Below are positions 1 to 43,902 of a stretch of DNA of 43,902 bases, piece by piece (position 1 is the first letter of the stretch; each line of letters starts with the position of its first letter). Made by a program: the position numbers and the translations under genes. The stretch is from Candidatus Gastranaerophilales bacterium (GTDB lineage: Bacteria > Cyanobacteriota > Vampirovibrionia > Gastranaerophilales > Gastranaerophilaceae), in assembly GCA_944325835.1 (NCBI GenBank), contig CALVBO010000012.1, forward strand, positions 1-43,902, in the 5' to 3' direction. The notes under the pieces are model-generated. The model worked only from the letters and a program-made list of their open reading frames with translations, made no database searches and was not told the DNA's origin.

Positions 1-32
1 GTACAAATACTTACACTTCTACGTTTTTTCAT
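1..32 (-). CDS. Pilin-like protein, first 10 codons only (runs off left edge)
   Basis: On the minus strand an ATG at 32 opens a frame reading MKKRRSVSIC before the window ends. The preceding bases (gaaaggatagaaaaATG) match the 5' leader of the pilin-like gene at 36458 and resemble the ribosome-binding region of the pilin-like gene at 20013. The peptide matches the leader at 36458 (MKEIKSVSII) in the MK...SVSI pattern. I infer that this is the 5' end of another family member. Only the leader is visible, so whether a pilin domain follows cannot be seen here. Confidence 0.5.
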   Translation of the reverse strand, partial: MKKRRSVSIC

Positions 33-66
33 TTTTCTATCCTTTCTCCGGAAGTTACCCCGGGTT
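33..66 (-). promoter_or_regulatory. Conserved 5' leader and RBS of pilin-like gene
   Basis: Read on the minus strand, this stretch carries acccgggg, then ttccggagaaagg, then atagaaaa before the ATG at 32. The same arrangement, with a CCCGGG block and the string ggagaaaggatagaaaaatg, precedes the pilin-like gene at 36458. The CCCGG and CCGG(G) blocks can pair into a small hairpin just upstream of the Shine-Dalgarno-like AGAAAGGA. Conservation between two separate loci suggests an untranslated leader under selection or a recent duplication. A regulatory role is inference. Confidence 0.45.
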
Positions 67-197
67 TATTTTCGTCAATTCGGCTATAATGACATATTGC
101 CCTATTGCCTTATTTACTTATTGCCTTCTTTATTATTTACCATTTTTCAATTTTAGTCAAGACCGGAGCACGGTTCCAAATATGGATGCCACGTGGT

Positions 198-1289
198 TCA
201 ATTAAACAAAGGTTCCAGCTCCTCTTTCAGTTCATCCAAAACCTTATTATAATCAACACTCACGGGGGTTGGTTTCGCAGTTTTTAATGCAGCTTTATAC
301 ACTGCTGCGCCTAGAAAATCCACATCAGTACGCGCAGGAACTATTAACCCCGTCTGTGCAAATTTTTCAATTACTTCACGCGAAGAAAGATAATTCACAA
401 ACTCGATTGCTTCATCTTTATGTTTTGAAGATTTTGAAACAGCCCAGCCGGAAGCATCAAGCGGAACAATGCTTCCCTCATCTCCGGCAGGGAAAACAAC
501 AGTTCCCCAGTCGAATTTCGCCTCCTCAAGATATTTTGGAGTCAGCCAGCGGCCGGAAAGGTGCATTGCTATTTTACCCTGCAAAAACATCTGCGCCATA
601 GTTGCAGAAGCACTCTCTTCCCGCTTAGGCGCTACGTGATATTTTTTGCGCAAGTCTGCATAAAAATTCAAAGCTTTTTGTGTTTGCTGTGAATTTATTT
701 CAAAAAAGCTCCCGCCCTCACTCATTACATACGGCAGATAAAAAAGCGGTTCTTCCTCAAAGCTTATCCCGAACGCACCTGTTTTTTCTTTAATTTTCAA
801 GGCTTTAGTCAGAAATTCCTCCCGCGTCCAGTCGTTTTTTGGCTCTGCCACGCCAGATTTTTTGAACAAATCCTTATTATAATAAACAATCAAAAGCGAT
901 ATATCACGCGGTACTGCGTAAAGCTTACCATGCCAGCTCAGCGCGTCCTGAACTTTTTTATCATAAATACCCTGATGTACGGAAAGTTCCTGAAGTTTCC
1001 CCGAGTTCGCATACACAGGCAAATAAAGATTATTCAAAAATAAAACATCCGGTTCGGTGTTTGACGCAAACAGGAGATGAATTTTTTGAAAATAATTTTG
1101 CGGGATATGCAAAAATTCAACTTCTATATCAGGGTGTGAGGTTTCAAAATCCTTGATAACATCTTTAATTATTTCAACCTCAGATTTAGAGCCCCACGAC
1201 GCAAACTGAATTTTAACCCTCTCATTTTTTTTGGTGCATCCGGTTGACAAAAGCAACAGGCACAGCGCTATTAAAAAAAACTTCTTCAA
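198..1289 (-). CDS. Extracellular solute-binding lipoprotein (family 1, sugar-type ABC transporter)
   Basis: This 363-residue protein begins with a lipoprotein signal peptide (hydrophobic residues 4-16, lipobox LSTGC with Cys18). It continues as a family 1 periplasmic binding protein: an early FASWGSKSEVE strand, EPDVLFLNN, a YYNKDLFKKSG hinge-region motif and a C-terminal SGWAVSKSSKHKDEAIEFVNYL segment typical of MalE/UgpB-like proteins. It should bind a sugar or sugar derivative at the outer face of the inner membrane and pass it to an ABC permease. The start is TTG; no ATG fits before the signal peptide. It lies 14 bases after the upstream gene, so the two are probably co-transcribed. No permease or ATPase gene is adjacent, so it must work with components encoded elsewhere. 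The ligand cannot be told from sequence. Confidence 0.85.
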   Translation of the reverse strand: MKKFFLIALCLLLLSTGCTKKNERVKIQFASWGSKSEVEIIKDVIKDFETSHPDIEVEFLHIPQNYFQKIHLLFASNTEPDVLFLNNLYLPVYANSGKLQELSVHQGIYDKKVQDALSWHGKLYAVPRDISLLIVYYNKDLFKKSGVAEPKNDWTREEFLTKALKIKEKTGAFGISFEEEPLFYLPYVMSEGGSFFEINSQQTQKALNFYADLRKKYHVAPKREESASATMAQMFLQGKIAMHLSGRWLTPKYLEEAKFDWGTVVFPAGDEGSIVPLDASGWAVSKSSKHKDEAIEFVNYLSSREVIEKFAQTGLIVPARTDVDFLGAAVYKAALKTAKPTPVSVDYNKVLDELKEELEPLFN

Positions 1290-1303
1290 CTTAATCTAAC
1301 ACC

Positions 1304-3181
1304 CTAAAGCTCAGCAAAAATGCCCATTCTTGAACCTTCAACATCAACAAGCGCTTTAAAACCGTCCGTTCTTACCATGTAAAGATTATCTTTGTCGCGT
1401 CTTACCTGCAAAGTTTTCTTTTCTTTATCATCAAACTTTTTCAGGACAGTGAATTTGTCGTTAACTCTGCCCATAAGCGCAAGTTTATCTTCCATATCAA
1501 CAAGGTAGAAACCTCTGTTTTCATCAATCGCGCGGCTTTCTTTTATTTTCATTTTCTTCTTAACCGGCGCTTTTTGAATAGTTTCTATAGGTGAAGTTGC
1601 ATTGGCTTTAACTTCCCTTGCTACATCCGGTGTTCGCGGTGTAATCTGCGGAACAGATGCTGTCTGTACCGGCTGCGGTGCCGGAGAAACGCCTTTTTCT
1701 TCATCCATTTGAATAATAGTATCCAGAAGTTCGCTCATATTACGCGCAAGAACAGGATTTGAATCAAAAGCTTTAAGTCTGTGCTGCAACCCTGTATTTC
1801 TGCGGGTAATATGCAGATTGCGTTCCTCATCAAAGCCGGTCAGGCTGCGCTTCATTGACTGCGTAATTACATCCGCAGAATTGTGTACATCCTGATAATT
1901 TGAAGCAAAAGGATTCGGAGTATCTTTCATCAAAGGAACAACTTCCATATCCGCATCCGGTTCCGGCTCAACATAATCCTCAACAATATCCAGATCTTCA
2001 TCCGGCTCTGAGGTGATACGGGTGTCCAAAACCTTCTTCTGTTCCTGTGCTTTTTCATCTTTGAAGGAAGCATATTTTTCCTGCCAGTTCAAATTTTGAT
2101 TTTGCGCGATTTCCGAATAATCTTTCTTTGTAGACGGAACAGCGTTATTCATACGTTCAATGAACGAACCGTTTAATTCAGCAGTATCCTTTATGGCAGC
2201 TTTAACCTTGTTCATTATAAATAATGCTATTATTAAAGCCCCAAACAGGAATATTGAAATCAACAACACCGGTGAAGAAATTATTTTACTGAAATCAAAA
2301 CTCTTTGCCGGCACAATTTCTTTGACTGTTTCGGCCTTTTCTGCCTCACTATTGAGCGGTGGCAGCGTAACTTCCGGTTCTTCTTCATTCACCAGAATAT
2401 TGTGTTCTTCGGCTGTTTTAATATTTTTTTCAACCTTATCAATATTTTTTACCGCTTCATTTTTTATATGTTTAATATTTTCATTTTGAAGTTTTTTAGT
2501 GTTATTTTTAATTGCTCCGGTATTTGACGGAACATGTGCCGCCAGAGAATCTGCCTTAGGAGCAGGAGTAACTGCAACGGCCGGTTTTACCGGTTCACGT
2601 TTTTGCTGCCCGATAAGATTTTTATTATTAAGGATATCCTGAACACTGTTCATCTTAGGCAAAGCCGGCTGTGCCACTGCCGTTTGCTTACTATTATTTA
2701 CAGTATTTACAGGCTGAATATTTTTGGACGCTGCAATATCCTGATTAATAAGATTAACTTTAGAAACAATATCGCTTACGCCGGCAAGTTCTCCGACACT
2801 CTGCGTTGTCCGGCGTGTTTCAGCCTTAACCGTAACCGGCCTTTTAGTTGTCAGGGTAACTTTTGTATATGTAACAGCGCCCTCATTAATAGTTTTTACA
2901 TGAACATCTTCAACGAGATCCGCCGCAGTTCTGAAATCCGGACGTCCGCCCGTAGAATCCGTCAAATCCGGCAGCAAAATTACATACTGGTTATTTCCCT
3001 TATCCTTAACGATAGGAGCCTGCGCGTTTTCACCTTTAGTGAAAAATGTAACATTCAAGCCGTTTGAAGAGGTTTTTCTGACAGACGTATTCAAAATAGA
3101 ATTAGCGCCCTGCGCAAACGCAGCGTTAGCCACAAAGAAAGAAAGAAATACAACTGCACTGATAATATATTTTATAAACAT
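1304..3181 (-). CDS. Membrane-anchored protein with exported N-terminal domain, unknown function
   Basis: I do not recognise a named family for the whole 625-residue protein. It has a signal peptide (residues 1-24, ending ANAAFAQ), a beta-rich domain at about 25-135 (short strands such as QYVILLPDL and VTYTKVTLTTKRPV) that resembles an AMIN-type periplasmic domain, then a long Asn/Lys/Pro-rich linker. One transmembrane helix at about 308-328 (VLLISIFLFGALIIALFIM) follows, then an acidic disordered stretch and a compact C-terminal beta domain (last ~75 residues, GFYLVDMEDKLALMG). The topology would place the AMIN-like part in the periplasm and the C-terminal domain in the cytoplasm. I chose ATG 3181 because AGGGAA lies 11 bases upstream; an in-frame TTG at 3187 is possible. 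The solute-binding lipoprotein follows 14 bases downstream. Confidence 0.7.
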   Translation of the reverse strand: MFIKYIISAVVFLSFFVANAAFAQGANSILNTSVRKTSSNGLNVTFFTKGENAQAPIVKDKGNNQYVILLPDLTDSTGGRPDFRTAADLVEDVHVKTINEGAVTYTKVTLTTKRPVTVKAETRRTTQSVGELAGVSDIVSKVNLINQDIAASKNIQPVNTVNNSKQTAVAQPALPKMNSVQDILNNKNLIGQQKREPVKPAVAVTPAPKADSLAAHVPSNTGAIKNNTKKLQNENIKHIKNEAVKNIDKVEKNIKTAEEHNILVNEEEPEVTLPPLNSEAEKAETVKEIVPAKSFDFSKIISSPVLLISIFLFGALIIALFIMNKVKAAIKDTAELNGSFIERMNNAVPSTKKDYSEIAQNQNLNWQEKYASFKDEKAQEQKKVLDTRITSEPDEDLDIVEDYVEPEPDADMEVVPLMKDTPNPFASNYQDVHNSADVITQSMKRSLTGFDEERNLHITRRNTGLQHRLKAFDSNPVLARNMSELLDTIIQMDEEKGVSPAPQPVQTASVPQITPRTPDVAREVKANATSPIETIQKAPVKKKMKIKESRAIDENRGFYLVDMEDKLALMGRVNDKFTVLKKFDDKEKKTLQVRRDKDNLYMVRTDGFKALVDVEGSRMGIFAEL

Positions 3182-3267
3182 GTTCAAAATTTCCCTAATT
3201 AGTTAATTAACATAATACCCGAGAAAAAAGATTTTTGCTACTATGTAAAAAAATGTTATATTTGTGC

Positions 3268-3273
3268 TAAAAT
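3268..3273 (+). promoter_or_regulatory. Possible extended -10 box of era
   Basis: TAAAAT at 3268-3273 is preceded by TGC, giving an extended -10 (TGCTAAAAT), and the era ATG starts at 3280. Transcription would start at or within a base or two of the ATG, implying a leaderless or nearly leaderless mRNA. No convincing -35 hexamer is present. An AGGG sits only two bases before the ATG, too close for normal Shine-Dalgarno pairing. Confidence 0.35.
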
Positions 3274-3279
3274 CAGGGA

Positions 3280-4173
3280 ATGAAAAGTGGATTTGTAGCA
3301 ATAGTAGGAAGACCAAACGTCGGGAAATCGACGCTTTTAAATAAAATTCTCGGGCAGAAGATAGTTATCGCAACCGACAAAGCCCAGACGACCAGAAAAA
3401 GAATTAAGGGAATTTTGACACAGCCCGAAGGACAAATTGTTTTTATTGACACCCCAGGGATTCATAAGCCGCTCAACAAACTTGGCGAATTTTTAATGGA
3501 TGAGGCAAAATTTGCCATTCCGGATGCGGATTTGATAATTTTTCTCGTTGACGGTTCCGAACCTGCCGGCAAGGGCGACAAATGGATTGTGAACAATGTT
3601 TTACAGACAGAAATTCCAATTCTTATCGTCATGAATAAGGTCGACAAGACTAAAAATTTAAACAAAATTGAAGAAAACCTTCTCACTTATAAAACCCTTT
3701 TTGAAAAGAATTATCCGGTAATCAGACTTTCCGCAAAAACCGGAAGAAATATTGACACCCTTTTAAAAAACATATATAAAAATCTTCCGGAAGGCGATTT
3801 ACTTTACCCCGAAGAAGTCGTAACAGAAGAAACCATGCGCAGTATCACAGAAGAAATTATCAGAGAAAAAATTCTCCTGAACACCTCGGATGAAATTCCG
3901 CATTCAACTGCCGTAAAAGTGACGGAATACCAGGAAGAAGAAAATATTGATAAAATCTACGCGGTAATATATTGCGAGCAAAAAAGCCAGAAAGGAATAC
4001 TTATCGGCAAAGGCGGGGCGCTGCTGAAAAAAATCGGCATGCAGGCACGTCTTGAACTGGAAAAGATAGCTGATAAAAAAGTCTTTCTCTCACTTGAAGT
4101 CAAGGTTGAGAAAGACTGGCGCAAAAAAGATAATGCCCTGAAAGACTTCGGCTACAGAAACGAAGGCGAATAA
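3280..4173 (+). CDS. era: GTPase Era, 16S rRNA maturation
   Basis: Era is a GTP-binding protein that binds the 3' end of 16S rRNA and assists 30S subunit assembly. The 297-residue length is normal. The G domain shows G1 GRPNVGKST (about residues 10-18), the Era-type switch region KAQTTRKRIKGI, G3 DTPGIHKP and G4 NKVDK. The C-terminal KH domain contains the RNA-binding loop LIGKGGALLKKIG and ends with the family pattern VEKDWRKKDNALKDFGY. The gene stands alone between the divergent unknown gene at 3181 and the Omp85 gene 107 bases downstream. Identity is clear from the motif set and the KH domain. Confidence 0.97.
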   Translation: MKSGFVAIVGRPNVGKSTLLNKILGQKIVIATDKAQTTRKRIKGILTQPEGQIVFIDTPGIHKPLNKLGEFLMDEAKFAIPDADLIIFLVDGSEPAGKGDKWIVNNVLQTEIPILIVMNKVDKTKNLNKIEENLLTYKTLFEKNYPVIRLSAKTGRNIDTLLKNIYKNLPEGDLLYPEEVVTEETMRSITEEIIREKILLNTSDEIPHSTAVKVTEYQEEENIDKIYAVIYCEQKSQKGILIGKGGALLKKIGMQARLELEKIADKKVFLSLEVKVEKDWRKKDNALKDFGYRNEGE

Positions 4174-4280
4174 TAAACCAAAGGTTTCCGCAAAAAGTCA
4201 ATCAATAAAACTATTTGTATTCTCAAACGTTTGTGCTAATATATAAAATAGAGAGTAGTGCAGGATCAAGGTAGATTTTT

Positions 4281-6404
4281 TTGAAATTTCATAAATGGCT
4301 GAAAAACTTAATAATATTAAGCGCATTGACGACATGTTTGCCCTTAGCTTCTTACGGTATTGATGAGTTTTGGAATGACGCAATCCAGCCGTCACTTATG
4401 ATGCCTGTCGACAGCGATCCCGCCTTCTCGGAAAGCACTAAAAACCTTATTCCTGAACTTAACAATCCTGCACCTAAAGTTACGCCAAATTATACTTTAC
4501 CTCAGTCAAAACCGCTGCGTTCACTGGAAAACGATAAGACACGGACTGACTACACTGAAGAACCTGAGGACTCCCTTTTTCAGGCTGATGATTCAGAAGA
4601 TACTGACGGCTCTTTATACGCCGAACAACAGGAAAAACTTTCCAAAGAACAGGCTATTATTAAAGACATAGAAATTCAGGGCGCAACAAATGTTTCTAAC
4701 GATTTAATCAGACAGCAAATGCAATTGCAAAGCGGCTCGCACTACAGCCGTGATATGTTAATGCTTGATTTGAAAAACATCTACGACATGGGCTACTTCA
4801 CCGAAAACATGAAAGCCCTGCCGCGCAGCAACAGTGACGGCACAATTTCTATTCAAATTATCGTTGAAGAAAACGCGCCGATTACTGACTTCACTATTGA
4901 AGGAAACACCGTTGTTTCAACGGAAGAAATCCTTGATGTACTACTCCCTCTCAAAGGTCAGCCGCAAAATATCGGCATGCTTAATCAGGCTATCGCCGAA
5001 ATTCAAAAAATATACATTGATAAAGGTTACATTCTTTCCCGCATTGATTCCGTAACAGATGATCCTGACGGCACGGTTAATATCTCAATCGTGGAAGGCA
5101 AGGTTAATAAAATATTCATTTCCGGCAACAAAAAGACAAAAGATTACATCATTGAACGTAATATCCTGACCGAACCGGGCATGATTTACAACGAAAACAT
5201 GATTAAAGAAGACTTAATCCGGCTCTACTCTACTCAAGCCTTCAAAGACGTTACCCGTGAAATCGAGCCTACAGAAGAAGATCCTGATGCCTACAATATT
5301 ACAATCAATGTTGAAGAACAAAGAAGCGCAAGCATCTCTGCCGGCGGCGGTGTTGATACCGTAACAGGTCTTTTCGGATCGTTAGGTATTTCTGATAACA
5401 ACTTCCGCGGAAGAAACCAGAGATTATCACTTAACGCTTTAGCCGGTACCGGTATGATTTTGAACGACGCCTCAATTCTGCGCAGAATGAACTTGCAGGC
5501 TGAATTAAGTTTCTTTGAACCGCATTTTCTAAACGCAGACACCTCTCTGCTCAGCAAAATTTACTACAGAGATTTCGGCAGCTACCAGATTCCTCTCGCA
5601 ATTGAAAGACGTCTGGGCGGCGAAATTACACTTGCTCACCGTATGAAATCAAACCGTCACATGACTTCAACCTTCTCATTAGGTATAGAAAACATTGACG
5701 TTTCGGAAGGCGATTTCAATAAAATGGCAGAACTTTTCGCCAAACACAATGTTCCAATCAGCGAACGCGCGAAACAACTTGACGGCGGTCTGTTCCTGTC
5801 TTTAAGTCCGGGGTTAATGTATGACACCCGCGACAGTGAAACCGTTACAAGACGCGGGACTATGGCAAGTTTAAGATTTGATGAAGAATTCGGGATGCTT
5901 GATTTCGGACAAACCCACGGAAAACTCTCCGGTATGATTAAACACTACATACCAATCCGCAAGAAATCTTCATTATCCTTCATGGTTAAAGCCGGCGGTA
6001 AAATTCACGGGGACGACATGCCTGAAGTTATGGCTTACCGTTTAGGCGGTCCTTATTCTATCAGAGGTTTCAAAATGAGCGGTGTCGGTACCGGTGATGC
6101 CTTTGTTATGGGTTCTGCCGAATTCGCAACACCTATTCCGTTCTTAGACAGAACAAAAATAAACTTCCTGCATAACCTTAGATTTACAATGTTCGTAGAT
6201 GCAGGTAAAGTTTTCGGAAGTACGGTTAGTAATGACATTTACGACAGACCGATGTACGCGGTCACTGCCGGTATCGGTTTGAAACTCTATGTACCGGGCA
6301 TGGGTCCGCTGTCAATAGACTATGGTATTCCGCTCACCAATCCGGGTGACAACGGCAACAGAGGCGGCTACTTCACCTTCGGTGTAGGTGATTTAATGTA
6401 TTAA
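4281..6404 (+). CDS. bamA: Outer membrane Omp85-family assembly protein (BamA-like, three POTRA domains)
   Basis: This 707-residue protein inserts beta-barrel proteins into the outer membrane. It has a signal peptide (residues 1-26, ending ASYG) and an acidic, poorly conserved stretch to about 125. Three POTRA domains follow, at about 127-203 (IKDIEIQGATNVSNDLI), 204-278 (ITDFTIEGNTVVSTEEIL) and 279-352 (NKIFISGNKKTKDYII), then a C-terminal barrel with the Omp85 lid-loop motif YSIRGF. Three POTRAs is the cyanobacterial arrangement; proteobacterial BamA has five. The start is TTG at 4281, chosen because it alone gives a complete signal peptide; AAGG lies about nine bases upstream. An internal ATG at 4295 is out of frame. 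The skp gene follows directly, the common bamA-skp pairing. A TamA-like role is less likely given that neighbour. Confidence 0.9.
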   Translation: MKFHKWLKNLIILSALTTCLPLASYGIDEFWNDAIQPSLMMPVDSDPAFSESTKNLIPELNNPAPKVTPNYTLPQSKPLRSLENDKTRTDYTEEPEDSLFQADDSEDTDGSLYAEQQEKLSKEQAIIKDIEIQGATNVSNDLIRQQMQLQSGSHYSRDMLMLDLKNIYDMGYFTENMKALPRSNSDGTISIQIIVEENAPITDFTIEGNTVVSTEEILDVLLPLKGQPQNIGMLNQAIAEIQKIYIDKGYILSRIDSVTDDPDGTVNISIVEGKVNKIFISGNKKTKDYIIERNILTEPGMIYNENMIKEDLIRLYSTQAFKDVTREIEPTEEDPDAYNITINVEEQRSASISAGGGVDTVTGLFGSLGISDNNFRGRNQRLSLNALAGTGMILNDASILRRMNLQAELSFFEPHFLNADTSLLSKIYYRDFGSYQIPLAIERRLGGEITLAHRMKSNRHMTSTFSLGIENIDVSEGDFNKMAELFAKHNVPISERAKQLDGGLFLSLSPGLMYDTRDSETVTRRGTMASLRFDEEFGMLDFGQTHGKLSGMIKHYIPIRKKSSLSFMVKAGGKIHGDDMPEVMAYRLGGPYSIRGFKMSGVGTGDAFVMGSAEFATPIPFLDRTKINFLHNLRFTMFVDAGKVFGSTVSNDIYDRPMYAVTAGIGLKLYVPGMGPLSIDYGIPLTNPGDNGNRGGYFTFGVGDLMY

Positions 6405-6441
6405 TATCGTTATGCAAAACAAAACATATAAGGAGGTAAAT

Positions 6442-6888
6442 ATGAAAAATTTCACAAAAGTATCTTTATTAATGGCAGCATTACTATTCGGTGCGCAGGC
6501 TTTCGCAGCAGGCATCGGCTACATTGATTACGTAAAAATTCAGGAAAATTATCCGCTTGCACAATCCGCAATTAAGGAAATCGATGCAAAAGCTCTTGAA
6601 ATCCAACAATTTATGGTCGACAAAGAAAAACAATACAAAACTTTAGACACACCGTTGAAAAAACAAAACTTTGAAGAAACAACCGCAAAAGAACTTCAAC
6701 TCAAAGAAGATGCTCTTATGAAACTCAAAAACCAGAAAGAAGAACTTGTTTATTCAAAAATCAAAGAAGCTGCAAACAAAGTTCTGGTTGAACAGCACCT
6801 TGATGCGATTGTCGATTTCAGAGTAATATTTGTCGGCGGAGTTGACGTAAGTGATCAGGTAATCCAAAAATTAAAGGCTGCAAAATAA
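6442..6888 (+). CDS. skp: Periplasmic chaperone Skp/OmpH family
   Basis: Skp-type chaperones hold unfolded outer membrane proteins in the periplasm and deliver them to BamA. The product is 148 residues. It has a signal peptide ending AQAFAAG, the family opening IGYIDYVKIQENYP, then a long lysine- and glutamate-rich helical region (about 45-115) that would form the coiled-coil tentacles, and a final beta strand element. I chose ATG 6442 because a strong AAGGAGG sits seven bases upstream and the signal peptide begins cleanly there; the upstream in-frame ATG at 6412 would add ten residues to the signal peptide. The gene lies between bamA and the phosphorylase gene and is probably co-transcribed with both. 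Confidence 0.88.
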   Translation: MKNFTKVSLLMAALLFGAQAFAAGIGYIDYVKIQENYPLAQSAIKEIDAKALEIQQFMVDKEKQYKTLDTPLKKQNFEETTAKELQLKEDALMKLKNQKEELVYSKIKEAANKVLVEQHLDAIVDFRVIFVGGVDVSDQVIQKLKAAK

Positions 6889-6891
6889 TCA

Positions 6892-8199
6892 ATGAGAACA
6901 ATTGATCTTATTCTAAAGAAAAAACAAGGACTGGAATTAACTAAAGAGGAGATAAATTTCTTTATTAATTCCGTAATGGATAAGAGCATGCCTGATTATC
7001 AAATCAGTGCATTTCTTATGGCTGTGTGCTTTCAGGGTATGAGCGATTTGGAAACCTCATACCTGACAGAGGCAATTGTTAAATCCGGAAGTTTTGTTGA
7101 GCAATCAAAGCTTCCAAAAGGAGTGCTTGATAAGCATTCAACCGGAGGAGTCGGAGATAAAATCACTCTTACTCTGACTCCTTTGCTTGCAGCATCCGGA
7201 ATTCCTTGTTTAAAGCTTTCGGGCAGAGCACTCGGGCATACCGGCGGTACAATTGATAAACTTGAATCAATTCCGGGGTTCAATACCGACTGCAAAATTG
7301 ACGATATGATTGAACAGGTCAAAAAGATTAACCTTGCAATCGGTGCTCAGACAAAAGGTTTAACACCGGCGGACGGAATTCTTTATGCTTTGCGCGATGT
7401 AACCGGAACGGTTGATAATGTTTCGCTGATAGCATCTTCTGTTATTTCCAAAAAGATTGCATCGGGTGCAGAAAATATCGTCCTTGATGTCAAATGCGGA
7501 AAAGGTGCGTTTATGAAAGATCCGCAGGATGCAGTGCATCTGGCTAAGCTTATGGTTCAAATCGGCAAACACCTTGGCCGCAAAGTTATTGCGGTGATAA
7601 CTTCAATGGACGAACCGCTGGGCAGGGCTGTCGGCAACTCTTTAGAAGTCATTGAAGCATGCGAATTTCTGAAAGGCCACTATAAAGAAGGTGAAGTTTA
7701 TGAACTTACCTATGAACTTGCCATTCTGACGCTTCTTCAATACGGGATTTGCACTGACAGAGATGCTGCGCGCAGGAATATTGACGAATTAATCACTTCC
7801 GGCAAAGCAATTGAGAAATTCAAAGAGCTTGTAAAAGCTCAGGGCGGACTTGCAGAAGCGCTTGACAATTACTCAAAACTCCCGACAGCAGGGCAAAAAG
7901 TTGAAATTAAATCAGAAAAAGACGGTTTTGTAGAAAATATTGACGCTTATAAAGTTGCACTTGGCTGCAAACTTCTCGGTGCAGGTCGGGAAACAAAGGC
8001 TGATAAGATTGATTTAAGCGTCGGGGTCTATCTGAATAAAAAATCAGGAGAAAGAGTAAATAAAGGTGAGGTGCTTTATACAATTTATTCAAATGACGAT
8101 AACAAAACCGCGCAATGTAAAGAATTATGCAACAAGGCATACGAAATTGCGCAGGAGGAACCTCTGAAAAAACCATTGATTTATGAAATAGTTCAATAA
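6892..8199 (+). CDS. pdp: Pyrimidine-nucleoside (thymidine) phosphorylase
   Basis: This enzyme cleaves thymidine, uridine or deoxyuridine with phosphate to give the free base and (deoxy)ribose 1-phosphate in nucleoside salvage. The 435-residue length is normal. The alpha domain is at the N-terminus (FLMAVCFQGM), the phosphate-binding signature KHSTGGVGDK is at residues 81-90, SGRALGHTGGTIDKLESIPG follows, and the C-terminal alpha/beta domain carries LGAGR. Family knowledge separates DeoA from Pdp by residues that I cannot assign with certainty, so substrate range is open. It starts three bases after the skp stop, so it is translated from the same transcript despite the unrelated function. A strong terminator follows at once. 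Confidence 0.9.
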   Translation: MRTIDLILKKKQGLELTKEEINFFINSVMDKSMPDYQISAFLMAVCFQGMSDLETSYLTEAIVKSGSFVEQSKLPKGVLDKHSTGGVGDKITLTLTPLLAASGIPCLKLSGRALGHTGGTIDKLESIPGFNTDCKIDDMIEQVKKINLAIGAQTKGLTPADGILYALRDVTGTVDNVSLIASSVISKKIASGAENIVLDVKCGKGAFMKDPQDAVHLAKLMVQIGKHLGRKVIAVITSMDEPLGRAVGNSLEVIEACEFLKGHYKEGEVYELTYELAILTLLQYGICTDRDAARRNIDELITSGKAIEKFKELVKAQGGLAEALDNYSKLPTAGQKVEIKSEKDGFVENIDAYKVALGCKLLGAGRETKADKIDLSVGVYLNKKSGERVNKGEVLYTIYSNDDNKTAQCKELCNKAYEIAQEEPLKKPLIYEIVQ

Positions 8200-8200
8200 T

Positions 8201-8228
8201 AAAAAGCCGGTTTTTAAACCGGCTTTTT
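8201..8228. terminator. Bidirectional Rho-independent terminator
   Basis: AAAAAGCCGGTTT (8201-8213) pairs perfectly with AAACCGGCTTTTT (8216-8228) around a two-base TT spacer. A-tracts and T-tracts on both sides make it work in both directions. It ends the bamA-skp-pdp transcript on the plus strand and the ispF-alkD transcript on the minus strand; the alkD stop codon (8214-8216) lies in the centre of the hairpin. Confidence 0.9.
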
Positions 8229-8912
8229 ATTACTGTATTGTAATGCTCTTAACAAATTTTTTTGTTCCTTTGTCAGTCTGAAAGACTCACAGCTTTTTTG
8301 TACACTCTTCTTAAAAATCACAGGCGGAAGCGCGATTTCCTTCATCTTCGCATAGGTTTTATCAAAAAATTTCACCGCGCAGATTGAAATAGCCCACGCG
8401 ATACCCATTTGAGCATAATAATCCTCACTATTCAGTGAAAAAAGTTTATCCAAAACTTTATCTATCCACTCTTCCGTGATAAAAAAGTTCAAAAGCATTA
8501 CGACCCCGAAGCGTAATTCATATTCATCTCTTGAAGCCAGATAGGGCTGCAAAAATTCCCACACAGTCCCGCGATTTTTAGTTGTAAACTTTAATCCGCA
8601 GCAAAAGCAGTCGCACAACGACCAGTTAGTAATTTTGGGGATGTAGTTTTTTACCAGAGCCAAATGCTCCTCCGTCGTAAGCTTCAGGCACCCGATAACC
8701 ATACCTTGAAGAAGCAGTTCTTCCATATATTCGCACTCATACGAATTAAGAAACTCATGCCAGTATTCACTTTGAGCTATTTCTTTTGCTTTTTTGCGAA
8801 GTTTTGGAATTCTTACGCCTAAAACATTAGTACAATTCGGGATTAATGACGCAGAAAACTTTCTATAATCAGGTTCAGCCTCTGCTGCAAGCCATTCTTT
8901 TAATTGCTGCAT
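8214..8912 (-). CDS. AlkD-like DNA alkylation repair protein (HEAT-like repeats)
   Basis: The 232-residue protein resembles the DNA alkylation repair family (AlkC/AlkD; HEAT-like ALK repeats), which removes bulky or cationic alkylated bases such as 3-methyladenine by binding DNA in a helical-repeat cradle. Visible marks are the opening SLIPNCTNVLGVRIPKLRKKAKEIA, the middle WSLCDCFC and the FGVVMLLNFFI...GIAWAISICAVKF helices, in the order expected of the family. It begins one base inside the end of ispF, so the two form an operon with translational coupling, and it ends inside a bidirectional terminator. Function is from family resemblance; the substrate is unknown. Confidence 0.82.
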   Translation of the reverse strand: MQQLKEWLAAEAEPDYRKFSASLIPNCTNVLGVRIPKLRKKAKEIAQSEYWHEFLNSYECEYMEELLLQGMVIGCLKLTTEEHLALVKNYIPKITNWSLCDCFCCGLKFTTKNRGTVWEFLQPYLASRDEYELRFGVVMLLNFFITEEWIDKVLDKLFSLNSEDYYAQMGIAWAISICAVKFFDKTYAKMKEIALPPVIFKKSVQKSCESFRLTKEQKNLLRALQYSNKKPV

Positions 8913-9394
8913 TATTTATCCTTCCGTTTCAAAAGCACAACGGCCTGCGCTTCTATCGCACGTTCATTACCGACCGCATCCAGTTTTTCCTTTGTTTTAG
9001 CCTTGATTGAAAGCTCATCATCTTTAAGCCCCAGAGCTTTACACAAAACTTTCTTCATTTTGGGAATATAAGGCATCATTTTAGGGCGCTGGGCTATGAT
9101 GTTTGAGTCAATATTGACAATTTCATAACCCTTTTCGCCTATAAGTTCATAAACTTTTTTTAAAAGGACAACGCTGTCAGCATCTTTATATTTTTCGTCA
9201 GTATCCGGGAAAAGTGTTCCAATGTCTTTCAAAGCCAGAGCGCCAAGCAGCGCGTCAATTATTGCATGGACAAGAACATCTGCATCTGAATGCCCGAGCA
9301 AACCGGTTTCGTGTGTAATTTTAACCCCGCCGATAATCAAATCACGGCCCTGAACAAGTTTGTGAATATCGTATCCTGTACCGATTCTATACAT
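8912..9394 (-). CDS. ispF: 2-C-methyl-D-erythritol 2,4-cyclodiphosphate synthase
   Basis: IspF cyclises CDP-methylerythritol 2-phosphate to MEcPP and releases CMP in the non-mevalonate isoprenoid pathway. The metal-binding residues appear in the opening RIGTGYDIHKL (Asp and His of the DxH motif) and in LLGHSDADVLVHAIIDALLGA. The pattern DIGTLFPDTD and the C-terminal KAKTKEKLDAVGNERAIEAQAV are family signatures. I start it at ATG 9394 (160 residues, the normal length) because GGGGAA lies about nine bases upstream; two in-frame ATGs at 9412 and 9403 would add six residues that the family lacks. It shares one base with alkD downstream. Confidence 0.95.
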   Translation of the reverse strand: MYRIGTGYDIHKLVQGRDLIIGGVKITHETGLLGHSDADVLVHAIIDALLGALALKDIGTLFPDTDEKYKDADSVVLLKKVYELIGEKGYEIVNIDSNIIAQRPKMMPYIPKMKKVLCKALGLKDDELSIKAKTKEKLDAVGNERAIEAQAVVLLKRKDK

Positions 9395-9414
9395 AAAACA
9401 CATTCCCCGCATTC

Positions 9415-9452
9415 TTAATCACAAGCCAACCTGCGGCTTCACTCCGACTGAC
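9415..9452. repeat. Direct repeat, copy 1 (about 38 bp)
   Basis: The block beginning taatcacaagccaacc and ending cggcttcactccgactgac recurs at 9543-9581 with a few substitutions. Both copies are in the same direction, 128 bases apart, in a non-coding stretch upstream of ispF. A perfect nine-base hairpin (GCAATTGTT / AACAATTGC, 9475-9495) lies between them. Part of the second copy also occurs near tRNA-Arg at 19506-19534, so this is a dispersed family rather than a local duplication. No coding function is seen. Confidence 0.7.
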
Positions 9453-9542
9453 TTTTGCTCCTGTCAAATTCCTTGCAATTGTTATCAACAATTGCGGAAT
9501 TTTAAACGTCGCTGATATTATGTTCCGCCACCTGCTTGTCTT

Positions 9543-9581
9543 GTTAATCACAAGCCAACCCGTGGCTTCACACCGACTGAC
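9543..9581. repeat. Direct repeat, copy 2 (about 38 bp)
   Basis: This is the second copy of the block at 9415-9452 (gcttcacaccgactgac against gcttcactccgactgac). It overlaps the sequence acctgcttgtcttg...caagccaac (9530-9558), which is repeated at 19506-19534 with a different seven-base middle. The remainder of 9582-9903 has no open frame of note and no recognisable RNA gene; it is moderately GC-rich compared with the neighbouring coding sequence and looks like an accumulation of degraded repeats. Confidence 0.65.
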
Positions 9582-9903
9582 GTATTAAATGTCGTGTCAC
9601 TGTCTATCGAATTTTTGGAACAAAATAACAAATTAACGACTTCTCTTATCAAACCGTTAACACCCGAAAGTTATGCCTTAGTGCTGCTATATTTCTATCC
9701 TGACACGGTTCGGCAGCTTTCGCCGCTAACGTTTTAATCGTCAACAAAGCCGGCAACTGCTATCCTGCTCCGCGAACCCTCACAACAGGCTCTGCACCCC
9801 GCATTGGCTTCGGGTCGAGAGATTGCAATTCCCCGTGGAACACGACATCCAAACTTTAACACAAAAATTTGCTTTTTTCAAGGCAAAAGGTTAAAATAAA
9901 GCC

Positions 9904-10686
9904 ATGGATGAAATTATTAAAGACTTTTCTGATATTAAAGAAGTAAAAGCAATTGCACTCGGCGGCTCTGCCGGAAGTGCAAATACTCAGGATTCACTTT
10001 CCGACTATGATATTTATATATTTTCTGATGAACCGGTACCGGTAAAGGTTCGCGGAGAAATTGCAAAACGATATTCCGACAATTACGAAATCCACAACAC
10101 CTTCTACGGTGACGGCGATGAATGGTTCCGCAGGACTGATGACCGGGTTTTTGACCTTATGTTCTGGAACCGAAAATGGATTGAAGATATTATAAACAAT
10201 ATCTGGTTTCGTCATGACGCGTGGGGCGGCTACACTACAGCATTTCTTTATACTGTAAAAAACGCCTCTGTGCTTTACGATACACAGGACTGGTTTAAAA
10301 ATCTACAGGAGAAATTAAATACTCCTTACCCGAAGGAGCTTGCAAATAATATAGTTCTCAAAAACAGGCTTATGATTAAAGATAAAATCTCGGCATCTTT
10401 TAAAGAACAGATAGAAAAAGCCGTCAAACGCAATGATGTTGTCAGTATAAACCACAGGATTACAGCGTTTCTGGCTGGATATTTTGACATAATTTTTGCG
10501 GTCAATAAAATTCTTCACCCCGGAGAAAAACGGCTCATTCCGTTTGCGCTGAAAAATTGTACGCTCTTACCCGCAGATTTTGAAAAAAATATCACAGATT
10601 TATGCTGCGCACAGGACAAACTTACTCCGCTCAACGAAATTTGCAAAAATCTTGATAACTTTTTGAAACAAAATCGTTACATTTAG
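9904..10686 (+). CDS. Nucleotidyltransferase-domain protein (DUF4037-like)
   Basis: The 260-residue protein starts with a minimal nucleotidyltransferase fold: the IALGGSAGSANTQDSLSDYDIYIF segment (about 17-40) carries the GGS turn and the paired aspartates (DYD) that bind two metals in this superfamily. A helical C-terminal part follows. Overall layout resembles the DUF4037 group of predicted nucleotidyltransferases, some of which act on small molecules such as aminoglycosides. The natural substrate is not known. It stands alone between the non-coding repeat region and the efflux operon promoter. Confidence 0.72.
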   Translation: MDEIIKDFSDIKEVKAIALGGSAGSANTQDSLSDYDIYIFSDEPVPVKVRGEIAKRYSDNYEIHNTFYGDGDEWFRRTDDRVFDLMFWNRKWIEDIINNIWFRHDAWGGYTTAFLYTVKNASVLYDTQDWFKNLQEKLNTPYPKELANNIVLKNRLMIKDKISASFKEQIEKAVKRNDVVSINHRITAFLAGYFDIIFAVNKILHPGEKRLIPFALKNCTLLPADFEKNITDLCCAQDKLTPLNEICKNLDNFLKQNRYI

Positions 10687-10760
10687 TAAAAATTTATTAC
10701 CGGAGAAACACCGATAATTACGCGAGATACGCTAAAAACGTGGTTATTACACTCTTTCCG

Positions 10761-10789
10761 TTGACATTTAACCCGTCCTACTTTACTAT
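10761..10789 (+). promoter_or_regulatory. Sigma-70-type promoter of the RND efflux operon
   Basis: TTGACA at 10761-10766 and TACTAT at 10784-10789 are separated by 17 bases, close to consensus. Transcription should start near 10796, about 34 bases before the adaptor ATG at 10830, which has a CGGAG ribosome-binding site at 10819-10823. I saw no clear operator palindrome, and no regulator gene is adjacent. Confidence 0.75.
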
Positions 10790-10829
10790 TAAATAGTAGA
10801 ATTTTTCTATATTAAATTCGGAGATATGT

Positions 10830-11996
10830 ATGGAATTAAAAATAACAAGGAAAAGAGCCGCAATAGCAATATTGCTTATAATAATTTTACCGATAATCTA
10901 TAACAAAACAGCAAGCCAGATTACGGGGTTTATCCAAAAACGCGCAATGATGATGCCTAAAGAAGTTGTCGTTGATAATCCTCACCTTATGGAAATCAAT
11001 GTCAGCGCTGAAGCCACAGGACGCGTGGAGGCTAAATATTCCGTTGATGTTGTGGCGCGGGTACCGGGATTTTTAATTGAAAAGCATTTTAAAGAAGGCG
11101 ATTTCGTCAAAAAAGGCCAGTTAATTTTCCAGATTGACCCGAGAGAATACCAGATTCAGGTAAACAACTCGCTGGCGCAGGTGAATCAGTACAGTGCACT
11201 TTTGACAAATGCGCAGAAAGAATTAGACCGTGCAAACGCACTTATTAAAGAAGATTTAATAAGCCGTTCCGATGTTGACCAGAGTTTAGCCGTACGTAAC
11301 CAGAATAAAGCTCTGCTTGATGCTGCAAAACAGGAATATGAACTCGCAAAAGTTAACCTCGGCTACACCAGCATAAAATCTCCGATTGACGGACGTATAG
11401 GTAAAGTTAATATTACCGAAGGCAACTACGTAACAGCGACTTCCGGTCCGCTTGTAAATATTTCAAGCACAGCGCCGGTTTATGTGGCTTTCAGCCTTAA
11501 AAGTTCTGACTTTATAAAACTTTTAAGAGCAAGCGATGACCTTAAAGATGTGGCCGTAAGGGTTCAATATGAAGGCGGCAGGTGGCATGAAGAAGTCGGA
11601 ACAATTGATTTTGTCGATAATAAAATAGATAAAGATTCCGGCACAATAAGCATGCGCGGTCTTTTTGAGAACAAAAAAGGCTGGCTTGTTCCGGGCGATT
11701 ATATGAGAGTAGAACTAATCGCACCTAAAAAGATTACCTATATGACAGTTCCGCAGGCCTGCACAAAGGGTGACGCCATGAGCGGATATTATGTCTGGAC
11801 TGTCAGCGATAACAAAGCTGTCAGAAAAGATATTGAAGTTTCTGACAGTATCGACAACAACTGGGTTGTTGAAAGCGGTCTGCTGGAAACAGATACCGTT
11901 GTTGTTTCCGGAATCCAGAACGTTAACGCAGAAGGACAAGAATTAAAAGTTATTGGCTACGAAGAATATGTTAAAAAATTAAACGCAGGTAAATAA
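10830..11996 (+). CDS. RND efflux periplasmic adaptor subunit (HlyD/AcrA family)
   Basis: The 388-residue adaptor bridges an inner-membrane RND pump and an outer-membrane TolC channel. It has an N-terminal signal anchor (about residues 10-28, [15 protein letters not shown]) with no lipobox. The first half of the lipoyl domain is [38 protein letters not shown], then a coiled-coil hairpin (about 95-160), the second lipoyl half [18 protein letters not shown], a beta-barrel domain and a membrane-proximal domain. The stop overlaps the ATG of the pump gene, so the two are translationally coupled. Substrate range cannot be inferred from the adaptor. Confidence 0.93.
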
Positions 11997-14900
11997 TGAA
12001 GAAGATTTTAGATAAAGAAAAGCTGTTCTTTTTTATAAGGAAACCGAGATTTGCCCTTGTAATATCTATCTGTATAGTGATTATGGGTCTGATTTCTCTT
12101 GCAACATTGAAGCAGGAAAACTATCCTGATGTTACTCCGCCGCAGGTGAGAGTTTCCGCGTCTTACACGGGCGCTAACGCAGAAGTTATTGAATCTTCTA
12201 TCGCAACAGTTCTTGAAAACAAATTGAACGGTGTTGAAGATCTTTCCTACATGACATCAACATCTTATGACGGAACATATACACTTAACATGTATTTTAA
12301 AGTCGGCTCTGATAAAGATATTAATCTTATGAACGTTCAGAACAGAATCCAGCAGGTAGAATCGCAGCTGCCGGAAGAAGTTCAAAGAACAGGTGTTACA
12401 GCCCTTAGCCGTACCTCCGGTTCCGGCGCGTTAATTTTGAACATATTCCCGAAATCCGGCAACTGGTCGCAACTGGATTTAACAAACTACGGTTCAATTT
12501 ATGTTAAAGATGAGCTGAAACGTGTTGAAGGTGTTGCAGATATTGACGTTTACGGTTCCGGCGACTATGCAATGAGAATCTGGCTCGATCCTCAAAAAAT
12601 GGCAGGCCTAAATGTTTCAACAAGCGAAATTAAAACCGCAATAGTTAACCAGAATACACAGGTAACAGCAGGTGCTCTGGGCGCGCTGCCGACAGACGAT
12701 GCGCAGGCTCTTCAATTAACCCTGAAAACAAAAGGTCGGCTTGCAGATGTTAAAGAATTTGAAAATATCATTATCCGCTCAAACATGGACGGTTCTAAAG
12801 TCAGGCTTAAAGACGTTGCCAGAGTGGAACTCGGCGCGCAATCATATTCAAGCCTCGGCAAAATAAACGGCAAACCTGCGGCGATGATTATGGTATCCCA
12901 GCTTTCCGATGCAAATATTCTGGATCTTTCAAAGGCTGTAAGAGCTAAAATTAAAGAAATCAACGCAAGACTTGATAACGGGCTTGAAATCCGCGTTGTC
13001 AAAGATGACGCCGAATATATCCATGAATCTATGAAAGAAGTTGAATTCACAATTCTTCTGACAGGTTTAATCGTTGTTGTAATAATATTCTTATTCCTAG
13101 GCGATGCAATGGCAACACTTGTTCCGTGCGTTACAATACCGGTATCTTTAATCGGTACATTCGCAGCACTGAAAGCCTTCGGAATGTCAATAAACCTGTT
13201 GTCGCTATTTGCACTTGTACTCGCGGTCGGGGTCGTTGTCGACGATGCTATCGTTGTTATTGAAAACGTCAAACGCCACCTTGAAGAAGGAAAATCCGCA
13301 ATCGTGGCAACTCAGCTTACAATGCAGGAAGTAGGTTCCGCTCTCGTTGCAATGGCGCTTGTTTTAATGGCGGTATTTGTCCCGATTATATTTATGGGCG
13401 GAATGACCGGTATAATGTATAAACAATTCGCGGTTTGTATTGCTGTATCAATCGCGATTTCGGCAATCTGCGCATTAACCCTTTCCCCTGCAATGTGCTC
13501 TCACTTCCTCGGACACCAAAAAGAAGAATCTTCTGAAAATAAAGAAAAACCTTCCAAACTCAAACATATTATAGACAATATATGCAAAAGAACAAATATT
13601 CTGGTTGAAAAATTTAACCACATATTTGTAAAAATAGAAGATTTCTACATGGAATTTGTACGCAAATTTGTTTATGACAAAAAGCTTACTATTATTCTGT
13701 ATCTGGGGCTGGTAGCCTTGACCCTGTTTTCTTTCAGAATAATTTCAACCGGTTTTATTCCGGACGAGGATCAGGGAGTTTTAATCGCAAGTATTACACT
13801 TCCTGACGGTGCGTCACTTTCAAGAACAGATGAAGTAGCTTCCCGCTTTATGTCACAAATAAGAGATATAGACGGCGTTGATGAAGAAAAAACTCTTGTG
13901 TTTGGCGGAAACGGTGCAACTAACACCGCAACAGGCATCATTATGCTTGACGATTACGCTGACAGACGGCTTTCTTTTGCAGACAAAGTTAAAAGAAAAT
14001 TCCAGGGGCGCGCAACGGATCTGACCCACACCGCAATCCTTAATAAAATAAGACCTATTGCATCAAGTATAAAAGAAGCGTCAATTGTTGTATTTTCACC
14101 TCCTGCAATTCAGGGGATGAGTATGATGGGCGGTTTTGAGTTCCAGATGCTATCTAAAGGCGAACATACCTCGCAGGAACTCGAAACCTGGGCTAACAAA
14201 CTTATCGCCGCAGCGAACCAGAACCCTTCACTATCAAGTGTTTATACCACATTCCAGGCAAATGTGCCACAATATATTCTTGATATTGATTACGAAAAAG
14301 TTCTGGCACAAAGTGTTGATTTGCAGGAACTCTATTCTACACTTGCCTCAATGCTCGGTACTTACTACGTAAATGACTTCAACAAATACGGCAGAGTTTT
14401 CAAAGTTGAACTTCAGGCGGAAAGCGATTTCAGAAATACAGCATCTGACCTGTCAGGCATTTACGTCAAAAACACAAACGGCGTAATGGTTCCGATACTT
14501 TCAATGGTAAAACTTGAACAAACAATCGGTACTGCTTCAATTTCAAGATATAACCTTTATAAATCAGTACAAATTCAAGGTCAGCAGGCTGCCGGAAAAA
14601 GCTCCGGCGACGCAATGAACGCAATGGAAGATGTTGCTACAGAAGTTCTCCCGTCCGACATGGGCTTTGACTGGTCAGGGACTTCCGCTCAGGAAAGAGA
14701 AGCTTCAGGGCAAACAGTAATAATTATAACAATGGCTCTTGTATTTGTTTACCTGTTCCTTGTTGCTTTATACGAAAGCTACACAATTCCTGTCGCCGTA
14801 CTTCTGATTTCACCGATTGCAGCGCTTGGCGCACTTATCTTCCAGATGATGATTAATCAGTCCTTTGATATCTATTCACAGGTCGGGATGATTACGTTAA

Positions 14901-15244
14901 TCGGGCTCGCGGCAAAACAATCTATTTTGATTGTCGAATTTGCAAAAGAAGAACACGAGAAAAACGGGCTTCCGGTCAAAGATGCCGCTATAAAAGCCGC
15001 GCATCTGCGCTTTAGAGCAATCATGATGACAGAACTCGCGTTCATTTTAGGTGTAATGCCAATGCTCTTTGCGGTAGGCGCAGGCGCAAATTCAAGAATA
15101 TCCGTCGGTTCTACCGTATTTGGCGGTATGATTGCCGCCGCAACTATCGGGGCAGTTCTCACTCCGGCCTTCTACGTCATCGTTCAGGAATTTGTTGATA
15201 AATTCCCTAAAAAAGAAATTACAGAAAAAGATCTGGAGATTTAA
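11996..15244 (+). CDS. RND multidrug efflux pump, HAE1 (AcrB-like) family
   Basis: This 1082-residue inner-membrane antiporter exports hydrophobic or amphiphilic compounds using the proton gradient. The proton-relay residues are present: paired aspartates D416-D417 in [15 protein letters not shown] and a lysine near 974 in [17 protein letters not shown]. Two large periplasmic loops follow TM1 ([20 protein letters not shown]) and TM7, and the motif [12 protein letters not shown] matches the family. Length is slightly above AcrB because of a charged cytoplasmic insert near 505-545 ([17 protein letters not shown]). It shares one base with the adaptor gene and is followed three bases later by the TolC gene, giving a complete tripartite system. 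Confidence 0.95.
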
Positions 15245-15246
15245 CC

Positions 15247-16758
15247 ATGAAAAAAAGTCTTATTCTTTTATTAATATTATCATTATTAAGCGCAAACAGT
15301 GTCTGCGCTAAAGGCTTTTTTCATAAAAAAAATAAAGAGAAGAAAGAAGAAGTCCATATCGTAAAACCGGAAGAAAAAAAGATTAACTGGAAACAGGAAT
15401 GGAAAAAACATAAAGAGAACACAAAATCAAAAATCAAATCTTCAGAAGAAGCAGAAGGCATGTATGAAACGAAATTTCCGGTCATAAACAGCCAGATTGA
15501 ATACACAGACATGAACGGAGAAGTCACACTGACCGACTGTATTAAACTCGCGATTACTCATCATCCGGCAATCATGTCAGCAATCAGTAACGCTGAGATT
15601 TACGAATCCAGAATCGGACAGGCATGGGCTAACTATTTCCCTACAATAAGCGCAGGGGTAAGCTATTCCAGAAACGATATGCTCATGACAATGAAACCGA
15701 GCGGGCAATTTTCCAACATGATGAACCGCAGATATAATTTGTTCTACACCCCTACATTATCAGCTAACATGCTTCTCTTTGACTTCGGGAAAACAAAGGC
15801 AAGCGCCGACATGCAAAAAAGAAGTTTTGAATCCTCCAGATACGATGCTGAAATGAGTATTGAACAGGTAATTTACAACGTCAAAGTTGCATACTACAAT
15901 ATGGTTTTTGCAGAAGAACAAAAAATTGTTTATGAAGATACCGTACGCGATTATGAATTACAGTTGAAACAGGCAAGAGCATACTACGAAATAGGTAAAA
16001 AAGCTAAAATCGACGTTACAACCGCAGAATACAACCTCGGGAACGCAAAAGTTAACCTTATTAAAGCAAAAAACACTTATGAACTCGCTGCCGTTCAACT
16101 CGCCAACGCAGTCGGGATTCCGGAGCTGGAAGAGGTCGTATTAAAAGATAAATTAAACACAAAGGCTTATGAAGTAAATTTCCCTGAATTAATAGAAATA
16201 GCGGAAGCCTCACGCCCGTCATTACTCTCTGCCAAAAAACTTATGGACGCAGCAGAAATGGGTGTTCGGGCAGCGAAAAGAGCGTTTACTCCTGACTTGA
16301 GTGCTATTGGATCTTACTACAGAGGCGGACCTCAGATGAACACCGATGACGGCTATCAATTAGGCGTACAGTTCTCTTATAACGGTTTGAATTTAATGCT
16401 TTTAAAGAAACAGGTTGACGAAGCAAAAGCAACTTATAAAAAATACGTTGCTGATTATGAAACCGCACGCCAAAACGTATATCTGGAGGTAAAAAGTGCA
16501 TACATAAGCCTTTTAAACTCCCGTGACAGCCTTGAGGTTTCAAAACTTGCGCTGCAAGAAGCCAAAGAACAACAGTATCAGGCATTCAGAAGATACGAAG
16601 TCGGACTTGGCAACGCAATTGAATTTAAAGACGCAGAAAACACATATCTGAACGCACAGTTAAACTATTATTCCAACCTTCTGGAATATAACGTCAACGC
16701 GGCAGAACTTGAGCGTGTTGTCGGCGCCCCGATAAAAGAATCTCAAATTGAACTGTAA
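15247..16758 (+). CDS. TolC-family outer membrane efflux channel
   Basis: The 503-residue channel completes the tripartite pump. It has a signal peptide (residues 1-21, ending NSVCA), a long lysine-rich stretch up to about 75 that is unusual for the family, then two tandem outer-membrane efflux repeats. Each repeat has the long helices expected of the periplasmic tunnel: LTDCIKLAITHHPAI starts the first, and LIEIAEASRPSLLSAKKLM the second. The segment YEVGLGNAIEFKDAENTYLNAQLNYYS is a typical C-terminal helix pattern. It begins three bases after the pump stop and is closed by a terminator at 16762. Confidence 0.92.
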   Translation: MKKSLILLLILSLLSANSVCAKGFFHKKNKEKKEEVHIVKPEEKKINWKQEWKKHKENTKSKIKSSEEAEGMYETKFPVINSQIEYTDMNGEVTLTDCIKLAITHHPAIMSAISNAEIYESRIGQAWANYFPTISAGVSYSRNDMLMTMKPSGQFSNMMNRRYNLFYTPTLSANMLLFDFGKTKASADMQKRSFESSRYDAEMSIEQVIYNVKVAYYNMVFAEEQKIVYEDTVRDYELQLKQARAYYEIGKKAKIDVTTAEYNLGNAKVNLIKAKNTYELAAVQLANAVGIPELEEVVLKDKLNTKAYEVNFPELIEIAEASRPSLLSAKKLMDAAEMGVRAAKRAFTPDLSAIGSYYRGGPQMNTDDGYQLGVQFSYNGLNLMLLKKQVDEAKATYKKYVADYETARQNVYLEVKSAYISLLNSRDSLEVSKLALQEAKEQQYQAFRRYEVGLGNAIEFKDAENTYLNAQLNYYSNLLEYNVNAAELERVVGAPIKESQIEL

Positions 16759-16761
16759 ATA

Positions 16762-16796
16762 AAAAAGCGGAATTGTGTAATACAAATCCGCTTTTT
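16762..16796 (+). terminator. Rho-independent terminator of efflux operon
   Basis: AAAAAGCGGA (16762-16771) pairs with TCCGCTTTTT (16787-16796), and inner bases ttgt/acaa extend the stem. It starts four bases after the tolC-family stop. On the minus strand the same hairpin lies just beyond tRNA-Ser and can end that transcript too. Confidence 0.85.
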
Positions 16797-16799
16797 ATC

Positions 16800-16886
16800 C
16801 GGAGAGGGTGGGATTCGAACCCACGGTGAGCTTTCACTCACACAGACTTTCGAGATCCGCACCTTAAACCACTCGGACACCTCTCC
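16800..16886 (-). tRNA. tRNA-Ser (anticodon CGA)
   Basis: On the minus strand the 87-base sequence folds as a class II tRNA. The acceptor stem GGAGAGG pairs with CCTCTCC and G is the discriminator base expected for serine. The D arm is TCCGAGTGGTTTAAGGT, the anticodon loop is CTCGAAA (anticodon CGA, codon UCG), there is a long variable arm (GTGAGTGAAAGCTCAC), and the T loop is GGTTCGAATCC. The CCA end is not encoded. Confidence 0.93.
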
Positions 16887-16961
16887 AACTTTTCAAATTA
16901 TAACATAAAAATTTTTAAATATCTGTCAAAAAAATTTTTTACGTGTTTTAATTGTATTGTT

Positions 16962-17363
16962 ATGAAAATATCAAGAATTGAAACTCAACAACAATTTTTC
17001 AGAGGGAATGAACCCACTAAGCCGAACAAAAAAAAGGAATTTATTGACGTTATTGCTGACAAGGTCAGAAACCCCAGAGATATAAACGACTGCGTTGCTG
17101 TACCGCGGGGAATTTTCAAAGCCTACATTTCTCTTATGACCGGAACGGCTCTTATTACAATGGCTAATACTTTACCTAAAAAAGCGGCAGGCGTCAAAAC
17201 CGCAATAAGCGTTACAGGCTGGGGATTAAATATATTGAGCGCATACTATTTCGCCAAACCTTTCGCCTTCAAAGGAAACCTCCCTACTGTTACAAAAGAA
17301 AATTTACAAAAGAAAAACGAAATTACTGAACAAAATCAGGTAAAAAATCATGCCGCAAATTAA
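16962..17363 (+). CDS. Small membrane protein of unknown function
   Basis: I do not recognise this 133-residue protein. The N-terminal ~50 residues are charged (KPNKKKEFIDVIADKV). Two hydrophobic segments follow at about 58-72 (FKAYISLMTGTALITMA) and 84-104 (TAISVTGWGLNILSAYYFA), and the tail is polar. There is no signal peptide. The short motif QFFRGNE near the N-terminus resembles INFNGIQ and VSFKGSE in two other unknown proteins of this window. Its end overlaps the next gene by 14 bases, so the two are co-translated. I infer a lineage-specific protein. Confidence 0.6.
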   Translation: MKISRIETQQQFFRGNEPTKPNKKKEFIDVIADKVRNPRDINDCVAVPRGIFKAYISLMTGTALITMANTLPKKAAGVKTAISVTGWGLNILSAYYFAKPFAFKGNLPTVTKENLQKKNEITEQNQVKNHAAN

Positions 17364-18027
17364 CTTTAACGGAATACAAAATATAGGTTATGTAAGAGTT
17401 ACAAACAATGATACATACGGACGCAGCAGCCGCTGTGCAATGAGTATGGAGCTTACCGACGATGCTGCACATAAGGATTTGACCGAATACAGAAAAATTA
17501 TCAAAGCAAATCCTATATTAACGAATGAAATAAATGACAAATTCGTTAATATTGAATTTGAAACAAAAAGCATTGGCGATCTAACAATTATTATTAATAA
17601 ATTAAACGGAACACCTATACTTAGCACTCCGGCAAACGCAAAGTTAATTGGCTTTATGAAAAATCTTTTAAACAGAATAACAAACTTTAAAGAAAAAGAT
17701 TTTAAAGTTGATAAAGATTTCCACTTAACTCTGGTAGCAAATGAAAATTTAATATACAATGAGCCTATTGACAATTATATTGACGGGACTTCAGGCAGAG
17801 TAGGCCTGCTGGAAGGAACTGGTTTGACAGAAAAATTTGATTTATATATGAATTCAGTTCCTGATGATATAGATGAGGAAGAACTTAATCTAAGAGATGA
17901 ACAAATTAGTAAAGCAATAGGCGATGTTGTTGCAACTCTGCATGAACCGGCTTATGTTTCAAACGGCGCGATTTATATGAACGCATTGATGCAGGGTTAT
18001 GCAAAGAGTCTTAACCAGTATAATTAA
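17350..18027 (+). CDS. Unknown protein, lineage-specific
   Basis: This 225-residue protein has no signal peptide or membrane helix, and I see no catalytic motif. It opens MPQINFNGIQNIGY, then a charged alpha/beta region with many Asn, Asp and Lys residues; the segment DDIDEEELNLRDEQI is strongly acidic. It overlaps the end of the preceding small membrane protein by 14 bases. The pair probably works together. Convergent with the cation transporter gene, with nine bases between their ends. Confidence 0.6.
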   Translation: MPQINFNGIQNIGYVRVTNNDTYGRSSRCAMSMELTDDAAHKDLTEYRKIIKANPILTNEINDKFVNIEFETKSIGDLTIIINKLNGTPILSTPANAKLIGFMKNLLNRITNFKEKDFKVDKDFHLTLVANENLIYNEPIDNYIDGTSGRVGLLEGTGLTEKFDLYMNSVPDDIDEEELNLRDEQISKAIGDVVATLHEPAYVSNGAIYMNALMQGYAKSLNQYN

Positions 18028-18035
18028 ATACTTAA

Positions 18036-18947
18036 TTAATGCTTTTCTTCAGGTATGTTCACCCGACAATCTTTTTCTCTCACAGGTTCTGCATGTATCA
18101 TAATGAAAACAGGCCCGAGTTTTTGTTTGATAAGGTGTTCTATTCTGTCGCAGATATCATGGCAGTCGCTAATAGTCATATTCCGCGGGAAAAGCATTGT
18201 CACTTCTATATCCATTGACGGCCCGCAACGGCGTGCTTTCAAATCTTTAAAACTGAGGGCACAGTCTGCTTTATACGAATTTATAATTTCTTCTATCAAT
18301 TTTAAATCTTTCTGCGGCAAAGACCCGTCTAATAGATTATTCAACGTTTCTTTTGATATTGAAAACCCGGCTTTCAGTATGAAAAGCGCAACAAGAATTG
18401 CTATTATCGGATCTAAAATATGTATTCCTGTAATCTTTATCAGTAGTAACCCCGCCATTACACCCAGTGATGAATATATGTCTGTTCTTAAATGTTCTCC
18501 GTCAGCAAAAAGGGAAATAGAATTTGATTTTTTTGCAACCTTGAAAAGTACGCTGCTGACAAAAAAGTTTGCAACTACAGCAAAAAGCATTACAATGATA
18601 CCCAGAGTCGTATCAACTTCAAAGGTTCTGTACATAAACAATTTTTTGCAGGCTTCATAAATAATATAAACTGCAGCAAAAATTATCAGTCCGCCCTCAA
18701 TAAATCCTGACATATCCTCATATTTACCATGTCCGAACGGATGATCTTTATCAGCTGGTTCAGAGGATTTCAAGACCGCAAAAAAAGTTAATACGGAAGC
18801 AAGCAAATCGCTCAACGAATGAACAGCCTCCGATATAATACTTATGGAGCCTGAAATTATCCCTGCGATGAATTTTAAAATAATTATTACGGCATTGGAT
18901 ACTATAGAAAGTCCAGCCGCCAGTTTTTTTTCAGTAGTTATATCCAT
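18036..18947 (-). CDS. Cation diffusion facilitator (CDF) family metal efflux transporter
   Basis: The 303-residue protein matches CDF exporters, which expel divalent metals such as Zn, Fe, Mn or Co in exchange for protons. It has six hydrophobic segments. The metal-site residues are recognisable in TM2 (SEAVHSLSDLLAS, His and Asp) and TM5 (FADGEHLRTDIYSS), and the loop motif DHPFGHGKYED is a family signature. A cytoplasmic C-terminal domain (about 210-303) ends with FIMIHAEPVREKDC, typical of the dimerising metallochaperone-like fold. Metal specificity cannot be assigned reliably. It is a single gene with no visible metal-dependent regulator nearby. Confidence 0.92.
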   Translation of the reverse strand: MDITTEKKLAAGLSIVSNAVIIILKFIAGIISGSISIISEAVHSLSDLLASVLTFFAVLKSSEPADKDHPFGHGKYEDMSGFIEGGLIIFAAVYIIYEACKKLFMYRTFEVDTTLGIIVMLFAVVANFFVSSVLFKVAKKSNSISLFADGEHLRTDIYSSLGVMAGLLLIKITGIHILDPIIAILVALFILKAGFSISKETLNNLLDGSLPQKDLKLIEEIINSYKADCALSFKDLKARRCGPSMDIEVTMLFPRNMTISDCHDICDRIEHLIKQKLGPVFIMIHAEPVREKDCRVNIPEEKH

Positions 18948-19009
18948 TGTATTTTTTATATTCTAGTTTATTCAGGGTGCTTTTGTCAATATTTGCGCGT
19001 AATAAAAAA

Positions 19010-19031
19010 GACAAGGTATAAAAACCTTGTC
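19010..19031 (-). terminator. Hairpin terminator beyond tRNA remnant
   Basis: GACAAGG and CCTTGTC form a seven-base stem, followed on the minus strand by TTTTTT. It lies directly beyond the tRNA 3'-end fragment at 19052-19062, so it appears to be the terminator of a lost tRNA gene. It also lies upstream of the CDF gene. Confidence 0.7.
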
Positions 19032-19051
19032 ATTATTCGTTTTTCAAGTGT

Positions 19052-19062
19052 TACGCGCGGAG
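19052..19062 (-). pseudogene. tRNA-Arg 3'-end fragment 1
   Basis: The minus-strand sequence CTCCGCGCGTA equals the last 11 bases of the intact tRNA-Arg at 19383. It is followed on the minus strand by acacttgaaaa and a terminator hairpin, as fragment 2 is. The tRNA body is missing and replaced by a palindromic repeat and a G11 tract. Confidence 0.55.
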
Positions 19063-19072
19063 ACTTTGCCGA

Positions 19073-19099
19073 GCAAAACAGTCCAGTGAACTGTTTTGC
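19073..19099. repeat. Palindromic (REP-like) hairpin
   Basis: GCAAAACAGT (19073-19082) and ACTGTTTTGC (19090-19099) pair perfectly around a seven-base loop. There is no T tract, so it is not a normal terminator. It lies between a tRNA fragment and the G11 tract and looks like a dispersed palindromic unit. Confidence 0.6.
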
Positions 19100-19116
19100 G
19101 AGAGGTAAGAACCACC

Positions 19117-19127
19117 GGGGGGGGGGG
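19117..19127. repeat. G11 homopolymer tract
   Basis: Eleven consecutive G on the plus strand follow gaaccacc and precede cgaatccc. No convincing gene covers it. In DNA this AT-rich such a run is not expected by chance, and two other long G/C runs occur in the window (25703-25716 and 36415-36425). Confidence 0.9.
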
Positions 19128-19147
19128 CGAATCCCTTAGCAAGAAAA

Positions 19148-19169
19148 AAAAGAACCTAACGGTTCTTTT
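19148..19169 (-). terminator. Hairpin terminator beyond tRNA remnant 2
   Basis: AAAAGAACC (19148-19156) pairs with GGTTCTTTT (19161-19169) around TAAC, followed on the minus strand by a further run of T. It sits just beyond the tRNA 3'-end fragment at 19177-19192 and looks like its original terminator. Confidence 0.75.
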
Positions 19170-19176
19170 CAAGTGG

Positions 19177-19192
19177 TACGCGCGGAGGGATT
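19177..19192 (-). pseudogene. tRNA-Arg 3'-end fragment 2
   Basis: The minus-strand AATCCCTCCGCGCGTA equals the end of the intact tRNA-Arg, including half of the T stem. It continues into ccacttgaaaag and a terminator, nearly the same flank as fragment 1. The upstream (5') part is replaced by a GC-rich segment (19193-19340) containing the hairpin CACGGC/GCCGTG and no recognisable gene. Confidence 0.55.
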
Positions 19193-19340
19193 TTCTTGCT
19201 CGGCGGCGTTAAACGGGTCTACAGTTGACGGCTGCAATGTTTTCACCATTTTGCCGTCAAACTTTCGCCCTCTGCCGCCTCGCGCTCGAACTCCACACGG
19301 CTCCGCCGTGCTGGGTTCGTTTGAACTACAACGACTCACA

Positions 19341-19382
19341 ATACAAAGCAGGATATAACAAAAGTCATATCCTGCTTTGTAT
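19341..19382 (-). terminator. Terminator of tRNA-Arg
   Basis: A perfect 16-base stem (19341-19356 with 19367-19382) with a ten-base loop begins directly after the tRNA 3' end. The stem core is AAAGCAGGATAT. There is no long T tract, but the position and stability support termination or 3' processing. Confidence 0.7.
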
Positions 19383-19456
<74 letters not shown>

Positions 19457-19505
19457 TTATTATTCAACTGTCATTCTGGTACCGCGATAACGGCTCCGCT
19501 TGTCA

Positions 19506-19534
19506 ACCTGCTTGTCTTGCTCCCGCAAGCCAAC
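19506..19534. repeat. Dispersed repeat shared with 9530-9558
   Basis: acctgcttgtcttg at the left and caagccaac at the right are identical to those at 9530-9558, with a different seven-base middle (ctcccg- against ttaatca-). It lies between tRNA-Arg and the duplicated tRNA 5' fragment at 19592. Confidence 0.6.
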
Positions 19535-19591
19535 ACCGTTGACTGCGCTCCGTCGGGCTTTGCCCTCCTTGCCTCATCGCTCGCCGCGGGG

Positions 19592-19609
19592 CAACTGAGC
19601 TACGCACGC
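19592..19609 (-). pseudogene. tRNA-Arg 5'-end fragment
   Basis: The minus-strand GCGTGCGTAGCTCAGTTG equals the first 18 bases of the intact tRNA-Arg. The match extends upstream of the gene (ataagcgtgcg), and then breaks into GC-rich sequence where the D loop should continue. It is the 5' piece of a second tRNA-Arg copy, interrupted by the segment 19471-19591. Confidence 0.6.
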
Positions 19610-19670
19610 TTATATTCAATTGTCACTACTCTAAAATATTACAAACAAAAAAAAATATCAAGCAAAAAAT

Positions 19671-19946
19671 TTATACGTCATAAAATTGAAAATCATTGCC
19701 CAATTCATCTTCCACAAGCGCTACCAATGTCGAAAGCTTTATCTGCAACGCTTCCGCTATTTTCCATAGCGTCACAAACTTTACATCAATACTTCCTTTC
19801 TCTACACGGCTGGTATTCCCAACATCAAGGTCATACTCGTGCGCAAACTGATTGATTGAGCATTGTAAATTATTTTGCCTTAAATCTTTAATAATTGCAC
19901 CCAAGGTTTGCGCCAATTTGACCGTTTTTTCATCTTTTTGTTGCAT
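19671..19946 (-). CDS. XRE-family helix-turn-helix regulator
   Basis: This 91-residue protein is a compact XRE/Cro-type DNA-binding protein. After a short leader, TLGAIIKDLRQNNLQCSINQFAHEYDLDVGNTSRVEKGSIDVKFVTLWKIAEALQIKLSTLV shows the five-helix fold: the SINQFAHEYDL helix 2, the NTSRVEKGS recognition turn and the LWKIAEALQI helix 5. An upstream extension to 20024 is possible but overlaps the start of the divergent pilin gene and is low complexity, so I start at 19946. A TTGTAT-18-TATAAT promoter (19994-19965) fits on this strand. The neighbouring palindrome overlaps its -35 box, so autoregulation and control of the pilin gene are likely. This is inference from the layout. Confidence 0.85.
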   Translation of the reverse strand: MQQKDEKTVKLAQTLGAIIKDLRQNNLQCSINQFAHEYDLDVGNTSRVEKGSIDVKFVTLWKIAEALQIKLSTLVALVEDELGNDFQFYDV

Positions 19947-19969
19947 AGATACATTATATGTGTTATTAT
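19941..19969 (+). promoter_or_regulatory. Promoter of pilin-like gene at 20013
   Basis: TTGCAT at 19941-19946 and TATTAT at 19964-19969 are separated by 17 bases. Transcription would start near 19976, about 37 bases before the ATG at 20013. The -35 box overlaps the start codon of the divergent regulator, so the two transcription units are closely interlocked. Confidence 0.6.
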
Positions 19970-19994
19970 AGAGGTAGTTATTGTATATATACAA
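19965..19994 (-). promoter_or_regulatory. Promoter of the XRE regulator
   Basis: Read on the minus strand, TTGTAT (19994-19989) and TATAAT (19970-19965) are 18 bases apart. The transcript would start near 19958, about 12 bases before the ATG at 19946, giving a very short leader without a clear Shine-Dalgarno site. Confidence 0.6.
19981..19994. promoter_or_regulatory. Perfect 14-bp palindrome, probable operator
   Basis: TTGTATATATACAA is its own reverse complement. It overlaps the -35 box of the regulator promoter and lies just after the predicted start of the pilin transcript. A dimeric XRE protein bound here would block both promoters. The regulator encoded 35 bases away is the obvious candidate. 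Binding is inferred. Confidence 0.6.
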
Positions 19995-20012
19995 TAAAGA
20001 AAGGATAGAAAA

Positions 20013-20954
20013 ATGAACAAACAAGGATTCACTATGGCAGAAATTTTACTCTCGCTCACTATTATCGGCGTTGTCGCGGCAATAACTTTGCCAAGTTTGA
20101 CAGGCAACATCAACGAACGCACATGGAACACCCAAAGAAAAGCTCTTTATGCTCGTTTTAGCCAAGCAATAGCGCTAATGCCGTCAATAAACGGATATGG
20201 CACTTTAGAAGAAGGGGATCCAAATAATATAGCAGAAACCTTTATTACAGCAGGACTTGCAAAAGTGCTTAAAATTAACAATATATGTAATCATGAACAT
20301 CTCACTGATTGCGGAATTCCATCTAAAATAACAACGACTGGCAATTCCGTATACAATGGCTTCCCGGAAACTTTAGGGGCATATAATTCATTATACCTTT
20401 CTACATCAGTAGAAGGAACTATTTCCCTAATAGATTCCAAGACGGCAGCATTTGAAACCCAAAATGGAGAAAGTATCGTTGTTTTTTATAATCCACAATG
20501 CAGATATGACAACTCCAACAGCACTACAACTAATATGTTTGCTCAATATATGATATGTGCAAATTTTGTGTTTGATTTAAACGGAAACAAAGGACCAAAT
20601 ACTTTTGGTAAAGATATGGGAGCAATAACAGTACTATACCCGACAGATTCGTCTGTTGTTATGCCAATACCTACACCAAAAGATGCTGGTAGAGCACAAC
20701 ATATTAATGCAGCAAAGCTCTGCAAATCTGAAAATAATGAAAGATTACCTAATAAAGAAGAATTAGCGTCTTTATTTATTAACAAAGATTTTTGGAATTT
20801 AACAACCGATGGCGAACCGGTTTACTGGTCAAGTTCACTTATAACGAGGAATGGAACTACCTATGCATGGGATATAAGAAGTGATAGCGGATTATTAAGA
20901 TCTTATGTACCACGAAATAGCAATTCATATGTAGTCCGTTGTGTTAAACGCTAA
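20013..20954 (+). CDS. Pilin-like protein with type III prepilin signal and lectin-like C-terminal domain (copy A, intact)
   Basis: This 313-residue protein starts MNKQGFTMAEILLS: a short positive leader, Gly at -1, Phe at +1 and Glu at +5, the substrate pattern of type IV prepilin peptidase. The hydrophobic helix LTIIGVVAAITLPSL follows. The next ~35 residues (INERTWNTQRKALYARFSQA) are identical in the copies at 35266 and 42854 although the codons differ. The C-terminal part has RLPNKEEL (about 244-251), YWSS (271-274), AWDIRSDSG and the ending VRCVKR, which resemble FISUMP/DUF1566-type domains with a C-type-lectin-like fold found in adhesins. I infer a surface pseudopilin with a variable binding domain. 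GAAAGGA lies eight bases before the ATG. Divergent from an XRE regulator; closed by a strong terminator. Confidence 0.85.
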   Translation: MNKQGFTMAEILLSLTIIGVVAAITLPSLTGNINERTWNTQRKALYARFSQAIALMPSINGYGTLEEGDPNNIAETFITAGLAKVLKINNICNHEHLTDCGIPSKITTTGNSVYNGFPETLGAYNSLYLSTSVEGTISLIDSKTAAFETQNGESIVVFYNPQCRYDNSNSTTTNMFAQYMICANFVFDLNGNKGPNTFGKDMGAITVLYPTDSSVVMPIPTPKDAGRAQHINAAKLCKSENNERLPNKEELASLFINKDFWNLTTDGEPVYWSSSLITRNGTTYAWDIRSDSGLLRSYVPRNSNSYVVRCVKR

Positions 20955-20988
20955 AAAACTCCCATGATACTATATCATGGGAGTTTTT
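20954..20988 (+). terminator. Terminator of pilin-like gene A
   Basis: AAAAACTCCCATGATA (20954-20969) pairs perfectly with TATCATGGGAGTTTTT (20973-20988) around CTA. It starts at the last base of the stop codon. It can also end the opposing transcription from the minus-strand pgk gene. Confidence 0.92.
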
Positions 20989-21003
20989 ATTTCATATTTA
21001 TGT

Positions 21004-22200
21004 TTACTTGTCGTCCAATGCTGCAACGCCAGGGAGAACTTTTCCTTCGATAAATTCTAATGATGCGCCACCGCCTGTTGATACGTGGGTGAAGTCTTCT
21101 GCTTTGAAGAATTTCTTAGCAGCAGAAACTGAATCGCCTCCGCCGATTACAGAAGTTGCACCGTTTTTAGTTGCTTCAACTACTGCTTCTAATACAGCTT
21201 TTGTACCTTCTGCGAATTTAGGATTTTCAAATGCGCCTACAGGGCCGTTCATAAGAATTGTTTTAGATGTTTTGATTACATCTGCAAAAGCCTTTCTTGA
21301 TTCAGGGCCTGCATCAACGCCTTCAAAACCGTCAGGGATTTCATCGATTTTAACGAATTTATTAGTTCCGTTGCCTGAGAAATCGTCAGTAACAAGGACG
21401 TCAGTTGCCATAACAAGTTTAACGCCTTTGTCAGCAGCTTTCTTTTCGATAGCTTTAGCAACTTCTAACTGGTCGTCTTCGCAGATAGAATTACCGATTT
21501 TACCGCCGTTAGCTTTAACAAATGTGTAAGCCATGCCGCCGCCGATAATCAAGTTATCAACTTTATCAATCAAGTTTTCCAAAACGCCGATTTTAGATGA
21601 AACTTTAGCACCGCCAACGATAGCTGTGAAAGGTCTTTCAGGGTTATCAAGTGCTTGAGATAAGCATCTGATTTCTTTTTCCATTAAAAGACCTGAAACT
21701 GCCGGTTTCAAAATTTCAGCAAGTTTCGCAGTAGAAGTGTGTTTTCTGTGTGCAGCGCCAAACGCGTCGTTTACATAGAAATCACCCAATTTAGCCAATT
21801 CTTTAGCGAAAGTCATATCATCATCTTTTGCTTCTTCAGCTTTGTAGAAACGGATGTTTTCTAACAATGCAACCTGACCGTCTTTAAGTTTTGCAACGTA
21901 TTCAGGAGCTTCTTCAACGCTTGGGATGAACATAACCTCTTCGCCTAAAACTTTAGACATATATTTTGCAACAGGTGCAAGTGAAAATTCAGGATTTTTT
22001 TCGCCTTTTGGTCTGCCTAAGTGCGCCATAAGAATAATTTTTGCGCCTTTAGCCTGCAATTCGCGAACAGTTGGGATAATAGCCTGAATTCTTGTATCAT
22101 CGGTAACATTTTTGTCAGCGTCCAGAGGAACGTTTACGTCTACTCTTACAAGCGCTCTCTTTCCTCTTACGTCGCCTAAATCTTTGATTGATTTTTTCAT
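21004..22200 (-). CDS. pgk: Phosphoglycerate kinase
   Basis: Pgk transfers phosphate from 1,3-bisphosphoglycerate to ADP in glycolysis. The 398-residue length is normal. Signature segments are [13 protein letters not shown] (opening), [25 protein letters not shown], the [16 protein letters not shown] nucleotide-domain motif, PVGAFE, and the C-terminal [15 protein letters not shown] and [23 protein letters not shown] lies about seven bases before the ATG. It is divergent from pfp, another glycolytic gene, across a 118-base AT-rich spacer, so shared control is possible. Confidence 0.98.
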
Positions 22201-22256
22201 AATTGTCTCCTTCTTTACGTAATATCAATTACATATTAATTTTATTAACAACAAAG

Positions 22257-22285
22257 TTCGTTGTAAAGTATTTTTGTAGTATAAT
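22257..22285 (+). promoter_or_regulatory. Probable promoter of pfp
   Basis: A consensus TATAAT is at 22280-22285, 33 bases before the pfp ATG. The best-spaced -35 (TTCGTT, 22257-22262, 17 bases away) is weak. AAGGTAGG at 22307-22314 is the ribosome-binding site. Confidence 0.5.
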
Positions 22286-22318
22286 TCTGTTGTTAATTAT
22301 TACGAAAGGTAGGAAAAT

Positions 22319-23998
22319 ATGAGAAAGCTTTCTCCATTACAAATTGAGAGATTAAAATACCAGCCTAAGCTTCCTGAAAGTTTAGCAAGCGGTATCAATT
22401 CTTTGGAAGTTATTGAAGGTTCCGCGACAGAATCTGTTAGAGATCAGGAACAAATTAAAGCTTTATTTGCAAACACTTACGGCAAACCAACCGTAACGTT
22501 CAAAAAATCATCACAAACAAAACAATCACCGGTCAGAAACGTTGGTGTAATTCTTTCAGGCGGTCAGGCTCCGGGCGGCCACAACGTAATTGCAGGGCTT
22601 TACGATGCAATGAAATCCGCTAATTCACAAAATAAATTATACGGTTTCTTAGGCGGCCCTTCAGGGATTATTGAAGGCAAATACGTTGAGTTCACCGATG
22701 AATTTATCAACGATTACAGAAACACCGGCGGTTTTGACATCATCGGTTCCGGCAGAACAAAACTTGAAACAGAAGAACAATTCAAATCAGCTTTAGAAGT
22801 TTGTAAAAAATTAAATATTACTGCAGTTGTAATCATCGGCGGCGATGATTCAAACACAAACGCTGCACTTCTTGCTGAATGGTTCGTTAAAAACAATGCA
22901 GGAATTCAGGTTATCGGCTGCCCGAAAACTATTGACGGCGACCTTAAAAACGAACAAATTGAAATTTCATTCGGTTTTGACACCGCTACAAAAACTTACG
23001 CAGAACTTATCGGAAACATCCAACGCGACGCAAATTCTGCTAAGAAATACTGGCACTTCATCAAAATTATGGGCAGAAGCGCTTCTCACGTAGCATTGGA
23101 AGCTGCGCTTCAAACACAGCCTAACATCACTTTAATCAGTGAAGAAGTTGAAGAAAAGAAAATGTCTTTGGAAAGCATTATCAACTATATGACAGATATC
23201 ATCGTAAGACGTTCAAACAACGGTAAAAACTTTGGTATCGCAATCATTCCGGAAGGCTTAATTGAATTCATCCCTGAAATGAAATCAATGATTTCTAATC
23301 TGAATGACGTTATGAGTTCATTGGAAAAAGATTCACGTTACACTAACGGAACTCAGGCTGAAAAATTCGCAATCATTGAAAACACCCTTTCAAGCGACAA
23401 CGCAAAAGTGTTCTCATCTCTTCCGACATTGATTAAAGCACAACTGCTTATGGACAGAGATCCGCACGGTAACGTTCAGGTTTCCAAAATTGAAACAGAA
23501 AAACTTTTAATCGAAATGATTAAAGCTAAATTGAACGAGCTGAAAGCTCAGGGCAAATACAAAGGTAAATTTGCAGATCAGGCACACTTCTTTGGTTATG
23601 AAGGCCGCTGCGCGTTCCCTTCAAACTTTGACGCAGATTACTGCTACTCACTGGGTTACAACGCGTTCGCATTGATTAACAACGGATTTACCGGTTATTT
23701 ATCATCAATCAGAAACCTTACAGACTCTGCAAACAACTGGATTGCAGGCGGCATCCCGTTAACAATGATGATGAACATGGAAAAACGCCACGGGGAATGG
23801 AAACCTGTTATTCAAAAAGCACTCGTAAGACTTGACGGCCCTGTATTCAAGAAACTTGAAGAACACCGTGAAGAATGGGCAATGAACGACAGATACCTCT
23901 TCCCTGGTGCTGTTCAATACTTCGGCCCAAGCTCGGTTTGCGACATAACAACCGTAACCCTGCAGCTTGAACGCTCAAAAGAACTTTTAAACGCGTAG
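22319..23998 (+). CDS. pfp: Diphosphate--fructose-6-phosphate 1-phosphotransferase
   Basis: This 559-residue enzyme is the long form of PPi-dependent phosphofructokinase, making fructose 1,6-bisphosphate reversibly with pyrophosphate instead of ATP. Visible motifs are [16 protein letters not shown] (PPi-binding loop), GGDDSNTNA, where Asp replaces the Gly found in ATP enzymes, and [23 protein letters not shown], where the TIDGD core and the following Lys mark PPi use. [19 protein letters not shown] and the C-terminal region complete the fold. With divergent pgk it suggests PPi-driven glycolysis or gluconeogenesis in a fermentative cell. The length matches the plant-type and spirochaete group. 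Confidence 0.95.
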
Positions 23999-24012
23999 TT
24001 TAAAATATAAAT

Positions 24013-24048
24013 AAAAAAGGGGCGGGAGCTAGCTCCCACCCCTTTTTT
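24013..24048 (+). terminator. Terminator of pfp (bidirectional)
   Basis: AAAAAAGGGGCGGGAGCT (24013-24030) pairs with AGCTCCCACCCCTTTTTT (24031-24048) with a single C-A mismatch. It starts 15 bases after the pfp stop and also faces the end of the minus-strand toxin-antitoxin pair. Confidence 0.9.
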
Positions 24049-24050
24049 CA

Positions 24051-24311
24051 TCACATAAATTTCTTTTCATCTCTATCCATAGCCTGCTTTAGCGTGGATT
24101 TTATATAAGTTTGATAAGGCATTCCTAATTTTTCGGCAATCTTTTTAGCCCGCCGGATTTCAAACTCCGACCAGCGGAAGTTGACATTCGCTGTCTGTTT
24201 TAGTTGAATAATATCTTCTTCTGCCTGTGCGATATCATCATCAATATTATGGCTATACCCGAATTCATCTGTATAGTAAGAGGTATCTGTAACAATTTCT
24301 TTTTTATTCAT
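24051..24311 (-). CDS. Probable antitoxin (ribbon-helix-helix/CopG-like)
   Basis: The 86-residue protein has an acidic N-terminal half (EFGYSHNIDDDIAQAEEDI) and a basic C-terminal half with the pattern FEIRRAKKIAEKLGMPYQTYIKSTLKQAM. That half resembles the helix-turn-helix part of CopG/RHH antitoxins of the COG5304/BrnA kind. It begins 11 bases after the end of the small upstream gene at 24323-24613; a toxin-first, antitoxin-second order is seen in several type II systems. It would bind its toxin and repress the shared promoter. Inferred from length, charge pattern and pairing. Confidence 0.6.
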   Translation of the reverse strand: MNKKEIVTDTSYYTDEFGYSHNIDDDIAQAEEDIIQLKQTANVNFRWSEFEIRRAKKIAEKLGMPYQTYIKSTLKQAMDRDEKKFM

Positions 24312-24322
24312 AGTATGAACTC

Positions 24323-24613
24323 CTATAATTTAAACGCAGTTATAATCATAATTTTGGTTTTATCTTTTGAATAATAGTTATAGTAAATATTCAAATCCTC
24401 AGTTTCAGAATAACTTTCATACCGTTTTCTCAGAGAATTATAATATACATCCGTAATATTCATATAAGCACTTACAACGGTTTCCGGTTCAACCTGATGC
24501 CTATGCCATATATGCGGCTCATACTCTTTTGAAATAGGGTTAAAATCCAATTTAAATCTAAAAGTCAAGCCATTTACCGTATGTATCTCATAATATTTAA
24601 CTATCGCGTCCAT
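24323..24613 (-). CDS. Probable toxin of a type II toxin-antitoxin pair
   Basis: I do not recognise the family with certainty. The 96-residue protein has the small alternating alpha/beta look of RelE/BrnT-type toxins: VKYYEIHTVNGLTFRFKLDFN, an IWHRHQV segment, a helix ITDVYYNSLRKRY, and final strands DLNIYYNYY and KIMIITAF. It is followed 11 bases later by a CopG-like gene. The promoter must lie in 24614-24660, which contains AT-rich sequence with two near-identical attgtcaa-type motifs. A ribonuclease role is a guess from the fold-like pattern. Confidence 0.45.
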   Translation of the reverse strand: MDAIVKYYEIHTVNGLTFRFKLDFNPISKEYEPHIWHRHQVEPETVVSAYMNITDVYYNSLRKRYESYSETEDLNIYYNYYSKDKTKIMIITAFKL

Positions 24614-24662
24614 ACTAACATTATGTCATATTGTCAACACCTTGTCAATACATATCCAACAC

Positions 24663-24692
24663 AAAATGCCGCTGGTACCCCTCCGGCATTTT
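24663..24692 (-). terminator. Probable terminator downstream of 24756 gene
   Basis: AAAATGCCG (24663-24671) pairs with CGGCATTTT (24684-24692) around a 12-base loop. It is about 64 bases downstream of the gene ending at 24756 and upstream of the toxin gene. Confidence 0.55.
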
Positions 24693-24755
24693 AATTTTTA
24701 ATGAATTGGCATCTTTTCACCAGTTTTAACCCATTCGACATCAAGTTTCATATAA

Positions 24756-25940
24756 CTAATTGACAGATGATGTATTTGGATTTTTTATTGAACCTGCAAC
24801 AGTATGAACTAACTCTTCGCCTTTATAAACCTCAATTCTATTATTTTCAGGATTTACATTATCAATAATGAATTTTTGCGTATAAGTTTCTCCATCTTTT
24901 GTATATTTTTTACTAACATATTTAACACCATTTATTTCCTCACAAATAGTTACATGACCTTTTATAGGATTTTCAAATCTTGTAAACGAACCATCTTGCG
25001 TTACCGTATACAAGTTCCGCAAACGACCATTAGCATCGTATTGTTCAAAATGAAGGAGTTCATCTTCTTGCCCCGGGATTTCTTTGAATATAGAAACACG
25101 TCTTGATTGTCCTTGCCCAAACTCGGTAGCTTTATAGGTATCATCAGAAATACGCTGCATTTCATGAACGACTTTTGTTCCTGTCTTTTTGTCAAATCTA
25201 CGTATTAAGACCATATCGTCCTCACCCTTCGGACCAAACTGAACCTCCATAATTTTTCTGCCTGTTTTTGCATCAGTTACAACACCTGAGGTTTCCACAG
25301 ACCTGAAACGTTTTCCGTCAAGATGTGTTACATACGTCAGTTTTCCCCAAATAGTCTTATCAATATCTGCGAATTTTTCTAAATCAAAGCCTGAGCCGTC
25401 AGAATGCGCAGTTCGTTTGTAAATAACTTCTCCATTCTTGCCGTAGCGAATCTCTGATGCAACAACATTATGTGCCGGATCTGTAACACCTGCCGGAGCC
25501 ATTTTAAATTCTCTGACGCGTTCAATTGTTTTGCCGTCTTTTGCATAACGTACTGTTTTAATAAGGTTTCCGTCTTTATCGCGTTCTTCGGTGCGGAAAA
25601 GATATTCCGTTCCGTCCTCAAGTTTTTTCATAAATTTCTTTACTGGTTCAAACACTGGCGCATCAGAAACGGCAGAAGTCGTAGATTGAACGGATGAGGA
25701 CGCCCCCCCCCCCCCCGTAGCGGACACGTTTGAAGATGTTTTAGGCGCTTTCCCTTTTCTTGCATATAAAATTATTCCGCCGATAGTAATAGCGGCAAGC
25801 GCGCCAAGCCCGACCATTTTCTTCATAGATAAACTTTTTTCTTCATCTGACGGTATTTCCTGAGCGGCTGAACCCTCTGAACCTTTAAACGAAACCATTT
25901 GTTTTACCGGCAGCGCAGCATTAATTTTTTCTATAGACAT
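24756..25940 (-). CDS. Membrane-anchored protein of unknown function with a G14 tract in its coding sequence
   Basis: This 394-residue protein has no family I can name. After a short N-terminus with VSFKGSE comes one membrane helix (about 38-56, VGLGALAAITIGGIILYA). A Ser/Thr/Gly linker is next, encoded partly by 14 consecutive G (25703-25716, residues about 75-80, TGGGGA). The remaining ~310 residues are beta-rich, with repeated charged strand-turn units such as RDKDGNLIKTVRYAKDGKTI and RYGKNGEVIYKR that recall MORN/YwqK-type repeats. I start at ATG 25940 because GGAGAA lies five bases upstream; an upstream in-frame start would add 16 residues. A one-base change in the G tract would cut off everything after the membrane anchor. 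It is on in the assembled sequence. Confidence 0.7.
   Translation of the reverse strand: MSIEKINAALPVKQMVSFKGSEGSAAQEIPSDEEKSLSMKKMVGLGALAAITIGGIILYARKGKAPKTSSNVSATGGGGASSSVQSTTSAVSDAPVFEPVKKFMKKLEDGTEYLFRTEERDKDGNLIKTVRYAKDGKTIERVREFKMAPAGVTDPAHNVVASEIRYGKNGEVIYKRTAHSDGSGFDLEKFADIDKTIWGKLTYVTHLDGKRFRSVETSGVVTDAKTGRKIMEVQFGPKGEDDMVLIRRFDKKTGTKVVHEMQRISDDTYKATEFGQGQSRRVSIFKEIPGQEDELLHFEQYDANGRLRNLYTVTQDGSFTRFENPIKGHVTICEEINGVKYVSKKYTKDGETYTQKFIIDNVNPENNRIEVYKGEELVHTVAGSIKNPNTSSVN
25703..25716. repeat. C14/G14 homopolymer inside a coding sequence
   Basis: Fourteen C on the plus strand (G on the coding strand) lie in the linker after the membrane helix of the 24756-25940 protein. The reading is ACG, four GGG codons, then GCG. 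Lengths of 14 or 14 plus or minus three keep the frame; other lengths truncate the protein. Confidence 0.95.
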
Positions 25941-26016
25941 TTTTATTCTCCTACAATATTTACCTTGAATATATAAAAACATAAACAAAATAAAAATTGC
26001 TACATAAAATCATTTC

Positions 26017-26041
26017 AAAAAAGCCGGCTTGCGCCGGCTTT
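26017..26041 (-). terminator. Terminator of minCDE operon
   Basis: AAAGCCGGC (26020-26028) pairs with GCCGGCTTT (26033-26041) around TTGC, followed on the minus strand by a run of T. It lies six bases beyond the minE stop. Confidence 0.85.
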
Positions 26042-26046
26042 AAGTT

Positions 26047-26523
26047 TTATTTTTCATCTTCAGATTTATTTTCATCCTCTTCGGAAATTTCTTCTTCGGA
26101 TTCTTCCTCCTCTGCGGCCTCATCTTCTTCAGCGTTTTCATCCTCAGTTTCGGAATCTGCGTCTTCAGTTTCGGTTTCGGCATCTTCCGGCTTTTCTTCA
26201 AGCTCCTCTTCAAGAGCTTTTTCGATATCCTCAGCGGATTTTGCTCTCAAGACAGGAATCGAAAGCATCAGAGCCATTTGTTCGCCTTCCTGTTCAAAAT
26301 TGAGTTCCAGAGCATCTTTATCCATTTCCACGTATTTTGAAAGAAGTTCGATGAGTTCCTTTCTCATTTTTTCCAGTAATTGAGGATTTAAGTTTGTTCT
26401 ATCCTGCATCAACACGACTCTTAATCTGTTGCAAGCCGTATCTTTTGCGGTTTCCTCAGCATCAGTTTGGCGGAAGAAACCGATAACTTTATTATAGATA
26501 TCAGTAAAAATATTTTCACCCAT
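26047..26523 (-). CDS. minE: Cell division topological specificity factor MinE with acidic tail
   Basis: MinE stimulates MinD ATPase and drives pole-to-pole oscillation that confines MinC to the poles. The first ~95 residues match the family: an N-terminal membrane helix (IYNKVIGFFRQ), AKDTACNRLRVVLMQDRTN in the MinD-contacting region and LLEKMRKELIELLSKYVEMD in the dimer domain. The remaining ~60 residues are almost only Glu, Asp, Ala and Ser (EEDEAAEEEESEEE), absent from ordinary MinE of about 85-90 residues. It starts two bases after minD and is last in the operon. The tail is open to interpretation; it is coded with varied codons, so it is not a simple nucleotide repeat. Confidence 0.9.
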   Translation of the reverse strand: MGENIFTDIYNKVIGFFRQTDAEETAKDTACNRLRVVLMQDRTNLNPQLLEKMRKELIELLSKYVEMDKDALELNFEQEGEQMALMLSIPVLRAKSAEDIEKALEEELEEKPEDAETETEDADSETEDENAEEDEAAEEEESEEEISEEDENKSEDEK

Positions 26524-26525
26524 TG

Positions 26526-27371
26526 TTATTTCTCCTTACCGCCGGCAGCACTGTTAACCTTTTCCTTGCCGACAAGATTAGCAAGGAATTTTTTAAATTT
26601 CGCAACAACGCTTGTTTCCGCTTCCAGATCCAGATACGGAACTTCGTTGCCGAGAATTCTTTGTGCAACATTTTTATATGCACGACCTGCAAGGGATTTT
26701 TCATCGTTAACGATAGGTTCGCCCTTGTTGGTTGAAGTTATAATTCCTGTATCTTCCGGTATTATACCAATTAATTTCGCTGATAAAATTTCAACAACAT
26801 CATCCACGCTCATCATATCATTTGATTTTATCAAATTAGGGCGTACTCTGTTAATTAGTAACCTGTACGATTTTATTTCTTCTTTTGCTTCCAGAAGTCC
26901 GATAATTCTATCGGCGTCACGAACCGCGGACATTTCAGGGGTTGTAACAACGATTGCTTCTGAAGCCCCTGCGATTGCGTTTTGGAAGCCCTGTTCAATA
27001 CCGGCAGGACAGTCAACCAGAATGAAATCAAAATCTTTTTGAAGTTCTTCGCAGATTTCTTTCAATTGTTCCTGTGTCACCGCAGATTTATCACGGGTTT
27101 GAGCTGCTGCAAGCAGACAAAGATTTGGATTTTTCTTATCCTTAACCAGAGCCTGTTTTAATTTACAGCGTTTTTCAACAACGTCAACGATTGTATAAAC
27201 AATTCTGTTTTCTAAACCTAACAACAAATCCAGATTTCTTAAACCCAGATCTGTATCAATCATAACCACTTTTTTGCCTTCACGGGCAAGAGCCGTGCCG
27301 ATATTAGCATTTGTGGTTGTTTTTCCTACCCCGCCTTTACCCGAGGTAATTACAATAACTCGACCGGTCAT
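26526..27371 (-). CDS. minD: Septum site-determining ATPase MinD
   Basis: MinD is the membrane-bound ATPase that carries MinC and oscillates with MinE. The 281 residues include the deviant Walker A GKGGVGKTT (about 11-19), switch I region DTDLGLRNLDLL, DFILVDCPAGIEQGF (Walker B and switch II), and NRVRP. The C-terminal amphipathic helix VVAKFKKFLANLVG acts as the membrane-targeting sequence. The gene follows minC by 12 bases and precedes minE by two bases, the usual order. Confidence 0.97.
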   Translation of the reverse strand: MTGRVIVITSGKGGVGKTTTNANIGTALAREGKKVVMIDTDLGLRNLDLLLGLENRIVYTIVDVVEKRCKLKQALVKDKKNPNLCLLAAAQTRDKSAVTQEQLKEICEELQKDFDFILVDCPAGIEQGFQNAIAGASEAIVVTTPEMSAVRDADRIIGLLEAKEEIKSYRLLINRVRPNLIKSNDMMSVDDVVEILSAKLIGIIPEDTGIITSTNKGEPIVNDEKSLAGRAYKNVAQRILGNEVPYLDLEAETSVVAKFKKFLANLVGKEKVNSAAGGKEK

Positions 27372-27383
27372 TATTTCTCCTTA

Positions 27384-28490
27384 TTATCTGTTTATCATTT
27401 TTTGTATAATTATATGGTTGCCTTCAACACTTGCTTCTTCCGGAACAAATGTATCGGTTTTTTGAATGTATGGAATATTTGCGCTATCCGGACGTCTGGC
27501 AAATACGTCCGCTATTCTTAATTGTATTGCATTCATTTTCAGAGCGCGAATTTTTGCAAACTGATTGCCTTCGATACCGGCGTGGGCTATCCCGCCAAGA
27601 ATACCCCAGACTGTAACATCACCTACTGCTTTAATTTCAGAACCAGGGTTAACATCGCCGATAATAACAATATTTCCGTCAGCGGTCAGGGTTTGGCCCG
27701 AGCGTAGTGTTCTTTGAATATACAGGGTAGGAAGTTTTTCCGTCAATTGAAGTTTTGCTTCCAGTTCTTTTCTTAATTTTTCCTCTTCCTCAGCCGAAAG
27801 ATTATTTGCGTCCTCCAACTCTTTATTAAATTCTTCATATTCAGCGAAATGTTCAAGTTCTGCATCAGACTCTTGCGCAGGGGGTTCTGAAACTTCGGGT
27901 GCAATATTTTCCTGCGAAACGATTTCTTCTGCGATTTCAAGATCTTCTGCGGTATTTTTGATAGCTTTTTCGATTGGTTTAGCTATCTGGGAAAGTTTTT
28001 CTTTAAGTTTAAGTGCTTCATTTGACACTCCGCCAAAAATTTTATCCAGAGCTTTTTCAAGTTCAACGGTGCCCTCGGTATTTGATTCAAAATCAGGAGT
28101 AACGACTTTATTTTCAAGCTTAGAAACTTTCATACCGATTTCGTAAGCGGCAGATTCCGTGATATCAGAAGTTGTACTTATAAATGCCACTTTAGAATTC
28201 ATCGTTTCTACAAGCGCGCGGATACTTGAAAGCTGTGAGGAATTAAGGTCAATATCCCCGAGTTTAATACAAATAAGTTTTTCCTGTGCTTCCGGCAAGT
28301 CTAAAACAGTGCTAAGCTGATAGATAACATCCGAAATCTTTTTTGCATCAGTAACATCAACGATAAAACCGTTTTCAAGGTAAGCCAGTTCTTCCTGAGA
28401 AGCATTAAAATCTTGTTCCAAGTCATTTGTAACAGTATTTTCCGGAGCGCCGTCAACACTATTATCCAAAATTTCATCCCCGTTAAGCAT
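27384..28490 (-). CDS. minC: Septum site-determining protein MinC
   Basis: MinC blocks FtsZ ring formation. The 368-residue protein is longer than the usual ~230. The N-terminal domain (about 30-125) is followed by a long acidic, coiled-coil-like linker (about 150-250). The C-terminal beta-helix domain is recognisable: IQRTLRSGQTLTADGNIVIIGDVNPGSEIKAVGDVTVWGILGGIAHAGIEGN, ending ALKMNAIQLRIADVFARRP. AGGAAGG lies seven bases before the ATG. First gene of minCDE. Confidence 0.93.
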   Translation of the reverse strand: MLNGDEILDNSVDGAPENTVTNDLEQDFNASQEELAYLENGFIVDVTDAKKISDVIYQLSTVLDLPEAQEKLICIKLGDIDLNSSQLSSIRALVETMNSKVAFISTTSDITESAAYEIGMKVSKLENKVVTPDFESNTEGTVELEKALDKIFGGVSNEALKLKEKLSQIAKPIEKAIKNTAEDLEIAEEIVSQENIAPEVSEPPAQESDAELEHFAEYEEFNKELEDANNLSAEEEEKLRKELEAKLQLTEKLPTLYIQRTLRSGQTLTADGNIVIIGDVNPGSEIKAVGDVTVWGILGGIAHAGIEGNQFAKIRALKMNAIQLRIADVFARRPDSANIPYIQKTDTFVPEEASVEGNHIIIQKMINR

Positions 28491-28604
28491 TTACACACCT
28501 TCCTAATCTAAAAACTTTCACTTTTTAAATATATCTAAAAGGGAAGCCCAGCGCAAGAAATTATGTAGAAATGTGTAATAAAACGTTACGCAAGCAGGTT
28601 AGGG

Positions 28605-29351
28605 CTAAGCAAGAGCAATAGTAGATTCCAAATCTCCCAGCCTGTTCAGCCAGCCGTTGAGGAATTTTCTTTTGGCCGGACTGTTTGCTGCAATATCTCT
28701 ATATTTTCCTTCGCGGGCATCAATCAGGCTTTCCAGACTTTCACCGTTATTATAACGTCTTAAATATTCCTTCCCTCTGCTAACACCCATATTTACACCT
28801 GTATCAAAGATAAACAGGGCAACTTTCTCAGGTAAATTTGAGCAGCCCAGAGGTTTCCAGTATTCATTGTAATAAATTTGCCTTACTTCTTCATTTGTAA
28901 TATTTTTTACATCTTTTTTCGGCAGCCCGTTTTTCTTCAGCCAGGCGTTATAAGTATTTTGTGTAATGCCTTTATTTGTTCGCCCGCCGCTATCCGCAGG
29001 GTCATTTGAGAAACCGCCTTCCCAGCCCAGAACAAAGTTCAAGGCTTCATCAAACATAGCATCGCCCTTAACAGAGCCGGCATCCGCACCCTGAAGTAAA
29101 CGCAAAGAACGTAGAGAAACCTTATTGCTGCGTTCGGTATAGCCCTTCGGAGAATAATCCGAACCGACTGACCCTGTCGGCGCGTATGAGGAGTAAGAAT
29201 ATGAGCTAGGACTATAGTTTGTATATCCGCTAAAACTATATAGTGTACCAAAGTTAAACCGGTACGGCTGTACATAAGAATATAACGGCGCATAAGCCGA
29301 CAACGGCGAATAATTCCAAGTTATACTGTCATAAGAATATCCGTAAGTCAT
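28605..29351 (-). CDS. GH108-like N-acetylmuramidase (phage-endolysin type)
   Basis: The C-terminal ~150 of 248 residues match glycoside hydrolase 108 muramidases, which cut the glycan strands of peptidoglycan. The catalytic motif is FVLGWEGGFSNDPADSGGRTNKGIT (Glu in WEGG, near residue 111), and TGVNMGVSRG follows. The first ~65 residues are Tyr/Ser/Pro-rich and of low complexity (NYSPSSYSYSSYAPTG), with no signal peptide. Such enzymes often come from phages, but no other phage gene is near, and this one sits behind minCDE. AAGGGA lies eight bases before the ATG. It could be a domesticated endolysin; export would need a holin or another route. Confidence 0.85.
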   Translation of the reverse strand: MTYGYSYDSITWNYSPLSAYAPLYSYVQPYRFNFGTLYSFSGYTNYSPSSYSYSSYAPTGSVGSDYSPKGYTERSNKVSLRSLRLLQGADAGSVKGDAMFDEALNFVLGWEGGFSNDPADSGGRTNKGITQNTYNAWLKKNGLPKKDVKNITNEEVRQIYYNEYWKPLGCSNLPEKVALFIFDTGVNMGVSRGKEYLRRYNNGESLESLIDAREGKYRDIAANSPAKRKFLNGWLNRLGDLESTIALA

Positions 29352-29505
29352 TATTTTCCCTTAAATCCCATCTATAAATATAAAAAATTTTAAAAGGCCG
29401 AAATTGCCTTATAATAACAAAATGTTAATAATTGTTAATTAGCAAACAGGATAATTTTTAAAGAATTCATTTTTATTATATTATAAGAAATAGGGTAATA
29501 GAATT

Positions 29506-30201
29506 ATGATATTTAACGAAACAAAGACACACGAGATTACGGTAGACGTTGTAATTTTAACTCTTAAAAATAATGCAATTCAAGTGTTATTAGTTAAAAG
29601 ATTAAATGAACCTTTCAAAGACAAATGGGCAATCCCGGGCGGCTATGTACGATTATCAGAAAATCTTGATCAGGCAGCCCTGAGAGTTTTAAAAGAAAGA
29701 ACAAATGTAGACAACATTTATCTTGAACAGCTCTACACCTTCGGCGACCCGCTCCGCCACCCTAATGCGAGAGTTATAACCTGCGCGTACTTTGCACTGG
29801 TTCGAGCCGAGGATTTAAATGTTACAACAAATGATGAACTTGCCTGGTTTAAAGTGTCGGATTTACCTAAACTTGCGTTCGACCACAAAGATATTATTGA
29901 ATACTCTATGAAACGCACACGTGAAAGGCTTGAAATTTGTCCTGTCGCATACCAGCTCTTAAATGAAAAATTTACTCTCACGGAAATGCAAAGAGCTTAT
30001 GAATTAATTATGAGCAAACAGCTCGACAAACGTAACTTCCGCAAAAAAGCTATCGCAACAGAAGGCCTTATTGAACTGGATGAATATACAAAATCTTCTT
30101 CAAAAAGACCCGCAAGGCTTTATACGTTTGAAAATATTAAACTGAACTCCAGAAGAGCTCACTTTATTTCTAATAAAACTAAGGAGAAAAAAAATGGTTA
30201 A
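29506..30201 (+). CDS. NrtR-like Nudix-fold transcriptional regulator
   Basis: The 231-residue protein has an N-terminal Nudix domain and a C-terminal winged-helix part, the NrtR arrangement known for control of NAD metabolism. The Nudix fold begins VVILTLKNNAIQVLLVKRLNEPFKDKWAIPGGYV. The catalytic box is degenerate: where REXXEE is expected, the sequence is RVLKERT, so hydrolysis is doubtful. The C-terminal part (ELIMSKQLDKRNFRKKAI...) carries helix-turn-helix features. Its end overlaps secG by eight bases. A regulator binding ADP-ribose-like ligands is the family expectation; I see no NAD genes nearby. Confidence 0.8.
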   Translation: MIFNETKTHEITVDVVILTLKNNAIQVLLVKRLNEPFKDKWAIPGGYVRLSENLDQAALRVLKERTNVDNIYLEQLYTFGDPLRHPNARVITCAYFALVRAEDLNVTTNDELAWFKVSDLPKLAFDHKDIIEYSMKRTRERLEICPVAYQLLNEKFTLTEMQRAYELIMSKQLDKRNFRKKAIATEGLIELDEYTKSSSKRPARLYTFENIKLNSRRAHFISNKTKEKKNG

Positions 30202-30415
30202 TTTTATATGGGCAATACAAATTATAACGGCACTGCTGCTTATAGTTTTGATACTTCTTCACTCACCTAAGGGCGACGGCATTGCCGGAATGGGCGGAAT
30301 GTCACATGTATTTGCATCACAAAAGAGTGCTGAAAAAGGCTTAAACCAGTTAACGGGAATTATCGCGGCAATATTTGTTGTCTGCACATTTATTCTGGGC
30401 TATCTGGTAAAATAA
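30194..30415 (+). CDS. secG: Preprotein translocase subunit SecG
   Basis: SecG is a small part of the SecYEG channel. The 73-residue product has two hydrophobic helices (about 4-20, IWAIQIITALLLIVLIL, and 52-71, GIIAAIFVVCTFILGYLV) joined by a glycine-rich loop with the family motif HSPKGDGIAGMGG and FASQKSAEKGLNQ. A ribosome-binding AAGGAG lies ten bases before the ATG. It overlaps the preceding gene by eight bases. Confidence 0.92.
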   Translation: MVNFIWAIQIITALLLIVLILLHSPKGDGIAGMGGMSHVFASQKSAEKGLNQLTGIIAAIFVVCTFILGYLVK

Positions 30416-30445
30416 AAAGATTTAGCTGTTAAATTAGAGGAATGT

Positions 30446-31195
30446 GTGTTTAACTCTGAGGAAATATTTTCAAGAAATATTTTATACTGGGGCAAGGAAT
30501 TTCAAGAGGACCTTGCCTCAAAAAATATTTGCATTTTAGGGCTTGGCGGCGTCGGCGGCTATACTGCCGAAATGCTTACCCGCGCAGGTGTCGGGAGGCT
30601 TACGCTCGTAGATTTTGATACCGTTTCGACCTCAAATATTAACCGCCAGATTATAGCCCTGCACTCCAACATCGGGAAAAAGAAAACCGAACTTTTCACA
30701 GAACGGCTGAAAAATATCAATCCGGAACTAAAAATCACAGCCATTGATGATTTTTACAGCGACAAACTGGAAATCGACCTCACCGACTATGACTTCATTG
30801 TAGATGCTATCGACAGTATGCGCTCAAAAATTCATCTGCTTGAGACCTGCCATAAGTCAGGGGTTCAGGTGATAAGCTCCATGGGCGCCGGCAACAGGCT
30901 TGACCCGACACAACTATATATCTGCGATATTTCAGAAATCGAAAACAAAAACGCTCCGTTTGTTTCTAATATCATATATCAATTAAAAAAACGCGGAATT
31001 GAAAACGGGATTACTGTCGTTGCGAGCAGAGAAAAACCATTTTCACAGGAAAAAATCACGGAACAGGAACGAATTGAAACAAAATCCGGCGAGATTGTGG
31101 AATTTAACAAAATTATTCCGGCATCAACACCATTCGTAGCGTCCACTGCCGGGATTTTAATGGCATACTATATTATAAAGGAACTAATGAAGTGA
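30446..31195 (+). CDS. tcdA: tRNA threonylcarbamoyladenosine dehydratase
   Basis: TcdA (CsdL/YgdL) is an E1-like enzyme that uses ATP to cyclise t6A37 in tRNAs. The 249-residue protein opens ILYWGKEFQEDLASKNICILGLGGVGGYTAEMLTRAGVG. The GxGGxGG nucleotide loop and the motifs LTLVDFDTVSTSNINRQ and DAIDSMRSKIHLL define this ThiF/MoeB branch. The start is GTG 30446 with GAGG eight bases upstream; an ATG at 30442 is in another frame and stops at once. The stop overlaps the next gene by four bases. Confidence 0.9.
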   Translation: MFNSEEIFSRNILYWGKEFQEDLASKNICILGLGGVGGYTAEMLTRAGVGRLTLVDFDTVSTSNINRQIIALHSNIGKKKTELFTERLKNINPELKITAIDDFYSDKLEIDLTDYDFIVDAIDSMRSKIHLLETCHKSGVQVISSMGAGNRLDPTQLYICDISEIENKNAPFVSNIIYQLKKRGIENGITVVASREKPFSQEKITEQERIETKSGEIVEFNKIIPASTPFVASTAGILMAYYIIKELMK

Positions 31196-31893
31196 ACATA
31201 CTCGTAACAGGCGCATCAAAAGGTATCGGACGCGCAATAGCACAAGAGCTTAAAGATATCGGAAAAGTTTTTGTAACCGCCCGCACAGAAGCGGCACTAA
31301 AAGAACTCGGCGCAGAAGGATACTGCCTTTGCGACCTTACAAAAGACACCGAAAAACTCGCTGAATTTATTCAGGCAAATAAAATTGACGTTTTAATCAA
31401 CAATGCCGGCGAATACATTTACGGCGGAATTGATGAAATGACGCGCAGCAAAATAGAAAGTATTTTTAAAACAGATCTTGAAGCGCCTGCCTATTTAATC
31501 TCTCAGGCTGTTCCGTTTATGAAAGAACAAAAATGGGGCAGAATTATCAATATCGGTTCAATTTCAGGCGTAATGGGCGAGGCAAACGCAAGTCTTTATT
31601 CTGCGGCAAAGGCCGGTCTTATCGGCTTAACAAAGGCTCTTGCCCTTGAGCTTGCAGAGTATAATATAACCGTAAACACTATCAATCCGGGCTGGGTTGA
31701 CACCGAACTCGGTAATAATTCTATTGATGAAAGCGAGTTTTCAAAAGAAGAAATTCTTGAATGCATTCCGCAGCGCCGGTTTGTCAAACCGGAAGAAATC
31801 GCAAAATTGACCCGCTACCTTATAAGCGATGACGCTAAAGGTATTACGGGTCAATCAATCAATCTGTGTGCCGGTTTGAGTGTCGGGATCTAA
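31192..31893 (+). CDS. Short-chain dehydrogenase/reductase (FabG-like)
   Basis: This 233-residue oxidoreductase has the classical SDR marks: TGASKGIG dinucleotide loop at the N-terminus (residues 6-13), NNAGE, catalytic Ser in NIGSISG, YSAAK (Tyr and Lys) and NPGWVDTEL. It resembles 3-oxoacyl-ACP reductase, but the substrate cannot be set from sequence, and no fatty acid gene is adjacent. GTG start at 31192 overlaps the end of tcdA, so it is coupled to that gene. The end overlaps the convergent gene by four bases. Confidence 0.88.
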   Translation: MNILVTGASKGIGRAIAQELKDIGKVFVTARTEAALKELGAEGYCLCDLTKDTEKLAEFIQANKIDVLINNAGEYIYGGIDEMTRSKIESIFKTDLEAPAYLISQAVPFMKEQKWGRIINIGSISGVMGEANASLYSAAKAGLIGLTKALALELAEYNITVNTINPGWVDTELGNNSIDESEFSKEEILECIPQRRFVKPEEIAKLTRYLISDDAKGITGQSINLCAGLSVGI

Positions 31894-32585
31894 TCGTCTT
31901 TGCCGATACCAAACCATCTTGTATAAAACGGTGCATCTTTGTACGGATCAATATCTGATGAAGAAATTGTATAAGTTGCTCCGTCATATAAAATAGCACG
32001 GGAATATACCGGCTGATAATGTCCTGCTTCATCAGTATATTCCAGATAAACTCCATTTGAAAAATTACTTACACCGCTCATCATCGCTTCATCATAAGAG
32101 GCATAAGGCAAATTTTCCGAATTAACAACGAGTTTTTCCTGACCGATGCCGTCTCTTAAAGCTTCTTCTTTCAGGTGCTCTCTAAATGCTCCGTCTTTAA
32201 TATAAAAAACTTCTTTAAGTAATTCTGCCGGAATATCCTTTTTTAATGTAAAAGCAACAGTTCCACCGGTCGGAGAAATTTCAAAATTTGCATATTCCTG
32301 CTGTTTGGCATACTTTTCCTGCAAATCTTTTAATTCTTCAGAATATTTCTGCCTATCTTCCGCGTCTAAAGTCTTGTCCGCAAGCTTAGTTTTTAAAGAA
32401 TCAATTCTGTTTCTGACATAATTAACATTATACAAAACTTCATTATACTGTTCAGCCTGTTTTTTAGTTAATGTGTATTTTTTACCGCCGAAAGTTACGA
32501 CCATTTTACCGTTTTCTTCACGAATTCCAGATGTCTGTTGCGGAGCTGCTCCGCCGTTTACGCCTGATACTGATGATACTGACAT
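31890..32585 (-). CDS. Unknown protein, coiled-coil
   Basis: I do not recognise this 231-residue protein. It opens MSVSSVSGVNGGAAPQQ, a Ser/Gly-rich unstructured stretch without a signal peptide. A short beta hairpin (MVVTFGGKKYTLTKKQ) follows, then a helical region (about 50-95, RIDSLKTKLADKTLDAEDRQKY) likely to form a coiled coil. The C-terminal half is mixed alpha/beta and aromatic-rich (FYTRWFGIG). Single gene, convergent with the SDR gene. Confidence 0.55.
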   Translation of the reverse strand: MSVSSVSGVNGGAAPQQTSGIREENGKMVVTFGGKKYTLTKKQAEQYNEVLYNVNYVRNRIDSLKTKLADKTLDAEDRQKYSEELKDLQEKYAKQQEYANFEISPTGGTVAFTLKKDIPAELLKEVFYIKDGAFREHLKEEALRDGIGQEKLVVNSENLPYASYDEAMMSGVSNFSNGVYLEYTDEAGHYQPVYSRAILYDGATYTISSSDIDPYKDAPFYTRWFGIGKDD

Positions 32586-32681
32586 ATTTCACCTCTCAAT
32601 TATGACCTCTATAAAAATATAAAGTTATTTTCTACGGAAAACATGCCAGTCAAAACAAATTCTGTTACAATGGTTAACAAA

Positions 32682-32704
32682 AAGGGCTATTAAAAATAGC
32701 CCTT
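32682..32704 (-). terminator. Terminator of leuS
   Basis: AAGGGCTAT (32682-32690) pairs with ATAGCCCTT (32696-32704) around a five-base loop, followed on the minus strand by a run of T. It begins seven bases after the leuS stop. Confidence 0.88.
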
Positions 32705-32710
32705 AAAGTC

Positions 32711-35197
32711 TTATTTAACAACGATATTAACGAGTTTTTTCGGAACTACAATGACTTTTACGATTTCTTTTCCGTCGGTTAATTCTTTAACTTTCGGACT
32801 TTCAAGCGCAACGGACTTCAATTCGTCTTGTGAAAGTGCCTCATCGACCTCAATTTTATCCTTAACCTTGCCGTTAACCTGAACAACAAGAGTTATAGAA
32901 CTTGCTTTGGCAAGATTTTCATCCCACTTGCACCACGGTTCATCGTGGATTGAGCCCTTACCGCCCAGATCTGCCCAGGCTTCTTCAGTCAGGTGAACCG
33001 CAACCGGTGACATCAACTTAATCAGAGAAACAACAGCAAAACTCAAGACTGCTTTATCTTCCGCATTAAGCTCTTTTTTCTTTCCGCGCCATTCGTAAAT
33101 AGCGTTAGTAAGTTCGCGATATTTTGAAATTACTGTATTAAATTGGAAGTCGTTTGCTATATCGTTTGTTATACCTTTCATGGCGATATGAACATTTCTG
33201 ACCATATCGTCATTTTCTTTTGTAAGCGGGAATTCAAGTTTATAATCCAACGAAATATCGTCCGAATTTGACGCAATCAATCTCCAAACACGGTTAAGGA
33301 ACTTATAGCAGCCTTCGACACCGGCATCTGACCAATCAAAATCACGTGCCGGAGGAGAATCGGAAAGAATAAACAATCTTGCCGTGTCAGCCCCGTAGTT
33401 TTCAAATATTTCGTCAGGATCAACGGTGTTACCTTTAGATTTTGACATTTTAGAACCGTCTTTCAAGACCATACCTTGAGTCAAGAGGTTCTTGAACGGT
33501 TCGTCAAAGTCTAATAGACCTAAATCACGCAACGCTTTTGTGAAAAATCTTGAATAAAGCAGGTGAAGAATTGCGTGTTCGATACCGCCAACGTATTGAT
33601 CTACCGGCAGCCATTTATTAACTTTATCTTTTTCAAACGGTAAGTTTGAATTTTTCGGGTCTGAATATCTCAAATAATACCAGCTTGAGCAGACAAATGT
33701 ATCCATTGTATCGGTTTCGCGTCTTGCCTTACCTCCGCAGTGCGGGCAGGTTGTTTCCGCGAAAGTTTTTGAAGTTGTGATAGGTGATTTGCCGACTACC
33801 GAGAAATCTACATCTTTCGGCAGCAATACCGGTAATTGTTCTTCAGGTACAGGAACGATTCCGCATTTTTCGCAATAAACAACCGGAATAGGCGCGCCCC
33901 AGTAACGTTGACGGGAAATCAACCAGTCACGGAGCCTGTATTGTGTTTTGAATTCACCAAACCCTTCACGCACAGCCTTTTCTGTGATAGCTTTTTTAGC
34001 TTTTTCGTTAGGCATTCCGTTGAATTCTCCGGAATTAACAAGCACACCCGGTTCAGTATAGGCCGAATCCTTGCAGTCAGAAGGATTTTCCGGGTCCTGA
34101 ATAACGACTTTCATAGGGAGATTAAACTTTTTAGCAAAATCAAAGTCGCGCGTATCGTGTGTCGGAACCGCCATAACCGCACCAGTTCCGTACTCAACAA
34201 GCGCATAATCCGCAGTCCAGAGCGGGAAGGTTTCGCCTGTCAACGGATTTAAACAATGTGTGCCCAGCGGAACACCCGTTTTAACACGTTCTGTAGAAAG
34301 TCTTTCAATTTCTGTCATCTTGCGGGCATTTGCTCGGTATTCTTCAACTTTTGCCTTATTTTCAGCTGTTGTAAGACGTTCAATATCTTTATATTCAGGC
34401 GCAACTACCAGATAAGTAATACCGTAAGCGGTATCCGGTCTTGTTGTATAAACAGGAATTTCCAAATCCGAACCGTCCGGCATATCAACAACTTTGAATT
34501 TCAAAATTGCACCCTGAGATTTACCAATCCAGTTAGCCTGCATCGTTTTAACGTTATCACCCCAGCCCGGGAGTTTATCTAAATTCTCAAGCAAAACTTC
34601 TGCATAATCGGTGATTTTAAAGAACCATTGAGAAAGATATTTTTTCTCAACAACATGGTCGCATCTCCAGCATTTGCCGTCAATAACTTGTTCGTTAGCA
34701 AGAACTGTTCCACATTCTTCGCACCAGTTAACTGCCGCTTCTTTTTTGTAAGCCAGACCTTTTTTATAAAGCTGCAAGAAAAGCCATTGCGTCCATTTGT
34801 AGTAATCCGGTTTGCAGGTAGTAACTTCCCTGTTCCAATCATAAGAAAGTCCGAGCATTTTAAGCTGTTTTGTCATATACGCGATGTTTTCATCTGTCCA
34901 AACTTCCGGATTAGCGCCGTGTTTCATCGCAGCGTTTTCGGCAGGAAGCCCGAAACTGTCCCAGCCCATCGGGTGAAGAACATTATACCCCTGCGCCTTT
35001 TTAAAGCGTGCGATTACGTCTGTAATCGTATAGTTTCTGACATGCCCCATGTGCAGCTTGCCTGACGGGTACGGAAACATTGAAAGCGCGTAATATTTCG
35101 GCTTGTCTGAATTATCATCAACGTGGAAAGTGTTATTTTCTTCCCAAACTTTTTGCCATTTTTTCTCTATTTCCTGAGGAAAATAATTCTCTTTCAT
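32711..35197 (-). CDS. leuS: Leucyl-tRNA synthetase
   Basis: LeuS charges tRNA-Leu. The 828-residue class I synthetase shows FPYPSGKLHMGHVRNY (HIGH motif, about residues 41-56), the CP1 editing domain with TTRPDTAYGITYLVVAPE and YGTGAVMAVPTHDTRDF, and GSKMSKSKGNTVDP (KMSKS, about 584). A zinc-knuckle-like pair CEKCG/CPHCGG and a C-terminal domain ending VNIVVK complete it. The gene stands alone. AGGGAG lies seven bases before the ATG. Confidence 0.98.
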   Translation of the reverse strand: MKENYFPQEIEKKWQKVWEENNTFHVDDNSDKPKYYALSMFPYPSGKLHMGHVRNYTITDVIARFKKAQGYNVLHPMGWDSFGLPAENAAMKHGANPEVWTDENIAYMTKQLKMLGLSYDWNREVTTCKPDYYKWTQWLFLQLYKKGLAYKKEAAVNWCEECGTVLANEQVIDGKCWRCDHVVEKKYLSQWFFKITDYAEVLLENLDKLPGWGDNVKTMQANWIGKSQGAILKFKVVDMPDGSDLEIPVYTTRPDTAYGITYLVVAPEYKDIERLTTAENKAKVEEYRANARKMTEIERLSTERVKTGVPLGTHCLNPLTGETFPLWTADYALVEYGTGAVMAVPTHDTRDFDFAKKFNLPMKVVIQDPENPSDCKDSAYTEPGVLVNSGEFNGMPNEKAKKAITEKAVREGFGEFKTQYRLRDWLISRQRYWGAPIPVVYCEKCGIVPVPEEQLPVLLPKDVDFSVVGKSPITTSKTFAETTCPHCGGKARRETDTMDTFVCSSWYYLRYSDPKNSNLPFEKDKVNKWLPVDQYVGGIEHAILHLLYSRFFTKALRDLGLLDFDEPFKNLLTQGMVLKDGSKMSKSKGNTVDPDEIFENYGADTARLFILSDSPPARDFDWSDAGVEGCYKFLNRVWRLIASNSDDISLDYKLEFPLTKENDDMVRNVHIAMKGITNDIANDFQFNTVISKYRELTNAIYEWRGKKKELNAEDKAVLSFAVVSLIKLMSPVAVHLTEEAWADLGGKGSIHDEPWCKWDENLAKASSITLVVQVNGKVKDKIEVDEALSQDELKSVALESPKVKELTDGKEIVKVIVVPKKLVNIVVK

Positions 35198-35239
35198 TTA
35201 CTAAATCTCCCTAACTTTCAGGGTAAATGTAGCATGAAA

Positions 35240-35263
35240 AAAGGGCGGGGTCAACCGCCCTTT
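35240..35263 (-). terminator. Terminator of pilin-like gene B
   Basis: AAAGGGCGG (35240-35248) pairs with CCGCCCTTT (35255-35263) around GGTCAA and continues on the minus strand into a T tract. It lies two bases beyond the stop of the pilin-like gene and before leuS. Confidence 0.88.
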
Positions 35264-35265
35264 AC

Positions 35266-36327
35266 TTATCTTTTTACACACCAAACACCGGTCGTGGAAT
35301 ATGTACGTGCGAATTTATAGGTATAACCACCAACAGGATCTATAAATAAACCATACCCTGTTTCAGGAACGTGTGAAGACCATTTCCAGTTCGCAGAGAT
35401 CCCAGATAATTGCCTATTATAAATTAGCGAATATAATTCTTCACGAGATGGAACTCTTGTTTCTGGATCATTAGCCTTACATGCTTGACCTGCATTCAAC
35501 TGAGAAACATTGTTAGAAGCCACCGACAAGGCCGGCATCGGTGCCACAACCATGGGATCAGTAGGATAAATTGCCGTTATGAATCCAATATCTTTTCCAA
35601 CGGTATTTGGCCCTTTAGAACCATTTAAATCATACACAAAATTTGCACACATTTTAGGCCATATATAATAACTGCCCTTCTCATTCATATCCGCCATACA
35701 CTGTGGATTATAATAAACTAAAATACTCTCACCATTAGAAGTTTCAAAAGCTGCGGACTTAGTATCAAGAACAGACGCATAACTTGGAGCATTCCAGCCT
35801 GTAGCACTTAAAAACATGCTATTTAATTCACTCAATGTTGTTGGAATAGAACTAATCAAACTCCCATTAGGTGCATTAATTTGAGAAGGAATACCACAAT
35901 CTTCTAAATGTTCATTATCACAAATATTATTTATCTTCAAAACCTTGGCAAGTCCAGCTGTGACAAAGGTTTCAGCAGCAGTATCCACCGCATCACCTGC
36001 GCCAGAAGAACTTTCTTCAGTTAATGTTCCATAACCATTCAAAGACGGCATAAGAGCTATAGCCTGTGAAAATCTTGCATACAAAGCCTTTCTTTGCGTA
36101 TTCCAAGTCCGCTCATTAATATTCCCTGTTAAACTTGGTAACGTTATCGCCGCTACAACGCCAATTATCGTCAGGGATAAGAGAATTTCCGCCATGGTAA
36201 AGGCACTCATACAGACTATACCCTTAACTGTCATTCCGAACTTGTTTCGGAATCTGTCCAACGACACTGATAGCTCGCACCGCTGAACAGACCCTGAATC
36301 AAGTTCAGGGTGACAGATACTTTTCAC
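35266..36327 (-). CDS. Pilin-like protein, copy B; reading frame separated from its leader by a G11 tract
   Basis: The pilin part begins SAFTMAEILLSLTIIGVVAA and continues with the same N-terminal block as copy A. The C-terminal domain has TRVPSREELYSLIYN and ends GVWCVKR, so it is a divergent member of the same lectin-like fold. As assembled, the open frame starts at a GTG at 36327 without a ribosome-binding site, and its first ~35 residues (CHPELDSGSVQRC, RNKFGMT) are translated palindromic repeats. The conserved start with good RBS is at 36458, in a different frame because of the G11 tract at 36415-36425. One extra G would join the two into a 397-residue ORF. The residue before FTMAEI is Ala, not Gly. 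A start at the ATG of MSAFTMAEI is possible but has no RBS. Confidence 0.7.
   Translation of the reverse strand: MKSICHPELDSGSVQRCELSVSLDRFRNKFGMTVKGIVCMSAFTMAEILLSLTIIGVVAAITLPSLTGNINERTWNTQRKALYARFSQAIALMPSLNGYGTLTEESSSGAGDAVDTAAETFVTAGLAKVLKINNICDNEHLEDCGIPSQINAPNGSLISSIPTTLSELNSMFLSATGWNAPSYASVLDTKSAAFETSNGESILVYYNPQCMADMNEKGSYYIWPKMCANFVYDLNGSKGPNTVGKDIGFITAIYPTDPMVVAPMPALSVASNNVSQLNAGQACKANDPETRVPSREELYSLIYNRQLSGISANWKWSSHVPETGYGLFIDPVGGYTYKFARTYSTTGVWCVKR
36230..36316. repeat. Composite palindromic element inside pilin-like gene B
   Basis: Two palindromes, TTCCGAA/TTCGGAA (36234-36252) and CCCTGAA/TTCAGGG (36292-36310), are flanked by TGTCA at the left and TGACA at the right. On the coding strand it reads as CHPELDSGSVQRC...FRNKFGMT. 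Translated palindromic units like this recall the Rickettsia palindromic elements, which insert in frame into genes. Confidence 0.75.
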
Positions 36328-36330
36328 ATT

Positions 36331-36372
36331 ATCGCTCTGTGCCTCTGCTCGCTCGCGCAGTTCAAAATGACA
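36331..36372. repeat. Dispersed repeat, orientation 1 (about 42 bp)
   Basis: The core gcctctgctcgctcgcgcag occurs here and, as its reverse complement, at 43819-43859. Here the unit reads out as CHFELRERAEAQSDN in the leader of pilin-like gene B; at 43819 the opposite orientation reads as LVPLLARAVQHDN in gene C. Confidence 0.75.
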
Positions 36373-36404
36373 ATTATAGGCTTTCGACTCCTCAATTGTG
36401 CCTG

Positions 36405-36458
36405 TTAAAAGAGGCCCCCCCCCCCTGCTATGATGCTTACACTTTTAATTTCTTTCAT
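36405..36458 (-). CDS. Leader ORF of pilin-like gene B (17 residues, off-phase form)
   Basis: ATG 36458 has the family RBS GAAAGGA seven bases upstream and a promoter at 36540-36568. The assembled reading is MKEIKSVSIIAGGGGLF then TAA. The MK...SVSI part matches the leader at the left edge of the window (1-32), so this start is likely authentic. The four Gly are encoded by the G11 tract. With 12 G the frame runs without a stop into the pilin coding sequence ending at 35266. With 10 G it stops after a further eight codons. Confidence 0.6.
   Translation of the reverse strand: MKEIKSVSIIAGGGGLF
36415..36425. repeat. C11/G11 homopolymer between leader and pilin domain
   Basis: Eleven C on the plus strand (G on the coding strand) follow codon 11 of the leader ORF starting at 36458. 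The frame downstream is open in the pilin frame only for 12 G (or 9, 15). It is the candidate switch of pilin-like gene B. Confidence 0.95.
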
Positions 36459-36539
36459 TTTTCTATCCTTTCTCCGGGAATTCACCCGGGTCTAATTTTG
36501 ATACCGGCCTGACCGCCGGTCCTTTCTTTATACATTTTC

Positions 36540-36568
36540 ATTATGCTACATGTTTTAGGCGATGTCAA
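36540..36568 (-). promoter_or_regulatory. Sigma-70-type promoter of pilin-like gene B
   Basis: Read on the minus strand, a consensus TTGACA (36568-36563) and CATAAT (36545-36540) are 17 bases apart. Transcription would start near 36533, leaving a ~75-base leader before ATG 36458. The leader contains two possible hairpins: ACCGGC/GCCGGT (36503-36520) and a CCCGGG/CCCGG pair (36475-36491). Confidence 0.75.
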
Positions 36569-36631
36569 TAGTTGAAAATTAGGGACTTTAATGCTATCAT
36601 TGGTTTGAAATATGTTTTGGAATTTTATTGA

Positions 36632-38839
36632 ATGGTAGGAAATACTAAAAAATTATCTATAGCTTTTTACTGGCATATGCATCAGCCTGTGTATCAGCTT
36701 ACGCCTGACAGCGATTACATTATGCCGTGGACAAGACTGCACGCGGTCAAGGATTACCTTGATATGCTCACCATTATCAAAAATTACAAAAATATCAAAC
36801 TTAACTTTAATATAGTTCCGATACTTATTGATTCTTTTATCAGATACGGTCAAAAAGACTTTCACGACATACATTCAAGGATTTCGGTCAAGCCCGTTGA
36901 AGAGCTGACAGATGAAGATAAAAACTTTATTATAAACAACTTCTTTGACGCAAATTATCAATATATGATTATGCCGTTCAAGGAATACGACAGACTTATT
37001 CATAAATACCAGTTCACAAAAGATATAAACGAATTTACGCTGCAGGAATATTCCGACCTGATGGCGCTGTTTAACCTTGCCTGGATTGACTCTTCCCACC
37101 AGAAATATTATCCGGAGTTGAAAGTTTTATACAAAAAGGGTTCGGGCTACACGCTTGAGGACAGGCGGCAAATTATAGAAATTCAGCGCGATATAATCCG
37201 AAAAATCATTCCGACATTCAAAAAATATCTTGAAGAAGGCAGAATTGAAATTTCAACCAGCCCGCACTATCACCCGATTTTACCTATTTTAGTTGATATC
37301 GCAGATGTTTCGACGAACCCGAACGGAGATTTGCCGCTGACGCTGGGGATGAAAAAAGACGCCGAAAACCAGATAAAAGAGGCGATTCAAATTATTGAGG
37401 ACGCGTTCGGCATAACCCCGAAAGGTATCTGGCCGTCTGAACATTGCATCAGCAATAAAACCCTGAAACTTTTGAGCGATTTGGGTATCAAATGGACGAT
37501 TTCGGATGAAGGTGTTCTTTCTAACTCCATAAAATTTGATTTTGTGAGAGATTTTAACGGCAACCTTGAAAACCCTTATCCGCTTTTAAAAGTCTATAAC
37601 TACAAGGGCAACAAATCCGATATCAAAGTTATTTTCAGAGAAGCAATTTTCCCAAATCTTATCAGCTTTGAATACCCGAACCACGATTCTGAACGGGTCG
37701 CTGTAGACCTTTATGACAGGATTAAAACTATACAAAATAAAATTCAAAACTCGCCGGATCAAACGCACCTTCTGACAATTGCTATGGACTGCGAAAACTG
37801 CTGGGAAAACTACACAAAAGACGGCGCGGTTTTCCTGAATAAACTTTACGAACTGATAAATAACGATGATACGCTGGAGACAGTTTTAATCAGCGATTAT
37901 ATTGAAAAAGAACGGCATTTGAAAGAAATCAACAGCATAAAGGCCGGCTCGTGGATTAATCAGGATTTCAAACTCTGGATTGATGAGCCGCTCAAAAACC
38001 TTGCCTGGACGTACCTGAAACAGGTTAAAGATGATTTTGAGAACTTCGTCCGCCTAGACCCGAATAACGAAAACATTGAACGAGCAAGAAGAGAACTATA
38101 TGTATGCCAGGGCAGCGACTGGTTCTGGTGGTTTGGTGAACCAAACGATTCGGGACACGATAACATTTTTGATTACCTGTTCCGCATGCACCTTAAAAAT
38201 GTTTATGAATTTATGGGGCAAACTCCGCCGGCTTGCCTTGATACACAATTAATCCAGGCCTTGGAAGATCATCTGCTTGAAAATGATTTAAACCCTATTC
38301 TTCCGGCCTCAAACGGGATGAACTTCCTTGAACTTTCCGACGGCCCGGTGCTTCAGGAAACAAAAATCTTTGACAGAATAGGCTACAGCTGTGACTCTAC
38401 AAGTTTCTATTTAAAATTTTATCTCAACGAATATCTTGTAAACAATCCGTCAAAATACATTCAGACTTTTCAGGCATACATATATATGCGCAACGCCACG
38501 AAAAAGCACCATTTATCGCACATCAGGCTTATAAATAAGAACGATAACATACTGCCGGTTTGCAAAGAAAAGTTCCATAACGAATTACAACTGACAGTCG
38601 ACAATGGTGTATTGAAATTTTCACGTCTGGCATACGCTATTCAAAGCGGATTATGGAGTCTGCAATCCAATAAAGATTTTGCCATCAGCCATGAAAAAAC
38701 AATAGATGTCACAATTCCTTTTGACAATATTGGTATCGCCCACGGAGAAGAACTGGAGTTTGTTATTGCACAATCAAAATTAGGCGTACTGGATTCAGTA
38801 ACGCCTAATGAAGTTCTGTTAAAAGTTAAAAGGAACTAA
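36632..38839 (+). CDS. Glycoside hydrolase family 57 protein
   Basis: GH57 enzymes act on alpha-glucans (alpha-amylase, amylopullulanase or branching enzyme activities). The 735-residue protein opens LSIAFYWHMHQPVYQ (motif 1). It has PKGIWPSEHCIS with the nucleophile Glu near residue 270, WTISDEGVL with the acid Asp near 292, and AMDCENCWENY, all in order. A C-terminal domain of ~250 residues (from about 480) is beta-rich and seen in the longer members. No signal peptide, so it acts on internal glycogen or maltodextrin. Single gene; the RBS is weak. The precise activity is not certain. Confidence 0.88.
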   Translation: MVGNTKKLSIAFYWHMHQPVYQLTPDSDYIMPWTRLHAVKDYLDMLTIIKNYKNIKLNFNIVPILIDSFIRYGQKDFHDIHSRISVKPVEELTDEDKNFIINNFFDANYQYMIMPFKEYDRLIHKYQFTKDINEFTLQEYSDLMALFNLAWIDSSHQKYYPELKVLYKKGSGYTLEDRRQIIEIQRDIIRKIIPTFKKYLEEGRIEISTSPHYHPILPILVDIADVSTNPNGDLPLTLGMKKDAENQIKEAIQIIEDAFGITPKGIWPSEHCISNKTLKLLSDLGIKWTISDEGVLSNSIKFDFVRDFNGNLENPYPLLKVYNYKGNKSDIKVIFREAIFPNLISFEYPNHDSERVAVDLYDRIKTIQNKIQNSPDQTHLLTIAMDCENCWENYTKDGAVFLNKLYELINNDDTLETVLISDYIEKERHLKEINSIKAGSWINQDFKLWIDEPLKNLAWTYLKQVKDDFENFVRLDPNNENIERARRELYVCQGSDWFWWFGEPNDSGHDNIFDYLFRMHLKNVYEFMGQTPPACLDTQLIQALEDHLLENDLNPILPASNGMNFLELSDGPVLQETKIFDRIGYSCDSTSFYLKFYLNEYLVNNPSKYIQTFQAYIYMRNATKKHHLSHIRLINKNDNILPVCKEKFHNELQLTVDNGVLKFSRLAYAIQSGLWSLQSNKDFAISHEKTIDVTIPFDNIGIAHGEELEFVIAQSKLGVLDSVTPNEVLLKVKRN

Positions 38840-38880
38840 AAATATTCCAACAAACCCGCGGGTCAGGAGAACTGCCCTGC

Positions 38881-39540
38881 TTAGTCCTTTTGACAGGTAG
38901 CAACCACAGATGCCGCAAGAGCAATCGCACCGGCAATCAAGCCGCCTTTAATCATACGTTCGTTTTTAATAGTTTTCATTGCGCTGGTAATAGCTTCGTG
39001 AGCCTGTTCTGATATTGTAGTGCCGGCTTTAACGAGTTTTTTCTTCTTGTCAAAACCGTCTTTTATCAACGCTTTTGCTTCCGCATCACTTGTATTTGTT
39101 TTTAACATGAACTGTTTGCCATCGTCAGAGAATTTAAGTTCGCCGTTTTCTGCGATTTTCTTATCAACAATTTCTTTCAATTTAGCGCCCATGCCGGAAA
39201 CATTTTTGCCTGTTTTTTCGTCTTTAAATTGTTCACGTTTGATTTCTAAGAAATCACCGTATCTGTTAAAGAATTTGTCAATTTGTTCGTTGTTAGGATT
39301 AAAGCCTTTTGTTTTCGGATAAATTGTATCAAGATAATCTTTTGCACTTGCAGCATTAACGAGGTTAAAAAGTTTACCGCCGTTCATTTCTTTAGCAACT
39401 TCTTTAACAAATCTGTCAGAATTTGCTTCACCTTTAGCGTTAACAAAAGGTTTATAATATCCTGCGGCAACACCTGCGCCGACACCGGCAATTGTACTTG
39501 CTGCTATAATTCCCGTACGATTTTGATTATTTACCTGCAT
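38881..39540 (-). CDS. Unknown protein with hydrophobic ends
   Basis: I cannot place this 219-residue protein in a family. It begins with a hydrophobic glycine/alanine-rich segment (about 9-29, GIIAASTIAGVGAGVAAGYY), and ends with another (about 195-213, GGLIAGAIALAASVVAT), with a lysine-rich soluble part between (KLKEIVDKKIAENGELKFSDDGKQFML). It resembles lineage-specific membrane-associated proteins that I have seen in this group of gut bacteria. I use ATG 39540 because GGAGAAAT lies just upstream; an in-frame TTG at 39552 is within the RBS. Gene order alaS-dut-this gene suggests a possible common transcript. Confidence 0.6.
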   Translation of the reverse strand: MQVNNQNRTGIIAASTIAGVGAGVAAGYYKPFVNAKGEANSDRFVKEVAKEMNGGKLFNLVNAASAKDYLDTIYPKTKGFNPNNEQIDKFFNRYGDFLEIKREQFKDEKTGKNVSGMGAKLKEIVDKKIAENGELKFSDDGKQFMLKTNTSDAEAKALIKDGFDKKKKLVKAGTTISEQAHEAITSAMKTIKNERMIKGGLIAGAIALAASVVATCQKD

Positions 39541-39635
39541 ACATTTCTCCAATCTAAAGAAAACTACACACTTAATCTAAACTCAAACATAATTTTTTTT
39601 GCCAGTTTAAGCAAAAATTTTACAATTGTTAATAT

Positions 39636-40073
39636 TTATTTACCGGTAGAACCGAAACCGCCTTCTCCGCGGACGGTGTCAGTGAGTTCTGTTACAACTT
39701 CAATTTTTGCCTGTTCATATTTTGCAATAATCATTTGCGCAACACGTTCCCCCGGTTGAATTACATAAGACTGATTTGAAAGATTAACGATAGGAATACA
39801 AACTTCACCTCTGTAATCCTCATCAATCGTACCGACACAGTTAATAAGGCTTATGCCGTGCTTAATCGAGAGTCCGGAACGCGGTCTGATTTGAGCTTCA
39901 TAGCCGTGTTCAAGCTCGATTTTCAAACCTGTCGGAATAAGTTTGCGTTCTAACGGTTTCAGAACAACCGGTTCAGAAATCGCAGCACACAAATCCATGC
40001 CTGCCGCGCCTTCTGTCTTATATTCCGGCACATTTACATTGTGCGCTAAACGTTGAATTTTTAATACTGTCAT
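39636..40073 (-). CDS. dut: Deoxyuridine 5'-triphosphate nucleotidohydrolase
   Basis: Dut hydrolyses dUTP to dUMP and PPi, keeping uracil out of DNA and providing the thymidylate precursor. The 145-residue trimeric type has all five motifs: AGMDLCA (1), RPRSGLS (2), GTIDEDYRGE (3), GERVAQMII (4) and RGEGGFGSTG (5). GGAGAA lies seven bases before the ATG. It follows alaS by 18 bases and is probably co-transcribed. Confidence 0.97.
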   Translation of the reverse strand: MTVLKIQRLAHNVNVPEYKTEGAAGMDLCAAISEPVVLKPLERKLIPTGLKIELEHGYEAQIRPRSGLSIKHGISLINCVGTIDEDYRGEVCIPIVNLSNQSYVIQPGERVAQMIIAKYEQAKIEVVTELTDTVRGEGGFGSTGK

Positions 40074-40091
40074 AAAATTATTCTCCTTTAA

Positions 40092-42731
40092 CTAATTAAA
40101 ATTTGCAACAACTGCTTCAAGTGCAGTATCAAGTTTTGACGAATCCTTCACTCCGCCTTGAGCGAAGTTCGGTCTGCCGCCGCCGTTAGCGCCTGTTGCA
40201 CGTGCTATTTCGCCGACAATTTTTCCTGCATTTACACCTTTTTGAATAAAGTTATCAGAAACTTTTGCGATAACCATTTTGTCATTTGCAAGAACAATTA
40301 CGCTGTTGCCGAGTTTGTTTGCAAGAAGCTCTACACCGGCTTTTACGGCATCATTTTCAAAGTTTTCTATCTTTGAAACGAATAACTTACCGCCTTCAAT
40401 ATCCTGAGCACGGGAAATAAATGTTGCGAATTTATTTCTTGCCTGTTCTTCTTTCAATTGTGCAAGCTGTTTTTGAAGCTCGCGGTTTTCCTCGGCAAGT
40501 TTTTCAACACGCTCAAGAACTTCATTGGTGTGAACTTTGAATTTAGCCTCAAGAGTATTGACTACTTTTGCTTTTTCGTTCAGATAATCCAGCGCGGCTT
40601 TGGCGACAACGACTTCAATACGTCTTGTGCCGGCAGCAATAGCACTTTCAGAGATAATTTTTGCAAGACGTAAGTCGCCGGTGTTTTTCGCATGTGTTCC
40701 GGCGCAGAACTCTCGTGAAATAACTTCCTGAATTTGCTCGTGACATTTACACTTCCCACCGCACTTACATTTACCCTGGCCGCCGATTGAAACAACACGT
40801 ACGATATCTTCGTATTTCTCGCCGAACAAAGCTGTTGCACCTGTGAGTTTAGCTTCTTCAATGCCCATAACATCCGTTCTTACAGGCAGTTTTTCGCTAA
40901 TCCATTCGTTCATAAGGTTTTCGGTCTTTTGAACCTCATCCGGCGTCATTGCACGTGAGAAGGTGAAGTCAAATCTCATACGGTTTTCTTCAACCTGAGA
41001 ACCTGCCTGCTTAACTTCATCGCCAAGAACCTTAACCAGAGCCGCTTGCAGCAGGTGGGCAGAGGTGTGGTGAACTCTTATTTCAGAACGTCTTGCCGCA
41101 TCAATAGAAGCAAAAACGTTATCACCAATTATAACTTCACCGTTCAAAATCTGGCATCTGTGAACAAACAAATAGTTAACCTTGAAAGTGGTCAGAACTT
41201 CCGCTTTGAGATTTTCACTTTCAATTATACCGCTGTCGCCGACCTGCCCTCCGCATTCTGCGTAAAAAGGGGTTTTATCAAGAACTATGTCCACATAACC
41301 CTCGCCTTCAATTTGAGCTAGAATTTTAGCCTCACAGGAATTTTCTTCATAGCCGACAAACTCTGTTGAGCCGACCTGTTCTTCAATTTTAGCATATTTC
41401 ATATCGCCGGTGACGCTGATTTTCTGGGTTGCAGCTTTTGCACGGTCTTTCTGTTCCTGCATTGCTTTTTTGAACCCTTCTTCATCAACCGTCAAACCGT
41501 TTTCCTGAGCGATTTCGCGGGTGAGTTCAAGCGGGAAACCGAAAGTATCGTAAAGTCTGAAAGCACTTTCACCGTCAATATTTTTCTTTTCGGCAATAAA
41601 TTCTTCAAGAAGCTTGTAACCGCGATCAAGAGTTACTTTAAATCGTTCTTCTTCTTTTCTGATTACATCTTTAATTTTTGCCTGATTTTTAACCAAATCC
41701 GGATAAGCCTGTCCGTAGAGTTCAACAACCGTATCAACAAGCTTATAGAGGAACGGAAGTTCCATACCGAGGATTTTGCCGTGGCGCAGCGCACGTCTTA
41801 ATATCATTCTCAAGACATAGCTTCTGCCTTCATTACCCGGAATTACGCCGTCAGAAATCAGGAAAGTGACGCATCTTGCGTGGTCGGTAATAATCCGCAG
41901 CGAAATATCCGTTTTTTCAGATTTTTTGTAAGGAACACCGCTCATTTCAGAAACCTTATCCAAAATAGGCTTCAATAAATCAGTTTCAAAGGTTGAAGCA
42001 ACCCCCTGACAAACCATTGTAATACGTTCAAGCCCCATGCCTGTATCAACGTTTTTCTTTTCAAGCGGGGACTGATTGCCTTCTTCATCCTGATAGAGTT
42101 CGGTAAATACCAAATTCCAGATTTCAACCCAACGGTCGCATTCGCAGGTATCAATCCCACAGTTTTCAGAGCATTTGTACTGTTCACCCAGATCGTAATG
42201 GATTTCAGAGCAAGGCCCGCAAGAACCTGATGCCCCCGGAGGCCCCCAGAAGTTGTCTTTTTTGCCTTTGCGCTTAATACGTTCCGCCGGAACACCTATG
42301 CTGCGCCAGATTTCATAAGCTTCATCATCAGTTTCAAAAATAGTAATCCATAGCCTGTCCTTATCAAGCTTAAGAACTTCAGTCACAAACTCCCAAGCCC
42401 ACGGAATAACTTCTTTTTTATAGTAATCACCAAAAGAAAAGTTCCCGAGCATTTCAAAGAAAGTATGGTGACGCGGAGTTCTACCGACGTTTTCAATATC
42501 AGAATCTTTTCCGCCGGCTCTTGCACATTTTTGACACGACGTTGCACGCGCCGGATCATACGGAGATTTCACAATGCCCAAAAATATAGGTAAAAATTGC
42601 AGCATACCTGCCGTTGTGAGCAAAACTGTCGGGTTATCCGGCACAAGGCTTGAACTTTCAACAATTGTGTGCTGGTGTTTATCTTTAAAATAATCTAAAT
42701 ATAATTGTCTTATCTGATTTCCTGTTAACAT
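40092..42731 (-). CDS. alaS: Alanyl-tRNA synthetase
   Basis: AlaS charges tRNA-Ala and edits mischarged Ser and Gly. The 879-residue class II synthetase has the aminoacylation domain opening (IRQLYLDYFKDKHQHTIVESSSLVPDNPTVLLTTAGM), RTPRHHTFFEMLGNFSFGDYYK, and a class II motif 3 region around GRSYVLRMILRRALRHG. The editing domain has HHTSAHLLQAAL and CAGTHA, metal ligands, and a cysteine-rich insert KCKCGGKCKCH between them that is unusual. A C-terminal DHHA1-like region (about 740-879) ends it. AGAGGA lies eight bases before the ATG. Confidence 0.97.
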   Translation of the reverse strand: MLTGNQIRQLYLDYFKDKHQHTIVESSSLVPDNPTVLLTTAGMLQFLPIFLGIVKSPYDPARATSCQKCARAGGKDSDIENVGRTPRHHTFFEMLGNFSFGDYYKKEVIPWAWEFVTEVLKLDKDRLWITIFETDDEAYEIWRSIGVPAERIKRKGKKDNFWGPPGASGSCGPCSEIHYDLGEQYKCSENCGIDTCECDRWVEIWNLVFTELYQDEEGNQSPLEKKNVDTGMGLERITMVCQGVASTFETDLLKPILDKVSEMSGVPYKKSEKTDISLRIITDHARCVTFLISDGVIPGNEGRSYVLRMILRRALRHGKILGMELPFLYKLVDTVVELYGQAYPDLVKNQAKIKDVIRKEEERFKVTLDRGYKLLEEFIAEKKNIDGESAFRLYDTFGFPLELTREIAQENGLTVDEEGFKKAMQEQKDRAKAATQKISVTGDMKYAKIEEQVGSTEFVGYEENSCEAKILAQIEGEGYVDIVLDKTPFYAECGGQVGDSGIIESENLKAEVLTTFKVNYLFVHRCQILNGEVIIGDNVFASIDAARRSEIRVHHTSAHLLQAALVKVLGDEVKQAGSQVEENRMRFDFTFSRAMTPDEVQKTENLMNEWISEKLPVRTDVMGIEEAKLTGATALFGEKYEDIVRVVSIGGQGKCKCGGKCKCHEQIQEVISREFCAGTHAKNTGDLRLAKIISESAIAAGTRRIEVVVAKAALDYLNEKAKVVNTLEAKFKVHTNEVLERVEKLAEENRELQKQLAQLKEEQARNKFATFISRAQDIEGGKLFVSKIENFENDAVKAGVELLANKLGNSVIVLANDKMVIAKVSDNFIQKGVNAGKIVGEIARATGANGGGRPNFAQGGVKDSSKLDTALEAVVANFN

Positions 42732-42822
42732 AATTATCCTCTTCTAACTAACATATAAATATAATGTATTACGAACAAATCAGATTTAAAAGAGAATTAT
42801 AAGTTATGTTGCAAGCGGTGGG

Positions 42823-42851
42823 AATACGCGCCCTTATTCAGGGCGCGTATT
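42823..42851 (-). terminator. Stable hairpin after pilin-like gene C
   Basis: AATACGCGCCC (42823-42833) pairs with GGGCGCGTATT (42841-42851) around a seven-base loop, two bases beyond the stop at 42854. No T tract follows on the minus strand, so it may be a 3' stabilising hairpin or a weak terminator. Confidence 0.6.
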
Positions 42852-42853
42852 GG

Positions 42854-43902
42854 TTATCGTTTTACACAACGGACAGCTTTTTTCCAGTCCCGCGGAGAAA
42901 AATTAAAGACTCCGGAAGGAATTCTGTAATCCCAGGCATTAACTCCGGAGGTCGAATTATACTCCACAGTTGACGACCAATAAGTCTGTGCGTCAAGGTT
43001 TAATAAAAGATTATTACACACTATTGCGGCAGCTTCTTCAATATTTGGCAGTCTGGATTCAATATCATAGTCAGAACAAGCTTTTGCAGCATCTTCCTGC
43101 GTAAAGCTACTTCCGCCGGAGATGTTATTTGCCAGGGGCAGCGGAGCCACTACAATCGTATCTGTTGAATATAATGCAGTAATAAAACCTATATCCTTAC
43201 CGACAGTATTAGGTCCTTTTGTTCCATTCAAATCGTATATAAAATTGGCACAAATATCCCCCTGCATATAATGAGAACTATTTGTATTAATATCTTTAAC
43301 CTTACAATTAGGATTATAATAGACTGCTATACTCTCCCCGTTAGCCGTTTCAAATGCAGCAGCCTTCGTATCCGGCTGGGAATAACTATAACCATAACTG
43401 TCAGAACCGTTAAACATGCTGTTTAATCCAACAAAAGTCGAAGGAAAAGTATTTATTGTTGAACCATTCAACGCTGTTAACTTAGAAGTTATACCACAAT
43501 CCTCAAGGTGTTCATTGTCACAAATATTGTTAATTTTAAGGACTTTCGCAAGACCAGCTGTTACAAAGGTTTCAGCGGCAGTATCCACTGCGGAAGTGGA
43601 AGAATCACCCTCGGTCAATGTACCATAACCATTTAATGCGGGCATTAGCGCAATTGCCTGAGAAAATCTTGCGTATAAAGCTTTTCTCTGTGTGTTCCAA
43701 GTCCGTTCATTAATATTACCTGTCAAACTCGGCAACGTTATCGCCGCCACAACGCCAATAATCGTCAGAGATAACAGGATTTCCGCCATTGTAAAGGCCG
43801 CTCGCAATGACGAAAAATTGTCATGCTGAACTGCGCGAGCGAGCAGAGGCACTAAGCGAAAACCACGCTTTTCGCGGTGCCGTTTTTCGCGAGTCGAGCA
43901 AG
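42854..43902 (-). CDS. Pilin-like protein, copy C (5' end outside window)
   Basis: The mature part begins RAAFTMAEILLSLTIIGVV, with the same N-terminal block as copies A and B and the same AAETFVTAGLAKVLKINNIC segment as copy B. The C-terminal domain has SRLPNIEEAAAIVCNN, YWSSTVEYN, AWDYRIPSG and ends VRCVKR. Upstream of the pilin start the frame stays open for 36 further codons to the window edge, passing through the dispersed repeat at 43819-43859 in the opposite orientation from copy B. A GTG at 43852 is the first possible start in the window, but the family leader would be further upstream, so I mark it partial. Ala precedes FTMAEI, as in copy B. Single gene before alaS. Confidence 0.75.
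   Translation of the reverse strand, partial: CSTREKRHREKRGFRLVPLLARAVQHDNFSSLRAAFTMAEILLSLTIIGVVAAITLPSLTGNINERTWNTQRKALYARFSQAIALMPALNGYGTLTEGDSSTSAVDTAAETFVTAGLAKVLKINNICDNEHLEDCGITSKLTALNGSTINTFPSTFVGLNSMFNGSDSYGYSYSQPDTKAAAFETANGESIAVYYNPNCKVKDINTNSSHYMQGDICANFIYDLNGTKGPNTVGKDIGFITALYSTDTIVVAPLPLANNISGGSSFTQEDAAKACSDYDIESRLPNIEEAAAIVCNNLLLNLDAQTYWSSTVEYNSTSGVNAWDYRIPSGVFNFSPRDWKKAVRCVKR
43819..43859. repeat. Dispersed repeat, orientation 2 (about 41 bp)
   Basis: This is the reverse complement of the unit at 36331-36372, sharing gcgcgagcgagcagaggc. It is placed in the translated leader of copy C immediately before the mature pilin start. Confidence 0.75.

Follow-up and report, generated by a model that had tools for sequence, protein, structure and literature searches.

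The window analyzed here, a stretch of 43,902 nt, is contig C12 of a Candidatus Gastranaerophilus genome (G000; 1.95 Mb, 99% complete) and carries three pilin-like genes, with open reading frames confirmed at 20013–20954 (forward strand), 35266–36327 (reverse strand), and 42854–43852 (reverse strand). Copy A (20013–20954, forward) encodes the leader MNKQG, an invariant N-terminal segment, and a C-terminus that resembles Lcl_C and C-type lectin domains. A prepilin peptidase is predicted to cut copy A before the phenylalanine encoded at 20028, and a ribosome-binding site (GAAAGGATAG) lies directly 5′ of the gene on the same strand, where no poly-G tract is found. The mature part of copy B, from FTMAE to the stop codon, occupies 35266–36201 on the reverse strand, and its body differs from the cassette that a sister species (genome G002) has at this locus. 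The copy B leader (36202–36458, reverse) is composed of an ATG at 36458–36456, the peptide MKEIKSVSIIA, a G tract, and a repeat-derived linker that is open in the FTMAE frame. This tract of 11 G (36415–36425, reverse) is a predicted slippage switch; the leader is out of frame as assembled, and 12 G would restore the frame. The mature part of copy C lies at 42854–43795 (reverse), and its leader, also repeat-derived, is partial (43796–43902, reverse): it is open in frame and runs off the contig end, and the start codon and any G tract fall beyond the window. The starts of copies B and C listed in the earlier note have to be replaced, as they are GTG codons picked mechanically within a leader that is longer; the likely start of copy B is the ATG given above, which is preceded by a ribosome-binding site (RBS) and lies 257 nt before FTMAE.

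Profile searches place these genes among the prepilins to different degrees. The N_methyl profile is over its cut-off in copy A and below it in copies B and C, the TIGR02532 prepilin domain is over its cut-off in copies A and C, and the family carries the prepilin motif (G/A)^F-x3-E together with a hydrophobic helix. The divergent neighbor of copy A (19671–20024, reverse) is a small Cro/C1-type helix-turn-helix regulator that scores below the Pfam threshold, and DNA resembling the copy A upstream region plus pilin is present in three other genomes (G003, G004, and G006). The divergent regulator, the lack of a G tract, and the similar DNA in these genomes suggest for copy A the possible role of a regulated core pilin. 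At the copy A locus, contigs C29 and C21 of the sister-species genome end.

Gastranaerophilales are non-photosynthetic relatives of cyanobacteria that are common in the gut and are mostly known from assembled or single-cell genomes. The earlier note took the three copies of the window for a repertoire, which is an understatement. A six-frame search of the G000 genome found about 90 near-full-length copies and additional fragments, and 88 full-length copies were extracted, amounting to about 4% of the genome at about 950 bp per copy. The three window copies are a sample of this larger, dispersed family, whose poly-G tracts, DGR (diversity-generating retroelement), and cassette exchange, described below, had also escaped the earlier note. 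Among the other genomes of the genus (seven in all with G000), five of six have at least 76 family matches and the remaining one (G005) has 18; the sister-species genome, searched in full, has about 80. Outside the genus, at least 76 matches each (E ~1e-8 to 1e-12) were obtained in G009, G013, G015, G017, and G027, which represent further genera and one further family within the order, and these matches mostly reflect the pilin N-terminus. Large pilin-like families seem, from such matches, to be widespread across the order. Many contigs of G000 start or end inside a repeat-built leader or pilin start (e.g., C1:25, C14:68, C18:76, C34:25, C40:2, and C41:84), which indicates that short-read assemblies of such genomes break there and that copy numbers are probably underestimates.

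The N-terminal part of the family is conserved in sequence but not in codons. Copies A, B, and C agree at 54–55 of the first 56 residues from FTMAE, in line with the near-complete sharing first described for them. The wide codon divergence that had been reported between copy A and copies B and C is real, but it is not limited to copy A, since B and C differ as well: over the same 56 residues, identical codons number 19 for A/B, 22 for A/C, and 31 for B/C. Across the 88 copies, the 44-residue mature start takes eight forms, with 60 copies identical and 19 more differing at residue 44 only, and the corresponding first 132 nt exist in 88 distinct DNA versions, with no pair at 98% identity or above and a maximum of 91.7%. 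Fourfold-site identity over residues 1–56 is 0.41, which is near random (0.255 expected). On these sequence comparisons, chance is excluded as a source of N-terminal conservation with divergent codons. Gene conversion was considered separately as the source of the identical N-terminus and was rejected in view of the fourfold identity and the 88 distinct DNA versions.

The test of selection along the alignment that the earlier note proposed was carried out. The pN/pS ratio is 0.03 over codons 1–22 and 0.08 over codons 23–44, and it rises to 0.5–0.82 across the last 90 codons, with 0.82 over codons 287–308; these ratios are rough, as pS is near saturation (~0.7), and because of this saturation the tip values make no claim of positive selection. 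Within the best explanation given below, the shared N-terminal helix probably experiences extreme purifying selection, as every variant has to be compatible with a single machine. The C-terminal fixed points that had been named for the three copies proved broadly correct, the principal ones being RLPN-EE, W(S/T)S, and CVKR.

The C-terminal domain scores 29.4, 13.4, and 23.0 bits against the Lcl_C Pfam profile in copies A, B, and C, respectively, below the gathering threshold of 34.9. A lectin-like fold had been proposed in the earlier note, and structure prediction bears this out, as the predicted C-terminal domain is Lcl/C-type-lectin-like. The AlphaFold model is that of the sister-species target of a diversity-generating retroelement (DGR), was made with seven input sequences, and is confident in the C-terminal domain only; full-length models are usable for this domain alone and make no statement on the middle domain. 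In this predicted structure, the domain matches the C-terminal domain of Legionella Lcl (8q4e) with a Z score of 10.9 and an rmsd of 1.4 Å over 90 residues, and further matches are Bdellovibrio Bd2740 (Z 10.1) and many C-type lectins (Z 7–8.7). The Lcl C-terminal domain is a glycosaminoglycan-binding adhesin domain (PMC11162425), and the modeled fold is consistent with a tip that binds a ligand. The pilus assembly genes whose absence would have spoken against a pilin are all in the genome, namely, T2SSE/PilB-type (PilB/PilT) ATPases, prepilin peptidase, and PilC/T2SSF. The family appears to be type IV-pilin-like, and both a pseudopilin and a modular type IV pilin would fit.

The prevalent 5′ layout of the family is RBS, ATG, about 30 nt, G11–18, linker, and FTMAE. 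A poly-G tract, scored as a run of at least nine G within 700 nt upstream of a pilin, is present in 56 of the 88 G000 copies, usually about 30 nt past the RBS-ATG and mostly with 12–14 G; lengths cover G11–18 plus one tract of 30, and several copies without a scored tract are cut by contig ends. Thirteen copies have an in-frame RBS-ATG and no G tract. Linkers (from tract to FTMAE; median length, 207 nt) are mosaics of interspersed repeats, with 93% of their length recurring in other linkers and 66% occurring outside pilin units. In G000, 55 of 56 linkers are open in the pilin frame (1 and 0 in the other frames), as are 44 of 46 in the sister species (0 and 1); these counts are only partly independent because of the shared repeats, although each mosaic still keeps the pilin frame. 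The leader between the RBS-ATG and the tract is likewise open in 47 of 49 cases, and with tracts as long as assembled, 9 of 49 ATGs in G000 and 10 of 45 in G002 share the frame of the pilin. That about four-fifths of the starts are out of frame as assembled and that the linkers are open in the pilin frame points to phase variation by poly-G. Among orthologous pairs with a tract in both species, the tract length differs in 10 of 19, and the ON/OFF state differs in 4 of 17 pairs of known phase, where tract lengths are those of the assembly consensus and the comparison is one between species. The G tracts are predicted to slip in living cells.

A short leader, for which about 30 residues is the usual limit, is found in about ten copies such as A, and leaders of 16 to about 180 residues are predicted for most poly-G copies. 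The long leaders may be cleaved like the short ones; if the peptidase cuts before F1, no linker is left in the mature protein, which would explain the free linker content. Some leaders (such as L042, L052, L054, and L055) contain a ~48-nt module (GCCCGGCTGAGCCGG...) flanked by two TTTACCATGGC(A) copies and read FTMAARLSR...SAFTMAE, and the module has the look of a small insertion at the FTMA codons, accompanied by a duplication like that of a target site.

G12 tracts were also surveyed irrespective of the pilins. On contigs C1–C6, 44 distinct tracts were found: 36 are upstream of a pilin that is read in the same direction, 4 run off a contig end, and 4 are elsewhere. Four non-pilin tracts of G13–14 were noted, at positions 907, 3727, and 5512 of L184 (G000:C5:121–126 kb) and in L183 (G000:C3:90.9 kb). 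Three of them are inside or before paralogous acyltransferase-like frames (AlgX/AlgJ-like by eye), and the fourth is within a frame resembling a glycosylation or motility-accessory gene; these are probably further phase-variable surface modification genes.

Comparison with the sister species reveals a different kind of change. Orthologues (at least 80% identity over 600 nt) exist for 36 of the 88 G000 copies among the 62 G002 copies compared. About 11 loci combine a downstream flank that is ~89–99% identical with a pilin body from another member of the family; this count includes the weaker case of the locus pair A65/B14, with only 77% over the whole unit. Identity usually resumes at the stop codon or within about 20 nt of it. 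The copy B locus retains its flank, its leader, and the first 324 nt; the swap begins at +325 and ends about 20 nt short of the stop codon. The downstream flank of copy C is 97% identical in the sister species, where a different pilin is found, and when the copy C body was searched against five sister genomes, matches longer than about 130 nt did not exceed 72%.

A single DGR is present in G000, on contig C9 and thus outside the window, and its parts include Avd, TR, and RT. The sole RVT_1 match in the genome adjoins a bAvd gene, the TR, and one pilin copy (L017). The RT open reading frame contains the motifs GLPIGNLTSQ and YVDD, and its nearest named relatives are from Candidatus Gastranaerophilus phascolarctosicola and other Gastranaerophilales; the Avd is over the cut-off for bAvd (PF22296) and below that for DivGenRetAVD (NF033474, E 2.3e-12). 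The TR and VR, 138 nt in length with the VR at the 3′ end of the target, are 92% identical, and 10 of their 11 mismatches are at TR adenines; the pooled figure for five loci of the genus is 46 of 52. G000 and L094 (probably G002) have an identical TR and different VRs. The RT is present in all seven genomes of the genus, and the DGR, the TR, and the target copy are conserved across it. The target also has a G tract, with 15 G in G000 and 12 in G002. G005 has 18 family members only, yet it has a DGR in which 19 of 20 mismatches fall on TR adenines, and family size and DGR presence are uncoupled in this case. In most of the five genomes from outside the genus listed above, a close DGR RT was not found. 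A Gastranaerophilus-type DGR with a pilin also occurs in JAMPIJ010000002.1 (L096), from a bin titled Fusobacterium sp. that is probably misnamed.

A search of G000 with the TR matched only the TR itself and one VR, and window copies A, B, and C are not current targets. In the other 87 copies, variability is likewise highest at the columns that TR codons AAC/AAT render mutable (3.78 vs. 2.28 bits, p = 1.4e-5). At these AAY columns, however, the third-base scar expected of a DGR is absent from the other copies (C/T, 0.588 vs. 0.574), K/E/Q/M/W, which are beyond the reach of AAY templates, make up 15%, and the similarity of these copies to the TR does not exceed that of a reverse-complement control. 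The shared variable columns are best read as one binding face that is varied by two routes. The DGR as the mutator of all copies was rejected on the basis of the single VR, the control-level TR match, and the missing scar; this rejection is limited to current activity, since synonymous sites near saturation leave ancient archiving possible.

Copy number, conservation, leader frames, between-species tract lengths, TR/VR asymmetry, cassette differences, and the predicted fold are all read from the sequence, and the explanation that we consider quite probable for them is, as proposed step by step here, a phase-variable repertoire of type IV-pilin-like lectin adhesins. Each family member would be made as a prepilin with a leader of 4 to about 180 residues, which prepilin peptidase would cut before F1 of FTMAE. 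The invariant 44-residue helix would then enter the membrane and pack into a filament or pseudopilus built by the PilB/PilC-type machinery of the genome, and the Lcl/C-type-lectin-like C-terminal domain would be displayed and bind something outside the cell. In most copies, the poly-G tract about 30 nt past the start codon would slip at replication, such that a minority of the variants is translated in any one cell. In one copy, the DGR rewrites those codons of the lectin tip that are templated by adenines, and over evolution other variants would replace cassettes at fixed chromosomal loci. Several points run counter to this explanation: prepilin peptidases do not usually act on leaders that exceed 100 residues, the tract lengths are those of assembly consensus, the shared repeats make the linker frame counts partly dependent, the AlphaFold models are unreliable beyond the C-terminal domain, pS is saturated, and a VR is found in one copy only. 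A wider reading, which we put forward tentatively and hold to be possible rather than probable, is that one scaffold joins about 56 poly-G switches, DGR hypermutation of a single member, and cassette exchange at fixed loci, that the DGR-linked gene is an innovation locus that seeds the wider family over time, and that synonymous divergence of the N-terminus is perhaps favored as a bar to recombination between copies.

Other explanations of the same data can be weighed against this repertoire. In one of them, minor pilins or pseudopilins have simply expanded within this lineage, the G tracts and leaders are neutral debris, translation starts internally near FTMAE, and the DGR is incidental. Interspersed repeats are indeed common in the genome, with 66% of linker length also found outside pilin units, multi-copy families with a related N-terminal pilin part exist in other genera of the family, and some linkers have ATG codons near FTMAE. 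However, neutral debris sits poorly with linkers that are open in the pilin frame only (55 of 56, against 1 and 0), a result repeated in a second species, with the uniform RBS-ATG-leader-G tract order and its open leaders (47 of 49), with the concentration of G12 tracts at pilin genes, and with a DGR, TR, and target copy kept across the genus, and we regard this explanation as unlikely. A silent-cassette system like Neisseria pilE/pilS, in which most copies are storage and are expressed via recombination into one or a few loci, would agree with the differences between sister species at syntenic loci, in particular the swap of the copy B body alone between conserved ends, and with the approximately 80% of poly-G copies that are out of frame as assembled. 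Against this, the copies are full-length with their own RBS and start, 13 of them have an in-frame start and no G tract, and identity over the first 132 nt reaches 91.7% at most; because no pair attains 98% there, donor/recipient homology of the Neisseria kind is missing. Such cassettes are distinctly unlikely, and as the main mode they were rejected on account of the separate RBS-ATG, the full-length copies, and the diverged 5′ DNA.

The variability of the TR-mutable columns in the other 87 copies and the presence of the RT in all genomes of the genus would also be expected if the whole family were DGR output, either because the TR acts on many copies in trans or because the copies archive what the DGR-linked gene once produced. 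The single TR-matching VR in the genome, the control-level match of the other copies, the third-base frequencies, and the 15% K/E/Q/M/W make this very unlikely. The remaining explanation keeps the anatomy and changes its benefit: variation would serve escape from host antibodies or from pilus-binding phages, with the lectin fold as a tolerant scaffold. Evasion of immunity or of phages is a common role of phase-variable surface proteins, and three further G12 tracts are at acyltransferase-like surface-modification genes. DGR targets of this fold, in contrast, are generally binding proteins, and cellular targets carry adhesion or carbohydrate-binding domains (PMC8144416); the closest solved structure is also that of a glycosaminoglycan-binding adhesin domain (PMC11162425). 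Evasion as the benefit is conceivable though rather doubtful, and it is compatible with ligand binding.

A literature search found no paper that mentions a DGR or phase variation in Gastranaerophilales, and in the papers found on this order, the pilus genes reported amount at most to a basic pilA/B/C/D set (PMC5877343). The phase-variable adhesin repertoire proposed here looks like a large, previously undescribed surface-variation system; about 4% of the genome is given to one predicted surface-lectin family with a stochastic switch at most copies, and this pattern is kept across the genus. If the proposal is true, the family would rank with the largest bacterial families of phase-variable genes and would show a DGR at work inside a paralogous repertoire, and what Gastranaerophilales stick to would become directly testable via binding screens of single tips.

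Several known systems are similar in part, with differences in each case. In the poly-G contingency loci of Campylobacter, Neisseria, and Helicobacter, a 5′ homopolymeric G tract sets the frame of a surface gene and is placed between the start codon and the body, as it is here; unlike in those loci, about 56 tracts occur here in one paralogous family, and a repeat-built linker that the peptidase should remove is present. Neisseria pilE/pilS also combines a conserved pilin N-terminus and a variable C-terminus with cassette change at a locus, but its donors are promoterless and share conserved DNA, whereas the genes described here are full-length and separately started and have strongly diverged synonymous sites. 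The modular type IV pilins PilB and PilC of Streptococcus sanguinis likewise have a class III pilin N-terminus and a C-terminal adhesion or glycan-binding module (PMC8179133, PMC9934059); they have a single gene per module, whereas about 88 paralogues share one invariant N-terminus in Candidatus Gastranaerophilus, with a module that is Lcl/C-type-lectin-like and with most copies behind poly-G. DGRs with DUF1566/Lcl_C targets resemble the present one in Avd, TR, RT, an adenine-mutated 3′ VR, and a C-type-lectin-fold gene (PMC6642488, PMC8144416), and "putative pilin structures" are listed among DUF1566 targets (PMC6642488). Unlike in those systems, the target here is one of about 88 paralogues, the rest of which vary at the same columns and are not currently targeted, and it also has a poly-G tract. 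The Legionella Lcl C-terminal domain (8q4e; PMC11162425) is similar in predicted tip fold; Lcl itself is a collagen-like adhesin with no pilin anchor, and the Pfam Lcl_C score of the family is below the gathering threshold. Our literature search found no paper that combines these components in a family of such size. Modular pilins, DUF1566 DGRs, poly-G loci, and Lcl-type adhesin domains are each known, and it is their combination at this family size that, judged by the literature searched, appears to be new.
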